From Methanoculleus methanifontis (GTDB lineage: Archaea > Halobacteriota > Methanomicrobia > Methanomicrobiales > Methanoculleaceae): 64,000 bases of DNA. Below, one piece after another: positions 1-64,000 of the stretch. A program made the translations under genes and the position numbers. Location of the stretch: contig NZ_VCYI01000003.1 in NCBI RefSeq assembly GCF_030464365.1, positions 124,001-188,000 on the forward strand, in the 5' to 3' direction. The notes under the pieces were generated by a model. The model did no database searches. It saw only the letters and a list, made by a program, of their open reading frames with translations, and was not told the DNA's origin. The number at the start of each line of letters is the position of its first letter. Positions within the stretch are counted from its first letter, which is position 1.

Positions 1-1
1 C

Positions 2-763
2 GTCCTCGACCCCGCAATGGAGGTCATCGGGACGCTTGAGCATATCGCGCCGGACGAGCGGATCTACGCCGCCCGGTTCGTCGGCGACCGGCTGTATCTC
101 GTGACGTTCAAGCAGATCGATCCCCTCTTCGTCATCGACCTCTCGGACCCAAAACACCCGGGCATCCTCGGAAAACTCAAGATCCCGGGCTACTCCGACT
201 ACCTTCACCCCTATGACGCCGACCACATCATCGGTGTCGGGAAAGAGACCAGCGAGAACGATTGGGGCGGTGTCTCGGTGGAAGGGCTCAAGATCGCCCT
301 CTTCGACGTCTCGGACGTAAACAACCCCACCCTGATCGATACCGTCGTGATCGGGGAGCCCGGAACCGACTCGGAAGCCCTCCGCGACCACAAGGCCTTC
401 CTCTTCGTGAAAGAGAAGAACCTCCTCGCCATCCCGGTGAGCGAGATAAGACGGGTGGAGAACCGCGAATCGAAGTACCCCGGCTCCTACGGCACCACGA
501 CCTGGCAGGGGGCTTACGCCTACTCGGTAAACCCGGCAGAAGGGTTCGTCCTGCAGGGCACGGTCGCCCACGCGGAGAAGGGTTCCCCTTACACCTGGGA
601 CTCGCCCGACGCCGTGCGCCGGTCGCTCTTCATGGACGACACCCTCTACACCGTCTCAAAGCGGAGCGTCGTCATGACCGGTCTTGACGACGGCAGCCGG
701 ATCAACGAGGTCCTCCTCCCCTACCGGTGGGAGACCTACCCGACCCCGTACCCGGTCTGGTGA
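2..763 (+). CDS. Secreted-type beta-propeller domain protein, C-terminal part (5' truncated by window)
   Basis: The frame is open from base 2, so the gene begins before the window; the first internal ATG is at 17. The visible 250 or so residues read as beta-propeller blades of the archaeal Beta_propel type: alternating short hydrophobic strands with repeated phrases such as LYLVTFKQIDPLFVIDLSDP and ALFDVSDVNNPTLIDTV, each ending in an acidic turn. Such proteins are usually surface exposed in methanogens; the signal peptide would lie upstream and cannot be seen. Its 3' end overlaps the 3' end of the convergent P-type ATPase gene by about 28 bases. Binding partner or function is not known. Confidence 0.75.
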   Translation, partial: VLDPAMEVIGTLEHIAPDERIYAARFVGDRLYLVTFKQIDPLFVIDLSDPKHPGILGKLKIPGYSDYLHPYDADHIIGVGKETSENDWGGVSVEGLKIALFDVSDVNNPTLIDTVVIGEPGTDSEALRDHKAFLFVKEKNLLAIPVSEIRRVENRESKYPGSYGTTTWQGAYAYSVNPAEGFVLQGTVAHAEKGSPYTWDSPDAVRRSLFMDDTLYTVSKRSVVMTGLDDGSRINEVLLPYRWETYPTPYPVW

Positions 764-3480
764 CCGGGAGGACGGTGTTTCCTCACCGCCTTGAAGATCT
801 CCATCACGACCACGACCGAGGAGGCGAGAACGAGCAGCAAGAACCATTCGACCGGGGAAACAGGCTGCAGCTGGAGAATATCCTGGATAACCGGGATATA
901 GAGCGCGAGGATATGGATACCCTGCGCGGCAACAACGCCTGCAATCAGGAAGTAGTTGCGACTGATGGGGACACGGAAAGTCGAGCGGTACTCCGACCGG
1001 CAGTTGAAGACATGGAAGTTCTCGAAGAGCACCATCAGCAGGACGATCAGGTTCCGGGCCGCGAACTCGTCCCACCCGTTTGAAAGGAGCCAGTACCAGG
1101 TTCCGACTGCCACCAGCGCGATGACCGTCCCGGAGATGAGCACCTCCTCGATCATCACCAGGTTGAATATCCCCTCCTCCGGCCTTCGCGGCGGCCGGTT
1201 CATGACGCCAGGCTCGCCTCGCTCGAACGCCAGCGCCACGTCCTGGATACCGTTCGTCACCAGGTTCAGCCAGAGGAGCTGGACCGCGAGGAGGGGCAAC
1301 GGCAGGCCTATGATGAGGGCGAGCATGAAGAGGAGCACCTCGGCAAACCCGGTTGATATCAGGAGGTAGACGACTTTGCGGACATTGTCGTAGGCGTACC
1401 GTCCTTCCTCGATCCCGGCGACGATCGAGGCGAAGTCGTCGTCGGTGACGATCAGCGACGCCGTATCCTTGGCGACGTCGGTCCCGGAACCCATCGCGAC
1501 CCCGATGTTCGCGCTCCGGAGCGCCGGCGCGTCGTTGACCCCGTCCCCGGTGACCGCGACGAATGCCCCGCTCTCCCGGTATGCCTCGACGATCCGGAGT
1601 TTCTGCAGCGGCGTCACCCGGGCAAAGACCCGGGCACCCTGCACCCGGTCGATGAACTTCGAGAACGTCGGGACCTCGTCATCACCCAGTTCCGCGCCGG
1701 TGACGACCCTGTCGGGGGAGTCCGCGATATCGAGTTCCCGCGCGATGGCGAGAGCCGTTGCGGGGTGATCCCCCGTCACCATCACCACATCGACCCCGGC
1801 GTTGCGGCACCGCCGCACGGCGTCGGGCACGTCGGGCCGGATCGGGTCGATGAACCCGACCAGGCCGAGGAGCTCGAGGGGAGGGAGCTTTGGGTTCTCC
1901 GCGGAGACCTCTCCCTCCGCACGACCCCGGGCCACGGCGAGCACCCGGTAGCCGCGGGAGGTGAGGGTCTCGAGGTCCCCCTGCACCCGGTCCGGGTCGA
2001 GCGGCATACTGCCGTCCGGCCCGCCGGCCATGGTGCGGCAGGATGGAATGACCGTTTCCGCAGCCCCCTTGACCGCCACCAGGGTCTCCTCGCCCTCCTG
2101 GTACCAGACGGCGGCATACCGCCGCTCGGACTCGAAGGGGATCTCGGCGACGGCAGGCGCACTCTCGCGAATACCGGCGGGGTCGAGCCCCAGCTTGTAG
2201 GTGAGTGCAAGGAACGCCACGTCGATCGCATCGCCCCGGTGCGTCCAGTCCCCCTCGTCGGTCCGCTCCAGGCCGGCCTCGTTGCTGATCGTCGCCGCCC
2301 GGGCCAGGTGTTCTATCCGGTCACGGGCGGAGCCGGCGACAAGATCGCCGCTCCCGTCGAGCACCTCTCCCTCGCCGGCGTACCCGGCTCCGGTGACCGA
2401 GAACATTTCGCCTGTGGGCAGGGCGACGACCCGGGCGGTCTGCTGGTTCACGGTGAGGGTGCCGGTCTTGTCGCTCGCGATCAGCGTGCAGCTCCCGAGA
2501 CTCTCCACGGCCGCGAGGAACCGGACGATGACGTTTCGTCCGGCCATCCGTGACGTCGCGATCGAGAGCGCGACGGTCAGGGCGACCGGCAGACCCTCGG
2601 GGATCGCCGAGACCGCGAGCGCGACGGCGAGGAAGAAGACCTCAAGCGGGGGCACCCCCTGGCCGAGGACGATGATCGCAAGCACCCCGGTGGCGGCAAG
2701 GACGGCGATGCTGATCTTTCTGGAGAAGTCTTCCATGCGCAGGACGAGCGGGGGTTTCCCCATCTCGGACGCCGTGACCGTCTCGGCGATCTGCCCGATC
2801 TCGGTGTTCTGGCCGGTCGCGACCACGACTCCCGTGGTCCGGCCGCTCATGATAGTGCTGCCGGCATAGAGCATATTCAGACGGTCGGCCAGGGGCAGCG
2901 AGGCATCGAGAGCATCCGGGCGCTTTTGAATCGCGTGGGACTCACCGGTCAGGAGGGACTCGTCGACGGCGAGTGACTGCGCCCTGACGCTGCGGACATC
3001 GGCAGGAACCCGATCGCCCGACTCCAGAATGAGGCGGTCACCGGGGACAAGATCCTCCGCCGGGACAGTCGCCTCGCGGCCATCCCGCCTCACCCGGGCA
3101 TGGATCTTGAGCATCTCCTGCAGCGCCGTTGCGCTCCGCTCCGCCTTCACCTCCTGGAACGTCCCGATGACGGCGTTAATCAGGATGACGATGAAGATGA
3201 AGGCCGCGTCGGTGAAGTCGGCGAAGAGGGTGGAGATGATCCCCGCTGCAAGGAGCACGTAGATGAGCGGGCTCGTGAACTGCCGGAGGAAGACCTCAAG
3301 CACCGTCGGAGGCCGCTTCTGCGGGAGGGCGTTTTCTCCGAATATCCTGCGCCGCCGGGCGACCTCGGCGTCGGTGAGGCCCTCGTCCGGCGAGGCGAGC
3401 GTTTCAGCTGCATCTTCCGCCGGCAGGGCGTGCCATGCCGTCGTCCGGGATTCTTCGGGTGAGAGGGAAGAGTCTGTCAT
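736..3480 (-). CDS. P-type cation-transporting ATPase (P2, SERCA/PMR1-like)
   Basis: A 914-residue membrane pump coupling ATP hydrolysis to cation transport. Visible in order: an N-terminal cation-ATPase domain, the actuator motif TGES at residue 178, the PEGL motif of membrane helix 4 at 294-297, the phosphorylation motif DKTGT with its aspartate at 337, the hinge TGDGVND ending at 650, and a C-terminal block of four or more helices. PEGL and overall length fit the P2 group (Ca2+, Mn2+ or Na+/K+-type) rather than heavy-metal P1B pumps, and no N-terminal CxxC metal domain is present. The exact ion cannot be decided. It is a single gene, convergent with the beta-propeller gene, and the start ATG at 3480 is the first in frame. 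Confidence 0.92.
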   Translation of the reverse strand: MTDSSLSPEESRTTAWHALPAEDAAETLASPDEGLTDAEVARRRRIFGENALPQKRPPTVLEVFLRQFTSPLIYVLLAAGIISTLFADFTDAAFIFIVILINAVIGTFQEVKAERSATALQEMLKIHARVRRDGREATVPAEDLVPGDRLILESGDRVPADVRSVRAQSLAVDESLLTGESHAIQKRPDALDASLPLADRLNMLYAGSTIMSGRTTGVVVATGQNTEIGQIAETVTASEMGKPPLVLRMEDFSRKISIAVLAATGVLAIIVLGQGVPPLEVFFLAVALAVSAIPEGLPVALTVALSIATSRMAGRNVIVRFLAAVESLGSCTLIASDKTGTLTVNQQTARVVALPTGEMFSVTGAGYAGEGEVLDGSGDLVAGSARDRIEHLARAATISNEAGLERTDEGDWTHRGDAIDVAFLALTYKLGLDPAGIRESAPAVAEIPFESERRYAAVWYQEGEETLVAVKGAAETVIPSCRTMAGGPDGSMPLDPDRVQGDLETLTSRGYRVLAVARGRAEGEVSAENPKLPPLELLGLVGFIDPIRPDVPDAVRRCRNAGVDVVMVTGDHPATALAIARELDIADSPDRVVTGAELGDDEVPTFSKFIDRVQGARVFARVTPLQKLRIVEAYRESGAFVAVTGDGVNDAPALRSANIGVAMGSGTDVAKDTASLIVTDDDFASIVAGIEEGRYAYDNVRKVVYLLISTGFAEVLLFMLALIIGLPLPLLAVQLLWLNLVTNGIQDVALAFERGEPGVMNRPPRRPEEGIFNLVMIEEVLISGTVIALVAVGTWYWLLSNGWDEFAARNLIVLLMVLFENFHVFNCRSEYRSTFRVPISRNYFLIAGVVAAQGIHILALYIPVIQDILQLQPVSPVEWFLLLVLASSVVVVMEIFKAVRKHRPPGHQTGYGVG

Positions 3481-3644
3481 CGCCGCGTTGTCATGCAGGG
3501 TTATTCATCCATACACCGGTACTGCAGGATGTGAAATGGAACGCCGGGTGGATCTCCAGGGAGATAGCATATATGTTACGTAGAGCTCAACCAGGAGACG
3601 CCAAGCCCGCCGTCTCCCATCTTCCAGCCTGAAGGGTATCGCTG

Positions 3645-5561
3645 CTACCGCACTCCCTCCCGCGGGATGCCCGCCGGCGCATGCTCCGGAACCCACCGGC
3701 CTTCCGCGTGCGCGAGATACAGGGCACTGTTGACGAGGCCGATGTGGGTGAAGGCCTGGGGGAAGTTCCCCAGGAACTCCCCGGTATCCGGGTCGAACTC
3801 CTCCGGCAGGAGGCCCAGGTGGTTTGCCCGGGCCACGATCCCGTCAAAGATCTCCCTCGCTTCCTCCACCCTCCCCGAGAGTGCCAGGACGTCCACCAGC
3901 CAGAAGGTGCAGAGGCCGAAGGCCCCCTCCCCGCCGGGGAGGCCGTCGTCAGCGAGGTAGCGGTAGACGAGGCCGTTCTTCGTCAGGTGTTCGAGCGTCG
4001 CATCGATCGTTCCCTGGACCCGCTCGTCGTCGAAGGGGAGGAACTCGACGAGGGGGATGCGGAGATTGACCGCGTCGAGCGCCTTCGACCCGAACGACTG
4101 CACGAACGAGCCTAACCCGGGATCGTAGCCCTCGGCGAGCACCCGCTCCCGGATGGTCTCCCGCGTGCGCCGCCACCGGTCGACGTCGCCGGGAAGGCCG
4201 TGGTGCTCCGCGAGATAGATCGCCCGGTCGAGAGCGACCCAGACCATCACCTTCGAGTAGACGAAATGCTGCGCCGGGCCCCGGATCTCCCAGATACCCT
4301 GGTCGGGCTCCGTCCACCGGCTGCAGGCGTAATCCGCGACGGCGGAGAGGAACCGGAGGGCCTCGGGTCCCAGGTTCACGCCCCGGCGGATGAGTTCGTA
4401 GCCGGTGGAGATGAGCTCCCCGAAGATCTCAAGCTGCAGCTGGTTTGCGGCGGCGTTCCCGATCCGGACCGGGCGAGACTCGCGGTAGCCTTCCAGGTGC
4501 GTAAGTTCGACCTCCGTCAGGTCGGCCGTTGCGTCGTGCAACGCAAACAGCACCTGTGGCTGCCGTGCCCCGGAGTGGGCCTCGGCGGTCCGCTCCATCC
4601 ACTGGAGGAACTCGATCGCCTCCCGGGGATGACCGAGTGAGATTAGGGCCTGGGCCGTCATCGAGGCGTCCCGGACCCAGGCGTAGCGGTAATCCCAGTT
4701 CCGGACCCCCCCGATCTCTTCGGGGAGGGATGTCGTGGGAGCGGCGGCGATCGCCCCCGAGTCGGCCATGGTCAGGAGTTTCAGGGTCAGCTCGGCCCGG
4801 GTGACGTAAGGGAGCCACTCACCGGCCCACCGGGGCGTCTGCGCCAGGTCCTCGTAGTGCGCCCAGGTCCGCCAGACACTGATCGTCTCGGCAAGGGCTG
4901 CTTCGGCACGGGTGGGGTCACAGGTCATGTCCTCGAGGCCCCAGCGTGTCTGGAGCACCCTCCGGTCACCCTCCTGCATCATGAACCGGGCATGGAGGTT
5001 GGCGCCCTGCCCGTTCGAGTCAATCCCGGCGTCCTCCAGTCCGCAGAGGAAGATCGCCTCACCGCCGCTGGTGGCAAGCCACCCGCCCGGGACCGCTTCG
5101 ATGCTGGTCCGGGCCTGGGCGTAGTCGAACCGCGGCGACCACTCGACCGCCACCTCCACGGTGCCCTCCTCGCAGTCGAGAATACGGAGGATCACAGGTG
5201 GCGCATGCGACTCCCCGCGGCCGGAGATCTCCCCCGTGAGAGGCATCAGGTCGGTCACCGCAAGTCTTCCGGAGCCCGCCTGGAACCTGGTGACGAGGAC
5301 GTTCGTATCCTCGATGTAGTCCTGAACGCCTAAGCCCCCGTCCGCAACCGAGACCGAGAAGCGCCCGCCGCGCCCGGCGTCGAGGATGGCGGCAAAGACG
5401 CTCGGGCTCTCGAGGTACGGGAAGCAGCACCAGTCGACCGAGCCATTCCGACCGACGAGCGCCGCCGTCCGGAGGTTGCCGATGATCCCGTAGTCCGAGA
5501 TGGGCAGGTAGCCGGGAGGGGCCAGATCTCCCGGCGGGCGAGGGTCTTCTGGAGTGCGCAT
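3645..5561 (-). CDS. Glycoside hydrolase family 15 protein (glucoamylase/trehalase type), copy 1
   Basis: A 638-residue cytoplasmic enzyme of the GH15 family, inverting alpha-glucosidases including archaeal glucoamylases and GH15 trehalases. It has the N-terminal beta-sandwich entry block (SDYGIIGNLRTAALVG, then SVDWCCFPYLESPS), the (alpha/alpha)6 barrel signatures GGVRNWDYRYAWVRDAS and, near the end, EEFDPDTGEFLGNFPQAFTH. There is no signal peptide. It has exactly the same length as a second GH15 gene at 60596-62512 and shares all these blocks, so the two are paralogs. Substrate is unproven: trehalose or an intracellular glucan are the plausible choices. It stands alone between the cation pump and a cupin gene. 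Confidence 0.9.
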   Translation of the reverse strand: MRTPEDPRPPGDLAPPGYLPISDYGIIGNLRTAALVGRNGSVDWCCFPYLESPSVFAAILDAGRGGRFSVSVADGGLGVQDYIEDTNVLVTRFQAGSGRLAVTDLMPLTGEISGRGESHAPPVILRILDCEEGTVEVAVEWSPRFDYAQARTSIEAVPGGWLATSGGEAIFLCGLEDAGIDSNGQGANLHARFMMQEGDRRVLQTRWGLEDMTCDPTRAEAALAETISVWRTWAHYEDLAQTPRWAGEWLPYVTRAELTLKLLTMADSGAIAAAPTTSLPEEIGGVRNWDYRYAWVRDASMTAQALISLGHPREAIEFLQWMERTAEAHSGARQPQVLFALHDATADLTEVELTHLEGYRESRPVRIGNAAANQLQLEIFGELISTGYELIRRGVNLGPEALRFLSAVADYACSRWTEPDQGIWEIRGPAQHFVYSKVMVWVALDRAIYLAEHHGLPGDVDRWRRTRETIRERVLAEGYDPGLGSFVQSFGSKALDAVNLRIPLVEFLPFDDERVQGTIDATLEHLTKNGLVYRYLADDGLPGGEGAFGLCTFWLVDVLALSGRVEEAREIFDGIVARANHLGLLPEEFDPDTGEFLGNFPQAFTHIGLVNSALYLAHAEGRWVPEHAPAGIPREGVR

Positions 5562-5620
5562 GGGAGGAGACCGGACGCCAATGTATAAAAATCTGCAGGT
5601 GGCGACCTGCGGCGGCCCGG

Positions 5621-5956
5621 TCAGGCGTGGATCATCGTCAGCATCATCTTGAACCGCGTGACTGCGTGGACCGCATGGGGGATCGTTGCCGGCATGATGA
5701 TCAGGTTGCCGGCCGCCACCGAGTATTCCTTGCCCGCGATGGTGACGAGGGCCTTCCCGTCGATGACCTGGAGGACGGCGTCGTAAGGCGCGGTGTGCTC
5801 CGAGAGGCCTTCGCCCGCGTCGAACGCAAAGACCGTGATGGTGCCGGACTTCGTGTAGGCGAGCATCCGGCTGACGATCGAGCCCGGCTGGTAGGCGACG
5901 AGGTCGCGGGGGTCGATGACCTGCTCGGCGAGGTTCTCTTTCTTTGCTTCAGGCAT
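5621..5956 (-). CDS. Cupin-domain protein
   Basis: A 111-residue single-domain cupin with the order charged N-terminus, first strand block (TITVFAFDAGEGLSEHTAPYD), second block (VTIAGKEYSVAAGNLIIMPA, then IPHAVHAVTRFKMMLTM). Histidines in SEHTAPYD and IPHAVHA are the likely metal ligands. Small stand-alone cupins of this type are common in methanogens and have no assigned reaction; a sensor, small isomerase or dioxygenase remnant are all possible. It lies 59 bases upstream of the GH15 gene on the same strand and could be cotranscribed with it. Confidence 0.85.
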   Translation of the reverse strand: MPEAKKENLAEQVIDPRDLVAYQPGSIVSRMLAYTKSGTITVFAFDAGEGLSEHTAPYDAVLQVIDGKALVTIAGKEYSVAAGNLIIMPATIPHAVHAVTRFKMMLTMIHA

Positions 5957-6094
5957 AGGAGTCCGTTCTCACTGCAGGGTATTCTGTCTTGCGCCTGAAG
6001 CGACGAACAGGCATACAAGCCCCTAACCCGTATGGACAGTCTGAAGGTATGACCCACTCTCAAATCCGATCACCGCCCGATCCCCGGTGAGAAG

Positions 6095-6104
6095 AATATT
6101 ATAA
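6095..6104 (+). promoter_or_regulatory. TATA box candidate for hicBA
   Basis: AATATTATAA lies about 30 bases upstream of the HicB GTG, in an otherwise GC-rich background, at the spacing expected for an archaeal BoxA with a short leader. Confidence 0.5.
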
Positions 6105-6132
6105 CGGGTGAATGAACTGTTAATGGTCGAAG

Positions 6133-6378
6133 GTGATACCATTGACAAAGGTGCGACTAACTATTCTGATATGGGAGGAAGAGGGGACCTATGTTTCAAA
6201 GTGCCAGGAACTCGAGGTTGCCAGTTGCGGCGATACTCCGGAAGAAGCGCTGGATAATATCCGTGAAGCGATCGAGCTCTACCTGGAGAATGCAAGAGAA
6301 CTCGGGATGCTGCAGGACATTGAACCTATCCTGACATCGCGACACAAGTTCACCTCGGTCATTGAGGTCGAGGCATGA
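6133..6378 (+). CDS. hicB: HicB-family antitoxin
   Basis: An 81-residue protein with the compact alpha/beta HicB fold: strand LTILIWEEEGTYVSKCQELE, then GDTPEEALDNIREAIELYLENA, the usual helix that follows the substrate-like cleft. No C-terminal DNA-binding extension (ribbon-helix-helix or HTH) is seen, so autoregulation may need other contacts. The start is GTG at 6133, or TTG at 6142; no ATG is available. The stop overlaps the next gene's ATG (ATGA at 6375-6378). The order antitoxin then toxin is common in archaeal hicBA pairs. Role in the family: neutralises the HicA mRNA interferase. Confidence 0.85.
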   Translation: MIPLTKVRLTILIWEEEGTYVSKCQELEVASCGDTPEEALDNIREAIELYLENARELGMLQDIEPILTSRHKFTSVIEVEA

Positions 6379-6608
6379 CGAAGCTGCCTCAGATCTCTTC
6401 CGATGACGTCATAAAGAAGTTGAAGGCAATCGGGTTCGGTTACGCTCCTCACCGGGGAAAGGGAAGCCACGTAGCTCTCTATAAAATCGGGGGCGATGGG
6501 AGCAAACTACTTGTCATCGTTCCTCGACGCGATCCAATTCCCCGCGGGGCGCTTCTCTCGATCCTGAAGCAGGCACGCCTTACAAAAGAAGAGTTCCTTG
6601 ATCTGTAA
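6375..6608 (+). CDS. hicA: HicA-family toxin (mRNA interferase)
   Basis: A 77-residue double-stranded-RNA-binding-fold protein of the HicA family. It shows the diagnostic order: N-terminal helix (VIKKLKAIGFGYAPHRGKGSH) carrying the catalytic histidine in GSH, central strand VALYK, then the RDPIPRGALLSILKQA block. The GSH histidine and length are intact, so it should be active. Translation is coupled to hicB through an ATGA overlap. A T-run at 6662-6669 probably ends the transcript. HicA cleaves mRNA in a translation-independent way in characterised systems. Confidence 0.87.
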   Translation: MTKLPQISSDDVIKKLKAIGFGYAPHRGKGSHVALYKIGGDGSKLLVIVPRRDPIPRGALLSILKQARLTKEEFLDL

Positions 6609-6661
6609 AGGTCTATCACCGGAGTCGCCCGGAGAACAATTGAAAGTCCCACATCCTCACC

Positions 6662-6669
6662 TTTTTTTT
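6662..6669 (+). terminator. T-run terminator after hicBA
   Basis: Eight consecutive T residues lie 54 bases after the hicA stop, the usual form of archaeal intrinsic termination. Confidence 0.5.
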
Positions 6670-6701
6670 CACCCGGCCCACAAAATAGTAAGAGACCCTC
6701 C

Positions 6702-7820
6702 GTGTACTACCATCTCATCCTGACCGACAACTGCAACCTCTGCTGCACCTACTGCCGGGGGAAGGCCTTCACCGTCGACCCCCTGGAGACATGCGATATC
6801 GCTGTCGACGAAGAGCTCCCCGTGGACCTCGATATCGATCTCGCCGACCTCTACCGGTTCCTCGGAAAGGACCCCGACGCCGTGCTGACCTTCTACGGCG
6901 GGGAGCCCCTCCTCGCCGCCGACCTCGTCCGCGAGCTCGTCCGCGACGCCCCGGTATCAGCGCTGATCCTGCATACCAACGGCACCCTCCTCGACCGCCT
7001 CGAACCTGCGACCGCGAACCGCATCGACACGATCCTGGTCTCGATCGACGGCCCGGAGGAACTCACCGACACACACCGCGGGGAGGGGACGTTCCGCCGG
7101 ATCATCGGAAACCTTCGGGGTCTCGTGGGCGGCGGGTTCTCCGGCGAGTTGATCGCCCGGATGACCGTGACCGAGGATACCGATATCGTGGAGGCCGTCC
7201 GCTACCTCACGGCAAACGACGAGTTCTCCTTTCCGGCCGTCCACTGGCAGATGGACGCGAACTTCTGGAACGACTACAGCCTCCGCGACTACGCGGCCTG
7301 GGCGGAGGAGAGTTATAACCCCGGCATCCGGTCGCTTGTCGCGTTCTGGGTCGAGACGATGTGCGACGAAGGAAGGGTGCTCCGGTGGTACCCCTTCATC
7401 GACCCGGTGGAGGACATGCTGTTATCGCGACCGAGCATGCTCCGGTGCGGGTGCGGCCACGCGAACTACAGCATCATGACCGACGGCCACATCGCTCCCT
7501 GCCCGATCATGGTCGGGATGAAGGACTACTACGCCGGGCACATCGCCACTGCCGACCCCCTCCGCCTCCCGGTGATGACCGTCACGGGAGCCTGCACGAC
7601 GTGCGATATTCGTGACTTCTGCGGTGGCCGGTGCCTCTACTCGAACATCACCAACCCCTGGCCGGAGGAGGGGCGGCGGATCGTCTGCGGGACGGTGGAG
7701 AACCTCCACTCGGCGCTCTCGGCGGCGCTCCCCGAGATCCGGGCCCTCATCCGCGACGGGAGCGTCCGGATGGAGGACTTCGCTCACCGGAAGTACAACA
7801 GCTGCGAGATCATACCGTAA
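6702..7820 (+). CDS. Radical SAM/SPASM-like protein, AF1577-type putative peptide-modifying enzyme
   Basis: A 372-residue radical SAM enzyme. The N-terminus opens with LTDNCNLCCTYC, giving the CX3CX2C iron-sulfur motif at about residues 12-19, followed by the glycine-rich FYGGEP SAM-binding block. The C-terminal third is rich in cysteines (CGCGHANYSIM, then PCPIM, CTTCDIRDFCGGRC and a late C), the layout of a SPASM domain with auxiliary clusters. Start and overall sequence match the AF1577-type family annotated as putative peptide-modifying enzymes. The start is GTG at 6702. No obvious precursor peptide sits upstream; a 54-residue Cys-pair protein follows 67 bases downstream. The substrate is unknown. 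Confidence 0.85.
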   Translation: MYYHLILTDNCNLCCTYCRGKAFTVDPLETCDIAVDEELPVDLDIDLADLYRFLGKDPDAVLTFYGGEPLLAADLVRELVRDAPVSALILHTNGTLLDRLEPATANRIDTILVSIDGPEELTDTHRGEGTFRRIIGNLRGLVGGGFSGELIARMTVTEDTDIVEAVRYLTANDEFSFPAVHWQMDANFWNDYSLRDYAAWAEESYNPGIRSLVAFWVETMCDEGRVLRWYPFIDPVEDMLLSRPSMLRCGCGHANYSIMTDGHIAPCPIMVGMKDYYAGHIATADPLRLPVMTVTGACTTCDIRDFCGGRCLYSNITNPWPEEGRRIVCGTVENLHSALSAALPEIRALIRDGSVRMEDFAHRKYNSCEIIP

Positions 7821-7887
7821 GGCGGTTCGGCGCCCTCCCCCGGGCCAACATTCATCCGTCCGGAAGGAAGATTATTTGCAGAGACCC

Positions 7888-8052
7888 ATGACGACCATCG
7901 GACAGATTCTCTGCAGAATCGGACTCCACAAGTGGGGCAGAAAGCGGGGGTACGACGAATACTCCTCCAACGTCATCGAGTGGGAGCAGCGGTGCGAACG
8001 GTGCGGTAAGAGAAAGCGGTGGGTCGAGGCGAAGCGGGACCGGCGGCGGTGA
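7888..8052 (+). CDS. Small zinc-ribbon-like protein (54 aa)
   Basis: A 54-residue basic protein starting at ATG 7888. It has one N-terminal cysteine in QILCRIGLHKW and a CERCGK knuckle, with a very basic tail (KRDRRR). The pattern C-x3-GLHxW followed by CxRCG resembles small DUF1660-type zinc-binding proteins often found in mobile DNA. It may be a true single-zinc ribbon. It follows the radical SAM gene on the same strand but has no leader-core layout typical of a modified peptide. Function unknown. Confidence 0.55.
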   Translation: MTTIGQILCRIGLHKWGRKRGYDEYSSNVIEWEQRCERCGKRKRWVEAKRDRRR

Positions 8053-8072
8053 TGGGGCTGTCCGTGGAAAAA

Positions 8073-8669
8073 TTATTTCTTGAACTCTTTACCTGCAGAG
8101 AAGGCCTTCGCGAGAACCTTCCCGAACCCATAGTATTCCTGGCGCATCGAGTCGTAGGCGAACGGCCGGATCTTCTCGATATCGGGCTTGCCGTCCTCCC
8201 CGATGACGCTCTCTTCCACCTTCACGTCCAGGATCTCCCCAATGAACTGGGTGTGCACGCCGATCTCGACCGTCTGAAGGAGACGGCACTCGAGGACGAC
8301 CGGAAACTCCCCGACGTACGGAGCGTTCACGAGATCGCTCTTTACCGGCGTCAGGTTGGTTGCGGCGAATTTATCCTCGTCCCGGCCGGAGACGATGCCG
8401 AAGTAGTCGGCCTCCCGGACGTAGTCCGTCGAGGGGATGCTGATCGTGAACTCGCGCTGTTTGAGCAGGTTCGCGTAGGTCTGCCGGGCCTTCTGCACCG
8501 AGACCGCCACCGACGGCGGACGGGACGAGCAGATGCCGCCCCACGCTGCGGTCATGGCGTCCGGACGGCCAGAGGCGTCGTAGGTTCCGATGATCAGGTC
8601 CGGATGGGGGTAGAGGAGGGTTCGCGGACCGATGGAACGTTTCGTCATGGCCTTATGTTTCGTCTTCAT
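8073..8669 (-). CDS. Flavin reductase family protein (FMN-binding split barrel)
   Basis: A 198-residue split-barrel flavoprotein. Conserved blocks: the N-terminal PHPDLIIGTYDASGRPDAMTAAWGG that packs on FMN, RPPSVAVSVQKARQTY, the FTISIPSTDYVREADYFGIVSG block, and the C-terminal GEILDVKVEE. Proteins of this type in methanogens reduce FMN or act with F420 or iron-sulfur flavoproteins; partners are not evident here. Start is ATG 8669 or, perhaps better by homologous length, ATG 8648 (MTKRSIGPR). Oddly the frame stays open upstream into the remnant of a membrane protein gene (8691-8929), so the two are physically fused at DNA level. Confidence 0.85.
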   Translation of the reverse strand: MKTKHKAMTKRSIGPRTLLYPHPDLIIGTYDASGRPDAMTAAWGGICSSRPPSVAVSVQKARQTYANLLKQREFTISIPSTDYVREADYFGIVSGRDEDKFAATNLTPVKSDLVNAPYVGEFPVVLECRLLQTVEIGVHTQFIGEILDVKVEESVIGEDGKPDIEKIRPFAYDSMRQEYYGFGKVLAKAFSAGKEFKK

Positions 8670-8690
8670 ACCCCGATAAACCTTTTCGAT

Positions 8691-8929
8691 CCCCTGGTGT
8701 GGTGCAGCGGCGGGTTCGCTTGAGAACGTCGCGAGCAGCGCACCGACAGGCCCGAGCGACGGGGTCGTCGCCCATACGATCAGCTGCGCCAGGAGCCCGC
8801 GGACGACGAAGACTGCAACAATCAGGCCCCAGAGGAGGAACTACCTCCGGATTTTCTCCCCCACGTCGCGAGAACGTCGGCGTTGATGATGGCGCTATCG
8901 ATGCTTGAGACGATCAATAACCAGTCCAT
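8691..8929 (-). pseudogene. Decayed DUF475/TerC-like membrane protein gene, 5' fragment
   Basis: Minus-strand translation from ATG 8929 gives MDWLLIVSSIDSAIINADVL, then, after a one-base shift, RR(stop)FLLWGLIVAVFVVRGLL followed by VWATTPSLGPVGALLATFSS. These are successive blocks of the DUF475 integral membrane family. The damage is readable: an internal deletion after MDWLLIV, a missing base just before the RR codons, a TGG to TAG change at the expected Trp, and loss of the whole 3' two thirds. The remaining frame runs directly into the flavin reductase frame. Family assignment is from memory of the signature blocks. Confidence 0.65.
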
Positions 8930-9047
8930 TTCAGGTGGTTTACGCTCCGTCACCGATCACATATAAGGAGAAGAGGCGGGCCCGGATCTGGGTTACGTTC
9001 ATATATCATACCGGCATGAATCGGTCGTCGCAACGGAGGAAACGCAT

Positions 9048-9500
9048 ATGGGACTTGTGAAGTGCTGCCGTGAGCAGGTGATCGCCGTCTCGCCGGACAC
9101 GCCGGCGGTGGAGGTGGCGAAGATCATGGGGGAGAAGAACGTCGGAAGCGTCGTTGTCGTAACCGGCGACAACCGGCCTACAGGCATACTTACCGATCGC
9201 GACCTCGCGGTCAGGGTCATGGCGCAGGAGAAGAACCCGGGCGAGGTGCGGGCGGGTGATGTCCTGACCCGGGACGTGATCACGTTCCAGGACAGCATGG
9301 GGATCTATGAGGCCATCCAGAAGATGACCGCCGAGGGTATCCGGAGGATGCCGATCGTCGACGACGGCGGAAGACTGATCGGGATCGTCACGATGGACGA
9401 TATCGTCCGGATGCTCGGGGAGGAGATGGCCGCTATCGCAAAGAACATCGAGAAACAAAGCCCCCCCATGCAGGAAGCAGGCGCTCCCATACCCATGTAG
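9048..9500 (+). CDS. CBS-domain pair protein
   Basis: A 150-residue protein made of two CBS motifs forming one Bateman module. Motif 1 spans roughly residues 8-62 (VIAVSPDTPAVEVAKIM to ILTDRDLAVRVMAQ) and motif 2 roughly 72-130 (VITFQDSMGIYEAIQKM to IGIVTMDDIVRMLGEE). There is no fused catalytic domain. Such modules bind adenosine nucleotides or SAM and act as regulatory subunits. The start ATG at 9048 follows GGAGGAAACGCAT, a strong ribosome binding site. The gene converges with the YbhB array and a shared T-run lies between them. Confidence 0.9.
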   Translation: MGLVKCCREQVIAVSPDTPAVEVAKIMGEKNVGSVVVVTGDNRPTGILTDRDLAVRVMAQEKNPGEVRAGDVLTRDVITFQDSMGIYEAIQKMTAEGIRRMPIVDDGGRLIGIVTMDDIVRMLGEEMAAIAKNIEKQSPPMQEAGAPIPM

Positions 9501-9517
9501 GGAGCCGGCACCCTCCC

Positions 9518-9524
9518 TTTTTTT
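9518..9524 (+). terminator. T-run between convergent CBS and YbhB genes
   Basis: Seven T residues lie 18 bases after the CBS-protein stop. It serves the plus strand only; no matching T-run is seen for the minus strand. Confidence 0.45.
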
Positions 9525-9549
9525 AGGTGCCGGCCGCAAGTTCGGTTCC

Positions 9550-10017
9550 CTAACCCGTGGCGAAGACTACAGCCTCTCCGGACTGGTTCATCGATCCATC
9601 CATCGCCCGCACCATCTCTTCCCAGGTCGCCCCGGGCGCGAGCGCAATATCGATATCGAGCGTGTAAACCCGGAAGAGGTATGCTTCGGCCGCTCCGGCT
9701 TCCGGGCAGGGTCCCCGGTAACCGAGGGTACCGAAATCGTTTGTCCCCTGTACCGCATGGAGCGGCGACTCCACTGTTCCTCCTTCCGGGAACCCTTCAG
9801 GGATCAGCGCAACCGCGGGGAGGTTCCAGAGAACCCACGCCACCCTCGACGCCCCCTCCTCGGGGCTCGTCGTCGCGAGGATCGCGAGCGACTTGATGTT
9901 CGGGAGAATTCCTTCGATCCGGATAGCGGGCGACCGATTCGCTCCCCTGCAGGTGTACTCGGGCGGAAACTCTTCGAAATCCAGGTTTACTACCAATTTT
10001 TGCGTCATATCAGGCAC
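9550..10017 (-). CDS. YbhB/YbcL (PEBP-like) family protein, array copy 1, degenerate ligand motif
   Basis: A 155-residue PEBP-fold protein. It keeps the family frame (FPPEYTCRGANRSPAIRI, then VLWNLPAVALIPEGFP, and GTNDFGTLGYRGPCPEAGAAEAYLFRVY) but where intact members carry D-P-D-A-P...H-W the sequence reads ATTSPEEGASRVAWVLW, losing the aspartates and the histidine of the anion-binding pocket. It also has A in place of the usual S-H before the YLFRVY strand. It is the last of four same-strand family members in 2.1 kb. Function of archaeal members is unknown; this copy probably does not bind the usual ligand. Confidence 0.85.
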   Translation of the reverse strand: MPDMTQKLVVNLDFEEFPPEYTCRGANRSPAIRIEGILPNIKSLAILATTSPEEGASRVAWVLWNLPAVALIPEGFPEGGTVESPLHAVQGTNDFGTLGYRGPCPEAGAAEAYLFRVYTLDIDIALAPGATWEEMVRAMDGSMNQSGEAVVFATG

Positions 10018-10065
10018 CGTCGATACCCACCTTCGAAAACCATGATATAAAAATGGTGCGTGCGG

Positions 10066-10533
10066 TCACCGGGAGTATGTGGCGGCGGTATCACCAAACC
10101 CGAGGACGTGACCCCGCATCGCACCGATGAGATCGTGCTTGCCTGCACCGGGCGCGAGATCGAGCATGGCATCGAGCCCGTAGACCTTGAAGATACAGCG
10201 GTGCGTCTCGCCCCCGGGGGGACAGGGGCCGCGCCACCCGATGCTCCCGTAGTCGTTTGTCCCCTGGACGGCATTCACCGGAGCCGTCACGACACCCTGC
10301 GGCGGGATGCCCTCCGGGATCAGGGGTGACGGCGAGAGGTTCCAGGCGATCCAGGTCGTAAAGGAGCACCCGGGTTCGAAGGGGTTCAATGCGAAGACCG
10401 CTATCGATTGCACCTCCTCCGAGAGGCCGCGGATCCTCAGTTCCGGGGAAAGGTCGGGGCCGTCGCAGGTGTTCCAGACGGGGAGTTCCGCCGAACGGAG
10501 GGAGACGGACAGGTTGATGACGTTCGAACCCAT
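10066..10533 (-). CDS. YbhB/YbcL (PEBP-like) family protein, array copy 2, degenerate ligand motif
   Basis: A 155-residue PEBP-like protein, 48 bases upstream of copy 1 on the same strand. It keeps LPVWNTCDGPDLSPELRI at the N-terminus and GTNDYGSIGWRGPCPPGGETHRCIFKVY near the C-terminus, but the ligand block reads ALNPFEPGCSFTTWIAWNL, so the D-P-D-A-P aspartates and the histidine before W are gone, while the second-half ETHR motif is retained. Loss is therefore partial and different from copy 1. No signal peptide; predicted cytoplasmic. Confidence 0.85.
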   Translation of the reverse strand: MGSNVINLSVSLRSAELPVWNTCDGPDLSPELRIRGLSEEVQSIAVFALNPFEPGCSFTTWIAWNLSPSPLIPEGIPPQGVVTAPVNAVQGTNDYGSIGWRGPCPPGGETHRCIFKVYGLDAMLDLAPGAGKHDLIGAMRGHVLGFGDTAATYSR

Positions 10534-10583
10534 GCAGGGGCATGGGTGAGGGATAGCAAAAAGGTTGCGGGGCCGGAGATCCC

Positions 10584-11075
10584 TCAGGTTCGGGTCCCTG
10601 CTCCGGGCGGGGATGCGGGAACCCTCCTGCGCTCGTAAGTCGCCATCGTCTCCCCGTAGCCGGTTGCGGCGGCCGCGAGCGCGTTCTCAAGCGCGGCACG
10701 TCCCGAACCCGGTGGGATATCGAGTTCCCGCCCCACGCTCCAGACCCGTATAAAGAAGCGGTGCGATGCTCTTCTCGGGGGGCAGGGGCCAGCGTAGCCG
10801 GTCATCCGGAAGTCGTTCATCCCCTGGACGGCTGCAACCGGGTGGGAGATCCGGGGCTCCGGCGGGATGCCTTCGGGGATCTCCCGGGTCGACGGGATGT
10901 TCCAGGCGATCCAGTGAGTGAACGTGCCCCGTGGGGCATCCGGGTCGTCCACGATGACCGCGAGGTAGGGCGCATCCGATCCCCGGACCGCGATCCGCGG
11001 GGAGAGGTCGTCCCCATCGCAGGTATGCTCCAGGGGAAACCGGTCAAAATCGACCTCGATGGTCAGGTTCTGCAT
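10584..11075 (-). CDS. YbhB/YbcL (PEBP-like) family protein, array copy 3, canonical motif
   Basis: A 163-residue PEBP-like protein starting at ATG 11075 (MQNLTIEVDFDRFPLEHTC); an open frame extends upstream to 11492 but runs through copy 4 in the wrong frame and is not coding. The ligand pocket is intact: IVDDPDAPRGTFTHWIAWNI, GMNDFRMTGYAGPCPPRRASHRFFIRVW. It ends with an extended basic tail (YERRRVPASPPGAGTRT). It lies 50 bases upstream of copy 2. In bacteria YbhB/YbcL have no firmly established enzymatic role; anion or phospholipid binding is the family property. Confidence 0.88.
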   Translation of the reverse strand: MQNLTIEVDFDRFPLEHTCDGDDLSPRIAVRGSDAPYLAVIVDDPDAPRGTFTHWIAWNIPSTREIPEGIPPEPRISHPVAAVQGMNDFRMTGYAGPCPPRRASHRFFIRVWSVGRELDIPPGSGRAALENALAAAATGYGETMATYERRRVPASPPGAGTRT

Positions 11076-11151
11076 ACGTGTTCCTCCTCCGGCACCATCC
11101 ATGGGGGTTGCCGTATATACCCGTTGCGACCGGGTGACAGGCAGGTCGGGT

Positions 11152-11628
11152 CTAGCACCGGGACGGCCCCACTTCGGCCGCTCTTCCGTATGCCGCCATC
11201 GCCTCGCCATACTCCAGGATGGCGTCTCCCATGGCACGCCCGAGATCGACCCGATCGGCCCCCGCCGCGAGCTCGAGTCGTTCGGCAAGCCCGTAGACCC
11301 GAAAGAGGAACCGGTGGGACTCACCTCGCACTGGGCAGGGGCCCCGGTATCCGATTGTGCCGAAGTCATTCGTCCCTTGTACCGCCCCGGCCGGTTCCGT
11401 AAGGGTTCCCTCGGCCGGCAGGCCTCCCGGGATCTTCTCCGCACCGGGAACGTTCCAGAGCGTCCAGTGGGTGAAGATGCCTCCCGGGGCATCGATGTCC
11501 TCCATGATGATCGCGAGGTACGGCGCCCTCGCGCCGAAGATGGTGATTGCCGGCGAGCGATCAGCGCCGTAACAGGTGTGCTCCTGTGGGAAGACGGCGA
11601 AACCCGGTATCACAGTTAACGGTTCCAT
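11152..11628 (-). CDS. YbhB/YbcL (PEBP-like) family protein, array copy 4, canonical motif
   Basis: A 158-residue PEBP-like protein, first gene of the four-copy array. It has the intact pocket IMEDIDAPGGIFTHWTLWNV and GTNDFGTIGYRGPCPVRGESHRFLFRVYGL. It is more like copy 3 than copies 1 and 2 at the ligand block, and most like copy 1 in the GTNDFGT(I/L)GYRGPCP stretch. It is 18 bases downstream of the phosphoribosyltransferase stop, so it may be cotranscribed with that gene. Confidence 0.88.
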   Translation of the reverse strand: MEPLTVIPGFAVFPQEHTCYGADRSPAITIFGARAPYLAIIMEDIDAPGGIFTHWTLWNVPGAEKIPGGLPAEGTLTEPAGAVQGTNDFGTIGYRGPCPVRGESHRFLFRVYGLAERLELAAGADRVDLGRAMGDAILEYGEAMAAYGRAAEVGPSRC

Positions 11629-11646
11629 CGTTTTGCTCCTGTGAGA

Positions 11647-12315
11647 TCAGAAGAGCCCCATGTCCCGGGCCTGGATCAACAGTTCCTGTACCTCCTGGTC
11701 GGTGAGGTCATGCCAGTGCTCGTACGCCTGCGCCACGGCGAAGGTGGGACTGGTTCTGACGTTTAAGCAGACGACGAGGTCAGCCTTCCGGGCTATGAAG
11801 TTGACGGCGTGGAGGGAGCCGGTGGGAACCGCCACGATGACCTCGCGGGCAGACTCAGCCTGGACCGCCTCGATTGCGGCGAGCATCGTATACCCGGTTG
11901 CGAGACCGTCGTCGATCAGGACTACCATCCGATTCTCGATCCCCGGCTCTTCACGACCGCCGGCGAACTTCGCTACCCGCTCTTTCACGTTCTTCTTAGC
12001 CTTCGCGACGGCGGCGTTCACTTCGGTTTCCGAGAGGCTGAGAGCGTTCATAAGGGGATGATTCAAGAAGACTCGCCCGTTCCAGGTCACGGCACCGAAC
12101 CCGGCCTCCGGGTTCCAGGGGACCTGCACCTTCCGCACCACCGCCATCCGGAGCGGGGCCTTCAGCGCCCGCGCCACCTCAAGCCCCGGAGGAATCCCCC
12201 CGGCGGGGATGGCACAGATCACCGGTTCAGCGGCCATCTCCAGCTGCGAGAGGGTCGCCGCGAGTCGCCTCCCGGCGTCGGTCCGGTCCTCAAAAACGCT
12301 CAGCCTGTCGCGCAT
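11647..12315 (-). CDS. Phosphoribosyltransferase-family protein
   Basis: A 222-residue protein with the type I PRTase fold. The PRPP loop is VVLIDDGLATGYTM, two acidic residues followed by the GLATG turn; upstream blocks are CAIPAGGIPPGLEVARALKAP and VRKVQVPWNPEAGFGAV. This is the stand-alone family often annotated as predicted phosphoribosyltransferase, without a defined base substrate. Start chosen at ATG 12315 because GAGGAG sits 6 bases upstream; ATG 12351 is an alternative that adds 12 residues. It is followed at 18 bases by YbhB copy 4. Confidence 0.85.
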   Translation of the reverse strand: MRDRLSVFEDRTDAGRRLAATLSQLEMAAEPVICAIPAGGIPPGLEVARALKAPLRMAVVRKVQVPWNPEAGFGAVTWNGRVFLNHPLMNALSLSETEVNAAVAKAKKNVKERVAKFAGGREEPGIENRMVVLIDDGLATGYTMLAAIEAVQAESAREVIVAVPTGSLHAVNFIARKADLVVCLNVRTSPTFAVAQAYEHWHDLTDQEVQELLIQARDMGLF

Positions 12316-12492
12316 CGATCTCTCCTCAATGATCCGGCCCGAATCCAGCATGTGTCCGCCCTTACCGTGCCGGGATATTAACATGTTGCGGTGGGCGGGC
12401 TGCCTGCTCCGGGGAGCGATACCAATAACACCCAAAAGATCGATGATCACCCGGAAGATGATGTGGAAAGAGACAGACCGGAGGGGACACCG

Positions 12493-12921
12493 GTGACAAA
12501 AACCGATGCGGTGATGCTGTACACCGACGGCGCTTCACGGGGTAATCCCGGAGACGCTGCCTGGGCATACGTGATCGTGCGTGACGGGTCCGTCGTGGCC
12601 GGCCGTTCCGGCTACATCGGAACCGCGACCAACAACGTGGCCGAGTACCATGCCGTTATCAACGGCCTTGAAGCCGCACGGGAGTTCACGAGCGGCAGGC
12701 TCGAGGTCAGGTCGGACTCGGAACTGGTCGTGCGCCAGCTCACTGGACGGTACCGCATCACCAAAGAGCACCTCGCTGATCTCGCCGAGGAGGTGCGGCG
12801 GCGGATGCGCCATTTCGCGGAGGTCAGGTTCGAGAGCGTTCCGCGGGAGCACCCCTGCATCAAGGTCGCGGATCGTCTCTGCAATGAGACGCTCGATGCA
12901 GAGAGACGGGGGAGGCGATAG
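12493..12921 (+). CDS. rnhA: Ribonuclease HI (RNase H-like, archaeal/RNase HI type 1)
   Basis: A 142-residue RNase H-fold nuclease that degrades RNA in RNA-DNA hybrids. Catalytic acids are visible: D in LYTDGASRGNPGDA, E in ATNNVAEYHAVINGL, D in LEVRSDSELVVRQL, and the late D in IKVADRLCNETLD. It lacks the basic protrusion, as in archaeal and Bacillus YpdQ-like forms. The start is GTG at 12493, preceded by GAGGGGAC; the upstream open frame to 12391 is not needed. It is followed after 4 bases by the TrmO-like gene. Confidence 0.88.
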   Translation: MTKTDAVMLYTDGASRGNPGDAAWAYVIVRDGSVVAGRSGYIGTATNNVAEYHAVINGLEAAREFTSGRLEVRSDSELVVRQLTGRYRITKEHLADLAEEVRRRMRHFAEVRFESVPREHPCIKVADRLCNETLDAERRGRR

Positions 12922-12925
12922 CGGC

Positions 12926-13363
12926 ATGGGTGCGATCGAGTGCATCCCCATCGGTGTCGTCCGGTCACCCTACCGGGAGCGGGGCGACGCTCCCCGGCAG
13001 GGCCGCCTCACGGAGGCCGTCGCGGAGATCCACGTCCTCGACGCCTACGTCCCGGGGCTCGAAGGCCTGGAGCGGAGCAGCCACCTCATCATCCTCTACT
13101 GGCTCGACCGGGCGGAACGCGGGCTGCTCTTCGCGAAACCGCCGGGCGAAACCCGGGAGAGGGGGGTCTTTTCCACCCGCTCGCCTGCCCGGCCGAACCC
13201 GATCGGCCTCGGGATCGTCGATCTTGTCGGGCGGGAGGGCAACGTCCTGGTGGTCAGGGGTCTCGACGCCCTGGACGGGACCCCGGTGCTGGACATCAAA
13301 CCCTACTCCCCGGAGATCGACTGTATCCCCGAAGCGACGGGCGGGTGGCACATCAAAAGGTAA
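12926..13363 (+). CDS. trmO: TrmO/TsaA-family SAM-dependent tRNA (t6A37) methyltransferase, copy 1
   Basis: A 145-residue TsaA-like beta-barrel protein. Family members methylate N6-threonylcarbamoyladenosine at tRNA position 37 using SAM. Diagnostic blocks are PIGVVRSPYRERGDAPRQGRL, LERSSHLIILYWLDRAER, GVFSTRSPARPNPIGLGIV and the C-terminal VLDIKPYSPEIDC. It follows RNase HI closely. A second, more divergent member occurs at 51659-52216, so the window holds two paralogs; which one acts on tRNA is not clear. Confidence 0.88.
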   Translation: MGAIECIPIGVVRSPYRERGDAPRQGRLTEAVAEIHVLDAYVPGLEGLERSSHLIILYWLDRAERGLLFAKPPGETRERGVFSTRSPARPNPIGLGIVDLVGREGNVLVVRGLDALDGTPVLDIKPYSPEIDCIPEATGGWHIKR

Positions 13364-13369
13364 GCAGGG

Positions 13370-13546
13370 TCAGGGGGTGAAGAACGCTTCCTGCCCGACA
13401 CCGAGGTCGCGGAGTTTTTCCGGCGACCCGGGGGCTTCGGGGCCGAACAGGTAGGCGTAGAGATGGACGGTGCCCTGGACCTGGATGACGCAGGCAAGAT
13501 GGCCTTCCTGCAGCCCCCGCGGGTCGTAAGCAAGGATATGCGCAGA
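13370..13546 (-). pseudogene. C-terminal remnant of an unidentified protein gene
   Basis: Minus-strand translation ending at TGA 13370 gives a protein-like stretch: SAHILAYDPRGLQEGHLAC, then VIQVQGTVHLYAYLFGPEAP and KLRDLGVGQEAFFTP. Codon use looks genic, but an in-frame TAA precedes it immediately at about 13547 and no start codon is available. It therefore looks like the tail of a gene whose front has been lost. I do not recognise the family. Confidence 0.4.
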
Positions 13547-13675
13547 TTAGTCGTTATGTGCAGCATCTCATCTAACGAAATCCCCTCTCCCGGAAATCAG
13601 CCCGTACCCGAAACGACAGTCCCGGGCAGAACTGGATTGTTTGCCATCACCTATACCTTTTTGTTACAATTGTCG

Positions 13676-13712
13676 TTAATATATAGTAGCTTTAGATCCT
13701 TCTCTAGAAGGA
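13676..13712 (+). promoter_or_regulatory. TATA box with overlapping palindrome, promoter of the Mrp gene
   Basis: TTAATATATA at 13676-13685 is a strong archaeal BoxA. About 20 bases downstream, over the expected transcription start, lies the perfect inverted repeat TCCTTC-TCTA-GAAGGA (13697-13712), a credible repressor site. GAGGATACTTCTC then precedes the ATG at 13739. Confidence 0.6.
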
Positions 13713-13738
13713 TACCATATTTGTAGAGGATACTTCTC

Positions 13739-14641
13739 ATGACTCAGACAAACGAACCCGATAAGGAAACCTGCACCGGGAACTGCTCAAGCTGCCCGTC
13801 CGCGACCAAGTGCGATGACCCGAGAAATGCGGATGCCCCGAAGGGCCTCCCACCGAAGGCCGATGTCAGCGTCAAGCACGTCGTCCTCGTCCTCTCCGGG
13901 AAAGGCGGCGTCGGGAAAAGCACGGTTTCGACGAACCTCGCCTACGCCCTCGCCAACCGCGGCTTTAATACGGGCCTCATCGACCTCGATATCCACGGCC
14001 CGGACATACCGAAGATGCTCGGGATCGAGGAAGCCCGTCTCCAGTCCTACGACGGGAAGATCATCGAACCGGTCAAGGTCACCGGCAACCTCGCGGTCAT
14101 CTCCATGGCGTTCCTGCTCCCGGAGCGCAGCACCCCCGTGATCTGGCGCGGCCCGATGAAGATGACGGTCATCCGGCAGTTCCTGGAAGATGTCAACTGG
14201 GGCGATCTCGACTACCTGATCGTCGACCTCCCGCCCGGCACCGGCGACGAGGCCCTTACCGTCGCACAGCTCGCCCCGAACATCGCCGGCGCGGTCATCG
14301 TCACCACCCCGCAGGACGTCGCGGTTCTCGACTCGAGCAAAGCGGCCGAGTTCATCAAGAAACTCGAACTCCGGGTGCTCGGGATCGTCGAGAACATGAG
14401 CGGCTTTGTCTGCCCCCACTGCAAGGAAGAGGTCGACATCTTCGGCAAGGGCGGTGGCAAGAAAGAGGCGGAGCAACTCGGGGTGCCCTTCCTCGGCTCC
14501 ATTCCGCTCGATCCGGAGATGCGCAAGGCAGCGGACGAAGGAAGGCCGTTCATCATCCGCCAGGCCAAAGCCGAGGAGAGCCCAACCTGGAAGAGTTTCG
14601 ACGCCATCATGCAGGCCCTGGTAGATCAGGTAGAGGAGTAA
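13739..14641 (+). CDS. Mrp/NBP35-family iron-sulfur cluster carrier ATPase
   Basis: A 300-residue P-loop ATPase that assembles and delivers [4Fe-4S] clusters. It carries an NBP35-like N-terminal cysteine region (CTGNCSSCPSATKC, residues about 12-25), the deviant Walker A GKGGVGKST at about 57-65, the Mrp signature VDLPPGTGDEALT, and the C-terminal CPHC pair that bridges the cluster in the homodimer. Methanogens use such proteins as general cluster scaffolds. It has its own promoter with a palindrome and is followed after one base by a 105-residue gene. Confidence 0.93.
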   Translation: MTQTNEPDKETCTGNCSSCPSATKCDDPRNADAPKGLPPKADVSVKHVVLVLSGKGGVGKSTVSTNLAYALANRGFNTGLIDLDIHGPDIPKMLGIEEARLQSYDGKIIEPVKVTGNLAVISMAFLLPERSTPVIWRGPMKMTVIRQFLEDVNWGDLDYLIVDLPPGTGDEALTVAQLAPNIAGAVIVTTPQDVAVLDSSKAAEFIKKLELRVLGIVENMSGFVCPHCKEEVDIFGKGGGKKEAEQLGVPFLGSIPLDPEMRKAADEGRPFIIRQAKAEESPTWKSFDAIMQALVDQVEE

Positions 14642-14642
14642 T

Positions 14643-14960
14643 ATGGATTTCTCGAGGATTCTTGCCGGCCGGGGGGAGGGCCTCCCGGTCTTCGCCCGGG
14701 TCGTCGAGGCGCTCGAGGAGTTCGAGGAGTTCCCCTTCCTGCTTGAGCCCATCTACCGTGAGGCCTCGGAACTCGGGGACGACGATCTCGACCGCCTCCG
14801 GTTCGGCCTCGTCCGCCTGCAGGTCTACGCCGACATCCACCGCTACGAGGACATGGAGGCAGCGCAGCGGATGAAGTACGTGGGCGCGACGGTCGAACGA
14901 GTGCTCTTCGGCAAACTCCTCCTCGAAGGGGAGGAAGACGGCAAACAGCAGTGCTGCTGA
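14643..14960 (+). CDS. Uncharacterised acidic helical protein downstream of Mrp (105 aa)
   Basis: A 105-residue protein, one base after the Mrp stop and clearly cotranscribed. It is almost wholly helical with acidic patches (EALEEFEEFPFLLEP, ELGDDDLDRLRF) and ends in two adjacent cysteines preceded by EEDGKQQ. The terminal Cys pair next to an iron-sulfur carrier suggests a role in cluster or metal handling, but that is inference from position only. I do not recognise a named family. Confidence 0.65.
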   Translation: MDFSRILAGRGEGLPVFARVVEALEEFEEFPFLLEPIYREASELGDDDLDRLRFGLVRLQVYADIHRYEDMEAAQRMKYVGATVERVLFGKLLLEGEEDGKQQCC

Positions 14961-15030
14961 GGCCGGCCGGCCCGAAAAGATCATAGAAGCCCTGTTATTT
15001 TACACCACAAAGAGGCGGCAGCAATCCGCC

Positions 15031-15039
15031 AAAAAAAAA
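15031..15039 (-). terminator. T-run terminator (minus strand) after glnA
   Basis: Nine A residues on the plus strand give a nine-T run on the minus strand, 5 bases beyond the glnA stop. A short stem GGCGG...CCGCC lies on its other side. Confidence 0.5.
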
Positions 15040-15043
15040 GAGT

Positions 15044-16372
15044 TTAGTAGGTCGCGAGATACCGGTCGAGCTCCCAGGGGTGGACGGCCGTCCGGTAGGC
15101 GTCCCACTCGGCTTCGGCAACGCTCGTGAGCGCCTCGACGACGTGGGGGCCGAACGCCCTGCAGATGAGATCGTCGGCGAGCAGGGCCTGGTTCGCCTCG
15201 TGAAGGTCTCCGGGCAGCGTCTCGATCCCGGCGCCTTTCCGCTCCTCGATCGACATATGGTAGATATTTGTATCGACGCCTACCGGCGGCTCTATCTCGT
15301 TACGGACGCCTTCCATCCCGGCGGTGAGCATCGCGGCGAAGGCGAGGTAGGGGTTGCAGGTCGGATCGGGGCTGCGGAACTCGACCCGGGTGCTGTTGCC
15401 ACGGGGCGACGGGACCCGCACCAGGGCCGACCGGTTGCCGGCGCTCCAGCTGACGTAGCAGGGCGCTTCATAGCCCGGGACGAGCCGTTTGTAGGAGTTG
15501 ACCGTCGGATTCGCGAGCCGGGTGATGGCTTTTGCATGTTTGAGCAGCCCGCCGATGAAGTGCATGCAGGTCTTTGAGAGCTGCAGCGGTGCGTCCGGGT
15601 CGTAGAAGGCGTTCTTATCGTTCTTTGCCAGCGAACAGTTGGTATGCATCCCGCTCCCGCAGATGCCGTAGATGGGCTTTGCCATGAAGGATGCGTGCAG
15701 GCCGCGCATCAGCGCAATCGTCTTCGCGGCGAACTTGAAGGAGATGACATTGTCGGCCGTATGGAGTGCGTCGCTGTACTTGAAGTCGATCTCGTGCTGG
15801 CTCTCGGCGACCTCGTGGTGCGACGCCTCGATCTCGAACCCCATCTCCGTGAGCGCGAGGATGATCTCGCGCCGGACGTCTTCAGCAAGATCGGTCGGCG
15901 CGAGGTCGAAGTAGCCCCCTACGTCCTGGAACTGTGTGGTCGGCCGCCCCTCGAGCATCTTGAAGAGGAAGAACTCCAGTTCCGGGCCGGTGTTGAAGAC
16001 GTAGCCGTCCTTCGCGGCGTCCTCCATCGCCCGCCGGAGCACGTAGCGCGGGTCACCTTCGAACGGTTTGCCGCTGGCCTTGTAGACATCGCACACGAAA
16101 CGCGCCTCCGCATACTCCCCTGACCGCCAGGGCAGGAGGGTGTAGGTCGAGAGGTCGGGTTTGAGCACCATATCGGACTCCTCAATCCGGACAAACCCTT
16201 CTATCGACGATCCGTCGAACCCGATGCCGGTGGTCAGTGCCTTCTCGGCCTGCTTCACCGGGATCGCGACATTTTTGGGCATACCGAGGAGGTCGGTAAA
16301 TTGAAGACGGAGGAATCGGACGTTATCCTGTTCGATGCGCTCGAGCATTGCAGAAGTGGCGTCACGGGACAT
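15044..16372 (-). CDS. glnA: Glutamine synthetase, type I
   Basis: A 442-residue glutamine synthetase condensing ammonium and glutamate with ATP. Blocks: beta-grasp domain with FDGSSIEGFVRIEESDM, the glutamate/ammonium site DPDPT-region equivalent (FRSPDPTCNPYLA), and the ATP and glutamate loop VNSYKRLVPGYEAPCYVSWS. The length and lack of the adenylylation insert fit the alpha form, controlled by transcription and small proteins rather than adenylylation. ATG 16372 (MSRDATSAMLERIEQ) is chosen; the longer open frame to 16636 overlaps the divergent gene and is spurious. The TATA box TATTTATTTCAT (16394-16405, minus strand) places transcription start at or next to the start codon. Confidence 0.95.
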   Translation of the reverse strand: MSRDATSAMLERIEQDNVRFLRLQFTDLLGMPKNVAIPVKQAEKALTTGIGFDGSSIEGFVRIEESDMVLKPDLSTYTLLPWRSGEYAEARFVCDVYKASGKPFEGDPRYVLRRAMEDAAKDGYVFNTGPELEFFLFKMLEGRPTTQFQDVGGYFDLAPTDLAEDVRREIILALTEMGFEIEASHHEVAESQHEIDFKYSDALHTADNVISFKFAAKTIALMRGLHASFMAKPIYGICGSGMHTNCSLAKNDKNAFYDPDAPLQLSKTCMHFIGGLLKHAKAITRLANPTVNSYKRLVPGYEAPCYVSWSAGNRSALVRVPSPRGNSTRVEFRSPDPTCNPYLAFAAMLTAGMEGVRNEIEPPVGVDTNIYHMSIEERKGAGIETLPGDLHEANQALLADDLICRAFGPHVVEALTSVAEAEWDAYRTAVHPWELDRYLATY

Positions 16373-16374
16373 GT

Positions 16375-16405
16375 GGAAGTCTTCTTCTATCCGATGAAAT
16401 AAATA
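16375..16405 (-). promoter_or_regulatory. glnA promoter with NrpR-like half-matched operator
   Basis: On the minus strand the BoxA TATTTATTTCAT occupies 16394-16405. Between it and the glnA ATG, GGAA-N6-TTCT (16375-16388, plus-strand orientation) differs by one base from the GGAA-N6-TTCC operator known for NrpR in Methanococcus. The assignment is tentative. Confidence 0.4.
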
Positions 16406-16474
16406 CCTATTGACACAAATATTCCCGGGCAGAGTTCCAGAAAACGGCAACTGAACATACTCACCGAGGTAACC

Positions 16475-17527
16475 ATGTGCGGCATTTTTGGTGTAATGGA
16501 TAAGAGGCGCCAGATGATGGATGGTTCCGGCATCCGCGAAGCCCTCTCCATGATGAACGAGCGCGGCAGCGGCGAGGGGGCGGGGTACGTCGCCTATGGC
16601 ATCTACCCCGACTACCGGGACTGCTACGCGCTCCATGTCTTCTTCGACAACGCATGCGAGAACAAAGCGATTGTCGACGCAACACTGGAGCAGTGGGGAT
16701 CAATCGAATGCGACGAAGCGATCCCTACCTGCGACCAGCTGAATCTCAAGGTAAACTGTACCCCCTGGCGTTACTTCTTCAAGCCCGACGCATCCCTTGC
16801 TCCGGGAAGCGCGTCACCGGAGAAGGACGTCGTCACGAATCTCGTGATGCAGATCAACGCTTGTGCGAACGGTGCTGAAATCGTCTCTTCCGGCAAGAAC
16901 GTCGGCCTTTTCAAAGCCAGCGGCTGGCCGGAGGATGTGGCGGACTACTACCGTATTCAGGACTACGAGGGCTACATCTGGCTCGCGCACAACCGCTACG
17001 CGACGAGCAACCCTGAGTTGTGGGAACGGCCCGACCCGTTCAACCTGCACGACTGGAGTGTCGTGGAGAACGGAAAGACCACCACCTACGGGGCCAACCG
17101 GCGCTACGTCGAAAGTTTCGGCTACAACTGCTCGACCGGCACCGACAGCGAGGTCATCGCCTACTTAATCGATCTTCTGACGCGCAAGCACGGCCTTGAC
17201 ATCAACCTCGCCATCCGCGCGCTCGCCCCGCCCTACTGGGACGAGATCGACCGGATGCCTGAAGCCGAGCAAAACCTGAACCGGGCCCTCCGGTTTGCCT
17301 ACGGCTCCGCGACAATGAACGGGCCGTTCACCGTCGTGGCCGCGAACCCCGATATGATGGTCGGGTTCACCGACCGGGGCAAACTCCGGCCGATGGTCGT
17401 CGGCGAGTGCGGCGATCGGCTCTACATCGCAAGCGAAGAGACAGCGATCCGCGCTATGGAACCGAAGGTCGAGTCGATAACGCGACCGGCTGCAGGAGAG
17501 CCGGTGATCGGGAGGGTTGCCCCATGA
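16475..17527 (+). CDS. Glutamate synthase, glutamine amidotransferase (class II) subunit
   Basis: A 350-residue Ntn-type amidohydrolase. The nucleophile Cys2 is exposed after Met removal (MCGIFGVMDKR), and the pocket motifs GYIWLAHNRYATSN and STGTDSEVIAYLIDLL are present. In archaea this domain is a separate protein that releases ammonia from glutamine for the FMN subunit. It starts 102 bases from glnA, divergently, and overlaps the next gene by ATGA at 17524. It is the first gene of a four-gene operon with all glutamate synthase parts. Confidence 0.92.
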   Translation: MCGIFGVMDKRRQMMDGSGIREALSMMNERGSGEGAGYVAYGIYPDYRDCYALHVFFDNACENKAIVDATLEQWGSIECDEAIPTCDQLNLKVNCTPWRYFFKPDASLAPGSASPEKDVVTNLVMQINACANGAEIVSSGKNVGLFKASGWPEDVADYYRIQDYEGYIWLAHNRYATSNPELWERPDPFNLHDWSVVENGKTTTYGANRRYVESFGYNCSTGTDSEVIAYLIDLLTRKHGLDINLAIRALAPPYWDEIDRMPEAEQNLNRALRFAYGSATMNGPFTVVAANPDMMVGFTDRGKLRPMVVGECGDRLYIASEETAIRAMEPKVESITRPAAGEPVIGRVAP

Positions 17528-19041
17528 ACAGCAACTTCGGGAGCATGCCGCTCCGCTACCGGATCAGCATCGACCGGGAGCAGTGCATGGAGTGCGGACG
17601 CTGTGTCGAGAACTGCCCCTACGGTGTCTTCCGGTGGGATGGTGAGAGGATCCTCATCAACTCACGGAACTGCACCGCCTGCCACCGGTGCCTCACCTAC
17701 TGCCCCCGGGACGCCATCATGCTCCAGGAGCATCCCTGCGATTACCGGAGCCACCCGGTCTGGACCAGGGGGGTCAGGGAATCGATCTACAACCAGGCCA
17801 GGACGGGTAAGATCATCCTCGCCGGGATGGGCAGCGTCGCGAACCTTCCGATCATCTTCGACCACCTGATGCTGGACGCCTGCCAGGTCACCACGCCTCC
17901 GACCGACCCGCTCCGTGAGCCCGTCGAGCTCCGGACCTACCTCGGGAAGAAGCCGTCGAAACTGGAGTTCACGCAGAAACCGAACGGCGACGTCGAACTC
18001 TCCACGGAACTCACCCCGAACCTCATGCTCGAGACGCCGATCATGCTCGGCCACATGAGTTACGGTGCGCTCAGCCTCAACGCCCACGTGGCGATGGCCC
18101 GGGCGGCAAAAGAGACCGGGACGTTCATGGGCACCGGCGAGGGTGGACTCCATCCCGGTCTCTACCCCTACCAGGACCGGATGATCGTCCAGATCGCCTC
18201 CGGACGGTTCGGCGTGAACGTCGACTACCTGGAGCGCGGCGCCGCGATCGAACTCAAACTCGGCCAGGGCGCAAAACCGGGCATCGGCGGGCACCTCCCG
18301 GGAGAGAAGGTGAGTGCGGACGTCTCCAAGACAAGGATGATCCCGCAGGGTAGCGACGCGATCAGCCCTGCGCCGCACCACGATATCTACGGCATCGAGG
18401 ATCTTCCCCAACTCGTCAACTCCGTCAAGGAAGCGACGGAGCGGAAGAAGCCAATCTTCGCGAAGATCGCCGCCGTCAACAACAACGCCGAGAACGTTGC
18501 GGCCGTCGCCCGGTCCGGGGTGGACGCCATCGCCATCGACGGGTTCCGCGGCGGTACCGGCGCGGCACCGCGGGTCTTCCGCGACCACGTCGGTATCCCG
18601 ATCGAGGTCGCCATCGCGACCGCCGACAGGGAACTCCGCAACCAGGGGCTCAGGAACGAGGTCTCTCTCATCGCCTGCGGCAGCATCCGGGAGAGCGCCG
18701 ATGTCATCAAGGCGATCGCCCTCGGCGCCGATGCGGTCTACATCGGCACCGCGGCGCTCGTGGCGATGGGCTGCCGGGTCTGCGGAAACTGCTACCAGGG
18801 CCTCTGCTCCTGGGGAATCGCCACCCAGCGTCCAGATCTCGTGGCGCGCCTTGACCCCGACGTGGCATCGAACCAGGTGGCAAACCTGATCCGTGCCTGG
18901 ACGCTCGAGATCACCGAACTGATGGGTGCGGCGGGTATCAACAGCATCGAGAGCCTGCGCGGCAACCGCGACCGGCTCCGGGGCTACATGCTTGACGAAG
19001 GGCTCCTCGAAATTCTCGACGTCAAGTCGGTGGGAGCGTGA
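17524..19041 (+). CDS. Glutamate synthase, FMN-binding catalytic subunit with ferredoxin domain
   Basis: A 505-residue subunit. An N-terminal 2[4Fe-4S] ferredoxin domain (CMECGRCVENCPYG at about 20-33 and CTACHRCLTYCPRD at about 50-63) precedes the (beta/alpha)8 FMN domain with GTGEGGLHPGLYPYQDRM, GAKPGIGGHLPGEKV and the [3Fe-4S] segment GCRVCGNCYQGLCSWG. It converts 2-oxoglutarate and ammonia to glutamate using electrons through its clusters. Start is ATG 17524, overlapping the amidotransferase stop. This archaeal arrangement lacks the bacterial NADPH-binding small subunit. Confidence 0.94.
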   Translation: MNSNFGSMPLRYRISIDREQCMECGRCVENCPYGVFRWDGERILINSRNCTACHRCLTYCPRDAIMLQEHPCDYRSHPVWTRGVRESIYNQARTGKIILAGMGSVANLPIIFDHLMLDACQVTTPPTDPLREPVELRTYLGKKPSKLEFTQKPNGDVELSTELTPNLMLETPIMLGHMSYGALSLNAHVAMARAAKETGTFMGTGEGGLHPGLYPYQDRMIVQIASGRFGVNVDYLERGAAIELKLGQGAKPGIGGHLPGEKVSADVSKTRMIPQGSDAISPAPHHDIYGIEDLPQLVNSVKEATERKKPIFAKIAAVNNNAENVAAVARSGVDAIAIDGFRGGTGAAPRVFRDHVGIPIEVAIATADRELRNQGLRNEVSLIACGSIRESADVIKAIALGADAVYIGTAALVAMGCRVCGNCYQGLCSWGIATQRPDLVARLDPDVASNQVANLIRAWTLEITELMGAAGINSIESLRGNRDRLRGYMLDEGLLEILDVKSVGA

Positions 19042-19046
19042 GAACA

Positions 19047-19784
19047 ATGGCAAAACAGGTCACGATCGATGCGAAGGGAGTGCATTACACCCCCTTAAAC
19101 CAGCAGATCAGGAAGGCTGTCGAGGACGGGGTCGACGAGATCGTCGTCGACAACGTCCTCGGGCAGCGGTTCATCGGCAACGGTCTTCGCGGGAACGCCA
19201 CCATCCGGGTTAACGGCGTTGCAGGCGGGGATCTCGCCATGTTCATGAGCGGTCCGACCGTCATCGTCAGCGGCAACGCGGAGCACGCGCCCGGTAACAC
19301 AATGGATTCCGGGAAGGTGGTGATCCACGGGAGCGCCGGCGATGCGGTGGCGCACAGCATGCGGGGCGGCAAGGTCTTCGTCCGCGGAGATATCGGTTAC
19401 CGGGGCGGGATCCACATGAAGCAGTACGAGACGCAGCGGCCCATACTGGTCGTCGGCGGGTCGGCACAGACGTTCCTCGGCGAGTACATGGCGGGCGGCC
19501 TCTTGCTCGTTCTCGGTCTCGACGGAGCCATGAAAGCCCGGGAGATCGGGAGCGGAATCCATGGCGGCGAGATCGTCATCCGCGGAGACGTGGACGAAGC
19601 CTGCCTCGCTGCAGGGGCAAAGAAACTGCCGCTCACTGACGAGGACAGGGCACGGATCGCCCCGGTCATCCAGGAGTTTGCAGCCGATTTCGGGCTCGAT
19701 GCGGAGCCGCTCGTAAAGGCGGACTACACCCGGATCGTCCCTGCGAGCGCAAGACCCTTTGCCGGGAAGTACACGTGGGAGTGA
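19047..19784 (+). CDS. Glutamate synthase, GXGXG (alpha-subunit C-terminal) domain protein
   Basis: A 245-residue right-handed beta-helix protein corresponding to the C-terminal domain of bacterial GltB. Repeated G-x-G-x-G turns are visible (GNGLRGNATIRVNGVAGGD, GNAEHAPGNTMDSGKV, GSAGDAVAHSMRGGKV, GDIGYRGGIHMK). ATG 19047 is preferred; a GTG at 19038 would add three residues. In bacteria this domain holds the ammonia tunnel between amidotransferase and FMN sites. The tail includes an extra acidic segment ending in FAGKYTWE. Confidence 0.92.
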   Translation: MAKQVTIDAKGVHYTPLNQQIRKAVEDGVDEIVVDNVLGQRFIGNGLRGNATIRVNGVAGGDLAMFMSGPTVIVSGNAEHAPGNTMDSGKVVIHGSAGDAVAHSMRGGKVFVRGDIGYRGGIHMKQYETQRPILVVGGSAQTFLGEYMAGGLLLVLGLDGAMKAREIGSGIHGGEIVIRGDVDEACLAAGAKKLPLTDEDRARIAPVIQEFAADFGLDAEPLVKADYTRIVPASARPFAGKYTWE

Positions 19785-19789
19785 TAGGC

Positions 19790-20809
19790 ATGGAGATGAA
19801 GACATTCAAAGACCTGAAGTCGGAGGTCTGGGATACGGAACTCTGCTCCGGGTGTGGGGCGTGCGTGGCGGTCTGCCCGGCGGATGCCCTCCGGTTCGAG
19901 CCGGGGAACACCGATACGCCGGTGAACATCGGCTACTGCAAGGCCGATAACGACGGCGTGCCCTGCGGGGCGTGCTACGCAGCCTGCCCGCGGGTCGACC
20001 TCGCGGCGCAGGGGAAGATGCTCGGGGAGTACCAGGATATCGTTGCGGCCCGTTCGGTATTCACCGTTGAGCGCAAGCAGAGCGGCGGCGCGGTGACGGC
20101 GATCCTCGTCAACGCGCTCGATGAAGGGCTTATCGATGCGGTTGTCACCGTGACGAGAGACCCCTGGACGATGAAACCGTCGTCTGCGGTGATCACCTCC
20201 TCAGAGGAACTCGTCCAGCACGCCGGGAGCCGCTACTCCTGGTGGGTGCCGCTCCTTGCGTCCCTCAAGGAAGCCGTGGTCACCCGGAAGTACCGGCACA
20301 TCGCGGTCGTGGGCGTGCCCTGTGTGGCGCGGGCGACCCAGGCGATCCGGGCGAGCGACCACGAACTCCTCCGGCCCTACGCGAAGGCGATCCGGCTCGT
20401 GATCGGCCTCTTCTGCACGGAGACCTTCGACTACGCGAAACTGGTCGAGGGGAAACTGCAGTCCGAGCGCAAGATCGAGCCCTGGGAGATCCGCCACCTG
20501 GACATCAAGGGCAAACTGGACGTCTACCTGCAGGACGAGCGGCACATCTCCATCCCGCTCGCCGAGCTGGAGGAGTCCGTCCGCCCCGGGTGCGGGGTCT
20601 GCAACGACTTTACGGCGGTGAACGCGGACGTCTCCGCGGGTGCCGTCGGGTCGCCGGACGGGTACACGACGCTCGTTATCCGTAACGACATCGGGAGAGG
20701 GTTCGTCGACCGTGCGGTCTGGCAGGGGAAACTCGCGACCGGCAGCGCCGTCGATCTCCACATCATCGAGCAGCTGGCCGCGCGGAAAGCGCAGCGCCGG
20801 CAGGAATAA
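19790..20809 (+). CDS. FrhB-like (coenzyme F420 hydrogenase beta-subunit family) iron-sulfur flavoprotein
   Basis: A 339-residue member of the F420-oxidising/reducing FrhB family. It starts with a ferredoxin-like part (CSGCGACVAVCPAD) and a second Cys set (CGACYAACPR), then the FrhB flavin domain with SGGAVTAILVNALDEGLIDA, VGVPCVARATQAIRA and GLFCTETFDY. Family members move hydride between F420 and FAD. As fourth gene directly after the three glutamate synthase genes (6-base spacing from the previous stop; a GTG at 19775 would overlap it), it is the natural candidate to feed F420H2 electrons to glutamate synthesis. That role is inferred. Confidence 0.88.
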   Translation: MEMKTFKDLKSEVWDTELCSGCGACVAVCPADALRFEPGNTDTPVNIGYCKADNDGVPCGACYAACPRVDLAAQGKMLGEYQDIVAARSVFTVERKQSGGAVTAILVNALDEGLIDAVVTVTRDPWTMKPSSAVITSSEELVQHAGSRYSWWVPLLASLKEAVVTRKYRHIAVVGVPCVARATQAIRASDHELLRPYAKAIRLVIGLFCTETFDYAKLVEGKLQSERKIEPWEIRHLDIKGKLDVYLQDERHISIPLAELEESVRPGCGVCNDFTAVNADVSAGAVGSPDGYTTLVIRNDIGRGFVDRAVWQGKLATGSAVDLHIIEQLAARKAQRRQE

Positions 20810-20812
20810 TAC

Positions 20813-20819
20813 TTTTTTT
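20813..20819 (+). terminator. T-run terminator after the glutamate synthase operon
   Basis: Seven T residues start 4 bases after the FrhB-like stop codon. Confidence 0.55.
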
Positions 20820-20976
20820 ATCCCTTTACGGTTCCCAGCCCTCCGGGATTCCGTATTGAGCCGGTCGGACGTATCGCCGGGCAACGCCCCCTTCAGGCAA
20901 CCCTGACCCGCAAAAGCGACGATTTATGTACACTCGCCCTCACCGCACCCCGGGGTCGGGAGGTTCATCTGGTATG

Positions 20977-21009
20977 ACAATTCATATTAGTATGAAATGC
21001 ATGAATTGT
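20977..21009 (+). promoter_or_regulatory. Nested inverted repeat upstream of the methyltransferase operon
   Basis: ACAATTCAT (20977-20985) pairs with ATGAATTGT (21001-21009), perfect 9-base arms. Inside, TTCATA-TTAG-TATGAA (20981-20996) is a second perfect palindrome sharing the first arm. It lies about 70 bases before the methyltransferase ATG in AT-rich DNA, fitting an operator rather than a terminator. Confidence 0.5.
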
Positions 21010-21078
21010 GTGAGGTGGGCACGGTGCACCGGCTTCGCAGAGGCGTACCGGGGCCTGTACCGATAAGGGAGGTGCTGT

Positions 21079-21660
21079 ATGGCCGCATACACGCATAACA
21101 CTGCAGAACAGGCAGACCGCATGCCGGATCTCCACTTCAGGCTGATGTCGCTTGCGTTCCGCGTCAGGGATCGCATTCGCCCTCCGGGGAGACTGCTTGT
21201 GGAGATCAGGATCCGGGAAGGCATGACCGTCGTGGATTACGGGTGCGGCCCGGGGAGCTACGTCAAAGAGGCATCCGGGCTCGTCGGTGCGGCCGGCACC
21301 GTCTACGCGGTGGACGTCCACGAGCTTGCCGTCGAGGCCGTCTCCCGCCGGGCCCGCAAGGAAGGGCTCGCAAACGTCGTCCCTGTCCGTGCGAAGGGCT
21401 ACGACTCCGGTCTCCCCGATGCGGTCGCGGACCTCGCCTACGCCCTCGACATGTTCCACATGGTCGAAAACCAGAAGGCGTTCCTCGCAGAACTCCACCG
21501 GATCACGAAACCGGACGGCATCCTGATCCTGGACGACGGGCACCAGCCGCGGGAGAAAACGCGCAGGGCACTCCTGGACTCGGGATTATGGACTATCGAA
21601 GCGGAGACCGGAGAATACCTGCGATGCCGTCCGCTGTCGGGAAACACACCAACGGAGTGA
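21079..21660 (+). CDS. Class I SAM-dependent methyltransferase
   Basis: A 193-residue Rossmann-fold methyltransferase with motif I VVDYGCGPGSYVKEASGLVG at about residues 53-72, motif II YAVDVHELAVEAV, and a later FHMVENQKAFLAEL block. It has no targeting signal. The N-terminus (PDLHFRLMSLAFRVRDRI) resembles methanogen ubiE/arsenite-type methyltransferases, but the three cysteines of ArsM are absent. ATG 21079 follows AGGGAGGTGCTGT. It is first in an operon with the AbrB-like protein and ABC exporter genes; small-molecule substrate unknown. Confidence 0.85.
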   Translation: MAAYTHNTAEQADRMPDLHFRLMSLAFRVRDRIRPPGRLLVEIRIREGMTVVDYGCGPGSYVKEASGLVGAAGTVYAVDVHELAVEAVSRRARKEGLANVVPVRAKGYDSGLPDAVADLAYALDMFHMVENQKAFLAELHRITKPDGILILDDGHQPREKTRRALLDSGLWTIEAETGEYLRCRPLSGNTPTE

Positions 21661-21668
21661 CAGAACCT

Positions 21669-21929
21669 ATGTTCCACGACCACCACCGCTGCCACGACCA
21701 CGGCGGCAGAAAACACATCTTCGGGACGGTCAAGGTCGGCGAACGCGGCCAGATCGTCATCCCGAAAGAAGCGCGCGAGATCTTCGATATCAAGCCCGGC
21801 GACACGCTGATGATCCTCGGCGACGAAGGGCGCGGGCTTGCCGTCGTCAAAGCGGATAAGTTCCGCCGGATCGCAGAGGAGATGCTCCGGATCTTCGAAG
21901 TCGAGCCGGAGGAGCCGCCGGAGGAGTGA
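21669..21929 (+). CDS. AbrB/SpoVT-type DNA-binding protein with His-rich N-terminal tail
   Basis: An 86-residue swapped-hairpin DNA-binding protein: FGTVKVGERGQIVIPKEAR followed by IKPGDTLMILGDEGRGLAVVK. The first 16 residues (MFHDHHRCHDHGGRKH) hold six histidines, two aspartates and a cysteine, an unusual metal-binding-like tail on an AbrB fold. It ends in an acidic PEEPPEE tail. Starts 8 bases after the methyltransferase stop, and the ABC ATPase follows. A metal-responsive regulator of its own operon is the simplest idea, not shown. Confidence 0.85.
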   Translation: MFHDHHRCHDHGGRKHIFGTVKVGERGQIVIPKEAREIFDIKPGDTLMILGDEGRGLAVVKADKFRRIAEEMLRIFEVEPEEPPEE

Positions 21930-21966
21930 AGATGAGCGGTTCAAACGCACCATCTCGGAGAACCCC

Positions 21967-22950
21967 ATGCAGGCCATAGACGCACGCAACCTGACGAAAT
22001 CCTTCGGCGATCTCGTCGCCGTCGACGGCATCTCGTTCTCCATCGCGAGCGGCGAGATCTTCGGGCTCCTCGGCCCGAACGGAGCGGGAAAAACCACGAC
22101 CATCTCCATGCTCTCGACGATGCAGAAACCCACCTCGGGCACGGCGACGGTCAACGGCCACGATGTCGTGACGCGGGAAGACGACGTCCGCAAGTCCATC
22201 GGGATCGTCTTTCAGGACCAGAGCCTGGACGAAGAACTGACGGCGTACGAGAACATGGACTTCCACGGCCGCCTCTACCGGATCGGCGGGGAGGAGCGGC
22301 GCCGGCGTATCGGCGAACTCCTGGCTCTCGTCGGGCTTGCCGACCGGAAAGACGACCTCGTCAAGACCTACTCGGGCGGCATGCGCCGACGGCTCGAGAT
22401 CGCCCGGGGACTGCTCCACGAGCCGAAAGTGCTCTTCCTGGACGAGCCCACCCTCGGCCTCGATCCCCAGACGCGAAACCATCTCTGGGAGTATATCGCG
22501 CGGTTAAACAACGAGAAGGGCATCACCATCATCCTCACCACACACTACATGGAGGAAGCCGACCGGCTCTGCGACCGCATAGCGATCGTCGACCGCGGGA
22601 CGATCGTCGCGCTCGACACCGCGGAGAACCTGAAACATTCCATCGGCGGCGACGTCGTCACCATAACCTCCCCCGACCCCGATAAAATCGCCGATCTCCT
22701 GACCGCCCCATGGGTCTCCGGGATCGAGCGGCACGACGGCTCGGTGACGGTCCGCCTGCAGGAAGCCGACCGGCACATCCCCGGGATCGTGACCGCCATC
22801 CACCAGAGCGGCATCGGCATCAACTCCCTCTCGGTGAGGAAACCGACGCTCGAGGACGTCTTCCTGCACTATACGGGAAAGACGATCAGGGACGAGGAGG
22901 CGGACGGCAAAGAGACGATACGCATGTTCCAGCGGGCAAGGAGGCGGTAA
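21967..22950 (+). CDS. ABC transporter ATP-binding protein (DrrA-like)
   Basis: A 327-residue ABC ATPase of the drug/ABC-2 exporter class. Walker A is GPNGAGKTTTI at about residues 36-46, the signature is YSGGMRRRLEIARG, Walker B is VLFLDEPTLGLD, and H-loop is TTHYMEEADRLCD. A C-terminal extension of about 100 residues (DVVTITSPDPDKIADLL onward) is typical of DrrA/CcmA-type exporters. ATG 21967 is used; it begins MQAIDARNLTKSFGD. It pairs with the permease 2 bases downstream. Confidence 0.92.
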   Translation: MQAIDARNLTKSFGDLVAVDGISFSIASGEIFGLLGPNGAGKTTTISMLSTMQKPTSGTATVNGHDVVTREDDVRKSIGIVFQDQSLDEELTAYENMDFHGRLYRIGGEERRRRIGELLALVGLADRKDDLVKTYSGGMRRRLEIARGLLHEPKVLFLDEPTLGLDPQTRNHLWEYIARLNNEKGITIILTTHYMEEADRLCDRIAIVDRGTIVALDTAENLKHSIGGDVVTITSPDPDKIADLLTAPWVSGIERHDGSVTVRLQEADRHIPGIVTAIHQSGIGINSLSVRKPTLEDVFLHYTGKTIRDEEADGKETIRMFQRARRR

Positions 22951-22952
22951 GC

Positions 22953-23702
22953 ATGGATATCGTCTATACCATCTGGCTGCGCAACGTCAAGCGCTACCTG
23001 CGCTCAAAGAGCAGGATCGTCGGCAGCCTCGGAATGCCCCTCTTCTTCATGCTGGTGCTCGGGTTCGGGCTGAACTCGATCGTCCGGATTCCCGGCATGG
23101 AGGAAGGTTACCTCGAGTTCATCATCCCCGGCATCGTCGCGATGAGCGTCCTCTTCACCTCGGTCTTTTCAGGGATCCAGATCATCTGGGACAAACAGTT
23201 CGGGTTTCTGAAAGAGACGCTCGTCGCCCCGGTCTCGCGGCTCGAGATCATGATCGGCCAGACGCTCGGGGGAGCGACGACGGCGGTCATCCAGGGGCTG
23301 ATCCTGATGGTGTTCGCGCTCTTCATCGGGCTCCAACCCGCCGGCATCACCGGGTTCCTGGTCGCCGTCGGGTTCATGGCGCTGATCGGCGTGACCTTCA
23401 CCGCGTTCGGGATCGCGATTGCATCGAGGATGGAGGACATGCACGGCTTCCAGCTCATCATGAACTTCGTGATCTTCCCGATCTTCGGGCTTTCCGGGGC
23501 ACTCTTCCCCATCAACAGCCTGCCCGGCTGGCTCCGGCCGCTGACGCTCGCCGACCCCCTGACCTACGGCGTCGAGGGCATCCGCTACGGCCTTTCGGGC
23601 ACCGCCCAGGTTCACCCGCTCGCGAGCCTCGCCGTCATGGCCGCCTGCGCCGTGCTCATGACCGTCGCCGGGGCGTACCTCTTCCGGAAGATCCAGACGT
23701 GA
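22953..23702 (+). CDS. ABC-2 type transporter permease
   Basis: A 249-residue six-helix ABC-2 membrane protein. Hydrophobic segments occur near residues 25-45, 58-75, 103-130, 138-160, 168-188 and 222-243. It has the family phrase FKETLVAPVSRLEIMIGQTLGG-like (FLKETLVAPVSR) and the LSGALFPINSLPGWLRPLT signature before the last helix. It exports an unknown substrate with the preceding ATPase; linkage to the methyltransferase and His-rich AbrB gene suggests detoxification or a small lipophilic compound. Confidence 0.9.
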   Translation: MDIVYTIWLRNVKRYLRSKSRIVGSLGMPLFFMLVLGFGLNSIVRIPGMEEGYLEFIIPGIVAMSVLFTSVFSGIQIIWDKQFGFLKETLVAPVSRLEIMIGQTLGGATTAVIQGLILMVFALFIGLQPAGITGFLVAVGFMALIGVTFTAFGIAIASRMEDMHGFQLIMNFVIFPIFGLSGALFPINSLPGWLRPLTLADPLTYGVEGIRYGLSGTAQVHPLASLAVMAACAVLMTVAGAYLFRKIQT

Positions 23703-23730
23703 AGTGCTCCTGCCGGGACGGCACTCGCAA

Positions 23731-23760
23731 CCCACACCTTTGGTGCTCAAGCTCCGGTCC
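23731..23760 (+). repeat. Dispersed intergenic repeat, copy C
   Basis: CACCTTTGGTGCTCAAGCTC and the following CGGTCC match copies at 52231-52272 and (inverted) 34348-34389. It sits between the ABC permease stop and the end of the frameshifted gene. Confidence 0.5.
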
Positions 23761-24163
23761 TAACGGATCGTCGCATCCCGCACAGCCTGCTCGGCCGCAT
23801 ACCCGATCCCGAGGGCGATGATCGGGATCATGAGGTAACAAAGCCCGATCTCTCCCATGTAGGTGCCGGCGTCCATCCCCGAGAGGGGCAGGAGGACGGC
23901 GGCGTCGAGCGCCCAGTTGATCAGGAGCCATACCCCGCCGAGCAGGGCGCCTTCCCGAACGAAATGGTTCCGCACGCCCCCGAAGTAGACCAGGATGAGA
24001 TGGTCCCGAGCGCGGCCGAGAAGACGATCAGGATCGACTTGATCATGAAGATGTCATAGAGCGGCTCGCCCTCTGGTGAATAAAGAGGGGCCGAGATGAG
24101 GAAGGGGAGGAGCCAGGTGAGGAGGCCGAGACTGACGAGTTTACCATATTTTGCCGCGACCAT
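23760..24163 (-). pseudogene. Frameshifted small membrane protein gene
   Basis: From ATG 24163 the minus strand reads MVAAKYGKLVSLGLLTWLLP, two hydrophobic helices, then FSAALGT. Near 24000 the sensible frame shifts: ILVYFGGVRNHFVREGALLG continues in the next frame through two more helices to the stop at 23760. One missing base restores a four-helix protein of about 134 residues with a charged C-terminus (EQAVRDATIR). The gene is either recently broken or contains a sequencing error. It resembles small DUF5367-type membrane proteins of methanogens; function unknown. Confidence 0.65.
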
Positions 24164-24349
24164 GCTGAAAGATTGGACTGCAACGTAATATACGGATCGG
24201 AGATGCACGGGCACCGGGCGAGGGCAGCGTTTCGGTTCACGCTGCAAAAAGCTGTCCGGGACGAACCGGGGGCTCCGGCCGATGGCGACGTGCAGGGGTG
24301 CAGGGTTCCCCTGATCGGTTGAGAGACGCCGGAGCGGCCCGGCAGGCCC

Positions 24350-25723
24350 CTACTTCCCCGTCAGCCTCTTGATCCTCGCAAGCGGCGATGCCCGGTCGAG
24401 GAACCTGGAGATGAAGACGGCAAACTCCTCGTCCCAGCACTCCGCACCGGCCTTCACCGTCCAGCCCTGCTTCATCGAGCGGCGGACGTGCTTGCCGAGC
24501 GCGACGTCAAAGAGCGTCTTCGACCGCAGCAGGTCGACGGCCCGGGTGTACCGGCGCGGGAGTTCGACCACGTAGCGGCCGTCCTCCACGTAGGGGCCGG
24601 CGAAGACCTCTTCCTGGACGTACTTCGCGAGGAACTTCTCGGCGTTCTCCCGTGTCGAGAGCGGCGGGCCGATATGCCGGCGCATCACCGGGACGGTCTC
24701 GGCCATCAACTCGAAGAGGAGCATGCACCGCTCTTTTCCCATGCAGACATCGATGCGGCTCGCCGGAAACCCGCTCCGTTCCAGGAGTTCCCGGATTGAA
24801 TCGGCGGACTTCCTGAGCTGGGGAACCACCGTATCGGGTGTGTAGTCCGGCGTCCCAAACGTGATGGAGAAGAGATGCGTCCCCCGCGCGGCGAGAAGGC
24901 GGGCGAAGACCTCATGGGTGAGCGGGGGCGAGGGAGGGCGGCAGAAGAACGCCTCCGACGGCGCGGCAAGGTAGCCGCGGGCGAGTTCCACGAACTCGAA
25001 CATCCGCGAGAGCGAGAGCGCCGCCGCCACGTTCCTCTCCGGGTCGACCGGATCGATGACGACGAGCGGGTCCTCGAACTCCTTCGTCCCGTGCTCTTCG
25101 ATGTCGATCACTTCCCCGGGCTTCCAGCAGGCGGCGGCGCGAAGAAGCGGGTGGAATCCACCGTAGTGGATCGTCAGGATCTCGCAGAGGTAGCCGGAAA
25201 ACCCCTCTGTCATGTGATCCGAGCCGTAGACCCCGCCCGACTTCGCGAACTGCTTGAAGAGGAGGACGTCGTCGGCGTAGCTGCCGATGTGGCCGAGGAT
25301 GTAGCGGGTGTGAAACGGCGTCCGGTCCACGGCGCTCTTGATCTCGGTGGCGCTCGCGACAGCGTAGCAGGGGACGAGGTCGATGTCCAGCGAGTTGATC
25401 GTCGCGTTGACGTAGGGGTGCTCCGCGTACTTCTCGCGCCAGGTCGCGCCGAACTCCTCCGCTATCCGGTGCGCGAGGGCCAGACCTTCCTCCTGCAGTT
25501 CCTCCCGGGAGAGAGCTGGGTCGAAGAGCATGAATACATCGAGATCCCGGTCGCCGCGGACGAATGTGTCGCGGGCGACCGAGCCCACCATCATCGCTTT
25601 CGCCTTTCCCGAACGCTCCACCGCCTCGATCAACTGCTGCCCGATCGCACGGACGTAGGTCCGCTCCTCGGGCGTGGGGCGGATCTTTTTGAGCACCTCC
25701 TCCTCGCAGGGGCACCTGGTCAA
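24350..25723 (-). CDS. cca: CCA tRNA nucleotidyltransferase (archaeal class I)
   Basis: A 457-residue CCA-adding enzyme of the archaeal class I nucleotidyltransferase superfamily. The catalytic motif is GSVARDTFVRGDRDLDVFML at about residues 47-66 with the metal-binding D-x-D; a third acidic residue follows in NSLDIDLVPCY. The middle and tail domains (VYGSDHMTEGFSGYLCE, then palm-like tail) fit the Archaeoglobus enzyme. It repairs tRNA 3' ends, needed here because the two tRNA genes seen do not encode CCA. Its start overlaps the stop of the upstream phosphodiesterase gene (25720-25723). Confidence 0.94.
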   Translation of the reverse strand: MTRCPCEEEVLKKIRPTPEERTYVRAIGQQLIEAVERSGKAKAMMVGSVARDTFVRGDRDLDVFMLFDPALSREELQEEGLALAHRIAEEFGATWREKYAEHPYVNATINSLDIDLVPCYAVASATEIKSAVDRTPFHTRYILGHIGSYADDVLLFKQFAKSGGVYGSDHMTEGFSGYLCEILTIHYGGFHPLLRAAACWKPGEVIDIEEHGTKEFEDPLVVIDPVDPERNVAAALSLSRMFEFVELARGYLAAPSEAFFCRPPSPPLTHEVFARLLAARGTHLFSITFGTPDYTPDTVVPQLRKSADSIRELLERSGFPASRIDVCMGKERCMLLFELMAETVPVMRRHIGPPLSTRENAEKFLAKYVQEEVFAGPYVEDGRYVVELPRRYTRAVDLLRSKTLFDVALGKHVRRSMKQGWTVKAGAECWDEEFAVFISRFLDRASPLARIKRLTGK

Positions 25724-26259
25724 AACGCGACCTCCGCAAGATCTTCATAGATCGAACCGCGGGGTGTCAGCGTGCTTTTCTTGAGTTTGATACCTGTCAC
25801 CCGGCAGGTCCCGAGCGGTTCGCGCGGGGTGGACGCCGCCTGCGTACACTGCGAGGGGTGGAACTCTTTTACCCGGGCAAGGGTCATATGGGGGCGGAAT
25901 GGACGGGTCTCCCGGCGGAAACCAAGCGGTGCAAGGAGGTCGTCCACCTGTTGGGCGAGAGCAGCGCTCTCCCCGCCGTCCGTGACGTCGCACCAGATCA
26001 CCCGCGGCTTCCGCGGCGGGTTGCAGACCGGATACCCGACCGTCAGGCTGAAGGGGTCGGCCCGGACAGCCCGGAGCGCATCGACGATCGGCTCGATCTG
26101 CGCCGGTTCGACCTCCCCGAGAAACTTCACCGTGAGATGGAGGTTTGCAGGGTCGACGATGGCAAGCCGCCCGGATGACCGTCTCAGGATCTCCTGGGAC
26201 TCACGGGCGCGTTCACGGATCTCCTCCGGCAGATCGATTGCAACGAACGTCCTGACCAT
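25720..26259 (-). CDS. thpR: RNA 2',3'-cyclic phosphodiesterase (ThpR/LigT)
   Basis: A 179-residue 2H phosphoesterase. Both histidine motifs are present: HLTV in LHLTVKFLGEV at about residue 42 and HMTL in RPHMTLARVKEF at about residue 125. The enzyme opens RNA 2',3'-cyclic phosphates; archaeal forms can also join tRNA halves through 2'-5' linkage. It is coupled to the CCA enzyme by a 4-base overlap, an arrangement consistent with a shared role in tRNA 3' or splice-end handling. Confidence 0.93.
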   Translation of the reverse strand: MVRTFVAIDLPEEIRERARESQEILRRSSGRLAIVDPANLHLTVKFLGEVEPAQIEPIVDALRAVRADPFSLTVGYPVCNPPRKPRVIWCDVTDGGESAALAQQVDDLLAPLGFRRETRPFRPHMTLARVKEFHPSQCTQAASTPREPLGTCRVTGIKLKKSTLTPRGSIYEDLAEVAF

Positions 26260-26488
26260 ATTACCATACTATCATGCTTCACCCTACAAAATGGTGATTG
26301 TCCTGCGGAGACTTGAGCATCGGAACGCAGTGCAAGGCGGCCGAGGAGTCCGGCTGGTGGGAGGTTTTGGGGTATCCACATCGGGGGTTCGGGAATATGC
26401 TTTGTGATGAGAAGTAGCGTCCTGGGCTCAATGAGTATCTGTTATAACCGTGCAAAACGAAAACATAGTGACCGAATAATCCGGGGGT

Positions 26489-26764
26489 ATTATCATTTCC
26501 GATACAACGCAATTCATCGTATACACACTGGAATTTTGCCCGAATTGCGAAATACTCAAAGAGTTCCTGGCCTCCAGGGGAGTTCCTTTCGTCGAGTGCG
26601 ACATGGCGTCGGCCGAAGCGCTGACCGAACTCCGTATGAACGGCATATTTGTTCAGGAGGCGCCGGTTCTGCAGAAGGGTGACGCATTCTACACGTCCGC
26701 CGATCTCTTTAGCGGCGGCACATTCCAGGAAGATCTTGTTGGCGATCTGATCGCGGGGGCATAA
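26489..26764 (+). CDS. Glutaredoxin/NrdH-like redoxin, no standard start codon
   Basis: The frame between TAA at 26480-26482 and TAA at 26762-26764 encodes a thioredoxin-fold redoxin: FIVYTLEFCPNCEILKEFL with the redox pair CPNC, then the cis-Pro region EAPVLQKG. Coding is clear, but no ATG, GTG or TTG occurs before the active site. GGGGGT is followed by ATT at 26489 and again at 26495, so initiation at an ATT is the likely reading. It ends 2 bases before nrdD. NrdH-like proteins deliver electrons to methanogen class III RNR (as shown for Methanosarcina barkeri), so this is its probable reductant. Confidence 0.8.
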   Translation: MIISDTTQFIVYTLEFCPNCEILKEFLASRGVPFVECDMASAEALTELRMNGIFVQEAPVLQKGDAFYTSADLFSGGTFQEDLVGDLIAGA

Positions 26765-26766
26765 GG

Positions 26767-29700
26767 TTGACCCGCAAGTCGACACAGGCAACTCTATTCG
26801 GGGAGTTCGTTCCGACGTTCCCGAAGGTCCGGACCTCGCGGGGCTACCTCCTTGACTGGAATCGGAACCGGATCGTCAAGCAGATCCTGGAGGAGAGCCG
26901 GCTTGTGGAGACCTTCTACGGCTACGAGGGGGCCGACGAGGAGACGGCGAGGGATATCGCCCGGCGGGTCGAGAAGAAGATCCAGATGCTGGGTCTCCAA
27001 TCACTCTCAGGCCCCCTTATCCGGGAGATCGTAAACATGACGCTCCTTGAGCGCGGCCTCGTCCCCTACCGCAACGTGTGCACCCGGGTGGGCACGCCGG
27101 TCTTCGACGCGCACCTCATCGATGTCGGGCGGGGATTCGAGGCGCACGACAACGCCAATCTCCAGGAGAACGCCGAGACCTCGCACAAGAAGAAAGCGGA
27201 CAAGATCAGCAAGGAGCAGTACCTCCTGCAGCTCCCTCCAGAACTCGCAGACCACCACCTTCGCGGCGATCTCCACATCCATGACCTGGAATACTTTGGA
27301 TCCCGCCCGTTTTGCCAGGATTGGGACCTGCGTTACTTCTTCTACTACGGCCTGATGCCTGACGGGAACGGGACGAAGGCCTCGGTCGCCGGCCCCGCGA
27401 AGCGGGCCGAGGTGGCGGTTCTCCACGCGGTCAAGGCACTCGGGTCCGCCCAGACGAACTTCGCCGGTGGGCAGGGCTACTACAACTTCCTCACGTTCAT
27501 GGCGCCCTTCTTCGAGGGGATGGGCTACGAGGAGATCAGGCAGTTGATGCAGATGTTCGTCTATGAGATGACCCAGATGATGGTCGCACGCGGCGGCCAG
27601 GTGGTCTTCTCGTCGGTCCAGCTCTCCCCGGGCGTCCCGACCCTCTGGAAGGACAAACCCTGTGTCTACCGCGGCAAAGTCTGGAACGGAGAACAGGCGC
27701 CGCTCCGGACCTACGGTGAATTCGAGCGCGAGGTCCGGCTCCTCTTCAAGGCGCTGATGGAGGTGATGCTCGAGGGCGACTACTGGGGCAAGCCCTTCTC
27801 CTTCCCGAAACCCGAGATCAGCATCGAGCCCGACTTCCTTAACGAGGACGAGGAGTTCAACCGCGAGCACCCGGATCTTCCCACGTACCAGGATCTCTAC
27901 CTGATGACGTTCGAACTCGCGTCCAAGTACGGCACCCCCTACTACGACAACCAGATCCCCCCCTACCGGGGGGCCGGGGAGGGGATCTCGTGCTACCAGT
28001 GTCTGGCGGCCGACGAGCTCGTCCCGGTGGCGGATGGAGACGGGAAGATTGCCGTCAGGGCGATCAGCGATCTCTTTGATGTTGCAGCAAAGAACGGGAG
28101 ACGGATCGACTCTTTCGGCACGGAGCTCGCCTACTATGACGGACTGGCTCCGAGCGTCGACTTCGATACCCTGAAGTCGTCACTTCGCCCGTTCCGCGGC
28201 GTGATGCGCCAGCGGTACACCGGCGACCTCCTCCGGATCACCCTGGAGTCGGGACGGCAGATCACCGTCACCCCCGACCACCCCGTCTATGTCCTTGATG
28301 GCGGCAGGTTCGCCAGGGAAACGGCAGGAAACCTCAGCGTCGGCGACCACCTGCCGGTGCTGAAGACCGGCGGATTCTGCGAAAGATTGGTCACGGAGAT
28401 CGATGTCGCAGAGACGCTCAAGAAGGCGGGCCACGGCGACGCGATCCGCGTCACCGGGGACGGTGTAAAACTCCGGACCTCCGGGCGGCACGTCCTCCCC
28501 GGTACCCTCCCGGCCGGCCCGGACCTCTCGAAGTTACTCGGCTACTACCTTGCAGCGGGGTGCACCGAGCGGTCCGGACGGCATTACACGGTCAGGTTCT
28601 CGTTTGAGGAATGCCATTCCAACCTTGCGGTGGACACCGCTGCATGCATCCGCGCCGTCCTCGGACATGAACCCCAGATCCGCGAGACAACGGCGGGGAG
28701 CGAGATCGTCGTCAACAGCAAACTCATTCACCTCCTCATCAACGCCCTCGGGTGCGGTTCCTCCGATGACGACAAGTCGGTACCCGATCTCCTCTTCAAC
28801 CTCGACCGCTCCCTGGTGGCCGATTTCCTTGGTGCGGCCTTCAGCACAACCAGAGGGAGCCATTCCGCACGCCGTGCCAGAAGCATCAGGCTGAACGCGG
28901 CCTCCCGGGAAGCGGCCCAGAAGTTGATCTGGCTGACCGGTCGGATCGGCGTCCAGATGAGCTACGCTGAACGGGAAAGGACGGTTTTGCCGCCTCCGGG
29001 CGAAGAAGCCCCGCAAAAGACCTACACCTGCAGAATAACAGATCACAACCAGATAGAGTGGTTCCACGCAGAGACCGGCTACAGTGCTGAGGTGCCCGCA
29101 GGAAGAGAGAGCGGCGGACCTTTCACATCCATCCCGGCGAACGCGGTCGCAGCCGGATGCACCGGTGTTGCCTGTGCAAGCAGGGACAACGATACCGGGA
29201 TAGAGAAGATCCAGGTTACGCTCGTCATTCCACCCCTCGTACGGGAGGAGGAGATCGGGCGAATTGCCCGTGGAGACGTGCACCCGCTCCGTATCCGCTC
29301 AATCGAGCCGGTGGAGTACGACGGCTACGTCTACGACCTCGTTGACGTCGCCGGCACCCACACGTTCACAAACGCGCTCGGGATCGTGACCGGGAACTGC
29401 TGTGCCTACCAGTTCTCATCTCTCGCCGATGAGGACGACGAGTTCGAGGACAAACTCTACTTCCGGGAGGGGAAACACTTCTCGATGGGATCCTGGCAGG
29501 TGATGTCCATCAACTGTCCGCGGGCGGCGTATAAGGCGGAGGGGGACCAGGAACGGCTCTTTGCCGAACTGAAGTCGTTCATGGACATCGCCGTCGACCT
29601 CTACCGGATCAAGCGCCGCTGGATGTCTCTCATCCGGACGAACGGCCGGATGCCGTTTGCGATGCAGCGCCCGAAGGACCCGAACACCGGCGAGCGCGGC

Positions 29701-30354
29701 GCGGTTGCCGTGGATCTCGAAGGGCTCGTCTACACCATCGGCGTGGTCGGGGTCAACGAGATGGTGCAGCACTTCACCGGCCACCAACTCCACGAGTCGA
29801 AGGAGGCGTTCCGTCTCGCCGTCCGGGCAATGACCGAACTCGAGATGTATGCTCGCGAACTCTCGAAGAAGCACAACATGACGATCGCCCTCGCCCGCAC
29901 CCCGGCGGAGACGACCGGGCAGCGGTTCGCGGTCGCGGACCTCCTCGATGAGCGGTTCCGCGACCACGCCATCCGGGTCGTCAAGGGCGACGCCGATGCG
30001 GCGCTCGATATGCTCGGCACGACGCTCGACCTCCCCATTTACTACACCAACGGGACCCATGTCGCCCCGGGAGCCCCGGTGGCGCTCACGAAACGGATCG
30101 AGATCGAGCACATCTTCTTCCCCATCGTGGACGGCGGGAACATCTTCCACGTATGGCTCGGGGAAGCGCGCCCGGACCCCCGGGGGTTGATGGAGATGGC
30201 GATGAACCTCTGCCGGACGACCCAGATCGGTTACTTCGCCTTCACCCGGGATCTGACGGTCTCCCTGAAAGAGTATCGGGAGTTCAAGCCGGCGCGGTCA
30301 GATAAGGCCACGACGGTCGGCCTTTCCCCCGCGGTTGACCAGGCGGACGCCTGA
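26767..30354 (+). CDS. nrdD: Anaerobic (class III) ribonucleoside-triphosphate reductase, intein-containing
   Basis: A 1195-residue precursor; removing the intein (residues 412-877) leaves 729 residues. It has no clear ATP-cone and begins with LFGEFVPTFPKVRTSRGYLL. RNR core blocks include HIHDLEYFGSRPFCQDWDLR, PYRGAGEGISCYQ joined to CCAYQFSS after splicing, and the late RTTQIGYFAFTRDLTV. After that point homologs continue with a zinc-binding four-Cys finger and the glycyl-radical loop; here the protein ends SLKEYREFKPARS plus 22 residues with no cysteine and no glycyl motif. The start is TTG 26767. Converts NTPs to dNTPs without oxygen if the radical Gly is supplied. Confidence 0.9.
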   Translation: MTRKSTQATLFGEFVPTFPKVRTSRGYLLDWNRNRIVKQILEESRLVETFYGYEGADEETARDIARRVEKKIQMLGLQSLSGPLIREIVNMTLLERGLVPYRNVCTRVGTPVFDAHLIDVGRGFEAHDNANLQENAETSHKKKADKISKEQYLLQLPPELADHHLRGDLHIHDLEYFGSRPFCQDWDLRYFFYYGLMPDGNGTKASVAGPAKRAEVAVLHAVKALGSAQTNFAGGQGYYNFLTFMAPFFEGMGYEEIRQLMQMFVYEMTQMMVARGGQVVFSSVQLSPGVPTLWKDKPCVYRGKVWNGEQAPLRTYGEFEREVRLLFKALMEVMLEGDYWGKPFSFPKPEISIEPDFLNEDEEFNREHPDLPTYQDLYLMTFELASKYGTPYYDNQIPPYRGAGEGISCYQCLAADELVPVADGDGKIAVRAISDLFDVAAKNGRRIDSFGTELAYYDGLAPSVDFDTLKSSLRPFRGVMRQRYTGDLLRITLESGRQITVTPDHPVYVLDGGRFARETAGNLSVGDHLPVLKTGGFCERLVTEIDVAETLKKAGHGDAIRVTGDGVKLRTSGRHVLPGTLPAGPDLSKLLGYYLAAGCTERSGRHYTVRFSFEECHSNLAVDTAACIRAVLGHEPQIRETTAGSEIVVNSKLIHLLINALGCGSSDDDKSVPDLLFNLDRSLVADFLGAAFSTTRGSHSARRARSIRLNAASREAAQKLIWLTGRIGVQMSYAERERTVLPPPGEEAPQKTYTCRITDHNQIEWFHAETGYSAEVPAGRESGGPFTSIPANAVAAGCTGVACASRDNDTGIEKIQVTLVIPPLVREEEIGRIARGDVHPLRIRSIEPVEYDGYVYDLVDVAGTHTFTNALGIVTGNCCAYQFSSLADEDDEFEDKLYFREGKHFSMGSWQVMSINCPRAAYKAEGDQERLFAELKSFMDIAVDLYRIKRRWMSLIRTNGRMPFAMQRPKDPNTGERGAVAVDLEGLVYTIGVVGVNEMVQHFTGHQLHESKEAFRLAVRAMTELEMYARELSKKHNMTIALARTPAETTGQRFAVADLLDERFRDHAIRVVKGDADAALDMLGTTLDLPIYYTNGTHVAPGAPVALTKRIEIEHIFFPIVDGGNIFHVWLGEARPDPRGLMEMAMNLCRTTQIGYFAFTRDLTVSLKEYREFKPARSDKATTVGLSPAVDQADA
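28000..29397 (+). other. Intein in NrdD (466 aa) with degenerate LAGLIDADG endonuclease
   Basis: The insert starts at Cys412 after extein ISCYQ and ends at Asn877 before extein Cys878 (CCAYQF), restoring ISCYQCCAYQF. Block A is CLAADELVPVADGDG, block B has TPDH at 502-505, blocks F and G are YDLVDVAGTHTF and ALGIVTGN. The penultimate residue is Gly, not the usual His. The endonuclease motifs read LLGYYLAAGC (590-599) and FLGAAFSTTRGS (687-698); both lack the catalytic acidic residue. Splicing looks possible, homing probably lost. Confidence 0.92.
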
Positions 30355-30368
30355 CCGGGGTCATACCA

Positions 30369-30375
30369 TTTTTTT
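30369..30375 (+). terminator. T-run terminator after nrdD
   Basis: Seven T residues lie 14 bases past the nrdD stop. Confidence 0.45.
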
Positions 30376-30605
30376 AACAGTCTCTGTGGCGGGATGGTTT
30401 TCGCGTTCCCTGCGTGAGGCCGTATGCAACCCCATCATCGTAGTATCTGCCCCATTCGTTTCCCGGTGGATGGGTATGTGTGTCAGTGCAGGGGTTGGCA
30501 GGGGTACGGCCATCACTCTGCTTTGCCCTGTCCGGCACCAACCCGGATCCGCGGGAGCAGTTGGAAGGTAACACTTTATCCTCTGCAGGGCAAAGAGATC
30601 TGATA

Positions 30606-31352
30606 ATGCACGCTCCCCTGAAGTTCACCAACCACCGCATCGAGGAGTACGCGCTCAAGGTGACCTACCGCCCGGAGGACGACACGGGGAAGATCATCTA
30701 CAACCTCTCGCTCATCGAGAGCCGCGACCTTGAGTTCGCGCTCTCCGTCATGAAAGAGGCGCACAAACGGGGCATCACCATCAGCGACCGCCTCCTGGTC
30801 ACCGGGCCCGGGGGGCAGGTCGGCGGCTACACCGTCCCGGACGGCCGGCACGCCGTCTGCACGATGTGCAGCATCACGCTCGACGCTCTTCTTCTCCAGC
30901 GCGGCATCCCGGAAAGCCCGATCGGGGGCGGGATCGTCGAGGTCGACGGGAGGGTTGCGCAACGGTTCACAAGCATGATCCTCTACCGCGACACCACGCT
31001 CGATCCGCTTGAGGTTCTCATCTCACAGGAGGCCACGTCGATCCTTGACGTCATGAACCACGGAAAGGGCAACATCCTTGCAAACATCAGAGAGTGCCAC
31101 ATGGAGGCCGAACAACTCCTGGGTGTGGTGCTCGACGAACTTGCGGCCATAGGGTTCTCCGGCATCCTCGATGTCGGCGCCCCGAATGTTCCCCTCCTGG
31201 GTGTCCCGGTTAGCCCGCAGTACGTGGGCGTGGCGATGGTCGGGGGCACGAACGCGATGGCGGCCGTCAGGGAGGCGGGAAAGCCGGTCGTGACCCGGGC
31301 GCTCAAAGGATTGATCGATATCCGGGAGATGGGCTACCTGGACGATTACTGA
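30606..31352 (+). CDS. NrpR-type nitrogen-sensing (DUF128) protein without HTH
   Basis: A 248-residue single DUF128 domain: VTYRPEDDTGKIIYNLSLI, the conserved VTGPGGQVGGYTVPDGRH, VCTMCSITLDALLLQRGIP, then LDVGAPNVPLLGVPVSP. NrpR represses nitrogen genes in methanogens and is released by 2-oxoglutarate bound to this domain. The usual N-terminal winged helix is missing, so it resembles NrpRII of Methanosarcina, which works with a partner that binds DNA. BoxA-like ACTTTATCC lies at about 30571-30579. It converges with the TrmB gene, overlapping by 7 bases at the 3' ends. Confidence 0.85.
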   Translation: MHAPLKFTNHRIEEYALKVTYRPEDDTGKIIYNLSLIESRDLEFALSVMKEAHKRGITISDRLLVTGPGGQVGGYTVPDGRHAVCTMCSITLDALLLQRGIPESPIGGGIVEVDGRVAQRFTSMILYRDTTLDPLEVLISQEATSILDVMNHGKGNILANIRECHMEAEQLLGVVLDELAAIGFSGILDVGAPNVPLLGVPVSPQYVGVAMVGGTNAMAAVREAGKPVVTRALKGLIDIREMGYLDDY

Positions 31353-32137
31353 ACCGCAGCCTTCGCCCACTCCGTGACGGTGGTGATATGCCGTCGCACA
31401 AACAGGACGAGCCCCTCGGACTCCGAGTAGAGGGCGGACGGCTGCCCGTCGACCGCGCCCATCCAGAGCAGCGCCCGGGAGTTGTCCACCAGAAAGACGC
31501 CCGACTGCTCATACGGCAACAGGTTCTCCGTCGGGAGACGGGTCTCGCGCAGCCCGGCAAGGGGAAGGATGTGGAGCCGGAACCGGGAAGGCTGCTCGCC
31601 TTCCCAGCGCTCGGTGACGATATCGACCGGCACGGGGTCGGGAGCGGATTCAAGCAGCGGGAGCACGCTCCCCTTGAGAATATCCCACGTCGCCAGCACC
31701 TCCACGCTCCGCTCCGCGCTCCCGAACATGCCGGCGAGGCGGGTTCTGATGTTCTCTTCGCCGTAGATCGTCCAGACCAGTTCCCGGTCGCCCCGGCCTT
31801 CCAGTTCCTTCTCGCGGTAAAAGACGTCGAGGGCCTCCCGGGCGCTCCGGGCATCGCTCTCGATCCGGCGCATCAGGTTCTCGACGCCCTGGTCGGGGGG
31901 AACCGCGTCGAAGCGTTTGGGCGTCGTGTGCGAGACGCTGACCAGTTCCTTCTGGACGAGCCGATCGAGAACCGGGTAGACGGATGCGCGCGGCACGCCG
32001 GAGATCTCGTGAACTTCCGTTGCAGTCGCGCCCGCTGTTCTGAGAAGCCCGATATACACGAGGGCTTCGTACTTCGTAAGTCCCAGCGATTTAAGAGATT
32101 CGAGGAGAGCGTTCGGAACGTCCCGGGGAGCCTTCAT
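31346..32137 (-). CDS. TrmB-family transcriptional regulator
   Basis: A 263-residue regulator. The N-terminal winged helix (LGLTKYEALVYIGLLRTAGA, then ISGVPRASVYPVLDRLVQKE) is followed by a coiled coil (VENLMRRIESDARSAREALD) and a C-terminal effector domain of the phospholipase-D-like TrmB type (VLATWDILKGSVLP onward). TrmB proteins sense sugars or related ligands. It is divergent from the secreted COG1361 gene with a shared 64-base spacer holding the perfect palindrome at 32170-32191, so it likely controls both. Confidence 0.88.
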   Translation of the reverse strand: MKAPRDVPNALLESLKSLGLTKYEALVYIGLLRTAGATATEVHEISGVPRASVYPVLDRLVQKELVSVSHTTPKRFDAVPPDQGVENLMRRIESDARSAREALDVFYREKELEGRGDRELVWTIYGEENIRTRLAGMFGSAERSVEVLATWDILKGSVLPLLESAPDPVPVDIVTERWEGEQPSRFRLHILPLAGLRETRLPTENLLPYEQSGVFLVDNSRALLWMGAVDGQPSALYSESEGLVLFVRRHITTVTEWAKAAVQ

Positions 32138-32169
32138 ACCATCATGTATATATACTGTTTAGCAATAAA

Positions 32170-32191
32170 TGTTGTTGCTAATATAACAACA
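32170..32191 (+). promoter_or_regulatory. Palindromic operator between TrmB regulator and secreted-protein gene
   Basis: TGTTGTT-GCTAATAT-AACAACA has perfect 7-base arms. It lies 10 bases before the COG1361 ATG and next to TGTATATATAC (about 32144-32154), the likely BoxA for the regulator on the minus strand. Confidence 0.6.
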
Positions 32192-32201
32192 AGGTGAAGA
32201 G

Positions 32202-33488
32202 ATGCGTTGGCAATACCTACCCGTACTAATGCTCCTGCTGGCACTCCTGGTTGTCCCGGGAGCGGCGCAGGGCGTCAAGTACCTTTATGGAAGTCCTGAG
32301 CTGTCGGCAACGATTTCCGGCACCAATCAGTTCGCACCGGGTGCTGAGACCCCGCTTGCGGTTATCATATCCAACAGCGGCCTGAATACCCACAAGATCG
32401 TCGGCTCGACGCTTCTCACCCCCGAAGACCAGCCGAACACCGCAAAACTGGTCAGTGTGGGGCTCAAAGGCACCGATACACCGTTCACCGTCAAGACGGA
32501 TCCCCAGTTCCTGAGCGACATCATGGGCGGGGCCTCCGCGACCGCCACGTTCGATGTGAAGATCGCGGATTCCGCGGAACCGGGCACCTACGTGCTGCCG
32601 CTCGAGGTGACCTATACCTACCTCGCGGATGCGGAAGAGTACGGGAGCGATCTCCTCCGCTACAACTACCAGCAGAAGACCGAGACCCTGCCGCTCGAAG
32701 TGCAGGTCACGCCCGACCTCCAGGTCGAGGTTCTTGATGTTCGCTCTGAGTCACTGAACGTCGGTACGGAAGGCTACGTCTACATGACCTTGAAGAACGC
32801 CGGACACGACACGGCGAACAAGGCGGTCGCGATGGTCACGAGAAGCGGCGCGAGCCCGCTCATCCCCACCGACGGGAACGCCTACGTCGGATCGTTCCAG
32901 CCGGGAGAGACGGTTGACGTGAAGTTCAAGGTCTCGGTCGCCGATACCGCCGAGCCGCAGTCGTACCCGCTGGACGTCGCGGTCACCTACGAGGACTACG
33001 AAGGGAAGACGGTGACCTCCCGGCCGGTGACGATCGGCCTTCCCATAGGTGGCAAGATCGCCTTCGAGGTCGTCTCGCCTCCGTCGACACTCTACCTGGG
33101 GCAGAAGAGCATCCTTGAAGTCGTGTACAAGAACTCCGGGGCGGCGACGGTCTACAATGCCCAGGCCCGGATCAGTGCCGTCGACCCCTTCACCAGCAGC
33201 GACGACACTGCCTTCCTCGGCGACCTCGCCCCGGGCCAGACCGCGACAGCACGGTTCGAGGTGAACGTCGACAACGATGGAACCGAAAAAGAATACGGGA
33301 TCGACTCTGAGATCCGCTACCGCGACGACCTCGACAACAGCAAGATATCGGACAGCATGAAGGTGCGGGTCGCACTTGAGCAGAGGCAGGGCACGCTCTT
33401 CACCAATCCGGTCTTCCTCATCGCTGTTCTGGCCGTCATCATCGGTGCAGGGTATTATATATTCGTGTACCGTAAGAAACAGAGATGA
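32202..33488 (+). CDS. Secreted COG1361/CARDB-type surface protein with C-terminal membrane anchor
   Basis: A 428-residue exported protein. A signal peptide (LLLALLVVPGAAQG, cut near residue 25) leads into three immunoglobulin-like repeats of the NEW3/CARDB type: about 30-160, 165-275 and 280-395, each with phrases such as GTYVLPLEVTYTY or GQTATARFEV and ending in a conserved Y-x-D-x-x-N/G. The last 30 residues are a helix (FLIAVLAVIIGAGYYIFVYR) and basic KKQR, a C-terminal anchor. Such proteins are S-layer associated. It overlaps the start of the PGI gene by 4 bases. Confidence 0.88.
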   Translation: MRWQYLPVLMLLLALLVVPGAAQGVKYLYGSPELSATISGTNQFAPGAETPLAVIISNSGLNTHKIVGSTLLTPEDQPNTAKLVSVGLKGTDTPFTVKTDPQFLSDIMGGASATATFDVKIADSAEPGTYVLPLEVTYTYLADAEEYGSDLLRYNYQQKTETLPLEVQVTPDLQVEVLDVRSESLNVGTEGYVYMTLKNAGHDTANKAVAMVTRSGASPLIPTDGNAYVGSFQPGETVDVKFKVSVADTAEPQSYPLDVAVTYEDYEGKTVTSRPVTIGLPIGGKIAFEVVSPPSTLYLGQKSILEVVYKNSGAATVYNAQARISAVDPFTSSDDTAFLGDLAPGQTATARFEVNVDNDGTEKEYGIDSEIRYRDDLDNSKISDSMKVRVALEQRQGTLFTNPVFLIAVLAVIIGAGYYIFVYRKKQR

Positions 33489-34207
33489 ACGGGTACTGGG
33501 ACGGACCCAAACCGGAGCCGCAGGTAAGGACAATCGAGGAGATGCGGGAGGTTCTCGCAGATCCCGGCTGCACCTCCGACCAGCCTCTCTATTTTATGTA
33601 CCGGGATCTCGCGAAGAGCGAGAGCGACCGGGAGTGGCTCCGGGAGCACCGCATCCGCTACGATATCACCGTCATTCCTGCCCGGACGCTCTGCGGGGAG
33701 TACGTCAAGACGAAGGGGCATTACCACACCGAGAACCCGGCAGGAGAACTCTACCCGGAGATCTACGAGGTGCTTGAGGGGACGGGGCACTACCTTCTCC
33801 AGACCCGCAATGCCGACGACGTGGTGATGATCGAGGGAACCGCCGGCGACAAGATCCTGATCCCGCCGGGATACGGTCACGTGACGATCAACCCCGGAAG
33901 GGAGGATCTCGTGATGGCGAACCTCGTCTCGTCGGAGTTCTCGAGCAACTACGGCCCCTACACAGACCTGAAGGGAGCCGCCTACTACGAGATGGAGGGC
34001 GGGGCGCTCGTGAAGAACCCGCGCTACCCCGACGCCCCGCCGGTGCGCTACTGCAACCCGGTGGAGGTTCCGGAACTCGGGATCGAGAAAGAGGTCGGGC
34101 TCTACGATCTCGTCGGGCGGCCGCGATCGGTCGCGTTCCTGAACCACCCCGAGCAGTTTATGGAGATCTTCACCGACGTTACGGGTGGATGTCTCGTGAT
34201 GCGGTGA
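33485..34207 (+). CDS. pgi: Glucose-6-phosphate isomerase, archaeal cupin type
   Basis: A 240-residue cupin-type phosphoglucose isomerase, interconverting glucose 6-phosphate and fructose 6-phosphate. Metal ligands are visible in TKGHYHTENPAGELYPEIYE (H-x-H...E) and the second histidine in PPGYGHVTINPG. The N-terminus carries the family phrase MYRDLAKSESDREWL. ATG 33485 overlaps the stop of the surface protein. Pairing with a TrmB-type sugar regulator on the other side suggests sugar-phosphate control. Confidence 0.93.
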   Translation: MNGYWDGPKPEPQVRTIEEMREVLADPGCTSDQPLYFMYRDLAKSESDREWLREHRIRYDITVIPARTLCGEYVKTKGHYHTENPAGELYPEIYEVLEGTGHYLLQTRNADDVVMIEGTAGDKILIPPGYGHVTINPGREDLVMANLVSSEFSSNYGPYTDLKGAAYYEMEGGALVKNPRYPDAPPVRYCNPVEVPELGIEKEVGLYDLVGRPRSVAFLNHPEQFMEIFTDVTGGCLVMR

Positions 34208-34306
34208 AGAGAGAAGGGGGCGGCGTTGCAGAGAGGGTCAAGCGCCGTTCACCTCTACCACCAGCCATTCTTTAGAACATCGCACATCCTGTAAACGGAT
34301 TTTCAG

Positions 34307-34505
34307 TGGATATCGCCACGCACTGCCCCTGCCCCTTGGGGCGGGGTGCGATGCTCCGAAGGAGCGGAGCATGAGCACCGCAGGTGCGAATGAGGAGGCC
34401 GAAGGCCGGGTGGGGTGGGGGTTACAGTGTCACCTTATGTTACAGAGACAGGGGAGGGGGGCGAACCCCCCTCCCCGTCAGCCCCTCCCCACGTGGCGAT
34501 ATCCA
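34307..34505. mobile_element. MITE-like 199-bp element with 14-bp terminal inverted repeats
   Basis: TGGATATCGCCACG at 34307-34320 is exactly inverted as CGTGGCGATATCCA at 34492-34505. The interior has no credible ORF but holds strong hairpins: ATGCTCCG/CGGAGCAT near 34351-34372 and GGGGAGGGGGG-CGAA-CCCCCCTCCCC near 34451-34476. It lies in a 444-base gap between pgi and ttuA. No clear target duplication is seen. A structured non-coding RNA is an alternative reading. The rest of the gap (34208-34306 and 34506-34651) shows nothing else. Confidence 0.5.
34348..34389 (-). repeat. Dispersed intergenic repeat, copy B
   Basis: Read on the minus strand: TCGCACCTGCGGTGCTCATG then CTCCGCTCCTTCGGAGCAT. 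It matches copies at 52231-52272 and 23731-23760 and forms two adjacent hairpins (GCACC/GGTGC and ATGCTCCG/CGGAGCAT). Confidence 0.55.
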
Positions 34506-34651
34506 GGACATATCGGTTGACGGGGTTACGCAAGTAGAACAGAATTCCCTCGGAATTCACTCTAAAAACAGATTACTTCCGAAAACGTCCTTTCTGACGC
34601 TTCACCCTCGCAGTTGGTAGACACACCTATCCGCTATCAGGCTCCTCCTAC

Positions 34652-35542
34652 TCAGGATCGCCGAACCTCATCAAGCACCTGGCACGTCCGGCAGATCTTC
34701 CCGCACGGCTCCCCGCACCGCTCGCAGATCCGAAGCCCCTCCCCCTCGGGTCTCTCCGCCCCCCGGAGGGCCTCGCCGAGGTTCACGAGCGAGTACTTCG
34801 TCGCCGGGTGACGGTAGGTGTAGTCGTCGAGGATGCCGCGGACGTCGCCCCGGAGAGCGTCGCCCGCGTAGGGGCAGCCCGCGAGGTCGAAGCCCTCGAC
34901 GTGGAGGAAGGCGTAAAGCGCCACCTCGCGCTCCGGGATGTACATGAACGGCTTGATCCGGGGAACCATCCCCTCCGCCTCCCGCATAGGACGGGTGAGC
35001 CGTTCCGCATCCCCCCGGAGGGCGTTCATCAGCACCGACTGGGCTTCGTCGTCCAGGTTGAACCCATAAGCGAACTTCGTGACGTCGTGTTCGCGGGCAA
35101 TCCGGTTCATCAGCGCCCGCCGGAGCACACCGCAGTAGGAGCAGGAGAGCCCCGTCCCTTTCCGCGCCACGATCTCGTCGAGCGTGATCCTGTATTCGTC
35201 GGCAAACGTTGCCGTCACCCAGGGGACGCCCATGCTCTCGGCAATCTTCCTGGCCTGGTTCGGGTCGCGGTAGCCGGAGATCCCCTCGTCCACCGTGATC
35301 GCCATCAGCCGCACGTCCCGGCGCTCACCGAGGAGCCGGCGGAGGAAGAAGAGGACAGCGCTCGAGTCCTTGCCCCCCGAGAGCGCCACCGCCACCGTGT
35401 CCCCCGACTCGATCCAGCGGTGCTCCCGGATCGCCCGCTTCGCCTTCGCCTCGAAATCCCGGTTGAAGTGATGCTCGCAGAGGTGCAGCCCCGAGTATCG
35501 CTGGAAAATGACCGCGTCGCGGCGGCACTTGCTGCACTGCAT
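34652..35542 (-). CDS. TtuA/NcsA-family tRNA 2-thiolation protein
   Basis: A 296-residue PP-loop ATPase of the TtuA/Ncs6 family. It has an N-terminal zinc finger (CSKCRRDAVIF with a following LCEHHF), the PP-loop VALSGGKDSSAVL at about residues 53-65, the catalytic-cluster cysteines in GLSCSYCGVLRR and a C-terminal double-zinc finger (CERCGEPCGKICRTC). Such enzymes add sulfur to a tRNA uridine through an iron-sulfur cluster. TIGR00269-type members match this length. The gene is divergent from rio2. Confidence 0.9.
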   Translation of the reverse strand: MQCSKCRRDAVIFQRYSGLHLCEHHFNRDFEAKAKRAIREHRWIESGDTVAVALSGGKDSSAVLFFLRRLLGERRDVRLMAITVDEGISGYRDPNQARKIAESMGVPWVTATFADEYRITLDEIVARKGTGLSCSYCGVLRRALMNRIAREHDVTKFAYGFNLDDEAQSVLMNALRGDAERLTRPMREAEGMVPRIKPFMYIPEREVALYAFLHVEGFDLAGCPYAGDALRGDVRGILDDYTYRHPATKYSLVNLGEALRGAERPEGEGLRICERCGEPCGKICRTCQVLDEVRRS

Positions 35543-35591
35543 GCGTTCTCGATCATCCTTTTATCGCCGCGCCACATAAATGGTGTAGAAG

Positions 35592-36449
35592 ATGCCTGTT
35601 CCTGCAGAATACGTGCGATCCCTGCATACCTACGAACTCCGGATCCTGCTCGCTCTCGAACGCCTCATGCGCCGGTACCGGTGGGTGCCGCTCGAGGTGC
35701 TCAAGTCGGCCACCAGGTTCTCGGAGTCCGAGCTCTCCTACCGCCTGGGCAGGCTGATGGCCATGGATATGGTCCGGTACGAGAAGACCCCCTACGAGAG
35801 TTACGCGCTCGTCTTCAACGGCTACGACACTCTGGCCCTCCACACCCTCACCCGCCGGGGCACCGTCCAGGCGCTCGGGACGCTGATCGGGGTCGGGAAG
35901 GAGTCGGAGGTCTACGAGGCGATGGGCCTTGGAGTCGTGGTGCTGAAGTTCCACCGGGTCGGGCAGCGGTCGTTTCAGTCCGCCCGCGTAAAGCGCGGCT
36001 ACATGCCGGAGGCCGGGCACTGCCCCTGGATATTCGCCTCCAGCAACTCGGCGAAGATGGAGTACGACGCTCTAAAGACCCTCCATCCCGCCGTCTCGGT
36101 GCCGCTCCCGATCGACCTGAACCGGCATATCGTGGCGATGTCGTTCGTGCCGGGCGTCAACCTCTCGCGGGCGACCCTCGAAGAGCCCGAATCGGTTCTC
36201 GACGAGATCCTCGACAACGTGCGGGAGGCCTACCGCCTCGGGATCGTCCACGGTGATTTGAGCGAGTTCAACGTCATGGTCGACGAAGGGCAGTGCTGGC
36301 TGATCGACTGGCCGCAGTGGGTGGAGACCGCCCACCCGAACGCCGGCGAGATCCTCAACCGGGACATCGAGAACATCCTCCAGTACTTCAAACGGAAATA
36401 CGGCCTCGAGTACGCGTTCGACGAAGCACTGGCAAGGGTGGTGGAGTGA
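35592..36449 (+). CDS. rio2: RIO2-type serine/threonine protein kinase
   Basis: A 285-residue atypical kinase for small-subunit ribosome maturation. An N-terminal winged helix (HTYELRILLALERLMRRYRW) precedes the RIO domain: P-loop equivalent GVGKESEVYEAM, the lysine in VVLKFHRVGQRSF, catalytic HGDLSEFNVMV with Asp and Asn, and the metal-binding IDWPQWV. It overlaps the DUF460 gene (GTGA at 36446-36449), giving an operon rio2-DUF460-thiL. Confidence 0.95.
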   Translation: MPVPAEYVRSLHTYELRILLALERLMRRYRWVPLEVLKSATRFSESELSYRLGRLMAMDMVRYEKTPYESYALVFNGYDTLALHTLTRRGTVQALGTLIGVGKESEVYEAMGLGVVVLKFHRVGQRSFQSARVKRGYMPEAGHCPWIFASSNSAKMEYDALKTLHPAVSVPLPIDLNRHIVAMSFVPGVNLSRATLEEPESVLDEILDNVREAYRLGIVHGDLSEFNVMVDEGQCWLIDWPQWVETAHPNAGEILNRDIENILQYFKRKYGLEYAFDEALARVVE

Positions 36450-38398
36450 AGGTCTTCGGGATCGACATCATCAAAGGTTCGGTTCGTTCCCGTACCCGGC
36501 GGCCTGTCTACGCGCTCGCCCGGGTGGAGGACGGCGAGGTCCAGGGTGTCGAGGAGGTGACCGGGTTCCGGCTCCAGCGCCTCCTCGCCACCGAAGAGCC
36601 CGACATCCTCGCGGTGGACAGCCTCCAGGAGGTCGCCGCCGACCAGCGCGAACTCCACGTATTCCTCCAGTCGCTCCCGCCCGCAACAAAACTCGTCCAG
36701 GTGACCGGCGGCGAGAAGAAGGAGAGTCTCGGGAAGGTCGCCGCCCGCTACAACATCAGTTTCAACAAGTTCGACCCCTACGCCGAGGCCCGGACCACCG
36801 CCCGGGTGGCCGCGCTCGGGGCCGGCGTCGAGGTGATCGCGTTTGAGAACACCACCGACATCGTGGTGAGCAGGCACCGCTCGCCCGGCCGGGGCGGGTG
36901 GAGCCAGAACCGCTATGTCCGGAAGATCCACGGCGCTGTGCTGCAGAAGGCCCGGGAGATCGAGGGGCGGCTCCGCGGTGCCGGGCTCGACTACGAGAAG
37001 AAGGAGACGAAGGCCTTCGGCGGGTTCTCAAGGGTCGCCTTCCGGGTCAAGGCTCCCCGGGAGATGGTTCCAGTCCACTCCTCCCGCGGCGCCGACGTCC
37101 AGGTGCGGGTGGCAGGAAGGCAGCTCGACCGGATACGGTTCGAACCCCTCTCCGGCCGCCCCCGCTACCTGATCGTCGGGCTCGACCCGGGGACGACCAC
37201 CGGCATCGCTGCCGTGGACCTTGACGGGAACCTGGTCCTCCTCACGAGTTCCCGGCAGATGACGATGTCCGATATCGTCGAGGAACTCTATCGTGCGGGA
37301 AAACCGCTCATCGTTGCCTCCGATGTCCAGCAGATGCCCTACTCGGTCGAGAAGATCCGGCGGGCGTTCAACGCCATCCCCTACACCCCGAAGCAGTCGC
37401 TCTCGGTGGAGGCGAAGTACGACCTGACCGCCCCGTTCTCTTACACGAACGACCACGAGCGCGACGCCCTCTCGGCGGCGCTGGACGCCTACCGGAGCCT
37501 CCAGAACAAGTTCAGGAACATCGCGAAGAGAGTGGGGGCGGGCTACGATCTCGACGAGGTGCGGGCGCGGGTGCTCCGCGGCCAGCCGCTCGACACCGTT
37601 CTTGCAGACCTGCAGGGGGTTCCGGCGGCGAAGAAGGAGGCGAAACCGGCGGCGGAGACCGAGCCGGAGCGGCCGGTCGAGGACGAGCGGGTGATGGCGC
37701 TCGACGGGATGGTGAAAAGGCTGCGCAGTTACGTGCAGGAACTGCAGGACGACCTCCGCGAACGCGACCGGGAGGCGGAGCAACTGCGGCAGGACGTGCG
37801 CCGGGCCCGTTCCGCGGCCGAGCGAAAGATCCGTCGGGACGCGGAACTGGCGGCGAAGGACGCGGCCATCGAGAGCCTGCGCGAACAGCTCCGGGGCGAG
37901 CGGCGGCGATCCCGGCGGCTGAAGAAACGCCTGGAGCGGATGCAGAAGGTCGCGAAACTCGAGGTCTCGGAAGATTACACCCCGCTCAAGGTGCTCGACT
38001 CCCTCACCCGCGAAGCGGTGCGGGCCCTCCAGGAGGAGATTGGCATCGCCGGAGAAGACGTCCTCTACGTCCCCCGGACTCACGGCTGGGGCCGCGGCGT
38101 GGTGAAGGACCTCGCGGGAACGGGCGTGCGGGCGCTGGTCGTCGGCGGGGAACCGCCCGACCCGCACCTGATCCGGGCCGCCCGGGAGTCCGATCTGCCC
38201 CTCCTCCCCGCGGAGACCGTCAGGCCGGAGATCCGCGGCAGGACCGGGGCGGCACTGACCGGTGCCCTCGATGAGGCGATCGCGGAATGGGAGGAGGAGC
38301 AAAAGGAATTCCGGCGCGAGCAGGAAGCCGAGCGGGTCGAGTATCTCTTCAAGGAGTACCGGAGCGAGCGGGAGAAGGAGGTGCGCCGCGGTGGATGA
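36446..38398 (+). CDS. DUF460-domain protein (RNase H-fold N-terminus, coiled-coil C-terminus)
   Basis: A 650-residue archaeal protein starting at GTG 36446. The first half has RNase-H-like strands (MKVFGIDIIKGSVRS, LIVGLDPGTTTGIAAVDLDG), both with conserved aspartates; the second half is a long highly charged coiled coil (about residues 405-510) and a C-terminal globular part (VLYVPRTHGWGRGVVKDL). DUF460 is widespread in archaea and has no proven function; a nuclease or nucleic-acid-binding scaffold is plausible from the RNase H-like fold. Linked translationally to rio2. Confidence 0.87.
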   Translation: MKVFGIDIIKGSVRSRTRRPVYALARVEDGEVQGVEEVTGFRLQRLLATEEPDILAVDSLQEVAADQRELHVFLQSLPPATKLVQVTGGEKKESLGKVAARYNISFNKFDPYAEARTTARVAALGAGVEVIAFENTTDIVVSRHRSPGRGGWSQNRYVRKIHGAVLQKAREIEGRLRGAGLDYEKKETKAFGGFSRVAFRVKAPREMVPVHSSRGADVQVRVAGRQLDRIRFEPLSGRPRYLIVGLDPGTTTGIAAVDLDGNLVLLTSSRQMTMSDIVEELYRAGKPLIVASDVQQMPYSVEKIRRAFNAIPYTPKQSLSVEAKYDLTAPFSYTNDHERDALSAALDAYRSLQNKFRNIAKRVGAGYDLDEVRARVLRGQPLDTVLADLQGVPAAKKEAKPAAETEPERPVEDERVMALDGMVKRLRSYVQELQDDLRERDREAEQLRQDVRRARSAAERKIRRDAELAAKDAAIESLREQLRGERRRSRRLKKRLERMQKVAKLEVSEDYTPLKVLDSLTREAVRALQEEIGIAGEDVLYVPRTHGWGRGVVKDLAGTGVRALVVGGEPPDPHLIRAARESDLPLLPAETVRPEIRGRTGAALTGALDEAIAEWEEEQKEFRREQEAERVEYLFKEYRSEREKEVRRGG

Positions 38399-39257
38399 AC
38401 GAGGCCTGCACCAACTGATCGGGACGATCATCGACCCGGAGCGACTCGAGGACGACTGCGCCGTCATCCCCTGTGGTGACCGTCTGATGGTCGCGAGCAC
38501 TGATATGCTCCATGAGACGACCGATTTCCCCATCGGGATGACCGGGTGGCAGATGGGCTGGATGGCGACGGCGGTCACGCTCTCGGACGTCGCGAGCATG
38601 GGCGCGGCGCCGGGCGAGGTGCTCCTCGCGGTCGGCCTTGATACGCCGGAACGGCTCCGCGGGATCATGGAGGGCGCCCGGGACTGCTGTACGAGGTTCG
38701 GCGCCGAACTCGTGGGCGGCGACCTCGACGCTCACCAGGAACTGACGATCGTGAGCACGGGGCTCGGGCTCGTCGCCCCGGAACATCTCGTCCGGAGGCG
38801 GGGGGCGCGGCCGGGCGACGTCATCGCGGTCACCGGCCCGCTCGGGGAGGCCGAGGCCGCTCTCGCCGGCTACGACCGGCACGTAAAGGAACTCCTCGAA
38901 CCGCAGCCCCGGGTTCGAGAGGGGCAGGCGCTCGGCCGTGCTGGGGTCTCGGGGATGATGGACATCTCCGACGGCCTTGCGCTCTCCCTCCACGATCTCC
39001 TGGCGGTGAACGACTGCGGGTTTGCCGTCGATACCGCCCGCCTCCCGCTCCCGGCAGGCGTCCCGGAGGACGAGGGGCGGGAGCTTGCCCTCTACGGCGG
39101 GGGGGACTTCGAACTCCTCTTTACCGCTCCTCCCGACATCCTTCCGGTTCCGGGGGTCGAGGCGCACGTCATCGGCGAGGTCATACCGGAGCGGACGGTC
39201 CTCGCGGACGGAGAGCCGCTCGAACGCCGGGGCTACCTGCACGAGTGGAAGGGCTAG
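38391..39257 (+). CDS. thiL: Thiamine-monophosphate kinase
   Basis: A 288-residue ThiL, converting thiamine monophosphate to the diphosphate with ATP. Blocks: EDDCAVIPCGDRLMVASTDM, LSDVASMGAAPGEVLLAVGL, GAELVGGDLDAHQELTIVST and the late MMDISDGLALSLHDLL and GGGDFELLFTAP. The start is GTG 38391 with GGAGGTG about 10 bases upstream; the gene overlaps the DUF460 stop by 8 bases. It converges with the protease gene at 39254-39257. Confidence 0.94.
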   Translation: MDERGLHQLIGTIIDPERLEDDCAVIPCGDRLMVASTDMLHETTDFPIGMTGWQMGWMATAVTLSDVASMGAAPGEVLLAVGLDTPERLRGIMEGARDCCTRFGAELVGGDLDAHQELTIVSTGLGLVAPEHLVRRRGARPGDVIAVTGPLGEAEAALAGYDRHVKELLEPQPRVREGQALGRAGVSGMMDISDGLALSLHDLLAVNDCGFAVDTARLPLPAGVPEDEGRELALYGGGDFELLFTAPPDILPVPGVEAHVIGEVIPERTVLADGEPLERRGYLHEWKG

Positions 39258-40039
39258 GTCGCCGCCCTTACCCCCATCCGCCGCCACTCCCAGAGGATAT
39301 ACGCGAGGGCGAGCACCGCAAAGACGAAGATCACCGCCTCGGTCACCAGGATCCCCTGCGTCTGCGCGAGATAAACGGCGGCGGCGTCCACGGCGGCGTG
39401 CCAGAGGACGGCAAGCGCGAGGAGGGCCTTTCTGCCGTAGACAACGGCGGCAAGCACCATAAGCGACCAGGCGATATGCAACGTGATCGTCATCATCCGC
39501 TCGGCGAGACCGGGCAGGATGTCGAGCGGCGTGAGGGCCTGGACGGCCTCGATCTCTGCCTGGATGGCAGGATCGTCGGGCAGGGGGATCGCTCCCCCGT
39601 CGCCTGTGAGAAGGATGTAGGAGACCATGCTCGTGAGCACCAGGAGCGCGACGAAGATGCTCTCGATGCCGCCCCACCCGGCCCCGAATTGGAGGGCATT
39701 CTCCCGGGTGAGCGCGATCTCACGTCGCCCGAAGTAGTAGCGGTAGACGAGATAGCGCCCGATCTCCTCGAAAAGCCCGGCCATGAGGCCGAGGTAGACA
39801 GCGAGGCCGGCAAGGGCCACTGTTATCCCGGACGGCAGCAGTGCGAAATAGAGCGGATTCTGTGTAACGAGGACGAGCGGCGCGTGGACGATCTGTACGG
39901 CGATGAAGAAGAGGGCGCCGAGCACGAAAATCCGCCATGGGGCGCCGAACCTCCTGGCAATCCAGTATCCGAGCGCGAGCGGGACGGCGATCTCAAGCAG
40001 GGCGACGCCGGCGAACGTGGCGACAACGAGCGGATCCAT
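39254..40039 (-). CDS. YhfC-type intramembrane metalloprotease family protein
   Basis: A 261-residue membrane protein with about seven helices. It carries a membrane-embedded GLFEEIGRYLVYRYYF motif (glutamates and arginine), a following FGAGWGGIESI block with a second glutamate, and LAVLWHAAVDAAAV with a conserved histidine near the end, the pattern of the YhfC/PrsW-like membrane protease group. Substrate unknown. Its stop overlaps the convergent thiL stop by 4 bases. Confidence 0.8.
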   Translation of the reverse strand: MDPLVVATFAGVALLEIAVPLALGYWIARRFGAPWRIFVLGALFFIAVQIVHAPLVLVTQNPLYFALLPSGITVALAGLAVYLGLMAGLFEEIGRYLVYRYYFGRREIALTRENALQFGAGWGGIESIFVALLVLTSMVSYILLTGDGGAIPLPDDPAIQAEIEAVQALTPLDILPGLAERMMTITLHIAWSLMVLAAVVYGRKALLALAVLWHAAVDAAAVYLAQTQGILVTEAVIFVFAVLALAYILWEWRRMGVRAAT

Positions 40040-40108
40040 AGGGGCAGAATATTTTGACTAAATATTTAACGATTGTCACTGTATAGTGAGGAAAGGATCC
40101 CGATAGCC

Positions 40109-41215
40109 ATGAAAACAGAGCGCCCGGGGGCGGTCACCGAAGGCGGGAGCGTTCCGGGAGGCCGGTTCTCCAACAACTTCGATTTCCTGCGGTTCGCGGC
40201 GGCGGCGATGATCGTCTTTGCGCACGCCTACTCTCTCAGGCTCGGTTATGTCGGGATGGGGATGTATGACCCGGTCACACTCGTGGCGCAGGCAGGGCTC
40301 GCCGCCCTCCTCGTCACCAGCGGCTACCTGATCGCGATGAGCTGGGAGTCGACCGCATCGCCGCTCCGGTTCGCCTGGAAACGGTTTCTCCGGGTGGTTC
40401 CGGGTCTCGCCATCGCGATCTTCATCACGCTCTTCGTCATCGGCCCGCTGATGACGTCCCTTCCCCCGGGAGAATACTTCGCCGCCCTCTTCTCTCCGGC
40501 GGGCCTCGCTACCGCGCCGTTCTTCGAAGACGGATCGGCGATAGGCCTCTTCCAGGACAACCCGTGGACTTACGTCAACGGGTCGCTCTGGACGATACCC
40601 GTCGAGGTTCTGATGTACGGGGTCGTCGCGGCACTCGGGATCGCCGGGCTCCTGCGCCGGTGGGGCGCCTTCGCTGCCCTTGCCGCAGTAAACATCCTGG
40701 TCTGGATGTACTGGTTCGACGATCCCCGGATGGCGAAGGTCCGGTTCACCCTCTACTTCCTCGCCGGGGCCTTCCTCTACCTTCACCGCCACCGCATCGC
40801 CTACCAGCCGGTCGTCGCCGGGGCGCTGCTCCTGCTGCTCGGGTTCTCGGTGCTGACCCCCTATGTGACCGTCGCCGGGATGATTGCCATCCCGTACCTC
40901 ACCATCTACGCCGCACACATCCCGATCCCGTTCCTGAGCACCTTCGGGAGACCGGGCGACTTCTCCTACGGCATCTACATCTACCACTACCCGGTTCAGC
41001 AGGCGCTGATCCAGGTCACGGCAAACGCGCTCCTCCTCCCGGCGCTCTTCGGGCTCTCGTTTGCGGTGACGTTTGCTCTCGCGTTCCTCTCCTGGCACGT
41101 CATCGAGAAGCCGGCTCTCGCGGCAAAGAACCTCGGCGCCGACGACCTGCGGCGGAGACTCAGGGTTCCGTCCCTTCCGGCGTTCCTCACTGCCTGGTGG
41201 ATTGCCCGAAAGTGA
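40109..41215 (+). CDS. Acyltransferase 3 family membrane protein
   Basis: A 368-residue membrane acyltransferase. The N-terminal signature NNFDFLRFAAAAMIVFAHAY places the conserved R and H in helix 1; ten or so helices follow, and the family phrase GDFSYGIYIYHYPVQQALIQ occurs late. Such enzymes O-acylate sugars, lipids or surface glycans. ATG 40109 is chosen; a TTG at 40073 would add 12 residues. Its 3' end overlaps the nonsense-bearing gene below. No dedicated glycan operon is adjacent. Confidence 0.88.
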   Translation: MKTERPGAVTEGGSVPGGRFSNNFDFLRFAAAAMIVFAHAYSLRLGYVGMGMYDPVTLVAQAGLAALLVTSGYLIAMSWESTASPLRFAWKRFLRVVPGLAIAIFITLFVIGPLMTSLPPGEYFAALFSPAGLATAPFFEDGSAIGLFQDNPWTYVNGSLWTIPVEVLMYGVVAALGIAGLLRRWGAFAALAAVNILVWMYWFDDPRMAKVRFTLYFLAGAFLYLHRHRIAYQPVVAGALLLLLGFSVLTPYVTVAGMIAIPYLTIYAAHIPIPFLSTFGRPGDFSYGIYIYHYPVQQALIQVTANALLLPALFGLSFAVTFALAFLSWHVIEKPALAAKNLGADDLRRRLRVPSLPAFLTAWWIARK

Positions 41216-41657
41216 CGGACGCGAAAACCTCTTCGAGGATCTCGACCACATCTCTGACGCAGCGGGGGCAGATCGTCCGGGTGAGGTTCTGTTCGCGTGC
41301 CCGGGCAAGCCCTTCGCCGGTCGAGAGATCGCACCCGAGGAGTCCGGTGCAGGAGATGGTGCCGTTCTTCTCGACAAAACGGGTGACGAACTCCCGGGTG
41401 ATGTCATAGGTCAGGTCTTTCGCCTCTTTCTCTTCGGGGCCGGTGCTCCCGAACAGGAGCCCGATGACGAGGATCACCCCCGAGACCGCTCCGCACATGC
41501 CGTTGGTATTCGCCACCCCGGCGCCGAACCCCGTGGCCGCACGGAGGATGACCTCTTTGGGAACCCCGGCGTCGCCCGCAAAAACCGAGCCGACTGGCTG
41601 TGCACAGTTTTAGCCCTGCATGAAGTGGGAGACCGCCTCGTCCGCCCTGATGCCCAT
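41187..41657 (-). pseudogene. C_GCAxxG_C_C family redox protein with in-frame ochre
   Basis: Minus-strand translation from ATG 41657 reads MGIRADEAVSHFMQG-stop-NCAQPVGSVFAGDAGVP and continues, in the same frame, TGFGAGVANTNGMCGAVSG to the stop at 41187. The stop is TAA at 41610-41612 exactly where homologs have Tyr before NCAQ, so one base (TAC to TAA) accounts for it. All family cysteines downstream remain (CGAVSG, CTGLLGC, CPRC). A shorter protein could begin at ATG 41516 but would lack the first Cys. It is a nonsense pseudogene or a sequence error. Confidence 0.7.
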
Positions 41658-41784
41658 GTGATCCGGAGATTACGCACCGTGGGTCGTCAACCTTCCGCAG
41701 CAGAACCCGATGCCGGAATGGTTTAAGAGCCCGCCCGAGAAAGTAGACGTATTCCGGGAATCCTTTCCCGGGCAGGGGCAAACC

Positions 41785-42963
41785 ATGAAAAGAATTGCAC
41801 TGATCATCGCCCTGATCGTCGCCATGGTTCCGGCGGCGGCCGGGGCGGAGGCCTCCTACCACGGCGTATCGACGGGAAGCATCGTCAACGACGTTGCGAT
41901 AACCATTGACGGGAGGTATATGGTCGCGGGGACGAGCAGCGGGGGGATAGTCTGCCTGCACCGGGACGGCACCGTTCCCTGGAACGCGAGCGCTCCAGCT
42001 GCGGTGACCGCGGTTGCCGTCGCCGGTTCCGGGGACTACGTCGCCGCCGGAACCATGGGGGGCGACGTGCTCCTCTTCGACGGCAACGGTGGCCGCTACT
42101 GGACGAAGAGCGTCACGGGCCCCGTTCGCGACCTTGATTTCGCGGGTGACGGCCGATCGCTCGCGGTGGCGGGCGATCGCATCGTCCTCTTCACCAACCT
42201 CGGGAATGAGGAGTGGAACCGTGCCGTGCAGCCGGGCACCCGCTCCGGAGAGACCCCGCCGCACGTGACGTCCGTCGCGTTCAACCGCGACGGCAACTAC
42301 ATCGTTGCCGGGAGCAACAACGGTGTCATCCTCTTCATGAACAGGGAGGGGAACCTGATCTGGGAGGGGCTTGCCCGGGGCGCCGTCACCGCGGTTGACG
42401 CCTCCCGTGACGGATCGGTCGTCGCCGCCGGGGGCCGGGATCGCGTCCTCCAGGTTTACGGCCGGGCGGGGGCCCTCCCCTGGGCGCTTCCCACCGGAGC
42501 GCCGATCCTCGCGCTCGCCCTCTCTGGTGACGGGCGGTTCGTGGTCATCGGCAAGGAAAGCGGTGATGTGGAGTGCTACCGGCCGAACGACGCCCTCCTC
42601 TGGACGAACCGGACGGGAAGCAATGTCCCCGCCGTGGATGTCTCCCGGAGGGGTGAGGTTGTCGCGGCCGGGAATGCAGGTGGAACCATGTGCCTCTGGA
42701 ACGGCAACGGCGACGCACGCTGGTCGTTCGACGCCGGTGCTCCCGTTGCGGCCGTCGCCCTCTCGGATAACGGTGACTACCTTGCGGCGGGTGCGGGCGA
42801 GCAGGCCTTCATCTTCCGGACGGCTGATGTGCCGGTGCCGGCGGTGACGGAAGTCAGGTGGGAAGACGCAACCCCCGCGACAACCCCGACTCAGGCCGCC
42901 GGGGCGGGTGCGCTCATCGGGCTCCTCGCCGTTACGGTCGCGGGCCGTCTCCTGCGCCGGTGA
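41785..42963 (+). CDS. Secreted WD40/PQQ-like beta-propeller protein with membrane anchor
   Basis: A 392-residue exported protein. The signal peptide (IALIIALIVAMVPAAAGA) is cut near residue 20; the body has seven or more short repeats of the form D/VAAGxxxGxVxLFxxxGxxxW (for example VAAGTMGGDVLLFDGNGGRY, YIVAGSNNGVILFMNREG), a WD40/PQQ-like propeller. It ends with a glycine-alanine helix and RLLRR, a C-terminal anchor. ATG 41785 follows GGGCAGGGGC. Function is probably a surface scaffold. Confidence 0.88.
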   Translation: MKRIALIIALIVAMVPAAAGAEASYHGVSTGSIVNDVAITIDGRYMVAGTSSGGIVCLHRDGTVPWNASAPAAVTAVAVAGSGDYVAAGTMGGDVLLFDGNGGRYWTKSVTGPVRDLDFAGDGRSLAVAGDRIVLFTNLGNEEWNRAVQPGTRSGETPPHVTSVAFNRDGNYIVAGSNNGVILFMNREGNLIWEGLARGAVTAVDASRDGSVVAAGGRDRVLQVYGRAGALPWALPTGAPILALALSGDGRFVVIGKESGDVECYRPNDALLWTNRTGSNVPAVDVSRRGEVVAAGNAGGTMCLWNGNGDARWSFDAGAPVAAVALSDNGDYLAAGAGEQAFIFRTADVPVPAVTEVRWEDATPATTPTQAAGAGALIGLLAVTVAGRLLRR

Positions 42964-43000
42964 CCCGGGAGAACGGGGGAATTTCCCGTTATCCCTGCAG

Positions 43001-43009
43001 TTTTTTTTT
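43001..43009 (+). terminator. T-run terminator after the propeller gene
   Basis: Nine T residues, 38 bases after the stop codon and just past GGGGGAATTTCCCG-type pairing sequence. Confidence 0.5.
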
Positions 43010-43162
43010 ATAGACGTTCACCCCGCAACCAGCGGCATTGAGAAACAGCGTTACAGCCCCGTCGCCCTGACTGGCGGCACGGGTGATCGTGTACCCGGTG
43101 CTGCTTCGCTCGCTCTCCCTGCCCGGGAACCTTAATGTCGTCTGACGGTATGACTGCGACCC

Positions 43163-44929
43163 ATGACGATGGATTCTGTGGCCGGCATACTCATCGTGTT
43201 GTCTCTAACAGCCTTCGCCATACCTATGGCTGCGGGACAGGAGAACGTGAGCGATCCGGGTTCCGGTGTGCAGAACCTGTACCTCTTCATGGACTGGAAG
43301 GATCTCGTCGATCTGTATACCCGTGGAGATGCATCCGATGAGCGGCTGGACGGTTACGTGCGGCTCTCTCCTGATGGCGAGGATATCGAACAGGAGGGGG
43401 TGCGCTTCCGGGGCACCTCTTCGCGGGAGTTGCCGAAGAAGTCGTTCAACATTCGGTTTAACGAATCTCAGGAGTTCCTCTTCGGCAGCACCGATATGAA
43501 CCTGAAGGCCACCTACACCGATCCGACGATGATGCGGGAGAGGCTGTCCATGGACCTCTTCCACGATCTCGGGCAGCCGGCACCGAGAACGAGGTATTTC
43601 GACCTGTACATCAACGACATCTACGAAGGCCTGTACGTTCACGTAGAGCGGGTCGACGCGGATCTGCTCGCAAGCAACGGCCTGAACCCTGCGGGGACAC
43701 TGGTCGCCGACGACTTTCGGGGCCATTACTATCTCGTGCCGGAGGTCAACCGCCTCTCGGTCTTCGGGTATCCCATCGACGAGCAGGACGATCCTGAAGC
43801 GTTTCTCGCAGAGACCATGGACAGCCGGGGCGAACCGGACTGGGGAGCGCTCCATGACCTCGTCGCCTGGGTCTACCGGACTCCTGCCGGTCCGGAGTTC
43901 GAAGAGGGGTTCATCGAGCGATTCGACGAGGAGAACTTCATCGACTGGCTGGCAATCCACTACCTCATCGGTGACGTCGACTCGTTCGGCGATGACTACT
44001 GGCTCTACCTGGACACCGATGACCCGGATGCGGGGTGGATGGTCATTCCCTGGGACAAGGATCTGACGTTCGGTTCGCATACCCGGAGAGACGCTACGGT
44101 CAACGACTATTTCGGGTACGAATCGGCGATAGCAAGCGGCTGGGACAACGACCTGGTGACGAAGTTCCTCGATACTCCCGCGCTCCGTGAACGGCTCAAT
44201 ACCCGCATGACGTTCCTGATGAACGAGGTCTTCACCGAAGACTACTATGCCGGGCAGCTCGTTCTTCACACAGAGACGATCGGAGACAGGCTGGACATCA
44301 CGCCGGGAGAGGAGGTGTTCGCGCTGCACCCACAGAACCATCACGGCGATCTTGGCTACCTGGCGTACCATACCGAAACGATGCTGGACTTCGTACGGCT
44401 CCGGTACCAGTTCATCGAGAGAGCGATCTCGTCCGGCTCCGGGGAACCCTATACCGCCTCCGTCGAGATACCGGCGGAGCCTGAGGAGAGCGCCGTTTAT
44501 TTCACCGACCCCGGCGGATGGGTGATTGCGACCTTCGAGATCTCGGAGGTGACGGAGCCGGGCACGATCACTGTTGCGGTGAACGAGACGGCCGAGAATC
44601 CCGGCATCGACCGGCGCTGGGAGTTCGATGCCGGCGACGCCGATGTCAGTGGCGAACTGACGCTCTACTACCGTAACGACGTCGAGTCGTGCTGTTTCCC
44701 GGTAGAAAACTGGTTTATCAGCGACGCGGCGGTGAGAGACGATGAGTATTCGCAGTGGGACCTGGAGATGGTTCTCGAGGACGGAGTCGGGAACCGGACG
44801 ACGCTCGACACCTACGTCAACCCGTATTCGAACAAAGTGTCTGCAGACGTCTCGCTGCGGGGAACGACGTGGTTCGAGGTGGTGCTGCCGGATCAGGAGG
44901 AGCCGGAGAGGAACTTCACCTGGGGGTAG
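43163..44929 (+). CDS. Secreted CotH-kinase-family protein
   Basis: A 588-residue exported protein with a signal peptide (SVAGILIVLSLTAFAIPMAAG, cut near residue 25). The CotH kinase-like core covers about residues 35-420 with RFRGTSSRELPKKSFNIRF, GLYVHVERVDADLL and the metal-site block MVIPWDKDLTFGS (D-K-D). A C-terminal beta-rich domain follows (about 430-588). CotH proteins are extracellular atypical kinases in spore formers; their archaeal substrates are unknown. No anchor is visible, so the protein may be released or held by partners. Confidence 0.88.
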   Translation: MTMDSVAGILIVLSLTAFAIPMAAGQENVSDPGSGVQNLYLFMDWKDLVDLYTRGDASDERLDGYVRLSPDGEDIEQEGVRFRGTSSRELPKKSFNIRFNESQEFLFGSTDMNLKATYTDPTMMRERLSMDLFHDLGQPAPRTRYFDLYINDIYEGLYVHVERVDADLLASNGLNPAGTLVADDFRGHYYLVPEVNRLSVFGYPIDEQDDPEAFLAETMDSRGEPDWGALHDLVAWVYRTPAGPEFEEGFIERFDEENFIDWLAIHYLIGDVDSFGDDYWLYLDTDDPDAGWMVIPWDKDLTFGSHTRRDATVNDYFGYESAIASGWDNDLVTKFLDTPALRERLNTRMTFLMNEVFTEDYYAGQLVLHTETIGDRLDITPGEEVFALHPQNHHGDLGYLAYHTETMLDFVRLRYQFIERAISSGSGEPYTASVEIPAEPEESAVYFTDPGGWVIATFEISEVTEPGTITVAVNETAENPGIDRRWEFDAGDADVSGELTLYYRNDVESCCFPVENWFISDAAVRDDEYSQWDLEMVLEDGVGNRTTLDTYVNPYSNKVSADVSLRGTTWFEVVLPDQEEPERNFTWG

Positions 44930-44967
44930 GCGAGGAGCGCCGCGAAAGAGAGTTACCCCCAACAAAA

Positions 44968-45050
44968 CTTCGCGTTCTTCGCGGCTTCGCGTGAGGTGAA
45001 GTGTAGGGGGCAGCGACAAGGTCTCACGCGAAGAGCGCGAAGCCGCGAAG
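44968..45050. repeat. Imperfect inverted repeat after CotH gene
   Basis: CTTCGCGTTCTTCGCGGCTT with CGCGTGAG (44968-44995) is closely inverted at 45023-45050 (CTCACGCGAAGAGCGCGAAG with CCGCGAAG). The two arms also contain the short word TTCGCG repeatedly. This part of the 376-base gap has no ORF. Confidence 0.5.
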
Positions 45051-45070
45051 GGGGCTACGTCGTCTCTCAA

Positions 45071-45338
45071 CCGAAGGGGCTGCGCCCCTTTCGAAACCCC
45101 CGGCGACCCACGGTCGCCTGAGAACCTAAGCAATACTCACAAAAAGGAACATCACAAAACAGAAGAATGGACCCGGCGGGATTTGAACCCGCGGCCTCTC
45201 TGTCCCAACCGAAGGGGCTGCGCCCCTTTCGAAACCCCCGGCGACCCACGGTCGCCCAGGAACCTAAGCAATACTCACAAAAAGGAACATCACAAAACAG
45301 AAGAATGGACCCGGCGGGATTTGAACCCGCGGCCTCTA
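45071..45338. repeat. Tandem 138-bp duplication ending in tRNA-Ala 3' half
   Basis: The unit starting CCGAAGGGGCTGCGCCCCTT at 45071 repeats from 45209 with very few changes (for example GCCTGAGAACC versus GCCCAGGAACC). Each unit has two hairpins (GGGGC/GCCCC and GGCGACC-CAC-GGTCGCC), a shared ATACTCACAAAAAGGAACAT stretch, and 32 bases identical to the 3' half of the downstream tRNA-Ala. Confidence 0.85.
45168..45199 (-). pseudogene. Partial tRNA-Ala (3' half) copy
   Basis: TGGACCCGGCGGGATTTGAA and the next 12 bases equal positions 45306-45337 of the intact tRNA-Ala gene: acceptor 3' strand, T arm and variable loop. The anticodon and 5' half are absent. It is part of the 138-bp duplication. 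Confidence 0.85.
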
Positions 45339-45377
45339 CGTTGCGAACGTAGCGATCTACCCCTGATCTACGAGCCC
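45306..45377 (-). tRNA. tRNA-Ala (anticodon CGC)
   Basis: Minus strand folds fully: acceptor GGGCTCG with CGGGTCC, including the G3:U70 pair that identifies alanine tRNA; anticodon stem CTACG/CGTAG with loop TTCGCAA (anticodon CGC, reads GCG); T arm GCGGG-TTCAAAT-CCCGC. Discriminator is A and CCA is not encoded. It lies 22 bases downstream of the TFB stop on the same strand. Confidence 0.95.
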
Positions 45378-45399
45378 AAGGGTGTGAGATGATATGAGA

Positions 45400-46413
45400 T
45401 CAGAGTATGATCTCGATATCTAATTTTTCTGCCAGCTCCTTATATCTGTTCCTGATCGTGACCTCGGTCACGCCTGCAACTTCGGCGACTTCGCGCTGGG
45501 TGCGCCGCTCTCCGCCGAGGATCGACGAGATGTAAATTGCGGCTGCAGCGACACCTGTTGGGCCTCTGCCGCTCGTAAGTTCGCGTTCGCCTGCCTGCCT
45601 GAGGATCTCGACTGCCCGGCTCTGGACCTCACCCTTCAGGTTCAGGCCCGAGCAGAAGCGCGGTACGTAATCGATCGGGGACGTCGGCAGGAGCTTTAAC
45701 CCGAGCTCGCGGGAGATGAACCGGTAGGTGCGGCCGATCTCCTTACGGGACACACGGGATACCTCGGCAATCTCGTCGAGCGTCCGGGGGACGCTGCACT
45801 GCCGGCATGCCGCATAGAGTGCGGCCGCCGCGACGCCCTCGATACTCCGGCCGCGGATCAGGTTCTTGTCCACCGCGTCGCGGTAGACGACCGCCGCGGT
45901 CTCGCGCACGTTCCGGGGCAGGCCGAGCGCGGAGGCCATCCGGTCCAGTTCCGAGAGCGCGAACGCCAGGTTCCGCTCGGTCGCGTTCGAGACCCGGATA
46001 CGCCGCTGCCACTTCCGGAGACGATAGAGCTGGGCGCGGTTCTTGCTCGAGATCGCGCGTCCGTAGGAGTCACGGTTCCGCCAGTCGATCATCGTCGAGA
46101 GACCCTTGTCGTGGATCGTGAACGTCATCGGTGCGCCGACACGGGAGCGCTTCATGCGCTGGTCGTGGTCGAATGCACGCCACTCGGGACCGCGGTCGAT
46201 GAACTCCTCGTCAAGGACGAGACCGCAGTTCTGGCATACGAGTTCGGCACGCTCGTAGTCGTGGACGAGCTGGCGACTGCCGCACTCGGGGCAGACGGAC
46301 TGAACGCTCTCTTCGGTGCGCTTCTTCTCCGTCTCCTTGATCTTTTGCTCCCCTCTCTTCTTCAGGGCCTCACGCTGCAACTGCAGCTGTTTCAATTTTT
46401 CTACTTCAGCCAT
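45400..46413 (-). CDS. tfb: Transcription initiation factor TFB (TFIIB)
   Basis: A 337-residue TFB bridging TBP-promoter DNA and RNA polymerase. The N-terminal zinc ribbon ([20 protein letters not shown] and [16 protein letters not shown]) is preceded by an unusually long charged lead of about 40 residues ([15 protein letters not shown]). B-reader/linker region [20 protein letters not shown] is intact, followed by two cyclin folds, each with the helix phrase GxxxxGVAAAAxY. It is 11 bases downstream of Gar1, a common archaeal pairing. Confidence 0.96.
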
Positions 46414-46424
46414 CGATTATACAC

Positions 46425-46649
46425 CTATCTTGCAAAGATTTTCTCGCCAACCTGTACGGAACAGCCGTTGTAGCAGAGGACTACGGCATAAGGCGATGAT
46501 ATATTCCCAAATATGTCAACAACCTTCCCTACGGGTTTTAACCGGCGATCCACAGCCTCGCTGTAGAGGCGGGGCAACTGTGCAGCATCACATCGCAAGA
46601 TTAACAAGCGATTGCCGCAAACACTTATAGAACGACCGATTAACCGCAA
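46425..46649 (-). CDS. gar1: H/ACA RNP protein Gar1
   Basis: A 74-residue Gar1, the small beta-barrel protein of H/ACA ribonucleoprotein particles that assists Cbf5 in pseudouridylation. Diagnostic core VGKVVDIFGNISSPYAVV is present. No ATG exists; the start is TTG 46649 with GAGGT 6 bases upstream. A TATA box lies at 46695-46702. It leads the gar1-tfb operon. Confidence 0.85.
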   Translation of the reverse strand: MRLIGRSISVCGNRLLILRCDAAQLPRLYSEAVDRRLKPVGKVVDIFGNISSPYAVVLCYNGCSVQVGEKIFAR

Positions 46650-46694
46650 ACTGCAACCTCTAGGGGATACTATATCCGGGCGTATTTAGTAACG

Positions 46695-46702
46695 TATATA
46701 TA
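46695..46702 (-). promoter_or_regulatory. TATA box of gar1-tfb
   Basis: TATATATA on the minus strand about 46 bases ahead of the Gar1 TTG, in the most AT-rich stretch of the neighbourhood; it predicts a start near 46673. Confidence 0.5.
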
Positions 46703-46751
46703 TTGACTGTATTGTTATAAAAACATTTTGCTAAATTATAAATACCACGTC

Positions 46752-47396
46752 TCACTTCTGAAGAAGCTGATTTATATCCTGTGAGAGAGCCTCCCGGGAT
46801 TCCGCCTCCGTCAGCCCGGCGCCGAGCGCGACCGCCCGGCGTGCCTCCTTTGACATTAGATCGGACGGGCCATGCGTATCGGAATCGACCACGAGCCGGC
46901 ACCCGGCCTCCCGCGCCACCCGCGCAACGTGACCGTTGGTGCGGTTATGCCCTCCCCTTGAGGTTATCTCGAGCGCCACCCCGTGTTCCGCGGCTACGCG
47001 CGCATCCTCGACCGTTATGAGCCCGGGATGGCCGAGCACGTCCACGTACTCGCACGCACAGGCGGCGCGGTTGGTTCCCGGGGCGACCGGCTCCACCACC
47101 GTCTCGCCGTGAACCACAACGATATCGGCACCGAACCTTTTCGCATCACGTGCAAACGCCGCTATCAGGGACGGCGGGACGTGGGTGAGTTCCACCCCGA
47201 CGAGCAGGTTCACGCCGTAACACCGCGCCGACTCCCGGACGCTGCCAGTTGCCTCCACCAGGTGCCGGAGGTTCGAGGCGTCCGCGTGATCGGTGATCGC
47301 GAGCGTCTCGTAGCCGAGCACGGCGGCTCGGCGGATCAGCTCGGTTGGGAGGAGTTCGCCGTCGGAGAGGATGGTATGGGTGTGCAGGTCATACAT
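46752..47396 (-). CDS. PHP-domain phosphoesterase (histidinol-phosphatase-like)
   Basis: A 214-residue PHP metallo-phosphoesterase beginning at ATG 47396 (MYDLHTHTILSDGELLP) with the metal-binding H-x-H; later motifs are ITDHADASNL, VVHGETVVEPV and VVDSDTHGPSDL, all with metal-ligand histidines and aspartates. Length fits the stand-alone archaeal PHP group; histidinol phosphatase is possible but unproven. It follows SRP19 by 5 bases, so they share a transcript. Confidence 0.9.
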   Translation of the reverse strand: MYDLHTHTILSDGELLPTELIRRAAVLGYETLAITDHADASNLRHLVEATGSVRESARCYGVNLLVGVELTHVPPSLIAAFARDAKRFGADIVVVHGETVVEPVAPGTNRAACACEYVDVLGHPGLITVEDARVAAEHGVALEITSRGGHNRTNGHVARVAREAGCRLVVDSDTHGPSDLMSKEARRAVALGAGLTEAESREALSQDINQLLQK

Positions 47397-47401
47397 CGCG
47401 G

Positions 47402-47674
47402 TCACTTCCGGCCGGCAAGACCGCTCGCAACCTTCCGGATCAGGTCTTCCTTGCTTCCCTCCCATTCCGCCACGATCCGGCCTTCGTGCTCCGCCCACCG
47501 GGCTGGGTGGTGGTGCTCCTCCACCCGGTGCGGAACCTTCATCTTGCGCAGGACGGCCTCGATGGCCGGGAGCTCCGGGGACTTCACGCCGAGGTTTTTA
47601 GCAACGCGACGTCCCTCCCGCCGCTCGAGCGTGGTGTCGAAGTAACAGGGGTACAGGATGCGTTCAGCGCTCAT
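47402..47674 (-). CDS. srp19: Signal recognition particle protein SRP19
   Basis: A 90-residue SRP19, which binds the tips of helices 6 and 8 of 7S RNA before SRP54 joins. It has the family opening ILYPCYFDTTLERREGRRVA and the conserved GRIVAEWEGSKEDL near the end, with a basic C-terminus. It is divergent from hypB (intergenic 55 bases to the likely hypB start) and cotranscribed with the PHP gene. Confidence 0.93.
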   Translation of the reverse strand: MSAERILYPCYFDTTLERREGRRVAKNLGVKSPELPAIEAVLRKMKVPHRVEEHHHPARWAEHEGRIVAEWEGSKEDLIRKVASGLAGRK

Positions 47675-47729
47675 TGTTGTATGATCTGGGTGGTTAATCT
47701 ATAAACAGATCATGATCACAGTACATACC

Positions 47730-48377
47730 ATGCATCATATCGACGTCCACGTGGAGAAGGACATCTACGATGTCAACAACCGCCTGGCAGATGCCAACGC
47801 GGCCCACCTCAAGGACCACGACATCCGGGCGTTCGACCTTCTCGGCGCCATCGGGTCGGGGAAGACCGCCACGATCGAGCGCCTCGTGCCGCTTATCCGC
47901 GACCGGGGCCTCCGTGCCGGTGCGATCGCCGGGGACGTCTACGGCGATGACGACTTCAAGCGGATCGTCGGCCTCGGGGTCCCGGCTTACAATGCGAACA
48001 CCGGGAAGGAGTGCCACCTCGACGCTCACCTGGTGGAGCACGCCATCGAGCACCTCCCGCTCGATGAGATCGACGTCCTCTTTATCGAGAACGTCGGCAA
48101 CATGGTCTGCCCGACCGACTTCCGGTTGGGTGCCGAGAAGAGGATCGTCGTTGTCAGTTCAACAGAAGGAGACGACGTGGTGAACAAGCACCCGATGATG
48201 TTTCGGAGCAGCAACATCGGCGTCATCAACAAGGTCGACCTTGCCCCGTTCGTCGGCGCCGACCTCGACCGGATGGAGGCGGATATGCGCCGCTACAACC
48301 CGGAGATGAAGATCTTCAGGACGAACATGAAGACCGGGGAAGGGCTGGACGAGTTGCTGGACGCGATCCTCGCGTGA
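47730..48377 (+). CDS. hypB: Hydrogenase nickel insertion GTPase HypB
   Basis: A 215-residue P-loop GTPase that loads nickel into [NiFe] hydrogenases. P-loop is LLGAIGSGKTATIERL, the metal-site block is FIENVGNMVCPTDFRLG with the conserved cysteine, and NKVD gives guanine specificity. ATG 47730 is preferred because the BoxA TTAATCTATAA (47694-47704) predicts transcription start near 47724; ATG 47712 would add six residues. There is no N-terminal His-rich stretch beyond MHHIDVH, the archaeal form. Confidence 0.94.
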   Translation: MHHIDVHVEKDIYDVNNRLADANAAHLKDHDIRAFDLLGAIGSGKTATIERLVPLIRDRGLRAGAIAGDVYGDDDFKRIVGLGVPAYNANTGKECHLDAHLVEHAIEHLPLDEIDVLFIENVGNMVCPTDFRLGAEKRIVVVSSTEGDDVVNKHPMMFRSSNIGVINKVDLAPFVGADLDRMEADMRRYNPEMKIFRTNMKTGEGLDELLDAILA

Positions 48378-48383
48378 TCAGCA

Positions 48384-48395
48384 GAGTTAAATATC
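48384..48395 (+). promoter_or_regulatory. TATA box of the S8e gene
   Basis: GAGTTAAATATC lies about 90 bases before the S8e ATG; start near 48415 is predicted, leaving a roughly 65-base leader that is unusually long for an archaeal gene. Confidence 0.4.
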
Positions 48396-48481
48396 CAGGT
48401 CCCGAATAGTTATAGCACTTTAACGAGAGATTGCTACCCCTGAAGGGTATTGCGTCCTCAGCAGAGTATATCGGTGGTCAC

Positions 48482-48859
48482 ATGCAGTGGCAAGGAAGAT
48501 CAGTACGGAAGCCGTCGGGCGGACGCTACCACACCTCCCAGGGCAAGAAGAGAACGGAGATCGGAAGAGCTCCGGCAGAGACACATGTCGGTGAAGAGCG
48601 CAGGAGAATTATCCGTACCTATGGTGGCAACCAGAAGGTTCGGGCACTCCGGGTAGACTACGCAACGGTCTCGAACCCCACAACCGGCGAGACCAAGAAG
48701 GCGAAGATCGAGGCGGTCGAGGCGAACAGCGCCAACCCGAACTACGTCCGGCGGAAACTCCTGACGAAGGGCGCCGTCATCAAGACCGAGATGGGGCGCG
48801 CGCGGATCGTCAGCAGACCGAGCCAGGACGGTGTCGTCAACGCCGTCCTGCTCGTATAA
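48482..48859 (+). CDS. rps8e: 30S ribosomal protein S8e
   Basis: A 125-residue small-subunit protein, fully conserved: MQWQGRSVRKPSGGRYH at the start, GGNQKVRALRVDYATVSNP and YVRRKLLTKGAVIKTEMGRA later. ATG 48482 is preceded by GGTGGTCAC. A T-run at 48872-48878 follows the stop. Confidence 0.96.
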   Translation: MQWQGRSVRKPSGGRYHTSQGKKRTEIGRAPAETHVGEERRRIIRTYGGNQKVRALRVDYATVSNPTTGETKKAKIEAVEANSANPNYVRRKLLTKGAVIKTEMGRARIVSRPSQDGVVNAVLLV

Positions 48860-48871
48860 GATCCCCTCCCC

Positions 48872-48878
48872 TTTTTTT
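48872..48878 (+). terminator. T-run terminator after S8e
   Basis: Seven T residues 12 bases after the stop; they also touch the end of the convergent DsrE gene. Confidence 0.5.
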
Positions 48879-49216
48879 CACGGCCTAAGATAGTGCCACC
48901 CTTCGGCCTGTCGGATTACCAGTTCCACGATGCCGGACGGGACGGTCCCAACGTAACCGGGGAAGTCTTTCTCCGACAGGTTCCGGGAACGAAGAGTGTT
49001 TTCGCAGACGACAAACAGCACTCCGCGACCTGCGAGCGGATCCATGAGGGCGACATTCGCACCGTCGGAACGGAGTCCTTCCACCCCGTCGGCATGGGCG
49101 ACCACCTCCACCTCGGCACCTGCAAGACCCTCGACGAGGTTCTTTGTATTCCGCAGCGCAAGAGCCGCTTTCTCGCGCTCGTCCAGGTGGATGACGACCC
49201 GAGGGGAGGGGGTCAT
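48878..49216 (-). CDS. DsrE-family protein
   Basis: A 112-residue DsrE/DsrF-like protein: RVVIHLDEREKAALALRNTK, EVEVVAHADGVEGLRSDGAN, GVLFVVCENTLRSRNL and a C-terminal ELVIRQAEGWHYL. The single cysteine in VVCENT is the position used for persulfide in sulfur-relay relatives, so sulfur transfer is possible. Its start overlaps the 5'-nucleotidase stop by 4 bases (49213-49216). Confidence 0.85.
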   Translation of the reverse strand: MTPSPRVVIHLDEREKAALALRNTKNLVEGLAGAEVEVVAHADGVEGLRSDGANVALMDPLAGRGVLFVVCENTLRSRNLSEKDFPGYVGTVPSGIVELVIRQAEGWHYLRP

Positions 49217-50652
49217 ATCGCCGTCACGCTCCCGCGAAGTTCGGCGCTGACGGGGCCTTTCGAGAGGTAGCGTTCGAGCGCCTCAATCGCCCGAAGATCG
49301 AGGTTTTCCCGGTTCTTCCCGTACTTCGGCGGCACGCCCTGCCCGGTGACGAACGCCGCGTGGTAGACGGCGTCCGGGTCGAGCCTTTTGCCGGCCGCGA
49401 AGAACTCCTGGATCCGCAGGCCGGCCGGATTCTCTATCTTGCAGTAGAGGTTGACCCCCATGCACCGCTTCACGTAGCCGCCCATCTGCTGGTAGGGGTC
49501 GCGCGAAAAGGTCCGTTCCAGGTTCTCCTCCATCATCGCCTTGAGTTCCCGGCCGGTGATCTCGGTCGTCGAGACCGGGGGGTTCACCGGGATGATGTCC
49601 CAGAGATCGTTTTGGGTGACCGGGCCGGGCGGCACCGGGGCGCCGTACCGCCAGCCGTTCGAGAACGCCATCTCCGCACCCGTGACGTCGATGAGCGCCT
49701 GCAGGAGCAGGTTGTCCATCGTGGCTTCGAGAACCGTGTTCCGGTTAAGACCTGTCTGGGTCTCCCCGACGACCCGGGAGAGGTACTCGCGGTGGGGTTC
49801 CACGATCCCCTCGACCATCTCCTCGACCTCCGGGTGAGGCGGGATCTCCTCACCGACGACGATGAGTTCGTGGTCGAACTTCTTCACCCGCCGGTTCTCG
49901 ACCGTAAGGTCGAGCCGCCCGAGGAAGGAGGCGTGACAGCCCGACTGGATGATGACGGTGTTGTTGACGACTGTCGGCTCGAAGAGGCGGTTGTGGGTAT
50001 GCCCCGAGAGGAGGACGTCGATCCCGTCCGTCTCACGGGCGAGTTTCACCTCCTGGGGAAACCCGAGGTGGGATATCACCACGACGAGATCCACCCCCTC
50101 CTCGTCGCGGAGATGGGCGATGTGCCCCGGGAGTTCGGCGTTGCCGAGAGAGAAATGGATCCCCTTCGAGAATGAGTCCGGCATCACCTTGTCGACGATC
50201 GTAGCGGCGATGCCGATGACACCCACCTGCAGGTCTTCGGTCTCGCAGACCGTGTATGGGGGAAAGACCGGGTCGCCGGTCGCATCGTCGTAGCAGTTGT
50301 CGGCGAGGACCGGGTAATCAAGCCTCCCGGCAACCTTCTGGAACTGCTCTGGGCCGTAGGCGAACTCCCAGTGGGCGGTCATGGCGTCGAAGGCGAGAGT
50401 GTTCAGAACCGGGACAAGCGCTTCGCCCTCCGACCGGACGGCAGGGTAGGTTCCGTGGATGGTGTCGCCGCAGTCGAACGCGAGCACCCGGTCCGGTCGC
50501 TCGTCACGGACATCTTCGAGGAGCGCGGCAATCCGGGCATACCCGCCTGCCGTCCGGTACACCGGCGGCCCGCTGGTATAGAAGAGTTCCTGGTGCGGCT
50601 CCAGATACCCGTGCGAGTCGTTCATCTGCAGGAGCGTGAGGTGGTCGGTCAT
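49213..50652 (-). CDS. Bifunctional metallophosphatase / 5'-nucleotidase family protein
   Basis: A 479-residue calcineurin-fold nucleotidase. Metallophosphatase motifs: LLQMNDSHGYLEPH at the start, AFDCGDTIHGTYP, VISHLGFPQEV and LLSGHTHNRLF. A C-terminal 5'-nucleotidase domain (about 280-479) has the FSNGWRYGAPVPPGPVT and GVNLYCKIEN blocks. No signal peptide is seen from ATG 50652; the open frame to 50733 does not add one, so it may act in the cytoplasm, unlike most bacterial homologs. Substrate: nucleotides or related phosphomonoesters. Confidence 0.9.
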   Translation of the reverse strand: MTDHLTLLQMNDSHGYLEPHQELFYTSGPPVYRTAGGYARIAALLEDVRDERPDRVLAFDCGDTIHGTYPAVRSEGEALVPVLNTLAFDAMTAHWEFAYGPEQFQKVAGRLDYPVLADNCYDDATGDPVFPPYTVCETEDLQVGVIGIAATIVDKVMPDSFSKGIHFSLGNAELPGHIAHLRDEEGVDLVVVISHLGFPQEVKLARETDGIDVLLSGHTHNRLFEPTVVNNTVIIQSGCHASFLGRLDLTVENRRVKKFDHELIVVGEEIPPHPEVEEMVEGIVEPHREYLSRVVGETQTGLNRNTVLEATMDNLLLQALIDVTGAEMAFSNGWRYGAPVPPGPVTQNDLWDIIPVNPPVSTTEITGRELKAMMEENLERTFSRDPYQQMGGYVKRCMGVNLYCKIENPAGLRIQEFFAAGKRLDPDAVYHAAFVTGQGVPPKYGKNRENLDLRAIEALERYLSKGPVSAELRGSVTAI

Positions 50653-50741
50653 GGGTGCAGGAAGGGGAAGGCGTGCAGAAAACGTTTGCGCCTCCGGTGG
50701 GATCACATCCTTTTTACGTTCCGCAGACCTCAATTCTAGTG

Positions 50742-51164
50742 ATGCGCCGGATATACCATCGTTTCCCTCAATCCATCGACCTCGACTTCGAACTCAACAG
50801 GCCGTTCCTGGAAGTCCTTGCCTGCATCGCACGGATGCACGACACCCATACTACCACACGGGGTGCCGACGGGCTCGTCAAGGAGCGGATGCTCATCCAG
50901 ATCGCGGACGGGCGGACACAGTTCCTCGACCTGAACGACCTCGCGCCGCTCACCGAGAATGTCGCCGAAGCGGCGGACTTCAGGATCGACCTGCAGAGGA
51001 CACTACTAACCCCTGAAAAGAAACTGCCGGTCAAGGAGAACGTCTTCTTCCTCCGGATCGTCGACAAAGGTGCGGTGACGGAGTGCTACATCGCGAAAGA
51101 GGGACGGCTCGGAGACCTGGACGCGATGGACCTGCGAACGATGCTCAAGGGTGCCTGCGAGTGA
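50742..51164 (+). CDS. Uncharacterised archaeal protein (140 aa)
   Basis: A 140-residue protein of alternating strands and helices, starting at ATG 50742 (MRRIYHRFPQSIDLDFELN) and ending LRTMLKGACE. It is divergent from the nucleotidase gene (spacing 89 bases) and overlaps the next gene by GTGA at 51161. The pair order (this gene then DUF2240) suggests a shared role in the same pathway. I do not recognise a family; no metal or nucleotide motif is obvious. Confidence 0.65.
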   Translation: MRRIYHRFPQSIDLDFELNRPFLEVLACIARMHDTHTTTRGADGLVKERMLIQIADGRTQFLDLNDLAPLTENVAEAADFRIDLQRTLLTPEKKLPVKENVFFLRIVDKGAVTECYIAKEGRLGDLDAMDLRTMLKGACE

Positions 51165-51628
51165 GCGTCAAGATTGCGGTTGCCGCGCCGTTCAAGCACA
51201 TGCGTAAAGAGCGGCTGCAGAGGAGCGAGTTCGTCTTCTACATCGCCATCGACCGGAAGTGGATGAACAAGGAGCAGGCAAGCCAGCTCCTGGAGCGGGC
51301 GAAGTCGGAAGGGCTCATCGAGGTGGACGGGGGAGCCATTCGCCCGCTCTTCGACGTTGCCGATGTCTCGATACCGCTCGGGTTCAAGCCCACTTCCGAC
51401 GTCCTCGCAACGGCGGAAAGCCCCTACGAGGAACTGATCGGGCGGATCGCCGCCGCGACGGAGAAGCCGCCCCAGGAGGTCGTCGCCGAACTCCACCGGA
51501 TCGTCACCGACAACTTCGACGGTAACATCCGGGTGGAGGCGGCGGTGGTCATCCTCGCGAAGAAATACGGGGTGGCGTTCGACGACAAACTGCCCGCCCT
51601 GGAAAAATCGATCGCGAAGTCGCGATAA
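51161..51628 (+). CDS. DUF2240-family protein
   Basis: A 155-residue archaeal DUF2240 protein, start GTG 51161. It opens with a winged-helix-like part (AVAAPFKHMRKERLQRSEFV, FYIAIDRKWMNKEQASQLLE) and ends with a helical domain (EEVVAELHRIV-type block: PQEVVAELHRIVTDNF, then VVILAKKYGVAF). The family is archaeal and uncharacterised; DNA-related function is suggested elsewhere by its fold, not by evidence here. A T-run at 51637-51642 ends the transcript. Confidence 0.82.
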   Translation: MSVKIAVAAPFKHMRKERLQRSEFVFYIAIDRKWMNKEQASQLLERAKSEGLIEVDGGAIRPLFDVADVSIPLGFKPTSDVLATAESPYEELIGRIAAATEKPPQEVVAELHRIVTDNFDGNIRVEAAVVILAKKYGVAFDDKLPALEKSIAKSR

Positions 51629-51636
51629 CATATCTC

Positions 51637-51642
51637 TTTTTT
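51637..51642 (+). terminator. T-run terminator after DUF2240 gene
   Basis: Six T residues 9 bases after the stop. Confidence 0.4.
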
Positions 51643-51658
51643 CCTACCTGTGCAGGAT

Positions 51659-52216
51659 TCACGCACACCGCTTGTCCACTTCGTTCATGAGTCCTTCCAT
51701 CCACGCAGGAACCCGCACGTCGCCGTTCGGGTACTGGGCCGGGACGTAGGGTTTGATATCGATGACGGGACTGCCGTCGACGGCGTCGAGCCCGGTAACC
51801 TCGAGAACGTTCCCCCGCCGTGCGTGCAGCCCGACAACGGTTGCGAGCACGGGGTTGGGACGGGCGGGGCTGCAGGTCGAGAAGATCCCGGTCTTCGGAA
51901 TATCTGTTCTGCCCATCGGGTGCACGCGGTCGACGGACCGGCTCTCTTCCGGCACTTTGTGCCCCCAGTAGAGCACCGTGATATGGGAATATTCTTCGAT
52001 ACCGTCAAGCAGCGCGATACGGTTTTCGTCAATGACGATCTCCGAAGCGGCCTCCTTCACGCTCCTGACGTGATCCCTGCTCGTTTCCGGCCCTTCCCGC
52101 ATCGAGATGCCGTCTCTGCCGGAGACGAGGAAGGGTTCCTGTACGGTGCTCCGGACGACCCCCACGGGCCGCAGGCTCATGCCGCCGGGTTCGGGTGATG
52201 TCAAGTCCATGCCCAT
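51659..52216 (-). CDS. TrmO/TsaA-family protein, copy 2
   Basis: A 185-residue second TsaA-like protein: SLRPVGVVRSTVQEPFLVS, YSHITVLYWGHKVPEESR, GIFSTCSPARPNPVLATVV and VIDIKPYVPAQ. It has an insert of about 40 residues between the first and second blocks (GPETSRDHVRSVKEAASEIV) absent from copy 1 (12926-13363). The SAM-pocket phrase S-T-x-S-P-A-R-P-N-P is intact. Start is ATG 52216, or ATG 52180. This form resembles archaeal TrmO-like proteins annotated only as SAM-binding. Confidence 0.83.
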   Translation of the reverse strand: MGMDLTSPEPGGMSLRPVGVVRSTVQEPFLVSGRDGISMREGPETSRDHVRSVKEAASEIVIDENRIALLDGIEEYSHITVLYWGHKVPEESRSVDRVHPMGRTDIPKTGIFSTCSPARPNPVLATVVGLHARRGNVLEVTGLDAVDGSPVIDIKPYVPAQYPNGDVRVPAWMEGLMNEVDKRCA

Positions 52217-52230
52217 ACGTTGGCACCCGT

Positions 52231-52272
52231 TCGCACCTTCGGTGCTCAAGCTCTGTTCCTGCGGAGCTTCGC
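52231..52272 (+). repeat. Dispersed intergenic repeat, copy A
   Basis: TCGCACCTTCGGTGCTCAAG and the following CTCTGTTCCTGCGGAGCTTC form two adjacent hairpins (GCACC/GGTGC, AGCTC/GAGCT). Copies B (34348-34389, inverted) and C (23731-23760) share the GGTGCTCA-GCTC core. Confidence 0.55.
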
Positions 52273-52328
52273 CTCGCGAATAGTTGTACCGGAAATGACA
52301 TCGACCGGCGTCCCAAAGGCTATCGTGC

Positions 52329-53348
52329 ATGCCTGCGCCAGGGAGTAGTATGGAAGACCTCGAGTCCTGCCGCCTCTGCGAGTGGAGGTGCGGCGTCGAC
52401 CGGCTCCGGGGCGAGCGGGGGGTGTGCCGCGTCGGCCGGGCGGAGGTGGCGGCGACGATGTGTTCGGGTTCTCTCGCAAGTTATATTGTCACCCTGCTCG
52501 GGTGCTGTTACCGCTGCCTCCACTGCAACGCCTACCGGATCTCGCAGTACCCCGACCCCGGCTGGCAGTATGCCGGTTATGTGCCCGCGGCGGCGCTGGT
52601 TGCCGACGCCCGGGACCGGATTGCTGCCTACAGGGGAGCCCGTATTCGGACGATCGGGTTTACGGGCGGCGACCCGATCATCCACCTCCCCTACATCGAA
52701 GAGGTGGCGGGCGAGGTGAAGCGGCAGGCCCTCGATCTCGGGATCGGGATATCGACCGGAGGGTTTGCGACGGAGGCGGCGATGGAACGGATCGTCGGCC
52801 TCTGCTGGACGATCACCCTCGAGATCAAGGCGTGGTCGGATCCGGTTCACCGCGCCCTCACGGGAGCGCCGGTGGCCCCGGTGCTCAGGAACGCGGAATA
52901 CCTCGTGCGCGAGGGGAGAGACCGGATCAGGGTCTTTCGGACGGTGGTGATCCCCGGCATGACTGATGATGAGGTGGGCAGGATCGCGGCGTTCATCGCC
53001 TCGCTCGACCCGGGCGTGCCCTACCGGCTCATCGGCTTTCGACCGAACAACGTCCTCTACTACCACCCGGGGCCGTCGAGGGAGGAGATGGAGCGCCTCT
53101 GTGCGGTCTGCCGTGAGGCCGGGCTCGAGGACGTGGCCTGGAGCGGCTACTACCCTGAAGCGGTGCCGGACGAGGTCGCCGCCCGGGCGGCAGGGCTCAC
53201 CGATGCATACGAAGGAGAGCCTGCTGCAGCGCTCACCGCCGCGTACGCAGCGGCGTGCGGGTGCCCGACCCATCCCCGCGACTGTGGGGCATGCCCTCTC
53301 CGCGACCGCTGCCCGGCCACGCTCAGGGAGCCCTGGCGCGGTCGGTAG
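52329..53348 (+). CDS. Radical SAM protein (activating-enzyme-like)
   Basis: A 339-residue radical SAM enzyme. An N-terminal cysteine set (CRLCEWRCGVDRLRGERGVC) resembles PflA-related archaeal proteins. The cluster motif is CCYRCLHC (CX3CX2C counted from the first Cys), followed by FTGGDPIIHLPYIEEVAGE and the LEIKAWSDPVHRALTG segment. The C-terminus has a further Cys cluster (CGCPTHPRDCGACPLRDRCP) not present in PflA itself. ATG 52329 or 52350 may start. It could activate a glycyl-radical enzyme, but the target is not next to it. Confidence 0.85.
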   Translation: MPAPGSSMEDLESCRLCEWRCGVDRLRGERGVCRVGRAEVAATMCSGSLASYIVTLLGCCYRCLHCNAYRISQYPDPGWQYAGYVPAAALVADARDRIAAYRGARIRTIGFTGGDPIIHLPYIEEVAGEVKRQALDLGIGISTGGFATEAAMERIVGLCWTITLEIKAWSDPVHRALTGAPVAPVLRNAEYLVREGRDRIRVFRTVVIPGMTDDEVGRIAAFIASLDPGVPYRLIGFRPNNVLYYHPGPSREEMERLCAVCREAGLEDVAWSGYYPEAVPDEVAARAAGLTDAYEGEPAAALTAAYAAACGCPTHPRDCGACPLRDRCPATLREPWRGR

Positions 53349-53410
53349 AACGATGAGGATGCGGGCGGATCAACCCGGGAAAAACTGCTTCAGAAAAGAT
53401 TGGGGCTGAT

Positions 53411-53809
53411 TTATTCAGCCGCCGCCTCAGGCTGGCTGAAGTATTCTGCCAGGGGTTTTGCACCGCTCTGTTTCACGGCGGCGTTGATCTGAACAATATC
53501 GGCGCTGATCTCGTTGCCCCGCACCGATTTCCTGCGGCGCTCTCCGTCCATGACCGGGTGGAACCCGACGCCCTTGGAGAGGAGAAGCCTCCTCCTTGAC
53601 GGGCCGGGCAGGTCGCGGCGTGCAGGAATGCCGGTCTTGTCCGTGGCGCCGGTGATCTTGATCGTGTAGCCCGCAAAGCCGAGGACGTCCCCGTTGATCT
53701 CGTCGCTGATGCGCTTGCCGATGAATGCTCCGGCGGTGGGGCCGGTCGCATCGATCTTATATGAACGCCCGGTCTCCGGGTCTGATAGAATGATTTTGAA
53801 ATCTGCCAT
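53411..53809 (-). CDS. rps6e: 30S ribosomal protein S6e
   Basis: A 132-residue S6e: KIILSDPETGRSYKIDATGP, GDVLGFAGYTIKITGATDKTGIPARRDL and SRRRLLLSKGVGFHPVMDGE, followed by the basic RRRKSVRG. The archaeal form lacks the eukaryotic phosphorylation tail. It follows IF-2 on the same strand (116-base gap), the usual archaeal neighbour pairing. Confidence 0.96.
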   Translation of the reverse strand: MADFKIILSDPETGRSYKIDATGPTAGAFIGKRISDEINGDVLGFAGYTIKITGATDKTGIPARRDLPGPSRRRLLLSKGVGFHPVMDGERRRKSVRGNEISADIVQINAAVKQSGAKPLAEYFSQPEAAAE

Positions 53810-53925
53810 GTTGACGACTCCTTCGAAAGTACCTATACAATTTGAGAATATGGTATTAAAAGACTACCTCTGCAGGGTTAGAAGGGAGCGGTGGCCGGGA
53901 AAAGCCTGCACGCCCCCCGAACGCG

Positions 53926-55707
53926 TCACTTCCCCCAGAAGGGGTCTTCCCGGCGCTTGAGGGTGGTGAACTCCTCCAGGATCTCGCGCAGGCTCGGGCT
54001 CAAGTTATCGATCATCTCCCGCTCAATCACCTTAACGTGCCGCTCCGGGATATCCACGTAGAGGTCGTCGTCGACGTTGATCTGGCGGCCGACCGTCGGC
54101 CCTTCGATCGAGATCGCCACCTCCTTGCCCGCTTCTGCCTCCTGAACCGACTCGTTTTTTGCCTGGATCTGCTTGATGCGGCCGACCTTCTTGCCGCTCG
54201 GGAGGGCGAGGTTGGCACCGCTCTGGAGTTTTCCCCCGAGGACCCGGACGCCGACCACCGCCGGGTTGCTCTGCCGGAAGACGCAGTTGGGGAGGATCCG
54301 GATCTTGGCGGGCATGATCAACTTCTCGAACTTTTGCCGCTCGAGTTCCTGCTTCTTCTCGTCGCGCCACTCGATGTAGTCATCAATGAGCTGGTAGATG
54401 ACCCCGCCCTCGAATATGTTGACGTGGGACATCGACGTGTCCGCGAGGGCGTCGATCGCGTCCGGCAGGACGGGGGTGTTGAAGGCGATGATCGCGCTGT
54501 AGAGGGGGTCCTTGATCGTCCCCGCCTCGATGACGTCGTGGCGGGTGACCGGCCCCACGGTCGCCCGCATCACCTGGATCTGGTGGCCTTCGAGTTCTTT
54601 CGAGAGGGCTTCGAGAGCACCGATGGTATCCGCCCGGATGATGACGCCGACATCAGAGAGGTTTACCTCGACGTCCTGGACTTCACGCCGGACCTGCTCG
54701 ACCACCTCTTCTTTGTTGCCGCCGCGGACGACGCGGAGGGGGGAGCCCGCGATGACCCCGTCGAGTTTCGGGGCGGCTACCTTGATACCCGCAGCCGCGG
54801 TGACGGATTTTACCCGTTCGAACCGCTCCTCGGTCAGGATCTCGCTCATCGGGCGGGGCTTTAAGAGGGAGCGCACCTTCGTCTCGATGATCTGGTCGTT
54901 TCCGGCGGCCACGATCTCGTCCCCGACCTTGAGATTCCCGTCGTAGAGGATCACGTCGAGCGTCATCCCGAGCCCCCGCTCCTCCTTCACCTCGAGCACG
55001 GTGCCGGCGCCGGGGCCGTCGGCGCTGACCTTGAGGCTCTCGGTCATGTAACGCTGGGCAAGCCCGATCAGCACCATGAGGATGTCGGGAACCCCCTCCC
55101 CGGTGAGGGCGCTCGTCGGCACGATGCATATGTTCCGCGCGAAGTCCGAGACCCGGTCGAACCGTTCGGAGTTGAATCCGAGGTCGGAGAGTTTGCCGAC
55201 GAGTTCATACACCTTCGTCTCGACCATACCCTGGACGCGCTCGTTCTGCTGCGCAAACGTCTTCAGGAACGGCTGGTTCTCCTGGACGCGCCAGCCGTGG
55301 ATGCGGTCGACCTTGTTTGCCGCGATGACGAACGGTGTCTTGTAGTTGCGCAGGATCTGGAGCGCCTCGATCGTCTGGGGACGGAAGCCCTCGTTGATGT
55401 CCACCACGACGATCGCCATGTCGGCGAGCGCCCCGCCGCGCGCACGAAGGGTGGTGAAGGCGTGGTGCCCGGGGGTGTCGATGAAGAGGAGGCCCGGGAC
55501 GTTGACGGTGACCTTGCTCAGGGCTCCCCCCATCCGGGTGACTGCGTCGATGGGAACAAGCGTGGCACCGATATGCTGTGTAATCTCGCCTTCTTCGGTA
55601 GATACCACGGACGAGCCCCGGATTCGGTCCAGGAGCGATGTCTTGCCGTGATCTACGTGACCCATCACACAGACGATGGGGGTCCTGATCGTTGATTGCT
55701 TTGCCAT
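53926..55707 (-). CDS. infB: Translation initiation factor IF-2 (aIF5B)
   Basis: A 593-residue initiation GTPase promoting subunit joining. G1 VCVMGHVDHGKTSLLDRIRG at the N-terminus, G3 LFIDTPGHHAF, G4 ANKVDR are all intact; domains II to IV follow, including the FNTPVLPDAIDALADTS region and a C-terminal aIF5B helix that contacts aIF1A. It lacks the bacterial N-terminal extension. ATG 55707 follows AAGGTGATTACC; the longer reading to 55740 is unneeded. No intein is present, unlike many archaeal IF-2 genes. Confidence 0.97.
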   Translation of the reverse strand: MAKQSTIRTPIVCVMGHVDHGKTSLLDRIRGSSVVSTEEGEITQHIGATLVPIDAVTRMGGALSKVTVNVPGLLFIDTPGHHAFTTLRARGGALADMAIVVVDINEGFRPQTIEALQILRNYKTPFVIAANKVDRIHGWRVQENQPFLKTFAQQNERVQGMVETKVYELVGKLSDLGFNSERFDRVSDFARNICIVPTSALTGEGVPDILMVLIGLAQRYMTESLKVSADGPGAGTVLEVKEERGLGMTLDVILYDGNLKVGDEIVAAGNDQIIETKVRSLLKPRPMSEILTEERFERVKSVTAAAGIKVAAPKLDGVIAGSPLRVVRGGNKEEVVEQVRREVQDVEVNLSDVGVIIRADTIGALEALSKELEGHQIQVMRATVGPVTRHDVIEAGTIKDPLYSAIIAFNTPVLPDAIDALADTSMSHVNIFEGGVIYQLIDDYIEWRDEKKQELERQKFEKLIMPAKIRILPNCVFRQSNPAVVGVRVLGGKLQSGANLALPSGKKVGRIKQIQAKNESVQEAEAGKEVAISIEGPTVGRQINVDDDLYVDIPERHVKVIEREMIDNLSPSLREILEEFTTLKRREDPFWGK

Positions 55708-55920
55708 GGTAATCACCTTCGGTATATACTGTATGGACAACTAAACCCGAAAAATCCGGAGATATTGACCGCTTTTTTCCGAATCACGCCAGAGCCAGAG
55801 TGATTCCCCTACCCCCGGGGCGTCGCTCGGCGCCAGGAACACTGGTACGTTATAGAACATGGAGTCTATTAATAATTCACCTCACGGTTTGAAGCCTGGC
55901 GGCTTCTCACACTCGGGCTC
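55708..55920. other. Intergenic sequence between infB and the tandem array: nothing recognised
   Basis: The first 213 bases of a 618-base gap contain no supported ORF. A run AGCGGTCAATATCT (minus-strand view) near 55757-55771 and CCGGAGATATT are the only AT-rich places and may hold the infB promoter. Confidence 0.4.
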
Positions 55921-56100
55921 TCGAAACCCTTCCGCGTTTTCTCAAACTCCGCCTGCCCCGGGTGGGGCACGCGTCGTTGTTCGAAACCCTTCCGCGTTTT
56001 CTCAAACTCCGCCTGCCCCAGGTGGGGCACGCGTCGTTGTTCGAAACCCTTCCGCGTTTTCTCAAACTCCGCCTGCCCCAGGTGGGGCACGCGTCGTTGT
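55921..56100. repeat. Three tandem 60-bp direct repeats
   Basis: The unit TCGAAACCCTTCCGCGTTTT...GTCGTTGT occurs exactly three times head-to-tail (55921, 55981, 56041); copies 2 and 3 are identical and copy 1 differs by one base (CCCCG for CCCCA). Each holds a hairpin GCCCC-AGGT-GGGGC. A partial continuation TCGAA follows at 56101. There are no spacers, so it is not CRISPR. It precedes tRNA-His by about 225 bases; the rest to 56325 is unassigned. Confidence 0.9.
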
Positions 56101-56325
56101 TCGAAGACGTTTGGTCTCTCCGAATCCCCCCTTCCGGAGAGGGAGTCTCCCCCATGGCCGGTGGCGGCCGAGCCGGGCAGCACGGCTGCCGGACACCCCA
56201 GAAATCGCGTGACCACCGGCAAGCCCGGCCGGATATGCGCCCCTGATTCCCCCGGAGGTACGTAACGCGAGCTCGGTGAAGAGATACTTTAATCAAATCC
56301 GACTGCCAATTGTTATGAGTACCTT

Positions 56326-56398
56326 GCCAGGGTGGGGTAGTCGGTTATCCTAAGGGACTGTGGATCCCTCGACCCGGGTTCGAATCTCGGCCCTGGCC
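56326..56398 (+). tRNA. tRNA-His (anticodon GTG)
   Basis: Acceptor GCCAGGG with CCCTGGC, anticodon stem AGGGA/TCCCT around loop CTGTGGA (anticodon GTG), T arm CCGGG-TTCGAAT-CTCGG, discriminator C as expected for histidine. The base before position 1 is T, so the G-1 that identifies tRNA-His is not encoded. CCA is not encoded. An AT-rich TTTAATCAAAT lies about 38 bases upstream and likely is its promoter. Confidence 0.95.
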
Positions 56399-56578
56399 TT
56401 CCTTTTGTTTCGTTCGATCGTCTCCGCCACGTCGCTCGTTTTCCCGGTTCAACCATAAGAAAGACATTCCGAGCGCCTGCCATCTCCACCAGGACCCCCG
56501 TCATCAGCAAGCGAAGACTTATGTATACCCGGCCCGCCCATGAGCCGACCTCGCCCCGGCTGAGGAGGCGCGACACCC

Positions 56579-57967
56579 ATGGCAGACGAAGACCAGACCA
56601 TTGTCCCCCCGGCCCCCCGCGGGGGGGAGGTCGTCAAATGGATAGGGCCCGCGATCATCTGGATGATCTCGGCCATCGCGACCGGGGAACTCCTCTTTAC
56701 CCCGCGGATCGCCTCGCTCTACGGTTACACTGTTCTCTGGACCATCATCCTTGCGATATTCCTCAAGGCGCTTCTCGCCCGCGAGATCGGGCGATACGCC
56801 GTCGTGACGGGAGGATCGCTTCTTCAGGGGATCAAGAACCTCCCCGGACCGAAGAACTGGGGGGTCTGGATTATCATACTCCCGCAATTCTTCGTTGCGG
56901 TCACGACTATCACCGGCATGGCAGGGGCCGCGAGTTCGGCGATCATCCTCGCCCTTCCCGGGGGGTTTGTGGTATGGGCAATCATATTCCTGCTGATCTC
57001 GCTCGTCCTGGTCTTCTTCGGGAGGTACAAAGGTGTCGAGAACGCCTCCATCGTGATGGCCATCGTCATCATCGTCGCCCTGGTGATCACCGCAGCCTTC
57101 GTCTTCCCCGGCGCCGAACCGCTCGCCGCCGGCCTGGTGCCGGCCCTCCCCCCCGACGTCGACTTCGCCGAACTCCTCCCCTGGATCGGGTTCATGATGT
57201 CGGGGGCCGCCGGCCTCATCTGGTACTCCTACTGGCTCACGGCCCGGGGTTACGGTTCCGCCTACTACACTGTTCACAGGCGGGGAGGGGAGGAGGCGGT
57301 CATCGAGGAAGAGGATCTGCCGGATATCGGGCACCTCTCTCCGACCGAGACCGGGCGGATACGCGACTGGATCCGGATCATGACCGTTTCCACGACCATC
57401 GCCTCGAGTATCGTCCTCATCCTGCTCATCGCGCTCCTCATCCTGGGCGCCGAACTCCTCCGGCCGCAGGGCCTCCTCCCCCAGGGGCCGGAGGTGACCG
57501 CAGTCCTCTCGGTGCTCCTCGGTGACGTCTGGGGGCCGCCGGGAGCCTGGCTGATGATCCTCGCTGCGTTCTTTGCCTTCTGGAGCACCATTGTCGCGAA
57601 TCTGGACGGCTGGACCAGGATGCTCGGCCAGGGATCGATCTTCATCGCCCGCCAGATGAAGGCGGCGGGACGATGGGTCTCGATGCGGTTCTACCGCTAC
57701 GTCTATCTTTTCGGCCTGATGGGAGCCCTGCCGCTCATTCTCATCGTCGTCAGGCCGGAGCCCGTGACCTTCCTCGGCATGGCGGGGATCGTCGAGGCGA
57801 TCCACATCCCGGTGGTCGCGTTTGCGACACTCTACCTGAACAGGCAGACACTTCCGCGGGAGTTCCGGCCATCCCTTTCTGTCACCATCCTGACCTTCGC
57901 TGTGGGTGTATTCTTTGCAGCCTTCTCGGTCTACTACATCTACATCGAGGTTCTGGGGCTGGCATGA
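56579..57967 (+). CDS. Nramp-family divalent metal transporter-like protein
   Basis: A 462-residue membrane protein with about eleven helices. The first helix region reads KWIGPAIIWMISAIATGELL, where Nramp helix 1 normally carries the metal-binding DPGN; here the corresponding residues are not DPGN, and the sixth-helix MPH motif is also not seen (MMSGAAGL instead). It thus looks like a divergent Nramp relative whose ion may differ or that may not move metal. A hydrophilic loop (about 235-265) is acidic (EEAVIEEEDLPD). Its own gene, preceded by a divergent gap with tRNA-His. Confidence 0.75.
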   Translation: MADEDQTIVPPAPRGGEVVKWIGPAIIWMISAIATGELLFTPRIASLYGYTVLWTIILAIFLKALLAREIGRYAVVTGGSLLQGIKNLPGPKNWGVWIIILPQFFVAVTTITGMAGAASSAIILALPGGFVVWAIIFLLISLVLVFFGRYKGVENASIVMAIVIIVALVITAAFVFPGAEPLAAGLVPALPPDVDFAELLPWIGFMMSGAAGLIWYSYWLTARGYGSAYYTVHRRGGEEAVIEEEDLPDIGHLSPTETGRIRDWIRIMTVSTTIASSIVLILLIALLILGAELLRPQGLLPQGPEVTAVLSVLLGDVWGPPGAWLMILAAFFAFWSTIVANLDGWTRMLGQGSIFIARQMKAAGRWVSMRFYRYVYLFGLMGALPLILIVVRPEPVTFLGMAGIVEAIHIPVVAFATLYLNRQTLPREFRPSLSVTILTFAVGVFFAAFSVYYIYIEVLGLA

Positions 57968-58092
57968 AGGGGACGGCGTTCACCAGTGCCGGCCTCCCGG
58001 GAGCCGTGGAGAGTATGCCCGCCCGGCGTGCGGCACCTTCTTTACGCCCGGGAAGAGGGGGGTGCGCCCCGGCAAGGGGGGGAGACGATGGG

Positions 58093-58356
58093 ATGAAGCT
58101 CGATCTGAAAGCGTTTGCCCTCGCAGGAGGGCTCTTCTGGGGATTAGGCATAGTTTTCCTGACCTGGTGGCTGCTTCTCACGCGGGATAAACGGGGAAGG
58201 GGCAACCGGTATGGAGAACTCATCGGCCGGATATACCCTGGATACCGCGTCAGCCCGAAAGGGAGCGTCATCGGACTATTCTGGGGGTTCATCGACGGGT
58301 TCGCAGCTGCAGGCATCTTCGGGCTGCTCTACAACCATTTCGCAAAAAAAACGTGA
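58093..58356 (+). CDS. Small membrane protein, holin-like
   Basis: An 87-residue protein with two helices (FALAGGLFWGLGIVFLTWWL and SVIGLFWGFIDGFAAAGIFG) joined by a basic loop (TRDKRGRGNRYGELIGRIYPG). Such sequences are annotated as bacteriophage-holin-type in many methanogen genomes but occur outside prophage and probably are ordinary small membrane proteins. ATG 58093 is used. No lysis partner is near. Confidence 0.65.
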   Translation: MKLDLKAFALAGGLFWGLGIVFLTWWLLLTRDKRGRGNRYGELIGRIYPGYRVSPKGSVIGLFWGFIDGFAAAGIFGLLYNHFAKKT

Positions 58357-58515
58357 CTCCAGGCGTCCCGGGAAACTGCCCGCTTCGACGCCTCCCGCGG
58401 TTGGAGCAGGGTGCCTCCATGCACCCCGGACCCCTGTCTCCGCCAGGTGTCACAGTCCCTTTAGCGGTAGCGTCACCGATCTGGAGCGTGTGGTGCCGGA
58501 TCTCAGCCCCACCGG

Positions 58516-58528
58516 TATATTTTAAATA
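58516..58528 (+). promoter_or_regulatory. TATA box of the LLM-LLM-GH15 operon
   Basis: TATATTTTAAATA at 58516-58528 is a strong BoxA in a GC-rich region, predicting a start near 58547 and a 40-base leader before ATG 58587. Confidence 0.65.
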
Positions 58529-58586
58529 CCCGGGAACCCTGTCTGGCTGCGGTTCACAGGAGGAGAACCGGCATCGAGGCGGTATT

Positions 58587-59582
58587 ATGGCAGAACCAGG
58601 GCTGACGATAGGGTATCACGCATCGCACGAGCAGTTTCCCCCTAGCTCGTTGCTGCACCTCGCACAACGCGCTGAGAACGCCGGGTTCCAGAGCATGCTC
58701 TCGTCGGATCACTTCAACCCCTGGATCCCCGCCCAGGGGGAGAGCGGGTTTTCGTGGTCGTGGCTCGGTGCGGCGATGCAGGCGACCTCGCTCTCCGCAG
58801 GCGTCGTCTGTGCGCCCGTGCAGCGCTACCACCCCGCCATCGCCGCACAGGCGGCAGCGACCCTTGCGGAGATGTTCCCCGGCAGGTTCTTCGTCGCCGT
58901 CGGGAGCGGCCAGCTCCTCAACGAGGGGATCACGGGCGATCCCTGGCCCCCAAAAGAGGGGCGCAACGAGCGGCTGCTCGAGGCCGCGACGATCATGCGC
59001 AGGCTCTGGGCGGGCGAGACCGTGACGACCGCAGGCCTGATACGCACCGTCGAGGCGCACCTCTACACCCGTCCTGCCGAACCGCCAGCGCTGATAGGGG
59101 CCGCCTTATCCCCCGAAACGGCCGAGTGGTTGGGGGGGTGGGTGGACGGCCTCATCACCACCGCAAGACCCGAGAAGCAACTCCGCAAGGTCGTGGAGGC
59201 GTTCCACCGCGGCGGCGGGGAGGGGAAACCGCTCTACCTGAAAGTCGACCTCTCCTACGCCCGGGCTCATGAAGAGGCCGTAGAGGGAGCGCACGACCAA
59301 TGGCGCGCAAACATCCTCTCCGGGCCGGTGCTGGAGAATCTCCGGACGCCCGAGCAGCTCGACGCGGCCGCGGAGTTTATCACCGCAGAAGAGGTCTCCG
59401 CCGAGGTGCGCACCTCGGCGGATCTTGACGAGCACATCGAGTGGCTGAAGACCGACATCGAGCTCGGGTTCACCCGGCTGTACCTCCATAACGTCAACCG
59501 GGAACAGGAGGCGTTCATCGAGGACTTCGGCAGGGAGGTGCTGCCGGCCCTGACCCGACCGGCCCCTCTTCCGGTTGCATGA
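58587..59582 (+). CDS. LLM-class flavin/F420-dependent oxidoreductase, copy 1
   Basis: A 331-residue (beta/alpha)8 luciferase-like monooxygenase relative. It opens LTIGYHASHEQFPPSSLLHL with the aligned His-Glu pair, and has GESGFSWSWLGAAMQATSL, FFVAVGSGQLLNEGITGDPW and a TARPEKQLRKVVEAFHRGGG tail. This subgroup (TIGR03557/TIGR03885-type) binds F420 or a flavin. Downstream at 37 bases is a second member, then a GH15 gene, and the promoter BoxA precedes all three. Confidence 0.87.
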   Translation: MAEPGLTIGYHASHEQFPPSSLLHLAQRAENAGFQSMLSSDHFNPWIPAQGESGFSWSWLGAAMQATSLSAGVVCAPVQRYHPAIAAQAAATLAEMFPGRFFVAVGSGQLLNEGITGDPWPPKEGRNERLLEAATIMRRLWAGETVTTAGLIRTVEAHLYTRPAEPPALIGAALSPETAEWLGGWVDGLITTARPEKQLRKVVEAFHRGGGEGKPLYLKVDLSYARAHEEAVEGAHDQWRANILSGPVLENLRTPEQLDAAAEFITAEEVSAEVRTSADLDEHIEWLKTDIELGFTRLYLHNVNREQEAFIEDFGREVLPALTRPAPLPVA

Positions 59583-59619
59583 CGGGCGGGACGTCAGGAG
59601 TGTAACCGGAGGTTCAGGT

Positions 59620-60591
59620 ATGGATAGGAACAGAATCGGCTACTACGCTTCCCACGAGCAGTTCGGACCGGGGGAGCTGCTCGAGCACGTGAAAGCGGCA
59701 GAGTCCGCGGGGTTCCACTCGGTGCTCTCCTCGGAGCACTTCCACCCCTGGAGCGAGAGGCAGGGGGAGAGCGGGTTTGCCTGGTCGTGGCTCGGTGCGG
59801 CAATGCACGCCACGAAGAAGATGCCGTTCGGGGTCATCACTGCCCCGGGCTATCGTTACCACCCGGCAGTCGTCGCTCATGCGGCCGCAACGCTCGCCGT
59901 GATGTTCCCGGGCCGGTTCTGGGTAAGCATCGGGAGCGGCGAACTGCTCAACGAGGGGATTATCGGCGAACGCTGGCCCGGGCGGGGAGAGCGCAACGAC
60001 CGGCTGCTCCAGTGCGCCGGCGTGATGCGCGACCTCTGGGCGGGGGAGAGCGTGACCCGCGACGGCCCTGTCAGGGTCGAGAGAGCCCGGCTCTACACCC
60101 GACCCCCGGAGCCCCCGCTCCTCCTGGCGGCGGCGAACGCCTGCAGCACCGCAGAATGGGTCGGTGGGTGGGCGGACGGCCTCATCACCCTGGCGAAGCC
60201 GCTCTGCCGGCTCGCGGAGATCATCGACCTCTTCCGCAGGGGCGGGGGAGAAGGAAAACCAGTGTACCTCAAACTGGATATCGCCTACGGGCGGGACGAC
60301 GAGGAGGCGCTCCAGGGGGCGCACGACCAGTGGCGGAACATGATGGTCGGCGGCGGGCTCATCACCGAGCTCAGGACGCCGCGGGAGTTCGACGCTGCAG
60401 GCGAGTTTGTCAGGGACAAAGACCTCCAGGAGAGGTTCCTGATCTCGGCAGACCTCGACCGGCACATCGAGCGGCTGCAGGAGTTCCTTGATCTCGGGAT
60501 AGACCGGATCTACCTCCATAACGTGACGAACGACCAGACCGCGTTCATCGAGGACTTCGGGCGCGAGGTTCTCCCCGCGGTCGGCAGGTGA
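59620..60591 (+). CDS. LLM-class flavin/F420-dependent oxidoreductase, copy 2
   Basis: A 323-residue second LLM-family oxidoreductase, start ATG 59620 (MDRNRIGYYASHEQFGPG). It shares with copy 1 the phrases YASHEQF-, GESGFAWSWLGAAMHATKK, FWVSIGSGELLNEGIIGERW and the C-terminal IEDFGREVLPA. The two are tandem duplicates that diverged before their operon with GH15 was fixed. The stop is 4 bases before the GH15 ATG. Confidence 0.87.
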   Translation: MDRNRIGYYASHEQFGPGELLEHVKAAESAGFHSVLSSEHFHPWSERQGESGFAWSWLGAAMHATKKMPFGVITAPGYRYHPAVVAHAAATLAVMFPGRFWVSIGSGELLNEGIIGERWPGRGERNDRLLQCAGVMRDLWAGESVTRDGPVRVERARLYTRPPEPPLLLAAANACSTAEWVGGWADGLITLAKPLCRLAEIIDLFRRGGGEGKPVYLKLDIAYGRDDEEALQGAHDQWRNMMVGGGLITELRTPREFDAAGEFVRDKDLQERFLISADLDRHIERLQEFLDLGIDRIYLHNVTNDQTAFIEDFGREVLPAVGR

Positions 60592-60595
60592 TACG

Positions 60596-62512
60596 ATGCA
60601 GAAGAACGGCTACAAACCTATCAGCGACTATGCCGTCATCGGGAACCTCCGGACAGCAGCACTCGTCGGGACGGACGGCTCGATCGACTGGTGCTGTTTC
60701 CCCTACCTCGACAGGACAAGTGTCTTCGCCGCCCTGCTCGATGCCCGGCGGGGCGGCAGGTTCAGGGTCTCGGTCCCGGGGATAGAACGCGGGCGGCAAT
60801 GGTATGTCGAGAATACCAACATCCTCAAGACGGAGTTCTCCGGCGACGCGGGGACACTCGTGGTGACCGATCTGATGCCGCTCTCCGGGGATATCGAGGG
60901 GCGCGCAGGCTCGTTCGCCCCGCCAGAACTCTACCGCATCCTCGAGTGCAACCGGGGAAGCGTGGAGGCGGCGGTCGAGTGGTCGCCCCGGTTCGACTAC
61001 GCCCGGGGGATGACCGGGGTCTCGCGGATCCCACGCGGCTGGCTCGCGACCGACGGGAGAGACGACATGACCCTCTTCGGCCTCGAAGGTGCCGGGGAGA
61101 TCGAGGAAGAAGAGGGAGGGCATACCCTCCGGGCGGAGATCCCGATGCAGGAAGGCGACCGGTGCGTCCTGATAGCCCGGTGGGGAACCGAAGACCTGAC
61201 CTACGTCCCTGACAGGGCGGAGTCGGTGGAAGAGGAAACGACGGAGGTCTGGCGGACGTGGGCGCACAGGAACGGGGCCGCCCGCGCAGAGGAGTGGGCG
61301 GGTGGCCTGCTCCCGCTCCTCGTCCGATCCGAGCTCGCTCTCAAACTGCTGACGAACACGGCGACGGGTGCGATCGCCGCCGCACCGACGACATCGCTCC
61401 CCGAGGATATCGGTGGCGTGCGGAACTGGGACTACCGGTTCTCCTGGATCCGGGACTCGGCCATGACGGCGCAGGCGCTGATCGCTCTCGGGCACGAAAA
61501 AGAGGCGATCGAACTCCTCGCCTGGATGGAACGGGTCTCGGAGATGCATGCTGGGGAAGGGCCGGGGCTCCGTCTCATGTACAGCATCCACGGGTGGACC
61601 GACCTCGATGAAGAGGAACTCCCCCATCTCGAGGGATACCGGGGCTCGCGCCCGGTCAGGATCGGGAACGAAGCCGCCACCCAGCTCCAGCTCGAGATCT
61701 ATGGCGAACTCCTCAACACCGCGTACGAGCTCGTCCGGCGGGGATACAAACTCCCGGAGAAGGAGATGGCGTTCCTCTCCAGGGTTGCAGATGAGGCATG
61801 CACCCTCTGGAAAGAGCCCGACCACGGGATCTGGGAGATCCGGGGCGAGCAGCGTCACTATGTCTACTCGAAGGTGATGCTCTGGGTGGCGCTCGACCGG
61901 GCGGTCCACCTTGCCGATCGGTACGGCCTCCGGGGGAACCGGGATCGATGGGTGCGGGGTGCTGCGGCGCTCAGACAGCAGATCCTTGAGCAGGGTTACG
62001 ATGCGGAAGCAGGCGCTTTCGTCCAGTCCTACGGGTCAAAAGACCTCGATGCTGTCAACCTCCGTATCGCGCTGCTCGAGTTCCTCCCCTTCGATGACGA
62101 GCGGATCCAGGGGACGATTGATGCGACAATAGAGGGGCTGATGGAGAACGATCTTGTCTACCGTTACCGGGTGGACGATGGTCTCCCGGGTGAGGAGGGA
62201 GCGTTCGGGCTCTGCACGTTCTGGCTCATCGACTGCCTCGCGCTCTCCGGCCGGATCGAGGAGGCACGATCGCTTTTTGAGCGGATGGCAAACCGCGCGA
62301 ACCACGCGGGCCTCTACCCCGAGCAGTTTGATCCGGCGACAGGAGAGTTCCTCGGGAACTTCCCCCAGGCATTCACGCATATCGGCCTTGTCAACAGCGC
62401 CCTCTACCTTGCATACGCCGAAGGAAGACCGATTCCGGGACACTCTCTCATTGGGACGCCGGAGCACCGTGCGGAACTCGAGACGAGACGCATCGGAGAG
62501 GTGCTGCATTGA
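60596..62512 (+). CDS. Glycoside hydrolase family 15 protein (glucoamylase/trehalase type), copy 2
   Basis: A 638-residue GH15 paralog of the gene at 3645-5561, the same length and same signature order: SDYAVIGNLRTAALVGTDGS, IDWCCFPYLDRTSVFA, GGVRNWDYRFSWIRDSAMT, EQFDPATGEFLGNFPQAFTH. It is 4 bases behind an LLM oxidoreductase pair, a linkage that suggests sugar lactone or aldehyde oxidation coupled to glucan or trehalose breakdown. Start ATG 60596 (MQKNGYKPISDYA) is well supported by overlap spacing. Confidence 0.9.
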   Translation: MQKNGYKPISDYAVIGNLRTAALVGTDGSIDWCCFPYLDRTSVFAALLDARRGGRFRVSVPGIERGRQWYVENTNILKTEFSGDAGTLVVTDLMPLSGDIEGRAGSFAPPELYRILECNRGSVEAAVEWSPRFDYARGMTGVSRIPRGWLATDGRDDMTLFGLEGAGEIEEEEGGHTLRAEIPMQEGDRCVLIARWGTEDLTYVPDRAESVEEETTEVWRTWAHRNGAARAEEWAGGLLPLLVRSELALKLLTNTATGAIAAAPTTSLPEDIGGVRNWDYRFSWIRDSAMTAQALIALGHEKEAIELLAWMERVSEMHAGEGPGLRLMYSIHGWTDLDEEELPHLEGYRGSRPVRIGNEAATQLQLEIYGELLNTAYELVRRGYKLPEKEMAFLSRVADEACTLWKEPDHGIWEIRGEQRHYVYSKVMLWVALDRAVHLADRYGLRGNRDRWVRGAAALRQQILEQGYDAEAGAFVQSYGSKDLDAVNLRIALLEFLPFDDERIQGTIDATIEGLMENDLVYRYRVDDGLPGEEGAFGLCTFWLIDCLALSGRIEEARSLFERMANRANHAGLYPEQFDPATGEFLGNFPQAFTHIGLVNSALYLAYAEGRPIPGHSLIGTPEHRAELETRRIGEVLH

Positions 62513-62598
62513 GGAAATGAACTGTCCGCCCGGCAAGACTTCGAAAAACTTCGTCGTTAACGCCAGGTATAATTATCCGGCACACCATACCGCACATC

Positions 62599-63906
62599 AT
62601 GAACAGAAGGGTTAGCGGCCTGCTGCTCCTCGCAGGCTTCATCATGATCGGCTGCATCGCTGCCGGGTGCACCGATATGCCGACGACGTCCGGGCAGCCG
62701 GCTCCTCCCGCCGGGCAGGAAACCCCGGATCCCGGGCTGGCGGCAGAAGGCGCCGGCAACGTCTCGGCAGGGAACAACCGGTTCGCGGCCGACCTCTACC
62801 GGCACCTCGCAAGCGACCCGGGATCCGCGGGCAAAAACATCTTCTTCTCGCCCTACAGCATCTCCTCGGCCCTCGCGATCACTTACGAGGGCGCCCGGGG
62901 CACGACCGCCGACGAGATCGGGTCGGTGCTCCACCTGCCACAGAACGAGACTCTCCGGCGTGCAGGGTTTGCCGGGCTTGATGCCGTCCTGAACAGCGGG
63001 GACGAGAATTACTCCCTCCGAACCGCAAACGCTCTCTGGGCAGAGGAGACCTGCCCGTTCCTCCCGGGTTACATCGATACGGCCGCCCGGTGGTACGGGG
63101 CGAACGTAACAAACCTTGACTTCGTCAACGACTCCGAAGCATCGCGGCAGACGATCAACCGCTGGGTGGAGGAGAAGACCGAGGATCGGATCCGCGACCT
63201 CCTCCCCGCCGGTTCGATCGACTCCATGACCCGGCTCGTGATCACGAACGCGATCTACTTCAAGGGCACCTGGGTCAAGCAGTTCGACCCCGCCGAGACG
63301 ACCGAGGAGGAGTTCCGGGTCGCTCCGGGGGAGACGGTGCGGGTTCCGATGATGCACCGGACAGATGAGGACGCAATCTACGGGTACGCGGAGACCGGGA
63401 CCCTCCAGGCGCTCAGGATGCCGTATGCGCACGCCGACGGAACGGAACTCTCGATGCTCGTCCTCCTTCCGCGGGAAGACAACCTGACGGCGGCAGAGGA
63501 GGCGCTGGATGCGGAGACGCTCGTGGACCTCCGGAAAACGCTCGCCGACCAGCGCGTCAGGGTCGTCTTCCCGAAGTTCACGCTTGAGACGACGTACAGC
63601 CTCCCGCAGGTGCTCGCAGCGATGGGGATGCCGACGGCTTTTTCCGATGCAGCCGACTTCTCGGGGATGGACGGGACAGAGGATCTCTTCATCAGCGACG
63701 TCGTCCATAAGGCCTTCGTCGACGTGAACGAGGAGGGTACCGAGGCTGCGGCGGCGACCGGCGTCGTCATGAATCTGGCGAGCGCACCCATGGAAGACCG
63801 GACACCCGTCTTCCGGGCGGATCATCCGTTCGTCTTCCTCATCGTCGAGGAGGATTCCGGCACGATCCTCTTTGCAGGACGGGTCGCGAACCCGGAGAGC
63901 GCGTAA
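62599..63906 (+). CDS. Serpin-family protease inhibitor, lipoprotein
   Basis: A 435-residue serpin exported as a lipoprotein: hydrophobic signal LLLLAGFIMIGCIAAGC with the lipobox cysteine near residue 25, then a disordered Pro/Gly/Ala linker (SGQPAPPAGQETPDPGLA). The serpin fold shows NIFFSPYSISSALAITYEGA, ITNAIYFKGTWVKQF and the inhibitory hinge NEEGTEAAAATGVV. Aligning the hinge with antitrypsin puts Ala-Ser at P1-P1', favouring elastase- or subtilisin-like targets. Serpins are rare in archaea; Methanosarcina and Pyrobaculum have others. It converges with a gene at the window end. Confidence 0.92.
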   Translation: MNRRVSGLLLLAGFIMIGCIAAGCTDMPTTSGQPAPPAGQETPDPGLAAEGAGNVSAGNNRFAADLYRHLASDPGSAGKNIFFSPYSISSALAITYEGARGTTADEIGSVLHLPQNETLRRAGFAGLDAVLNSGDENYSLRTANALWAEETCPFLPGYIDTAARWYGANVTNLDFVNDSEASRQTINRWVEEKTEDRIRDLLPAGSIDSMTRLVITNAIYFKGTWVKQFDPAETTEEEFRVAPGETVRVPMMHRTDEDAIYGYAETGTLQALRMPYAHADGTELSMLVLLPREDNLTAAEEALDAETLVDLRKTLADQRVRVVFPKFTLETTYSLPQVLAAMGMPTAFSDAADFSGMDGTEDLFISDVVHKAFVDVNEEGTEAAAATGVVMNLASAPMEDRTPVFRADHPFVFLIVEEDSGTILFAGRVANPESA

Positions 63907-63932
63907 GGAGGCGGCGGCGACCGGCCGCCCCC

Positions 63933-64000
63933 TCACGCCTCATTAAGCCGCTCGACGATCGTCTTCTGCATGTAACCGATGAGCGGCATATCCGAGCCGA
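63933..64000 (-). CDS. Unidentified protein, C-terminal end only (continues past window)
   Basis: The minus strand ending at TGA 63933-63935 reads SDMPLIGYMQKTIVERLNEA. It is in a good coding frame and convergent with the serpin gene, 26 bases from its stop, but 22 residues are too few to name a family. Confidence 0.5.
   Translation of the reverse strand, partial: GSDMPLIGYMQKTIVERLNEA

What the first reader, a model, noticed from the sequence alone, without database searches (positions are those of the whole stretch)
29398..30354. Class III RNR lacking the C-terminal zinc finger and glycyl-radical segment
Seen: after the conserved RTTQIGYFAFTRDLTV the protein ends with a tail containing no cysteine and no R-x-x-G-Y-type glycyl motif; no such segment follows in any frame before the next gene. 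Known: all active NrdD need a C-terminal Gly radical, normally next to a four-Cys zinc site. Inference: either the radical loop is supplied by another polypeptide, or this gene is a non-catalytic or newly truncated form.
Basis: partly seen in the sequence, partly recalled or inferred. Interest (0 to 1): 0.6.

Follow-up and report, generated by a model that had tools for sequence, protein, structure and literature searches.

The report
Split anaerobic DNA-building-block enzyme in methanogens
The enzyme that makes DNA building blocks without oxygen is normally one protein, but in this methane-producing archaeon and nearly its whole order the part that carries the essential glycine radical is encoded as a separate small protein far away in the genome, which suggests the enzyme is assembled from two pieces.

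Summary
In detail: the window's nrdD (26767-30354, interrupted by a 466-aa intein) ends 30 residues after GYFAFTRDLTV, with no zinc cysteines and no glycyl motif, and no such motif lies in any frame of the window. The missing piece is elsewhere in the same genome. A 123-aa protein beside pyrF on another contig carries four zinc cysteines and the glycyl loop SRVTGYLQDVAGWNAGKQQELKDR, and matches exactly the last 60 columns of the NrdD family. The genome has no intact NrdD, but has an NrdG-type activase. The split is fixed in Methanomicrobiales: large ORFs stop at the same column in every family, and the small protein is in all 74 sampled order members that have NrdD. Large, small and nrdG are all missing from one genus. 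Both halves are under purifying selection, and the split large subunits form one clade among intact archaeal NrdD3 enzymes (QCCA finger loop, NrdH-like partner). Best explanation: a two-polypeptide class III RNR whose radical domain works in trans. Related free-standing glycyl domains occur in other archaea alongside intact NrdD, and may be RNR 'spare parts'. Not shown: complex formation and activity. I found no report of a split class III RNR in the library held; key subscription papers could not be read.

The parts
26767..30354 (+). nrdD large subunit (NrdD3-type class III RNR catalytic chain without glycyl radical domain), TTG start, contains an intein
   Evidence: ORF; NRDD PF13597 E 4.7e-128 and TIGR02487 455.8 bits over cut-off; NRDD match ends at column 510 of 562
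26767..27999 (+). N-extein, ending ...GISCYQ; its first part (before NRDD column 1, residue 128) is where an ATP-cone would lie (not tested)
   Evidence: translation and alignment to intein-free relatives
28000..29397 (+). intein, 466 aa, inserted inside the catalytic finger loop CYQ|CCA
   Evidence: intein_Nterm TIGR01445 and Intein_splicing PF14890 over cut-off; intein-free relatives read CYQCCAYQF across the site
29398..30351 (+). C-extein: finger-loop Cys pair CCAYQF to the end of the barrel
30262..30351 (+). 30-residue C-terminal tail that replaces the zinc/glycyl domain; no Cys, no glycyl motif; the Cys that begins this segment in intact NrdD (TVC) is Ser here
   Evidence: Cys 27/27 in intact relatives; Ser 47, Cys 6, Ala 3 in split large chains; no glycyl motif in six frames of the window
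26480..26764 (+). NrdH-like glutaredoxin/thioredoxin ORF (CPNC) directly upstream of nrdD; open frame after the stop at 26477, no ATG/GTG/TTG start
   Evidence: PF00462 Glutaredoxin just over cut-off; conserved next to or overlapping nrdD in split and intact relatives

Best explanation
This is a split anaerobic (class III) ribonucleotide reductase. The window gene makes, after intein splicing, the catalytic chain: ten-stranded barrel, NrdD3-type finger loop SCYQCCA, substrate and effector sites. The radical-bearing domain is a separate 120-123-aa protein encoded next to pyrF elsewhere in the genome; it has an N-terminal zinc ribbon, its own four-Cys zinc site and the glycyl loop RVTGYLQDV. Inferred mechanism: the small protein docks where the C-terminal domain of an ordinary NrdD would fold, NrdG (radical SAM, third locus) abstracts a hydrogen from its Gly98, the glycyl radical is relayed to the finger-loop cysteine of the large chain, and the NrdH-like redoxin encoded just upstream re-reduces the active site. 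Shown: sequence anatomy, presence and loss together, conservation, monophyly. Inferred: physical complex, activation order, activity.
For: Complementary halves of one family in one genome: columns 1-263 and 259-510 in the window, 504-562 on contig 3, and no other NrdD match. The small protein keeps the diagnostic CPxC...CPxC and SRVTGY..DV.GWNAGKQQELKDR pattern in the 110 copies examined, Gly invariant. In the order every one of 74 sampled NrdD-positive genomes has it and no listed NrdD-less genome does; NrdG follows the same pattern, 17/17 versus 0/8. The genes are truly unlinked in one-contig genomes (e.g. G011: 375 kb and 282 kb; G002: 344 kb and 2,666 kb). The zinc ligand left on the large chain in intact enzymes (TVC, 27/27) has mostly been lost in split ones (50 of 56 Ser/Ala), as expected once the zinc site moved to the other polypeptide. 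Purifying selection on both: dN/dS 0.07-0.20 small, 0.05-0.15 large. Active-site finger loop intact. Split large chains are one clade, 100/100. Precedent: the split class II RNR of P. aeruginosa needs both chains (PMC4520616), and YfiD can carry a glycyl radical for cleaved PFL in trans (PMC8683613).
Against: No biochemical, expression or interaction data. The joint absence of large, small and NrdG rests on one genus, so probably one event. All 17 genomes tested also have a class II RNR, so class III need not be essential. The isolated small protein folds with confidence only in its N-terminal zinc part; the glycyl segment is below pLDDT 50 and the fold search gave no significant match. A complex could not be modelled here.
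Confidence: 0.87

Rival explanations
1. The small protein is a GrcA/YfiD-like spare part that repairs an intact NrdD, and the truncated large gene is a side product.
For: Free-standing NrdD-type glycyl proteins do coexist with intact NrdD in other archaeal families, so a spare-part role is plausible there. The small protein shares with them a CPxC insertion that intact chains lack.
Against: This genome has no intact NrdD to repair, nor does nearly any order member; one (G040) has an additional 569-aa NrdD. The large chain is conserved and has an intact active site.
Confidence: 0.06
2. The truncated NrdD is non-catalytic (regulatory or decaying) and deoxynucleotides come only from the class II enzyme.
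For: A class II RNR is present in all 17 genomes checked; one genus lives without class III.
Against: dN/dS far below 1, invariant finger loop, conserved NrdH-like neighbour, and retained NrdG and glycyl protein over a whole order.
Confidence: 0.05
3. The two pieces are joined after translation by protein trans-splicing or by a frameshift or alternative transcript, giving an ordinary one-chain NrdD.
For: The large gene does carry an intein.
Against: That intein is a complete cis intein in the finger loop, far from the C-terminus. No intein motif was found in the small protein. The genes lie up to ~2.3 Mb apart in one-contig genomes, and intein-free relatives have the same split.
Confidence: 0.01

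Closest known systems
NrdD3 subtype of class III RNR (Methanosarcina barkeri NrdD; QCCR/A finger loop, NrdH reductant)
   Same: SCYQCCA finger loop shared with the intact archaeal relatives, NrdH-like gene upstream, NrdG-type activase (literature)
   Different: Intact relatives carry zinc and glycyl loop on the same chain; here they are on another polypeptide, and nrdG is unlinked
Split class II RNR NrdJa/NrdJb of Pseudomonas aeruginosa
   Same: An RNR whose C-terminal zinc-finger-bearing part is a separate small chain; there both are needed in vivo (PMC4520616; PMC9669993)
   Different: Class II, B12-dependent; the small chain only exchanges thiols and carries no radical; genes form one operon
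GrcA/YfiD and T4 Y06I spare-part proteins of pyruvate formate-lyase
   Same: A ~14-kDa free-standing protein bearing the glycyl radical in trans to a catalytic chain (PMC8683613)
   Different: Belongs to the PFL glycyl family (PF01228), not NRDD; repairs oxygen-cleaved PFL rather than being the only source of the radical
Free-standing NrdD-type glycyl proteins of other archaeal families (here, L197-L207)
   Same: ~75-180-aa proteins with the same glycyl core and self-contained CPxC...CPxC zinc site
   Different: Different N-terminal parts; their genomes also hold intact NrdD

Membership tests
Class III RNR (NrdD) | NRDD barrel domain over the curated cut-off | tested here: met
   PF13597 E 4.7e-128; TIGR02487 455.8 bits, cut-off 326
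Class III RNR (NrdD) | Finger-loop radical cysteine | tested here: met
   SCYQCCAYQF after splicing, as in intact relatives
Class III RNR (NrdD) | C-terminal zinc site and glycyl loop on the same chain | tested here: not met
   Absent from the window in six frames; present on a separate 123-aa protein
Class III RNR (NrdD) | NrdG-type radical SAM activase in the genome | tested here: met
   TIGR02495 151.8 bits, cut-off 131.15
Class III RNR (NrdD) | NTP reduction driven by a glycyl radical | not testable with these tools
   Needs protein
NrdD3 subtype | QCCR/A finger loop without Met | tested here: met
   QCCA in the window and all listed order members; definition from PMC9669993
NrdD3 subtype | No active-site Glu | not tested
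   Position not assigned in the alignment
NrdD3 subtype | NrdH-like redoxin as partner | tested here: met
   CPNC redoxin ORF directly upstream; gene pair conserved
GrcA/YfiD autonomous glycyl radical cofactor | Gly_radical domain PF01228 | tested here: not met
   No PF01228 match in the genome; the small protein matches PF13597 instead
GrcA/YfiD autonomous glycyl radical cofactor | Coexists with an intact partner enzyme that it repairs | tested here: not met
   No intact NrdD in this genome
Split class II RNR (NrdJa/NrdJb) | Class II (Ribonuc_red_lgC) catalytic chain | tested here: not met
   The window chain is NRDD; the genome's class II gene is a separate ORF

The most novel reading that the evidence does not exclude
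A whole archaeal order relies on an obligately two-chain glycyl radical RNR in which a free-standing 'spare part' glycyl domain, of a kind still kept beside intact NrdD in other archaea, took over from the resident domain. The radical subunit might then be exchanged after oxygen damage, so that the repair mechanism known only for PFL has become the normal architecture of an RNR.
Probability: 0.35. Interest if true: 0.8.

Novelty: new variant of a known kind. Interest (0 to 1): 0.66.

Why it matters
In described class III RNRs, and in the PFL-type glycyl radical enzymes discussed here, the radical sits on the catalytic chain itself; the only in-trans carriers with experimental support are the PFL repair proteins YfiD and Y06I, and similar proteins for other such enzymes were only speculated on (PMC8683613). 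The P. aeruginosa class II enzyme was called a unique split RNR in a free-living organism (PMC4520616). A naturally split class III RNR would let the radical domain be activated, labelled, mutated and swapped separately from the barrel. That makes direct tests of radical installation, oxygen damage and repair possible. It also warns annotators that such nrdD genes look truncated and that the small gene looks like a stray NrdD fragment.

Tried and rejected
Sequencing error or recent truncation: rejected by order-wide conservation. A glycyl segment elsewhere in the window: none. A second intact NrdD in this genome: none. GrcA-type protein: no PF01228 match. Trans-splicing: no intein signature in the small protein. 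Origin of the small protein: the tree of the whole terminal segment grouped it with the free-standing glycyl proteins, but that tree used columns that are not homologous; the 41-column core tree is unresolved (one-clade constraint not rejected, p 0.42, which does not show it). So fission of nrdD and replacement by a spare-part-type protein both remain open. AlphaFold of the small protein: mean pLDDT 68.6, glycyl loop below 50; Foldseek found nothing significant. No similar protein in the phage collection; in plasmids one record, Methanomethylovorans hollandica, at its annotated nrdD. Wei et al. 2014/2015 on NrdD3 could not be read.

Full report
Observation. The window frame 26767-30354 encodes a class III RNR catalytic chain interrupted by a 466-aa intein (28000-29397). 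Spliced, it is 729 aa with the finger loop SCYQCCAYQF. It matches NRDD columns 1-510 of 562 and then ends: after GYFAFTRDLTV come 30 residues without Cys or glycyl motif. No R-V/I-T-G-Y/F motif occurs in any of the six frames of the 64 kb.

Where the missing domain is. A six-frame search of the window's own genome (2.61 Mb, 99.9% complete) with NRDD gives three pieces: two in the window gene (columns 1-263 and 259-510) and one on contig 3, columns 504-562, E 5e-14. The latter is a 123-aa ORF (L003:1303-1674; P0001): MGIMNWSPEQLKLAEKYQSLDEIPAGERRYKCHTCHFVVDENPCPHCGETSLEIMCPLDHCDCHHEIVESIEYCPLCGKAVCPECGSHDVMQISRVTGYLQDVAGWNAGKQQELKDRTRYSVV. It lies about 0.1 kb downstream of pyrF, on the same strand. 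The best solved relative is the C-terminus of an anaerobic RNR (8p23, E 2e-6). No PF01228 (GrcA/PFL-type) match exists in the genome.

Spread. All 40 genomes of the family have NRDD; the large gene reaches at most column 510-514 and a separate ORF of mostly 120-145 aa matches columns 503-562. The exceptions that lack one half (G039, G014) are genomes 84-85% complete. In the order 174 of 199 genomes have NRDD, and large chains end at columns 510-516 wherever the listed match reaches the end (two fragmentary or divergent matches, to 500 and 524, aside); genomes listed without it all belong to one genus (g20; its size and family position suggest Methanocorpusculum, not confirmed). The small protein is present in all 74 order members with NrdD that were sampled in the phylum search and in none of the listed g20 members. 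Named hits include Methanoculleus, Methanoregula, Methanolinea, Methanofollis and Methanospirillum. The NrdG-type activase, on a third contig here, is present in 17 of 17 split genomes and 0 of 8 g20 genomes. pyrF precedes the small gene on the same strand in 108 of 110 loci; the large gene and nrdG never lie beside it in the loci held. In one-contig genomes the two genes are 0.09 to 2.3 Mb apart.

Comparison with intact relatives. Intact NrdD chains of neighbouring archaeal families share SCYQCCA and continue ...GYFAFTKDMTVC.(N/D)DFH...GL...C.NCGS..V..LSRVTGYIQ.V.GWN..K.QEL.DR.RY. The split chains stop just after this TV. The cysteine there is kept in 27 of 27 intact chains but in only 6 of 56 split chains. 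The small protein instead has its own C-x2-C-x4-C-x2-C site, plus an N-terminal zinc-ribbon-like part. Split large chains form one clade, 100/100, within the archaeal NrdD3 group. dN/dS is 0.07-0.20 (small) and 0.05-0.15 (large), so both halves are under purifying selection. The finger loop, the NrdH-like neighbour and published definitions place the large chain with NrdD3, the subtype that uses NrdH.

Free-standing glycyl proteins elsewhere. Eleven genomes outside the order carry a 75-180-aa protein with the same glycyl core and CPxC...CPxC site. All eleven also hold NrdD with its own C-terminal segment (one, G481, as two adjacent pieces). There the small protein cannot be the only radical source; a spare-part role like YfiD for PFL is the obvious guess. 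Whether the Methanomicrobiales protein descends from this kind or from fission of nrdD is not resolved.

Mechanism (inferred). Small subunit docks on the barrel; NrdG installs the radical on its Gly98 (P0001 numbering); the radical passes to the finger-loop cysteine; NrdH reduces the enzyme. The AlphaFold model of the small protein alone is confident only in the zinc part; the glycyl loop is not, which fits a loop that needs its partner but proves nothing.

Limits. There are no experimental data. All 17 order genomes checked also have a class II RNR, so class III may be dispensable in some conditions. The joint absence of three genes in one genus probably reflects a single event. Novelty was judged from an open-access library: the split class II RNR was called unique in 2015 and spare parts beyond PFL were speculation in 2021, but the key NrdD3 papers were not readable.

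Noticed in passing
window 28000-29397: Intein inserted inside the catalytic finger loop (CYQ|CCA). Its LAGLIDADG-like stretches (LLGYYLAAG, VADFLGAAFSTTRG) lack the usual acidic residues, so the homing endonuclease looks degenerate. Relatives carry a further insertion near NRDD column 60, giving ORFs up to 2008 aa.
   Followed up: partly
window 26480-26764: The NrdH-like ORF has no ATG, GTG or TTG start in frame; translation may begin at an ATT/ATC codon near 26489-26495. A similar GGI(T/I)IS start region is seen in relatives.
   Followed up: partly
L197-L207 (e.g. L197:7765-8124): Free-standing NrdD-type glycyl proteins in other archaeal families whose genomes also have intact NrdD: candidate spare parts for RNR.
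   Followed up: partly
L086:4101-5747 and class II loci: The class II RNR ORF is ~550-615 aa in several genomes with split NrdD (this one included) but 737-745 aa in the genus that lost class III; three split-NrdD genomes also have long ORFs. The C-terminal part seems to vary.
   Followed up: no
G008:C1:285076-302511: One relative has two copies of the large nrdD about 15 kb apart.
   Followed up: no
G040:C1:590703-592373: One order member has, besides the split enzyme, a 569-aa NrdD reaching NRDD column 560.
   Followed up: no
L003:1303-1674, residues 30-52 of P0001: The N-terminal zinc part of the small protein weakly resembles RNA polymerase subunit E''/Spt4 zinc ribbons (phmmer E 0.05; Foldseek not significant).
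   Followed up: partly
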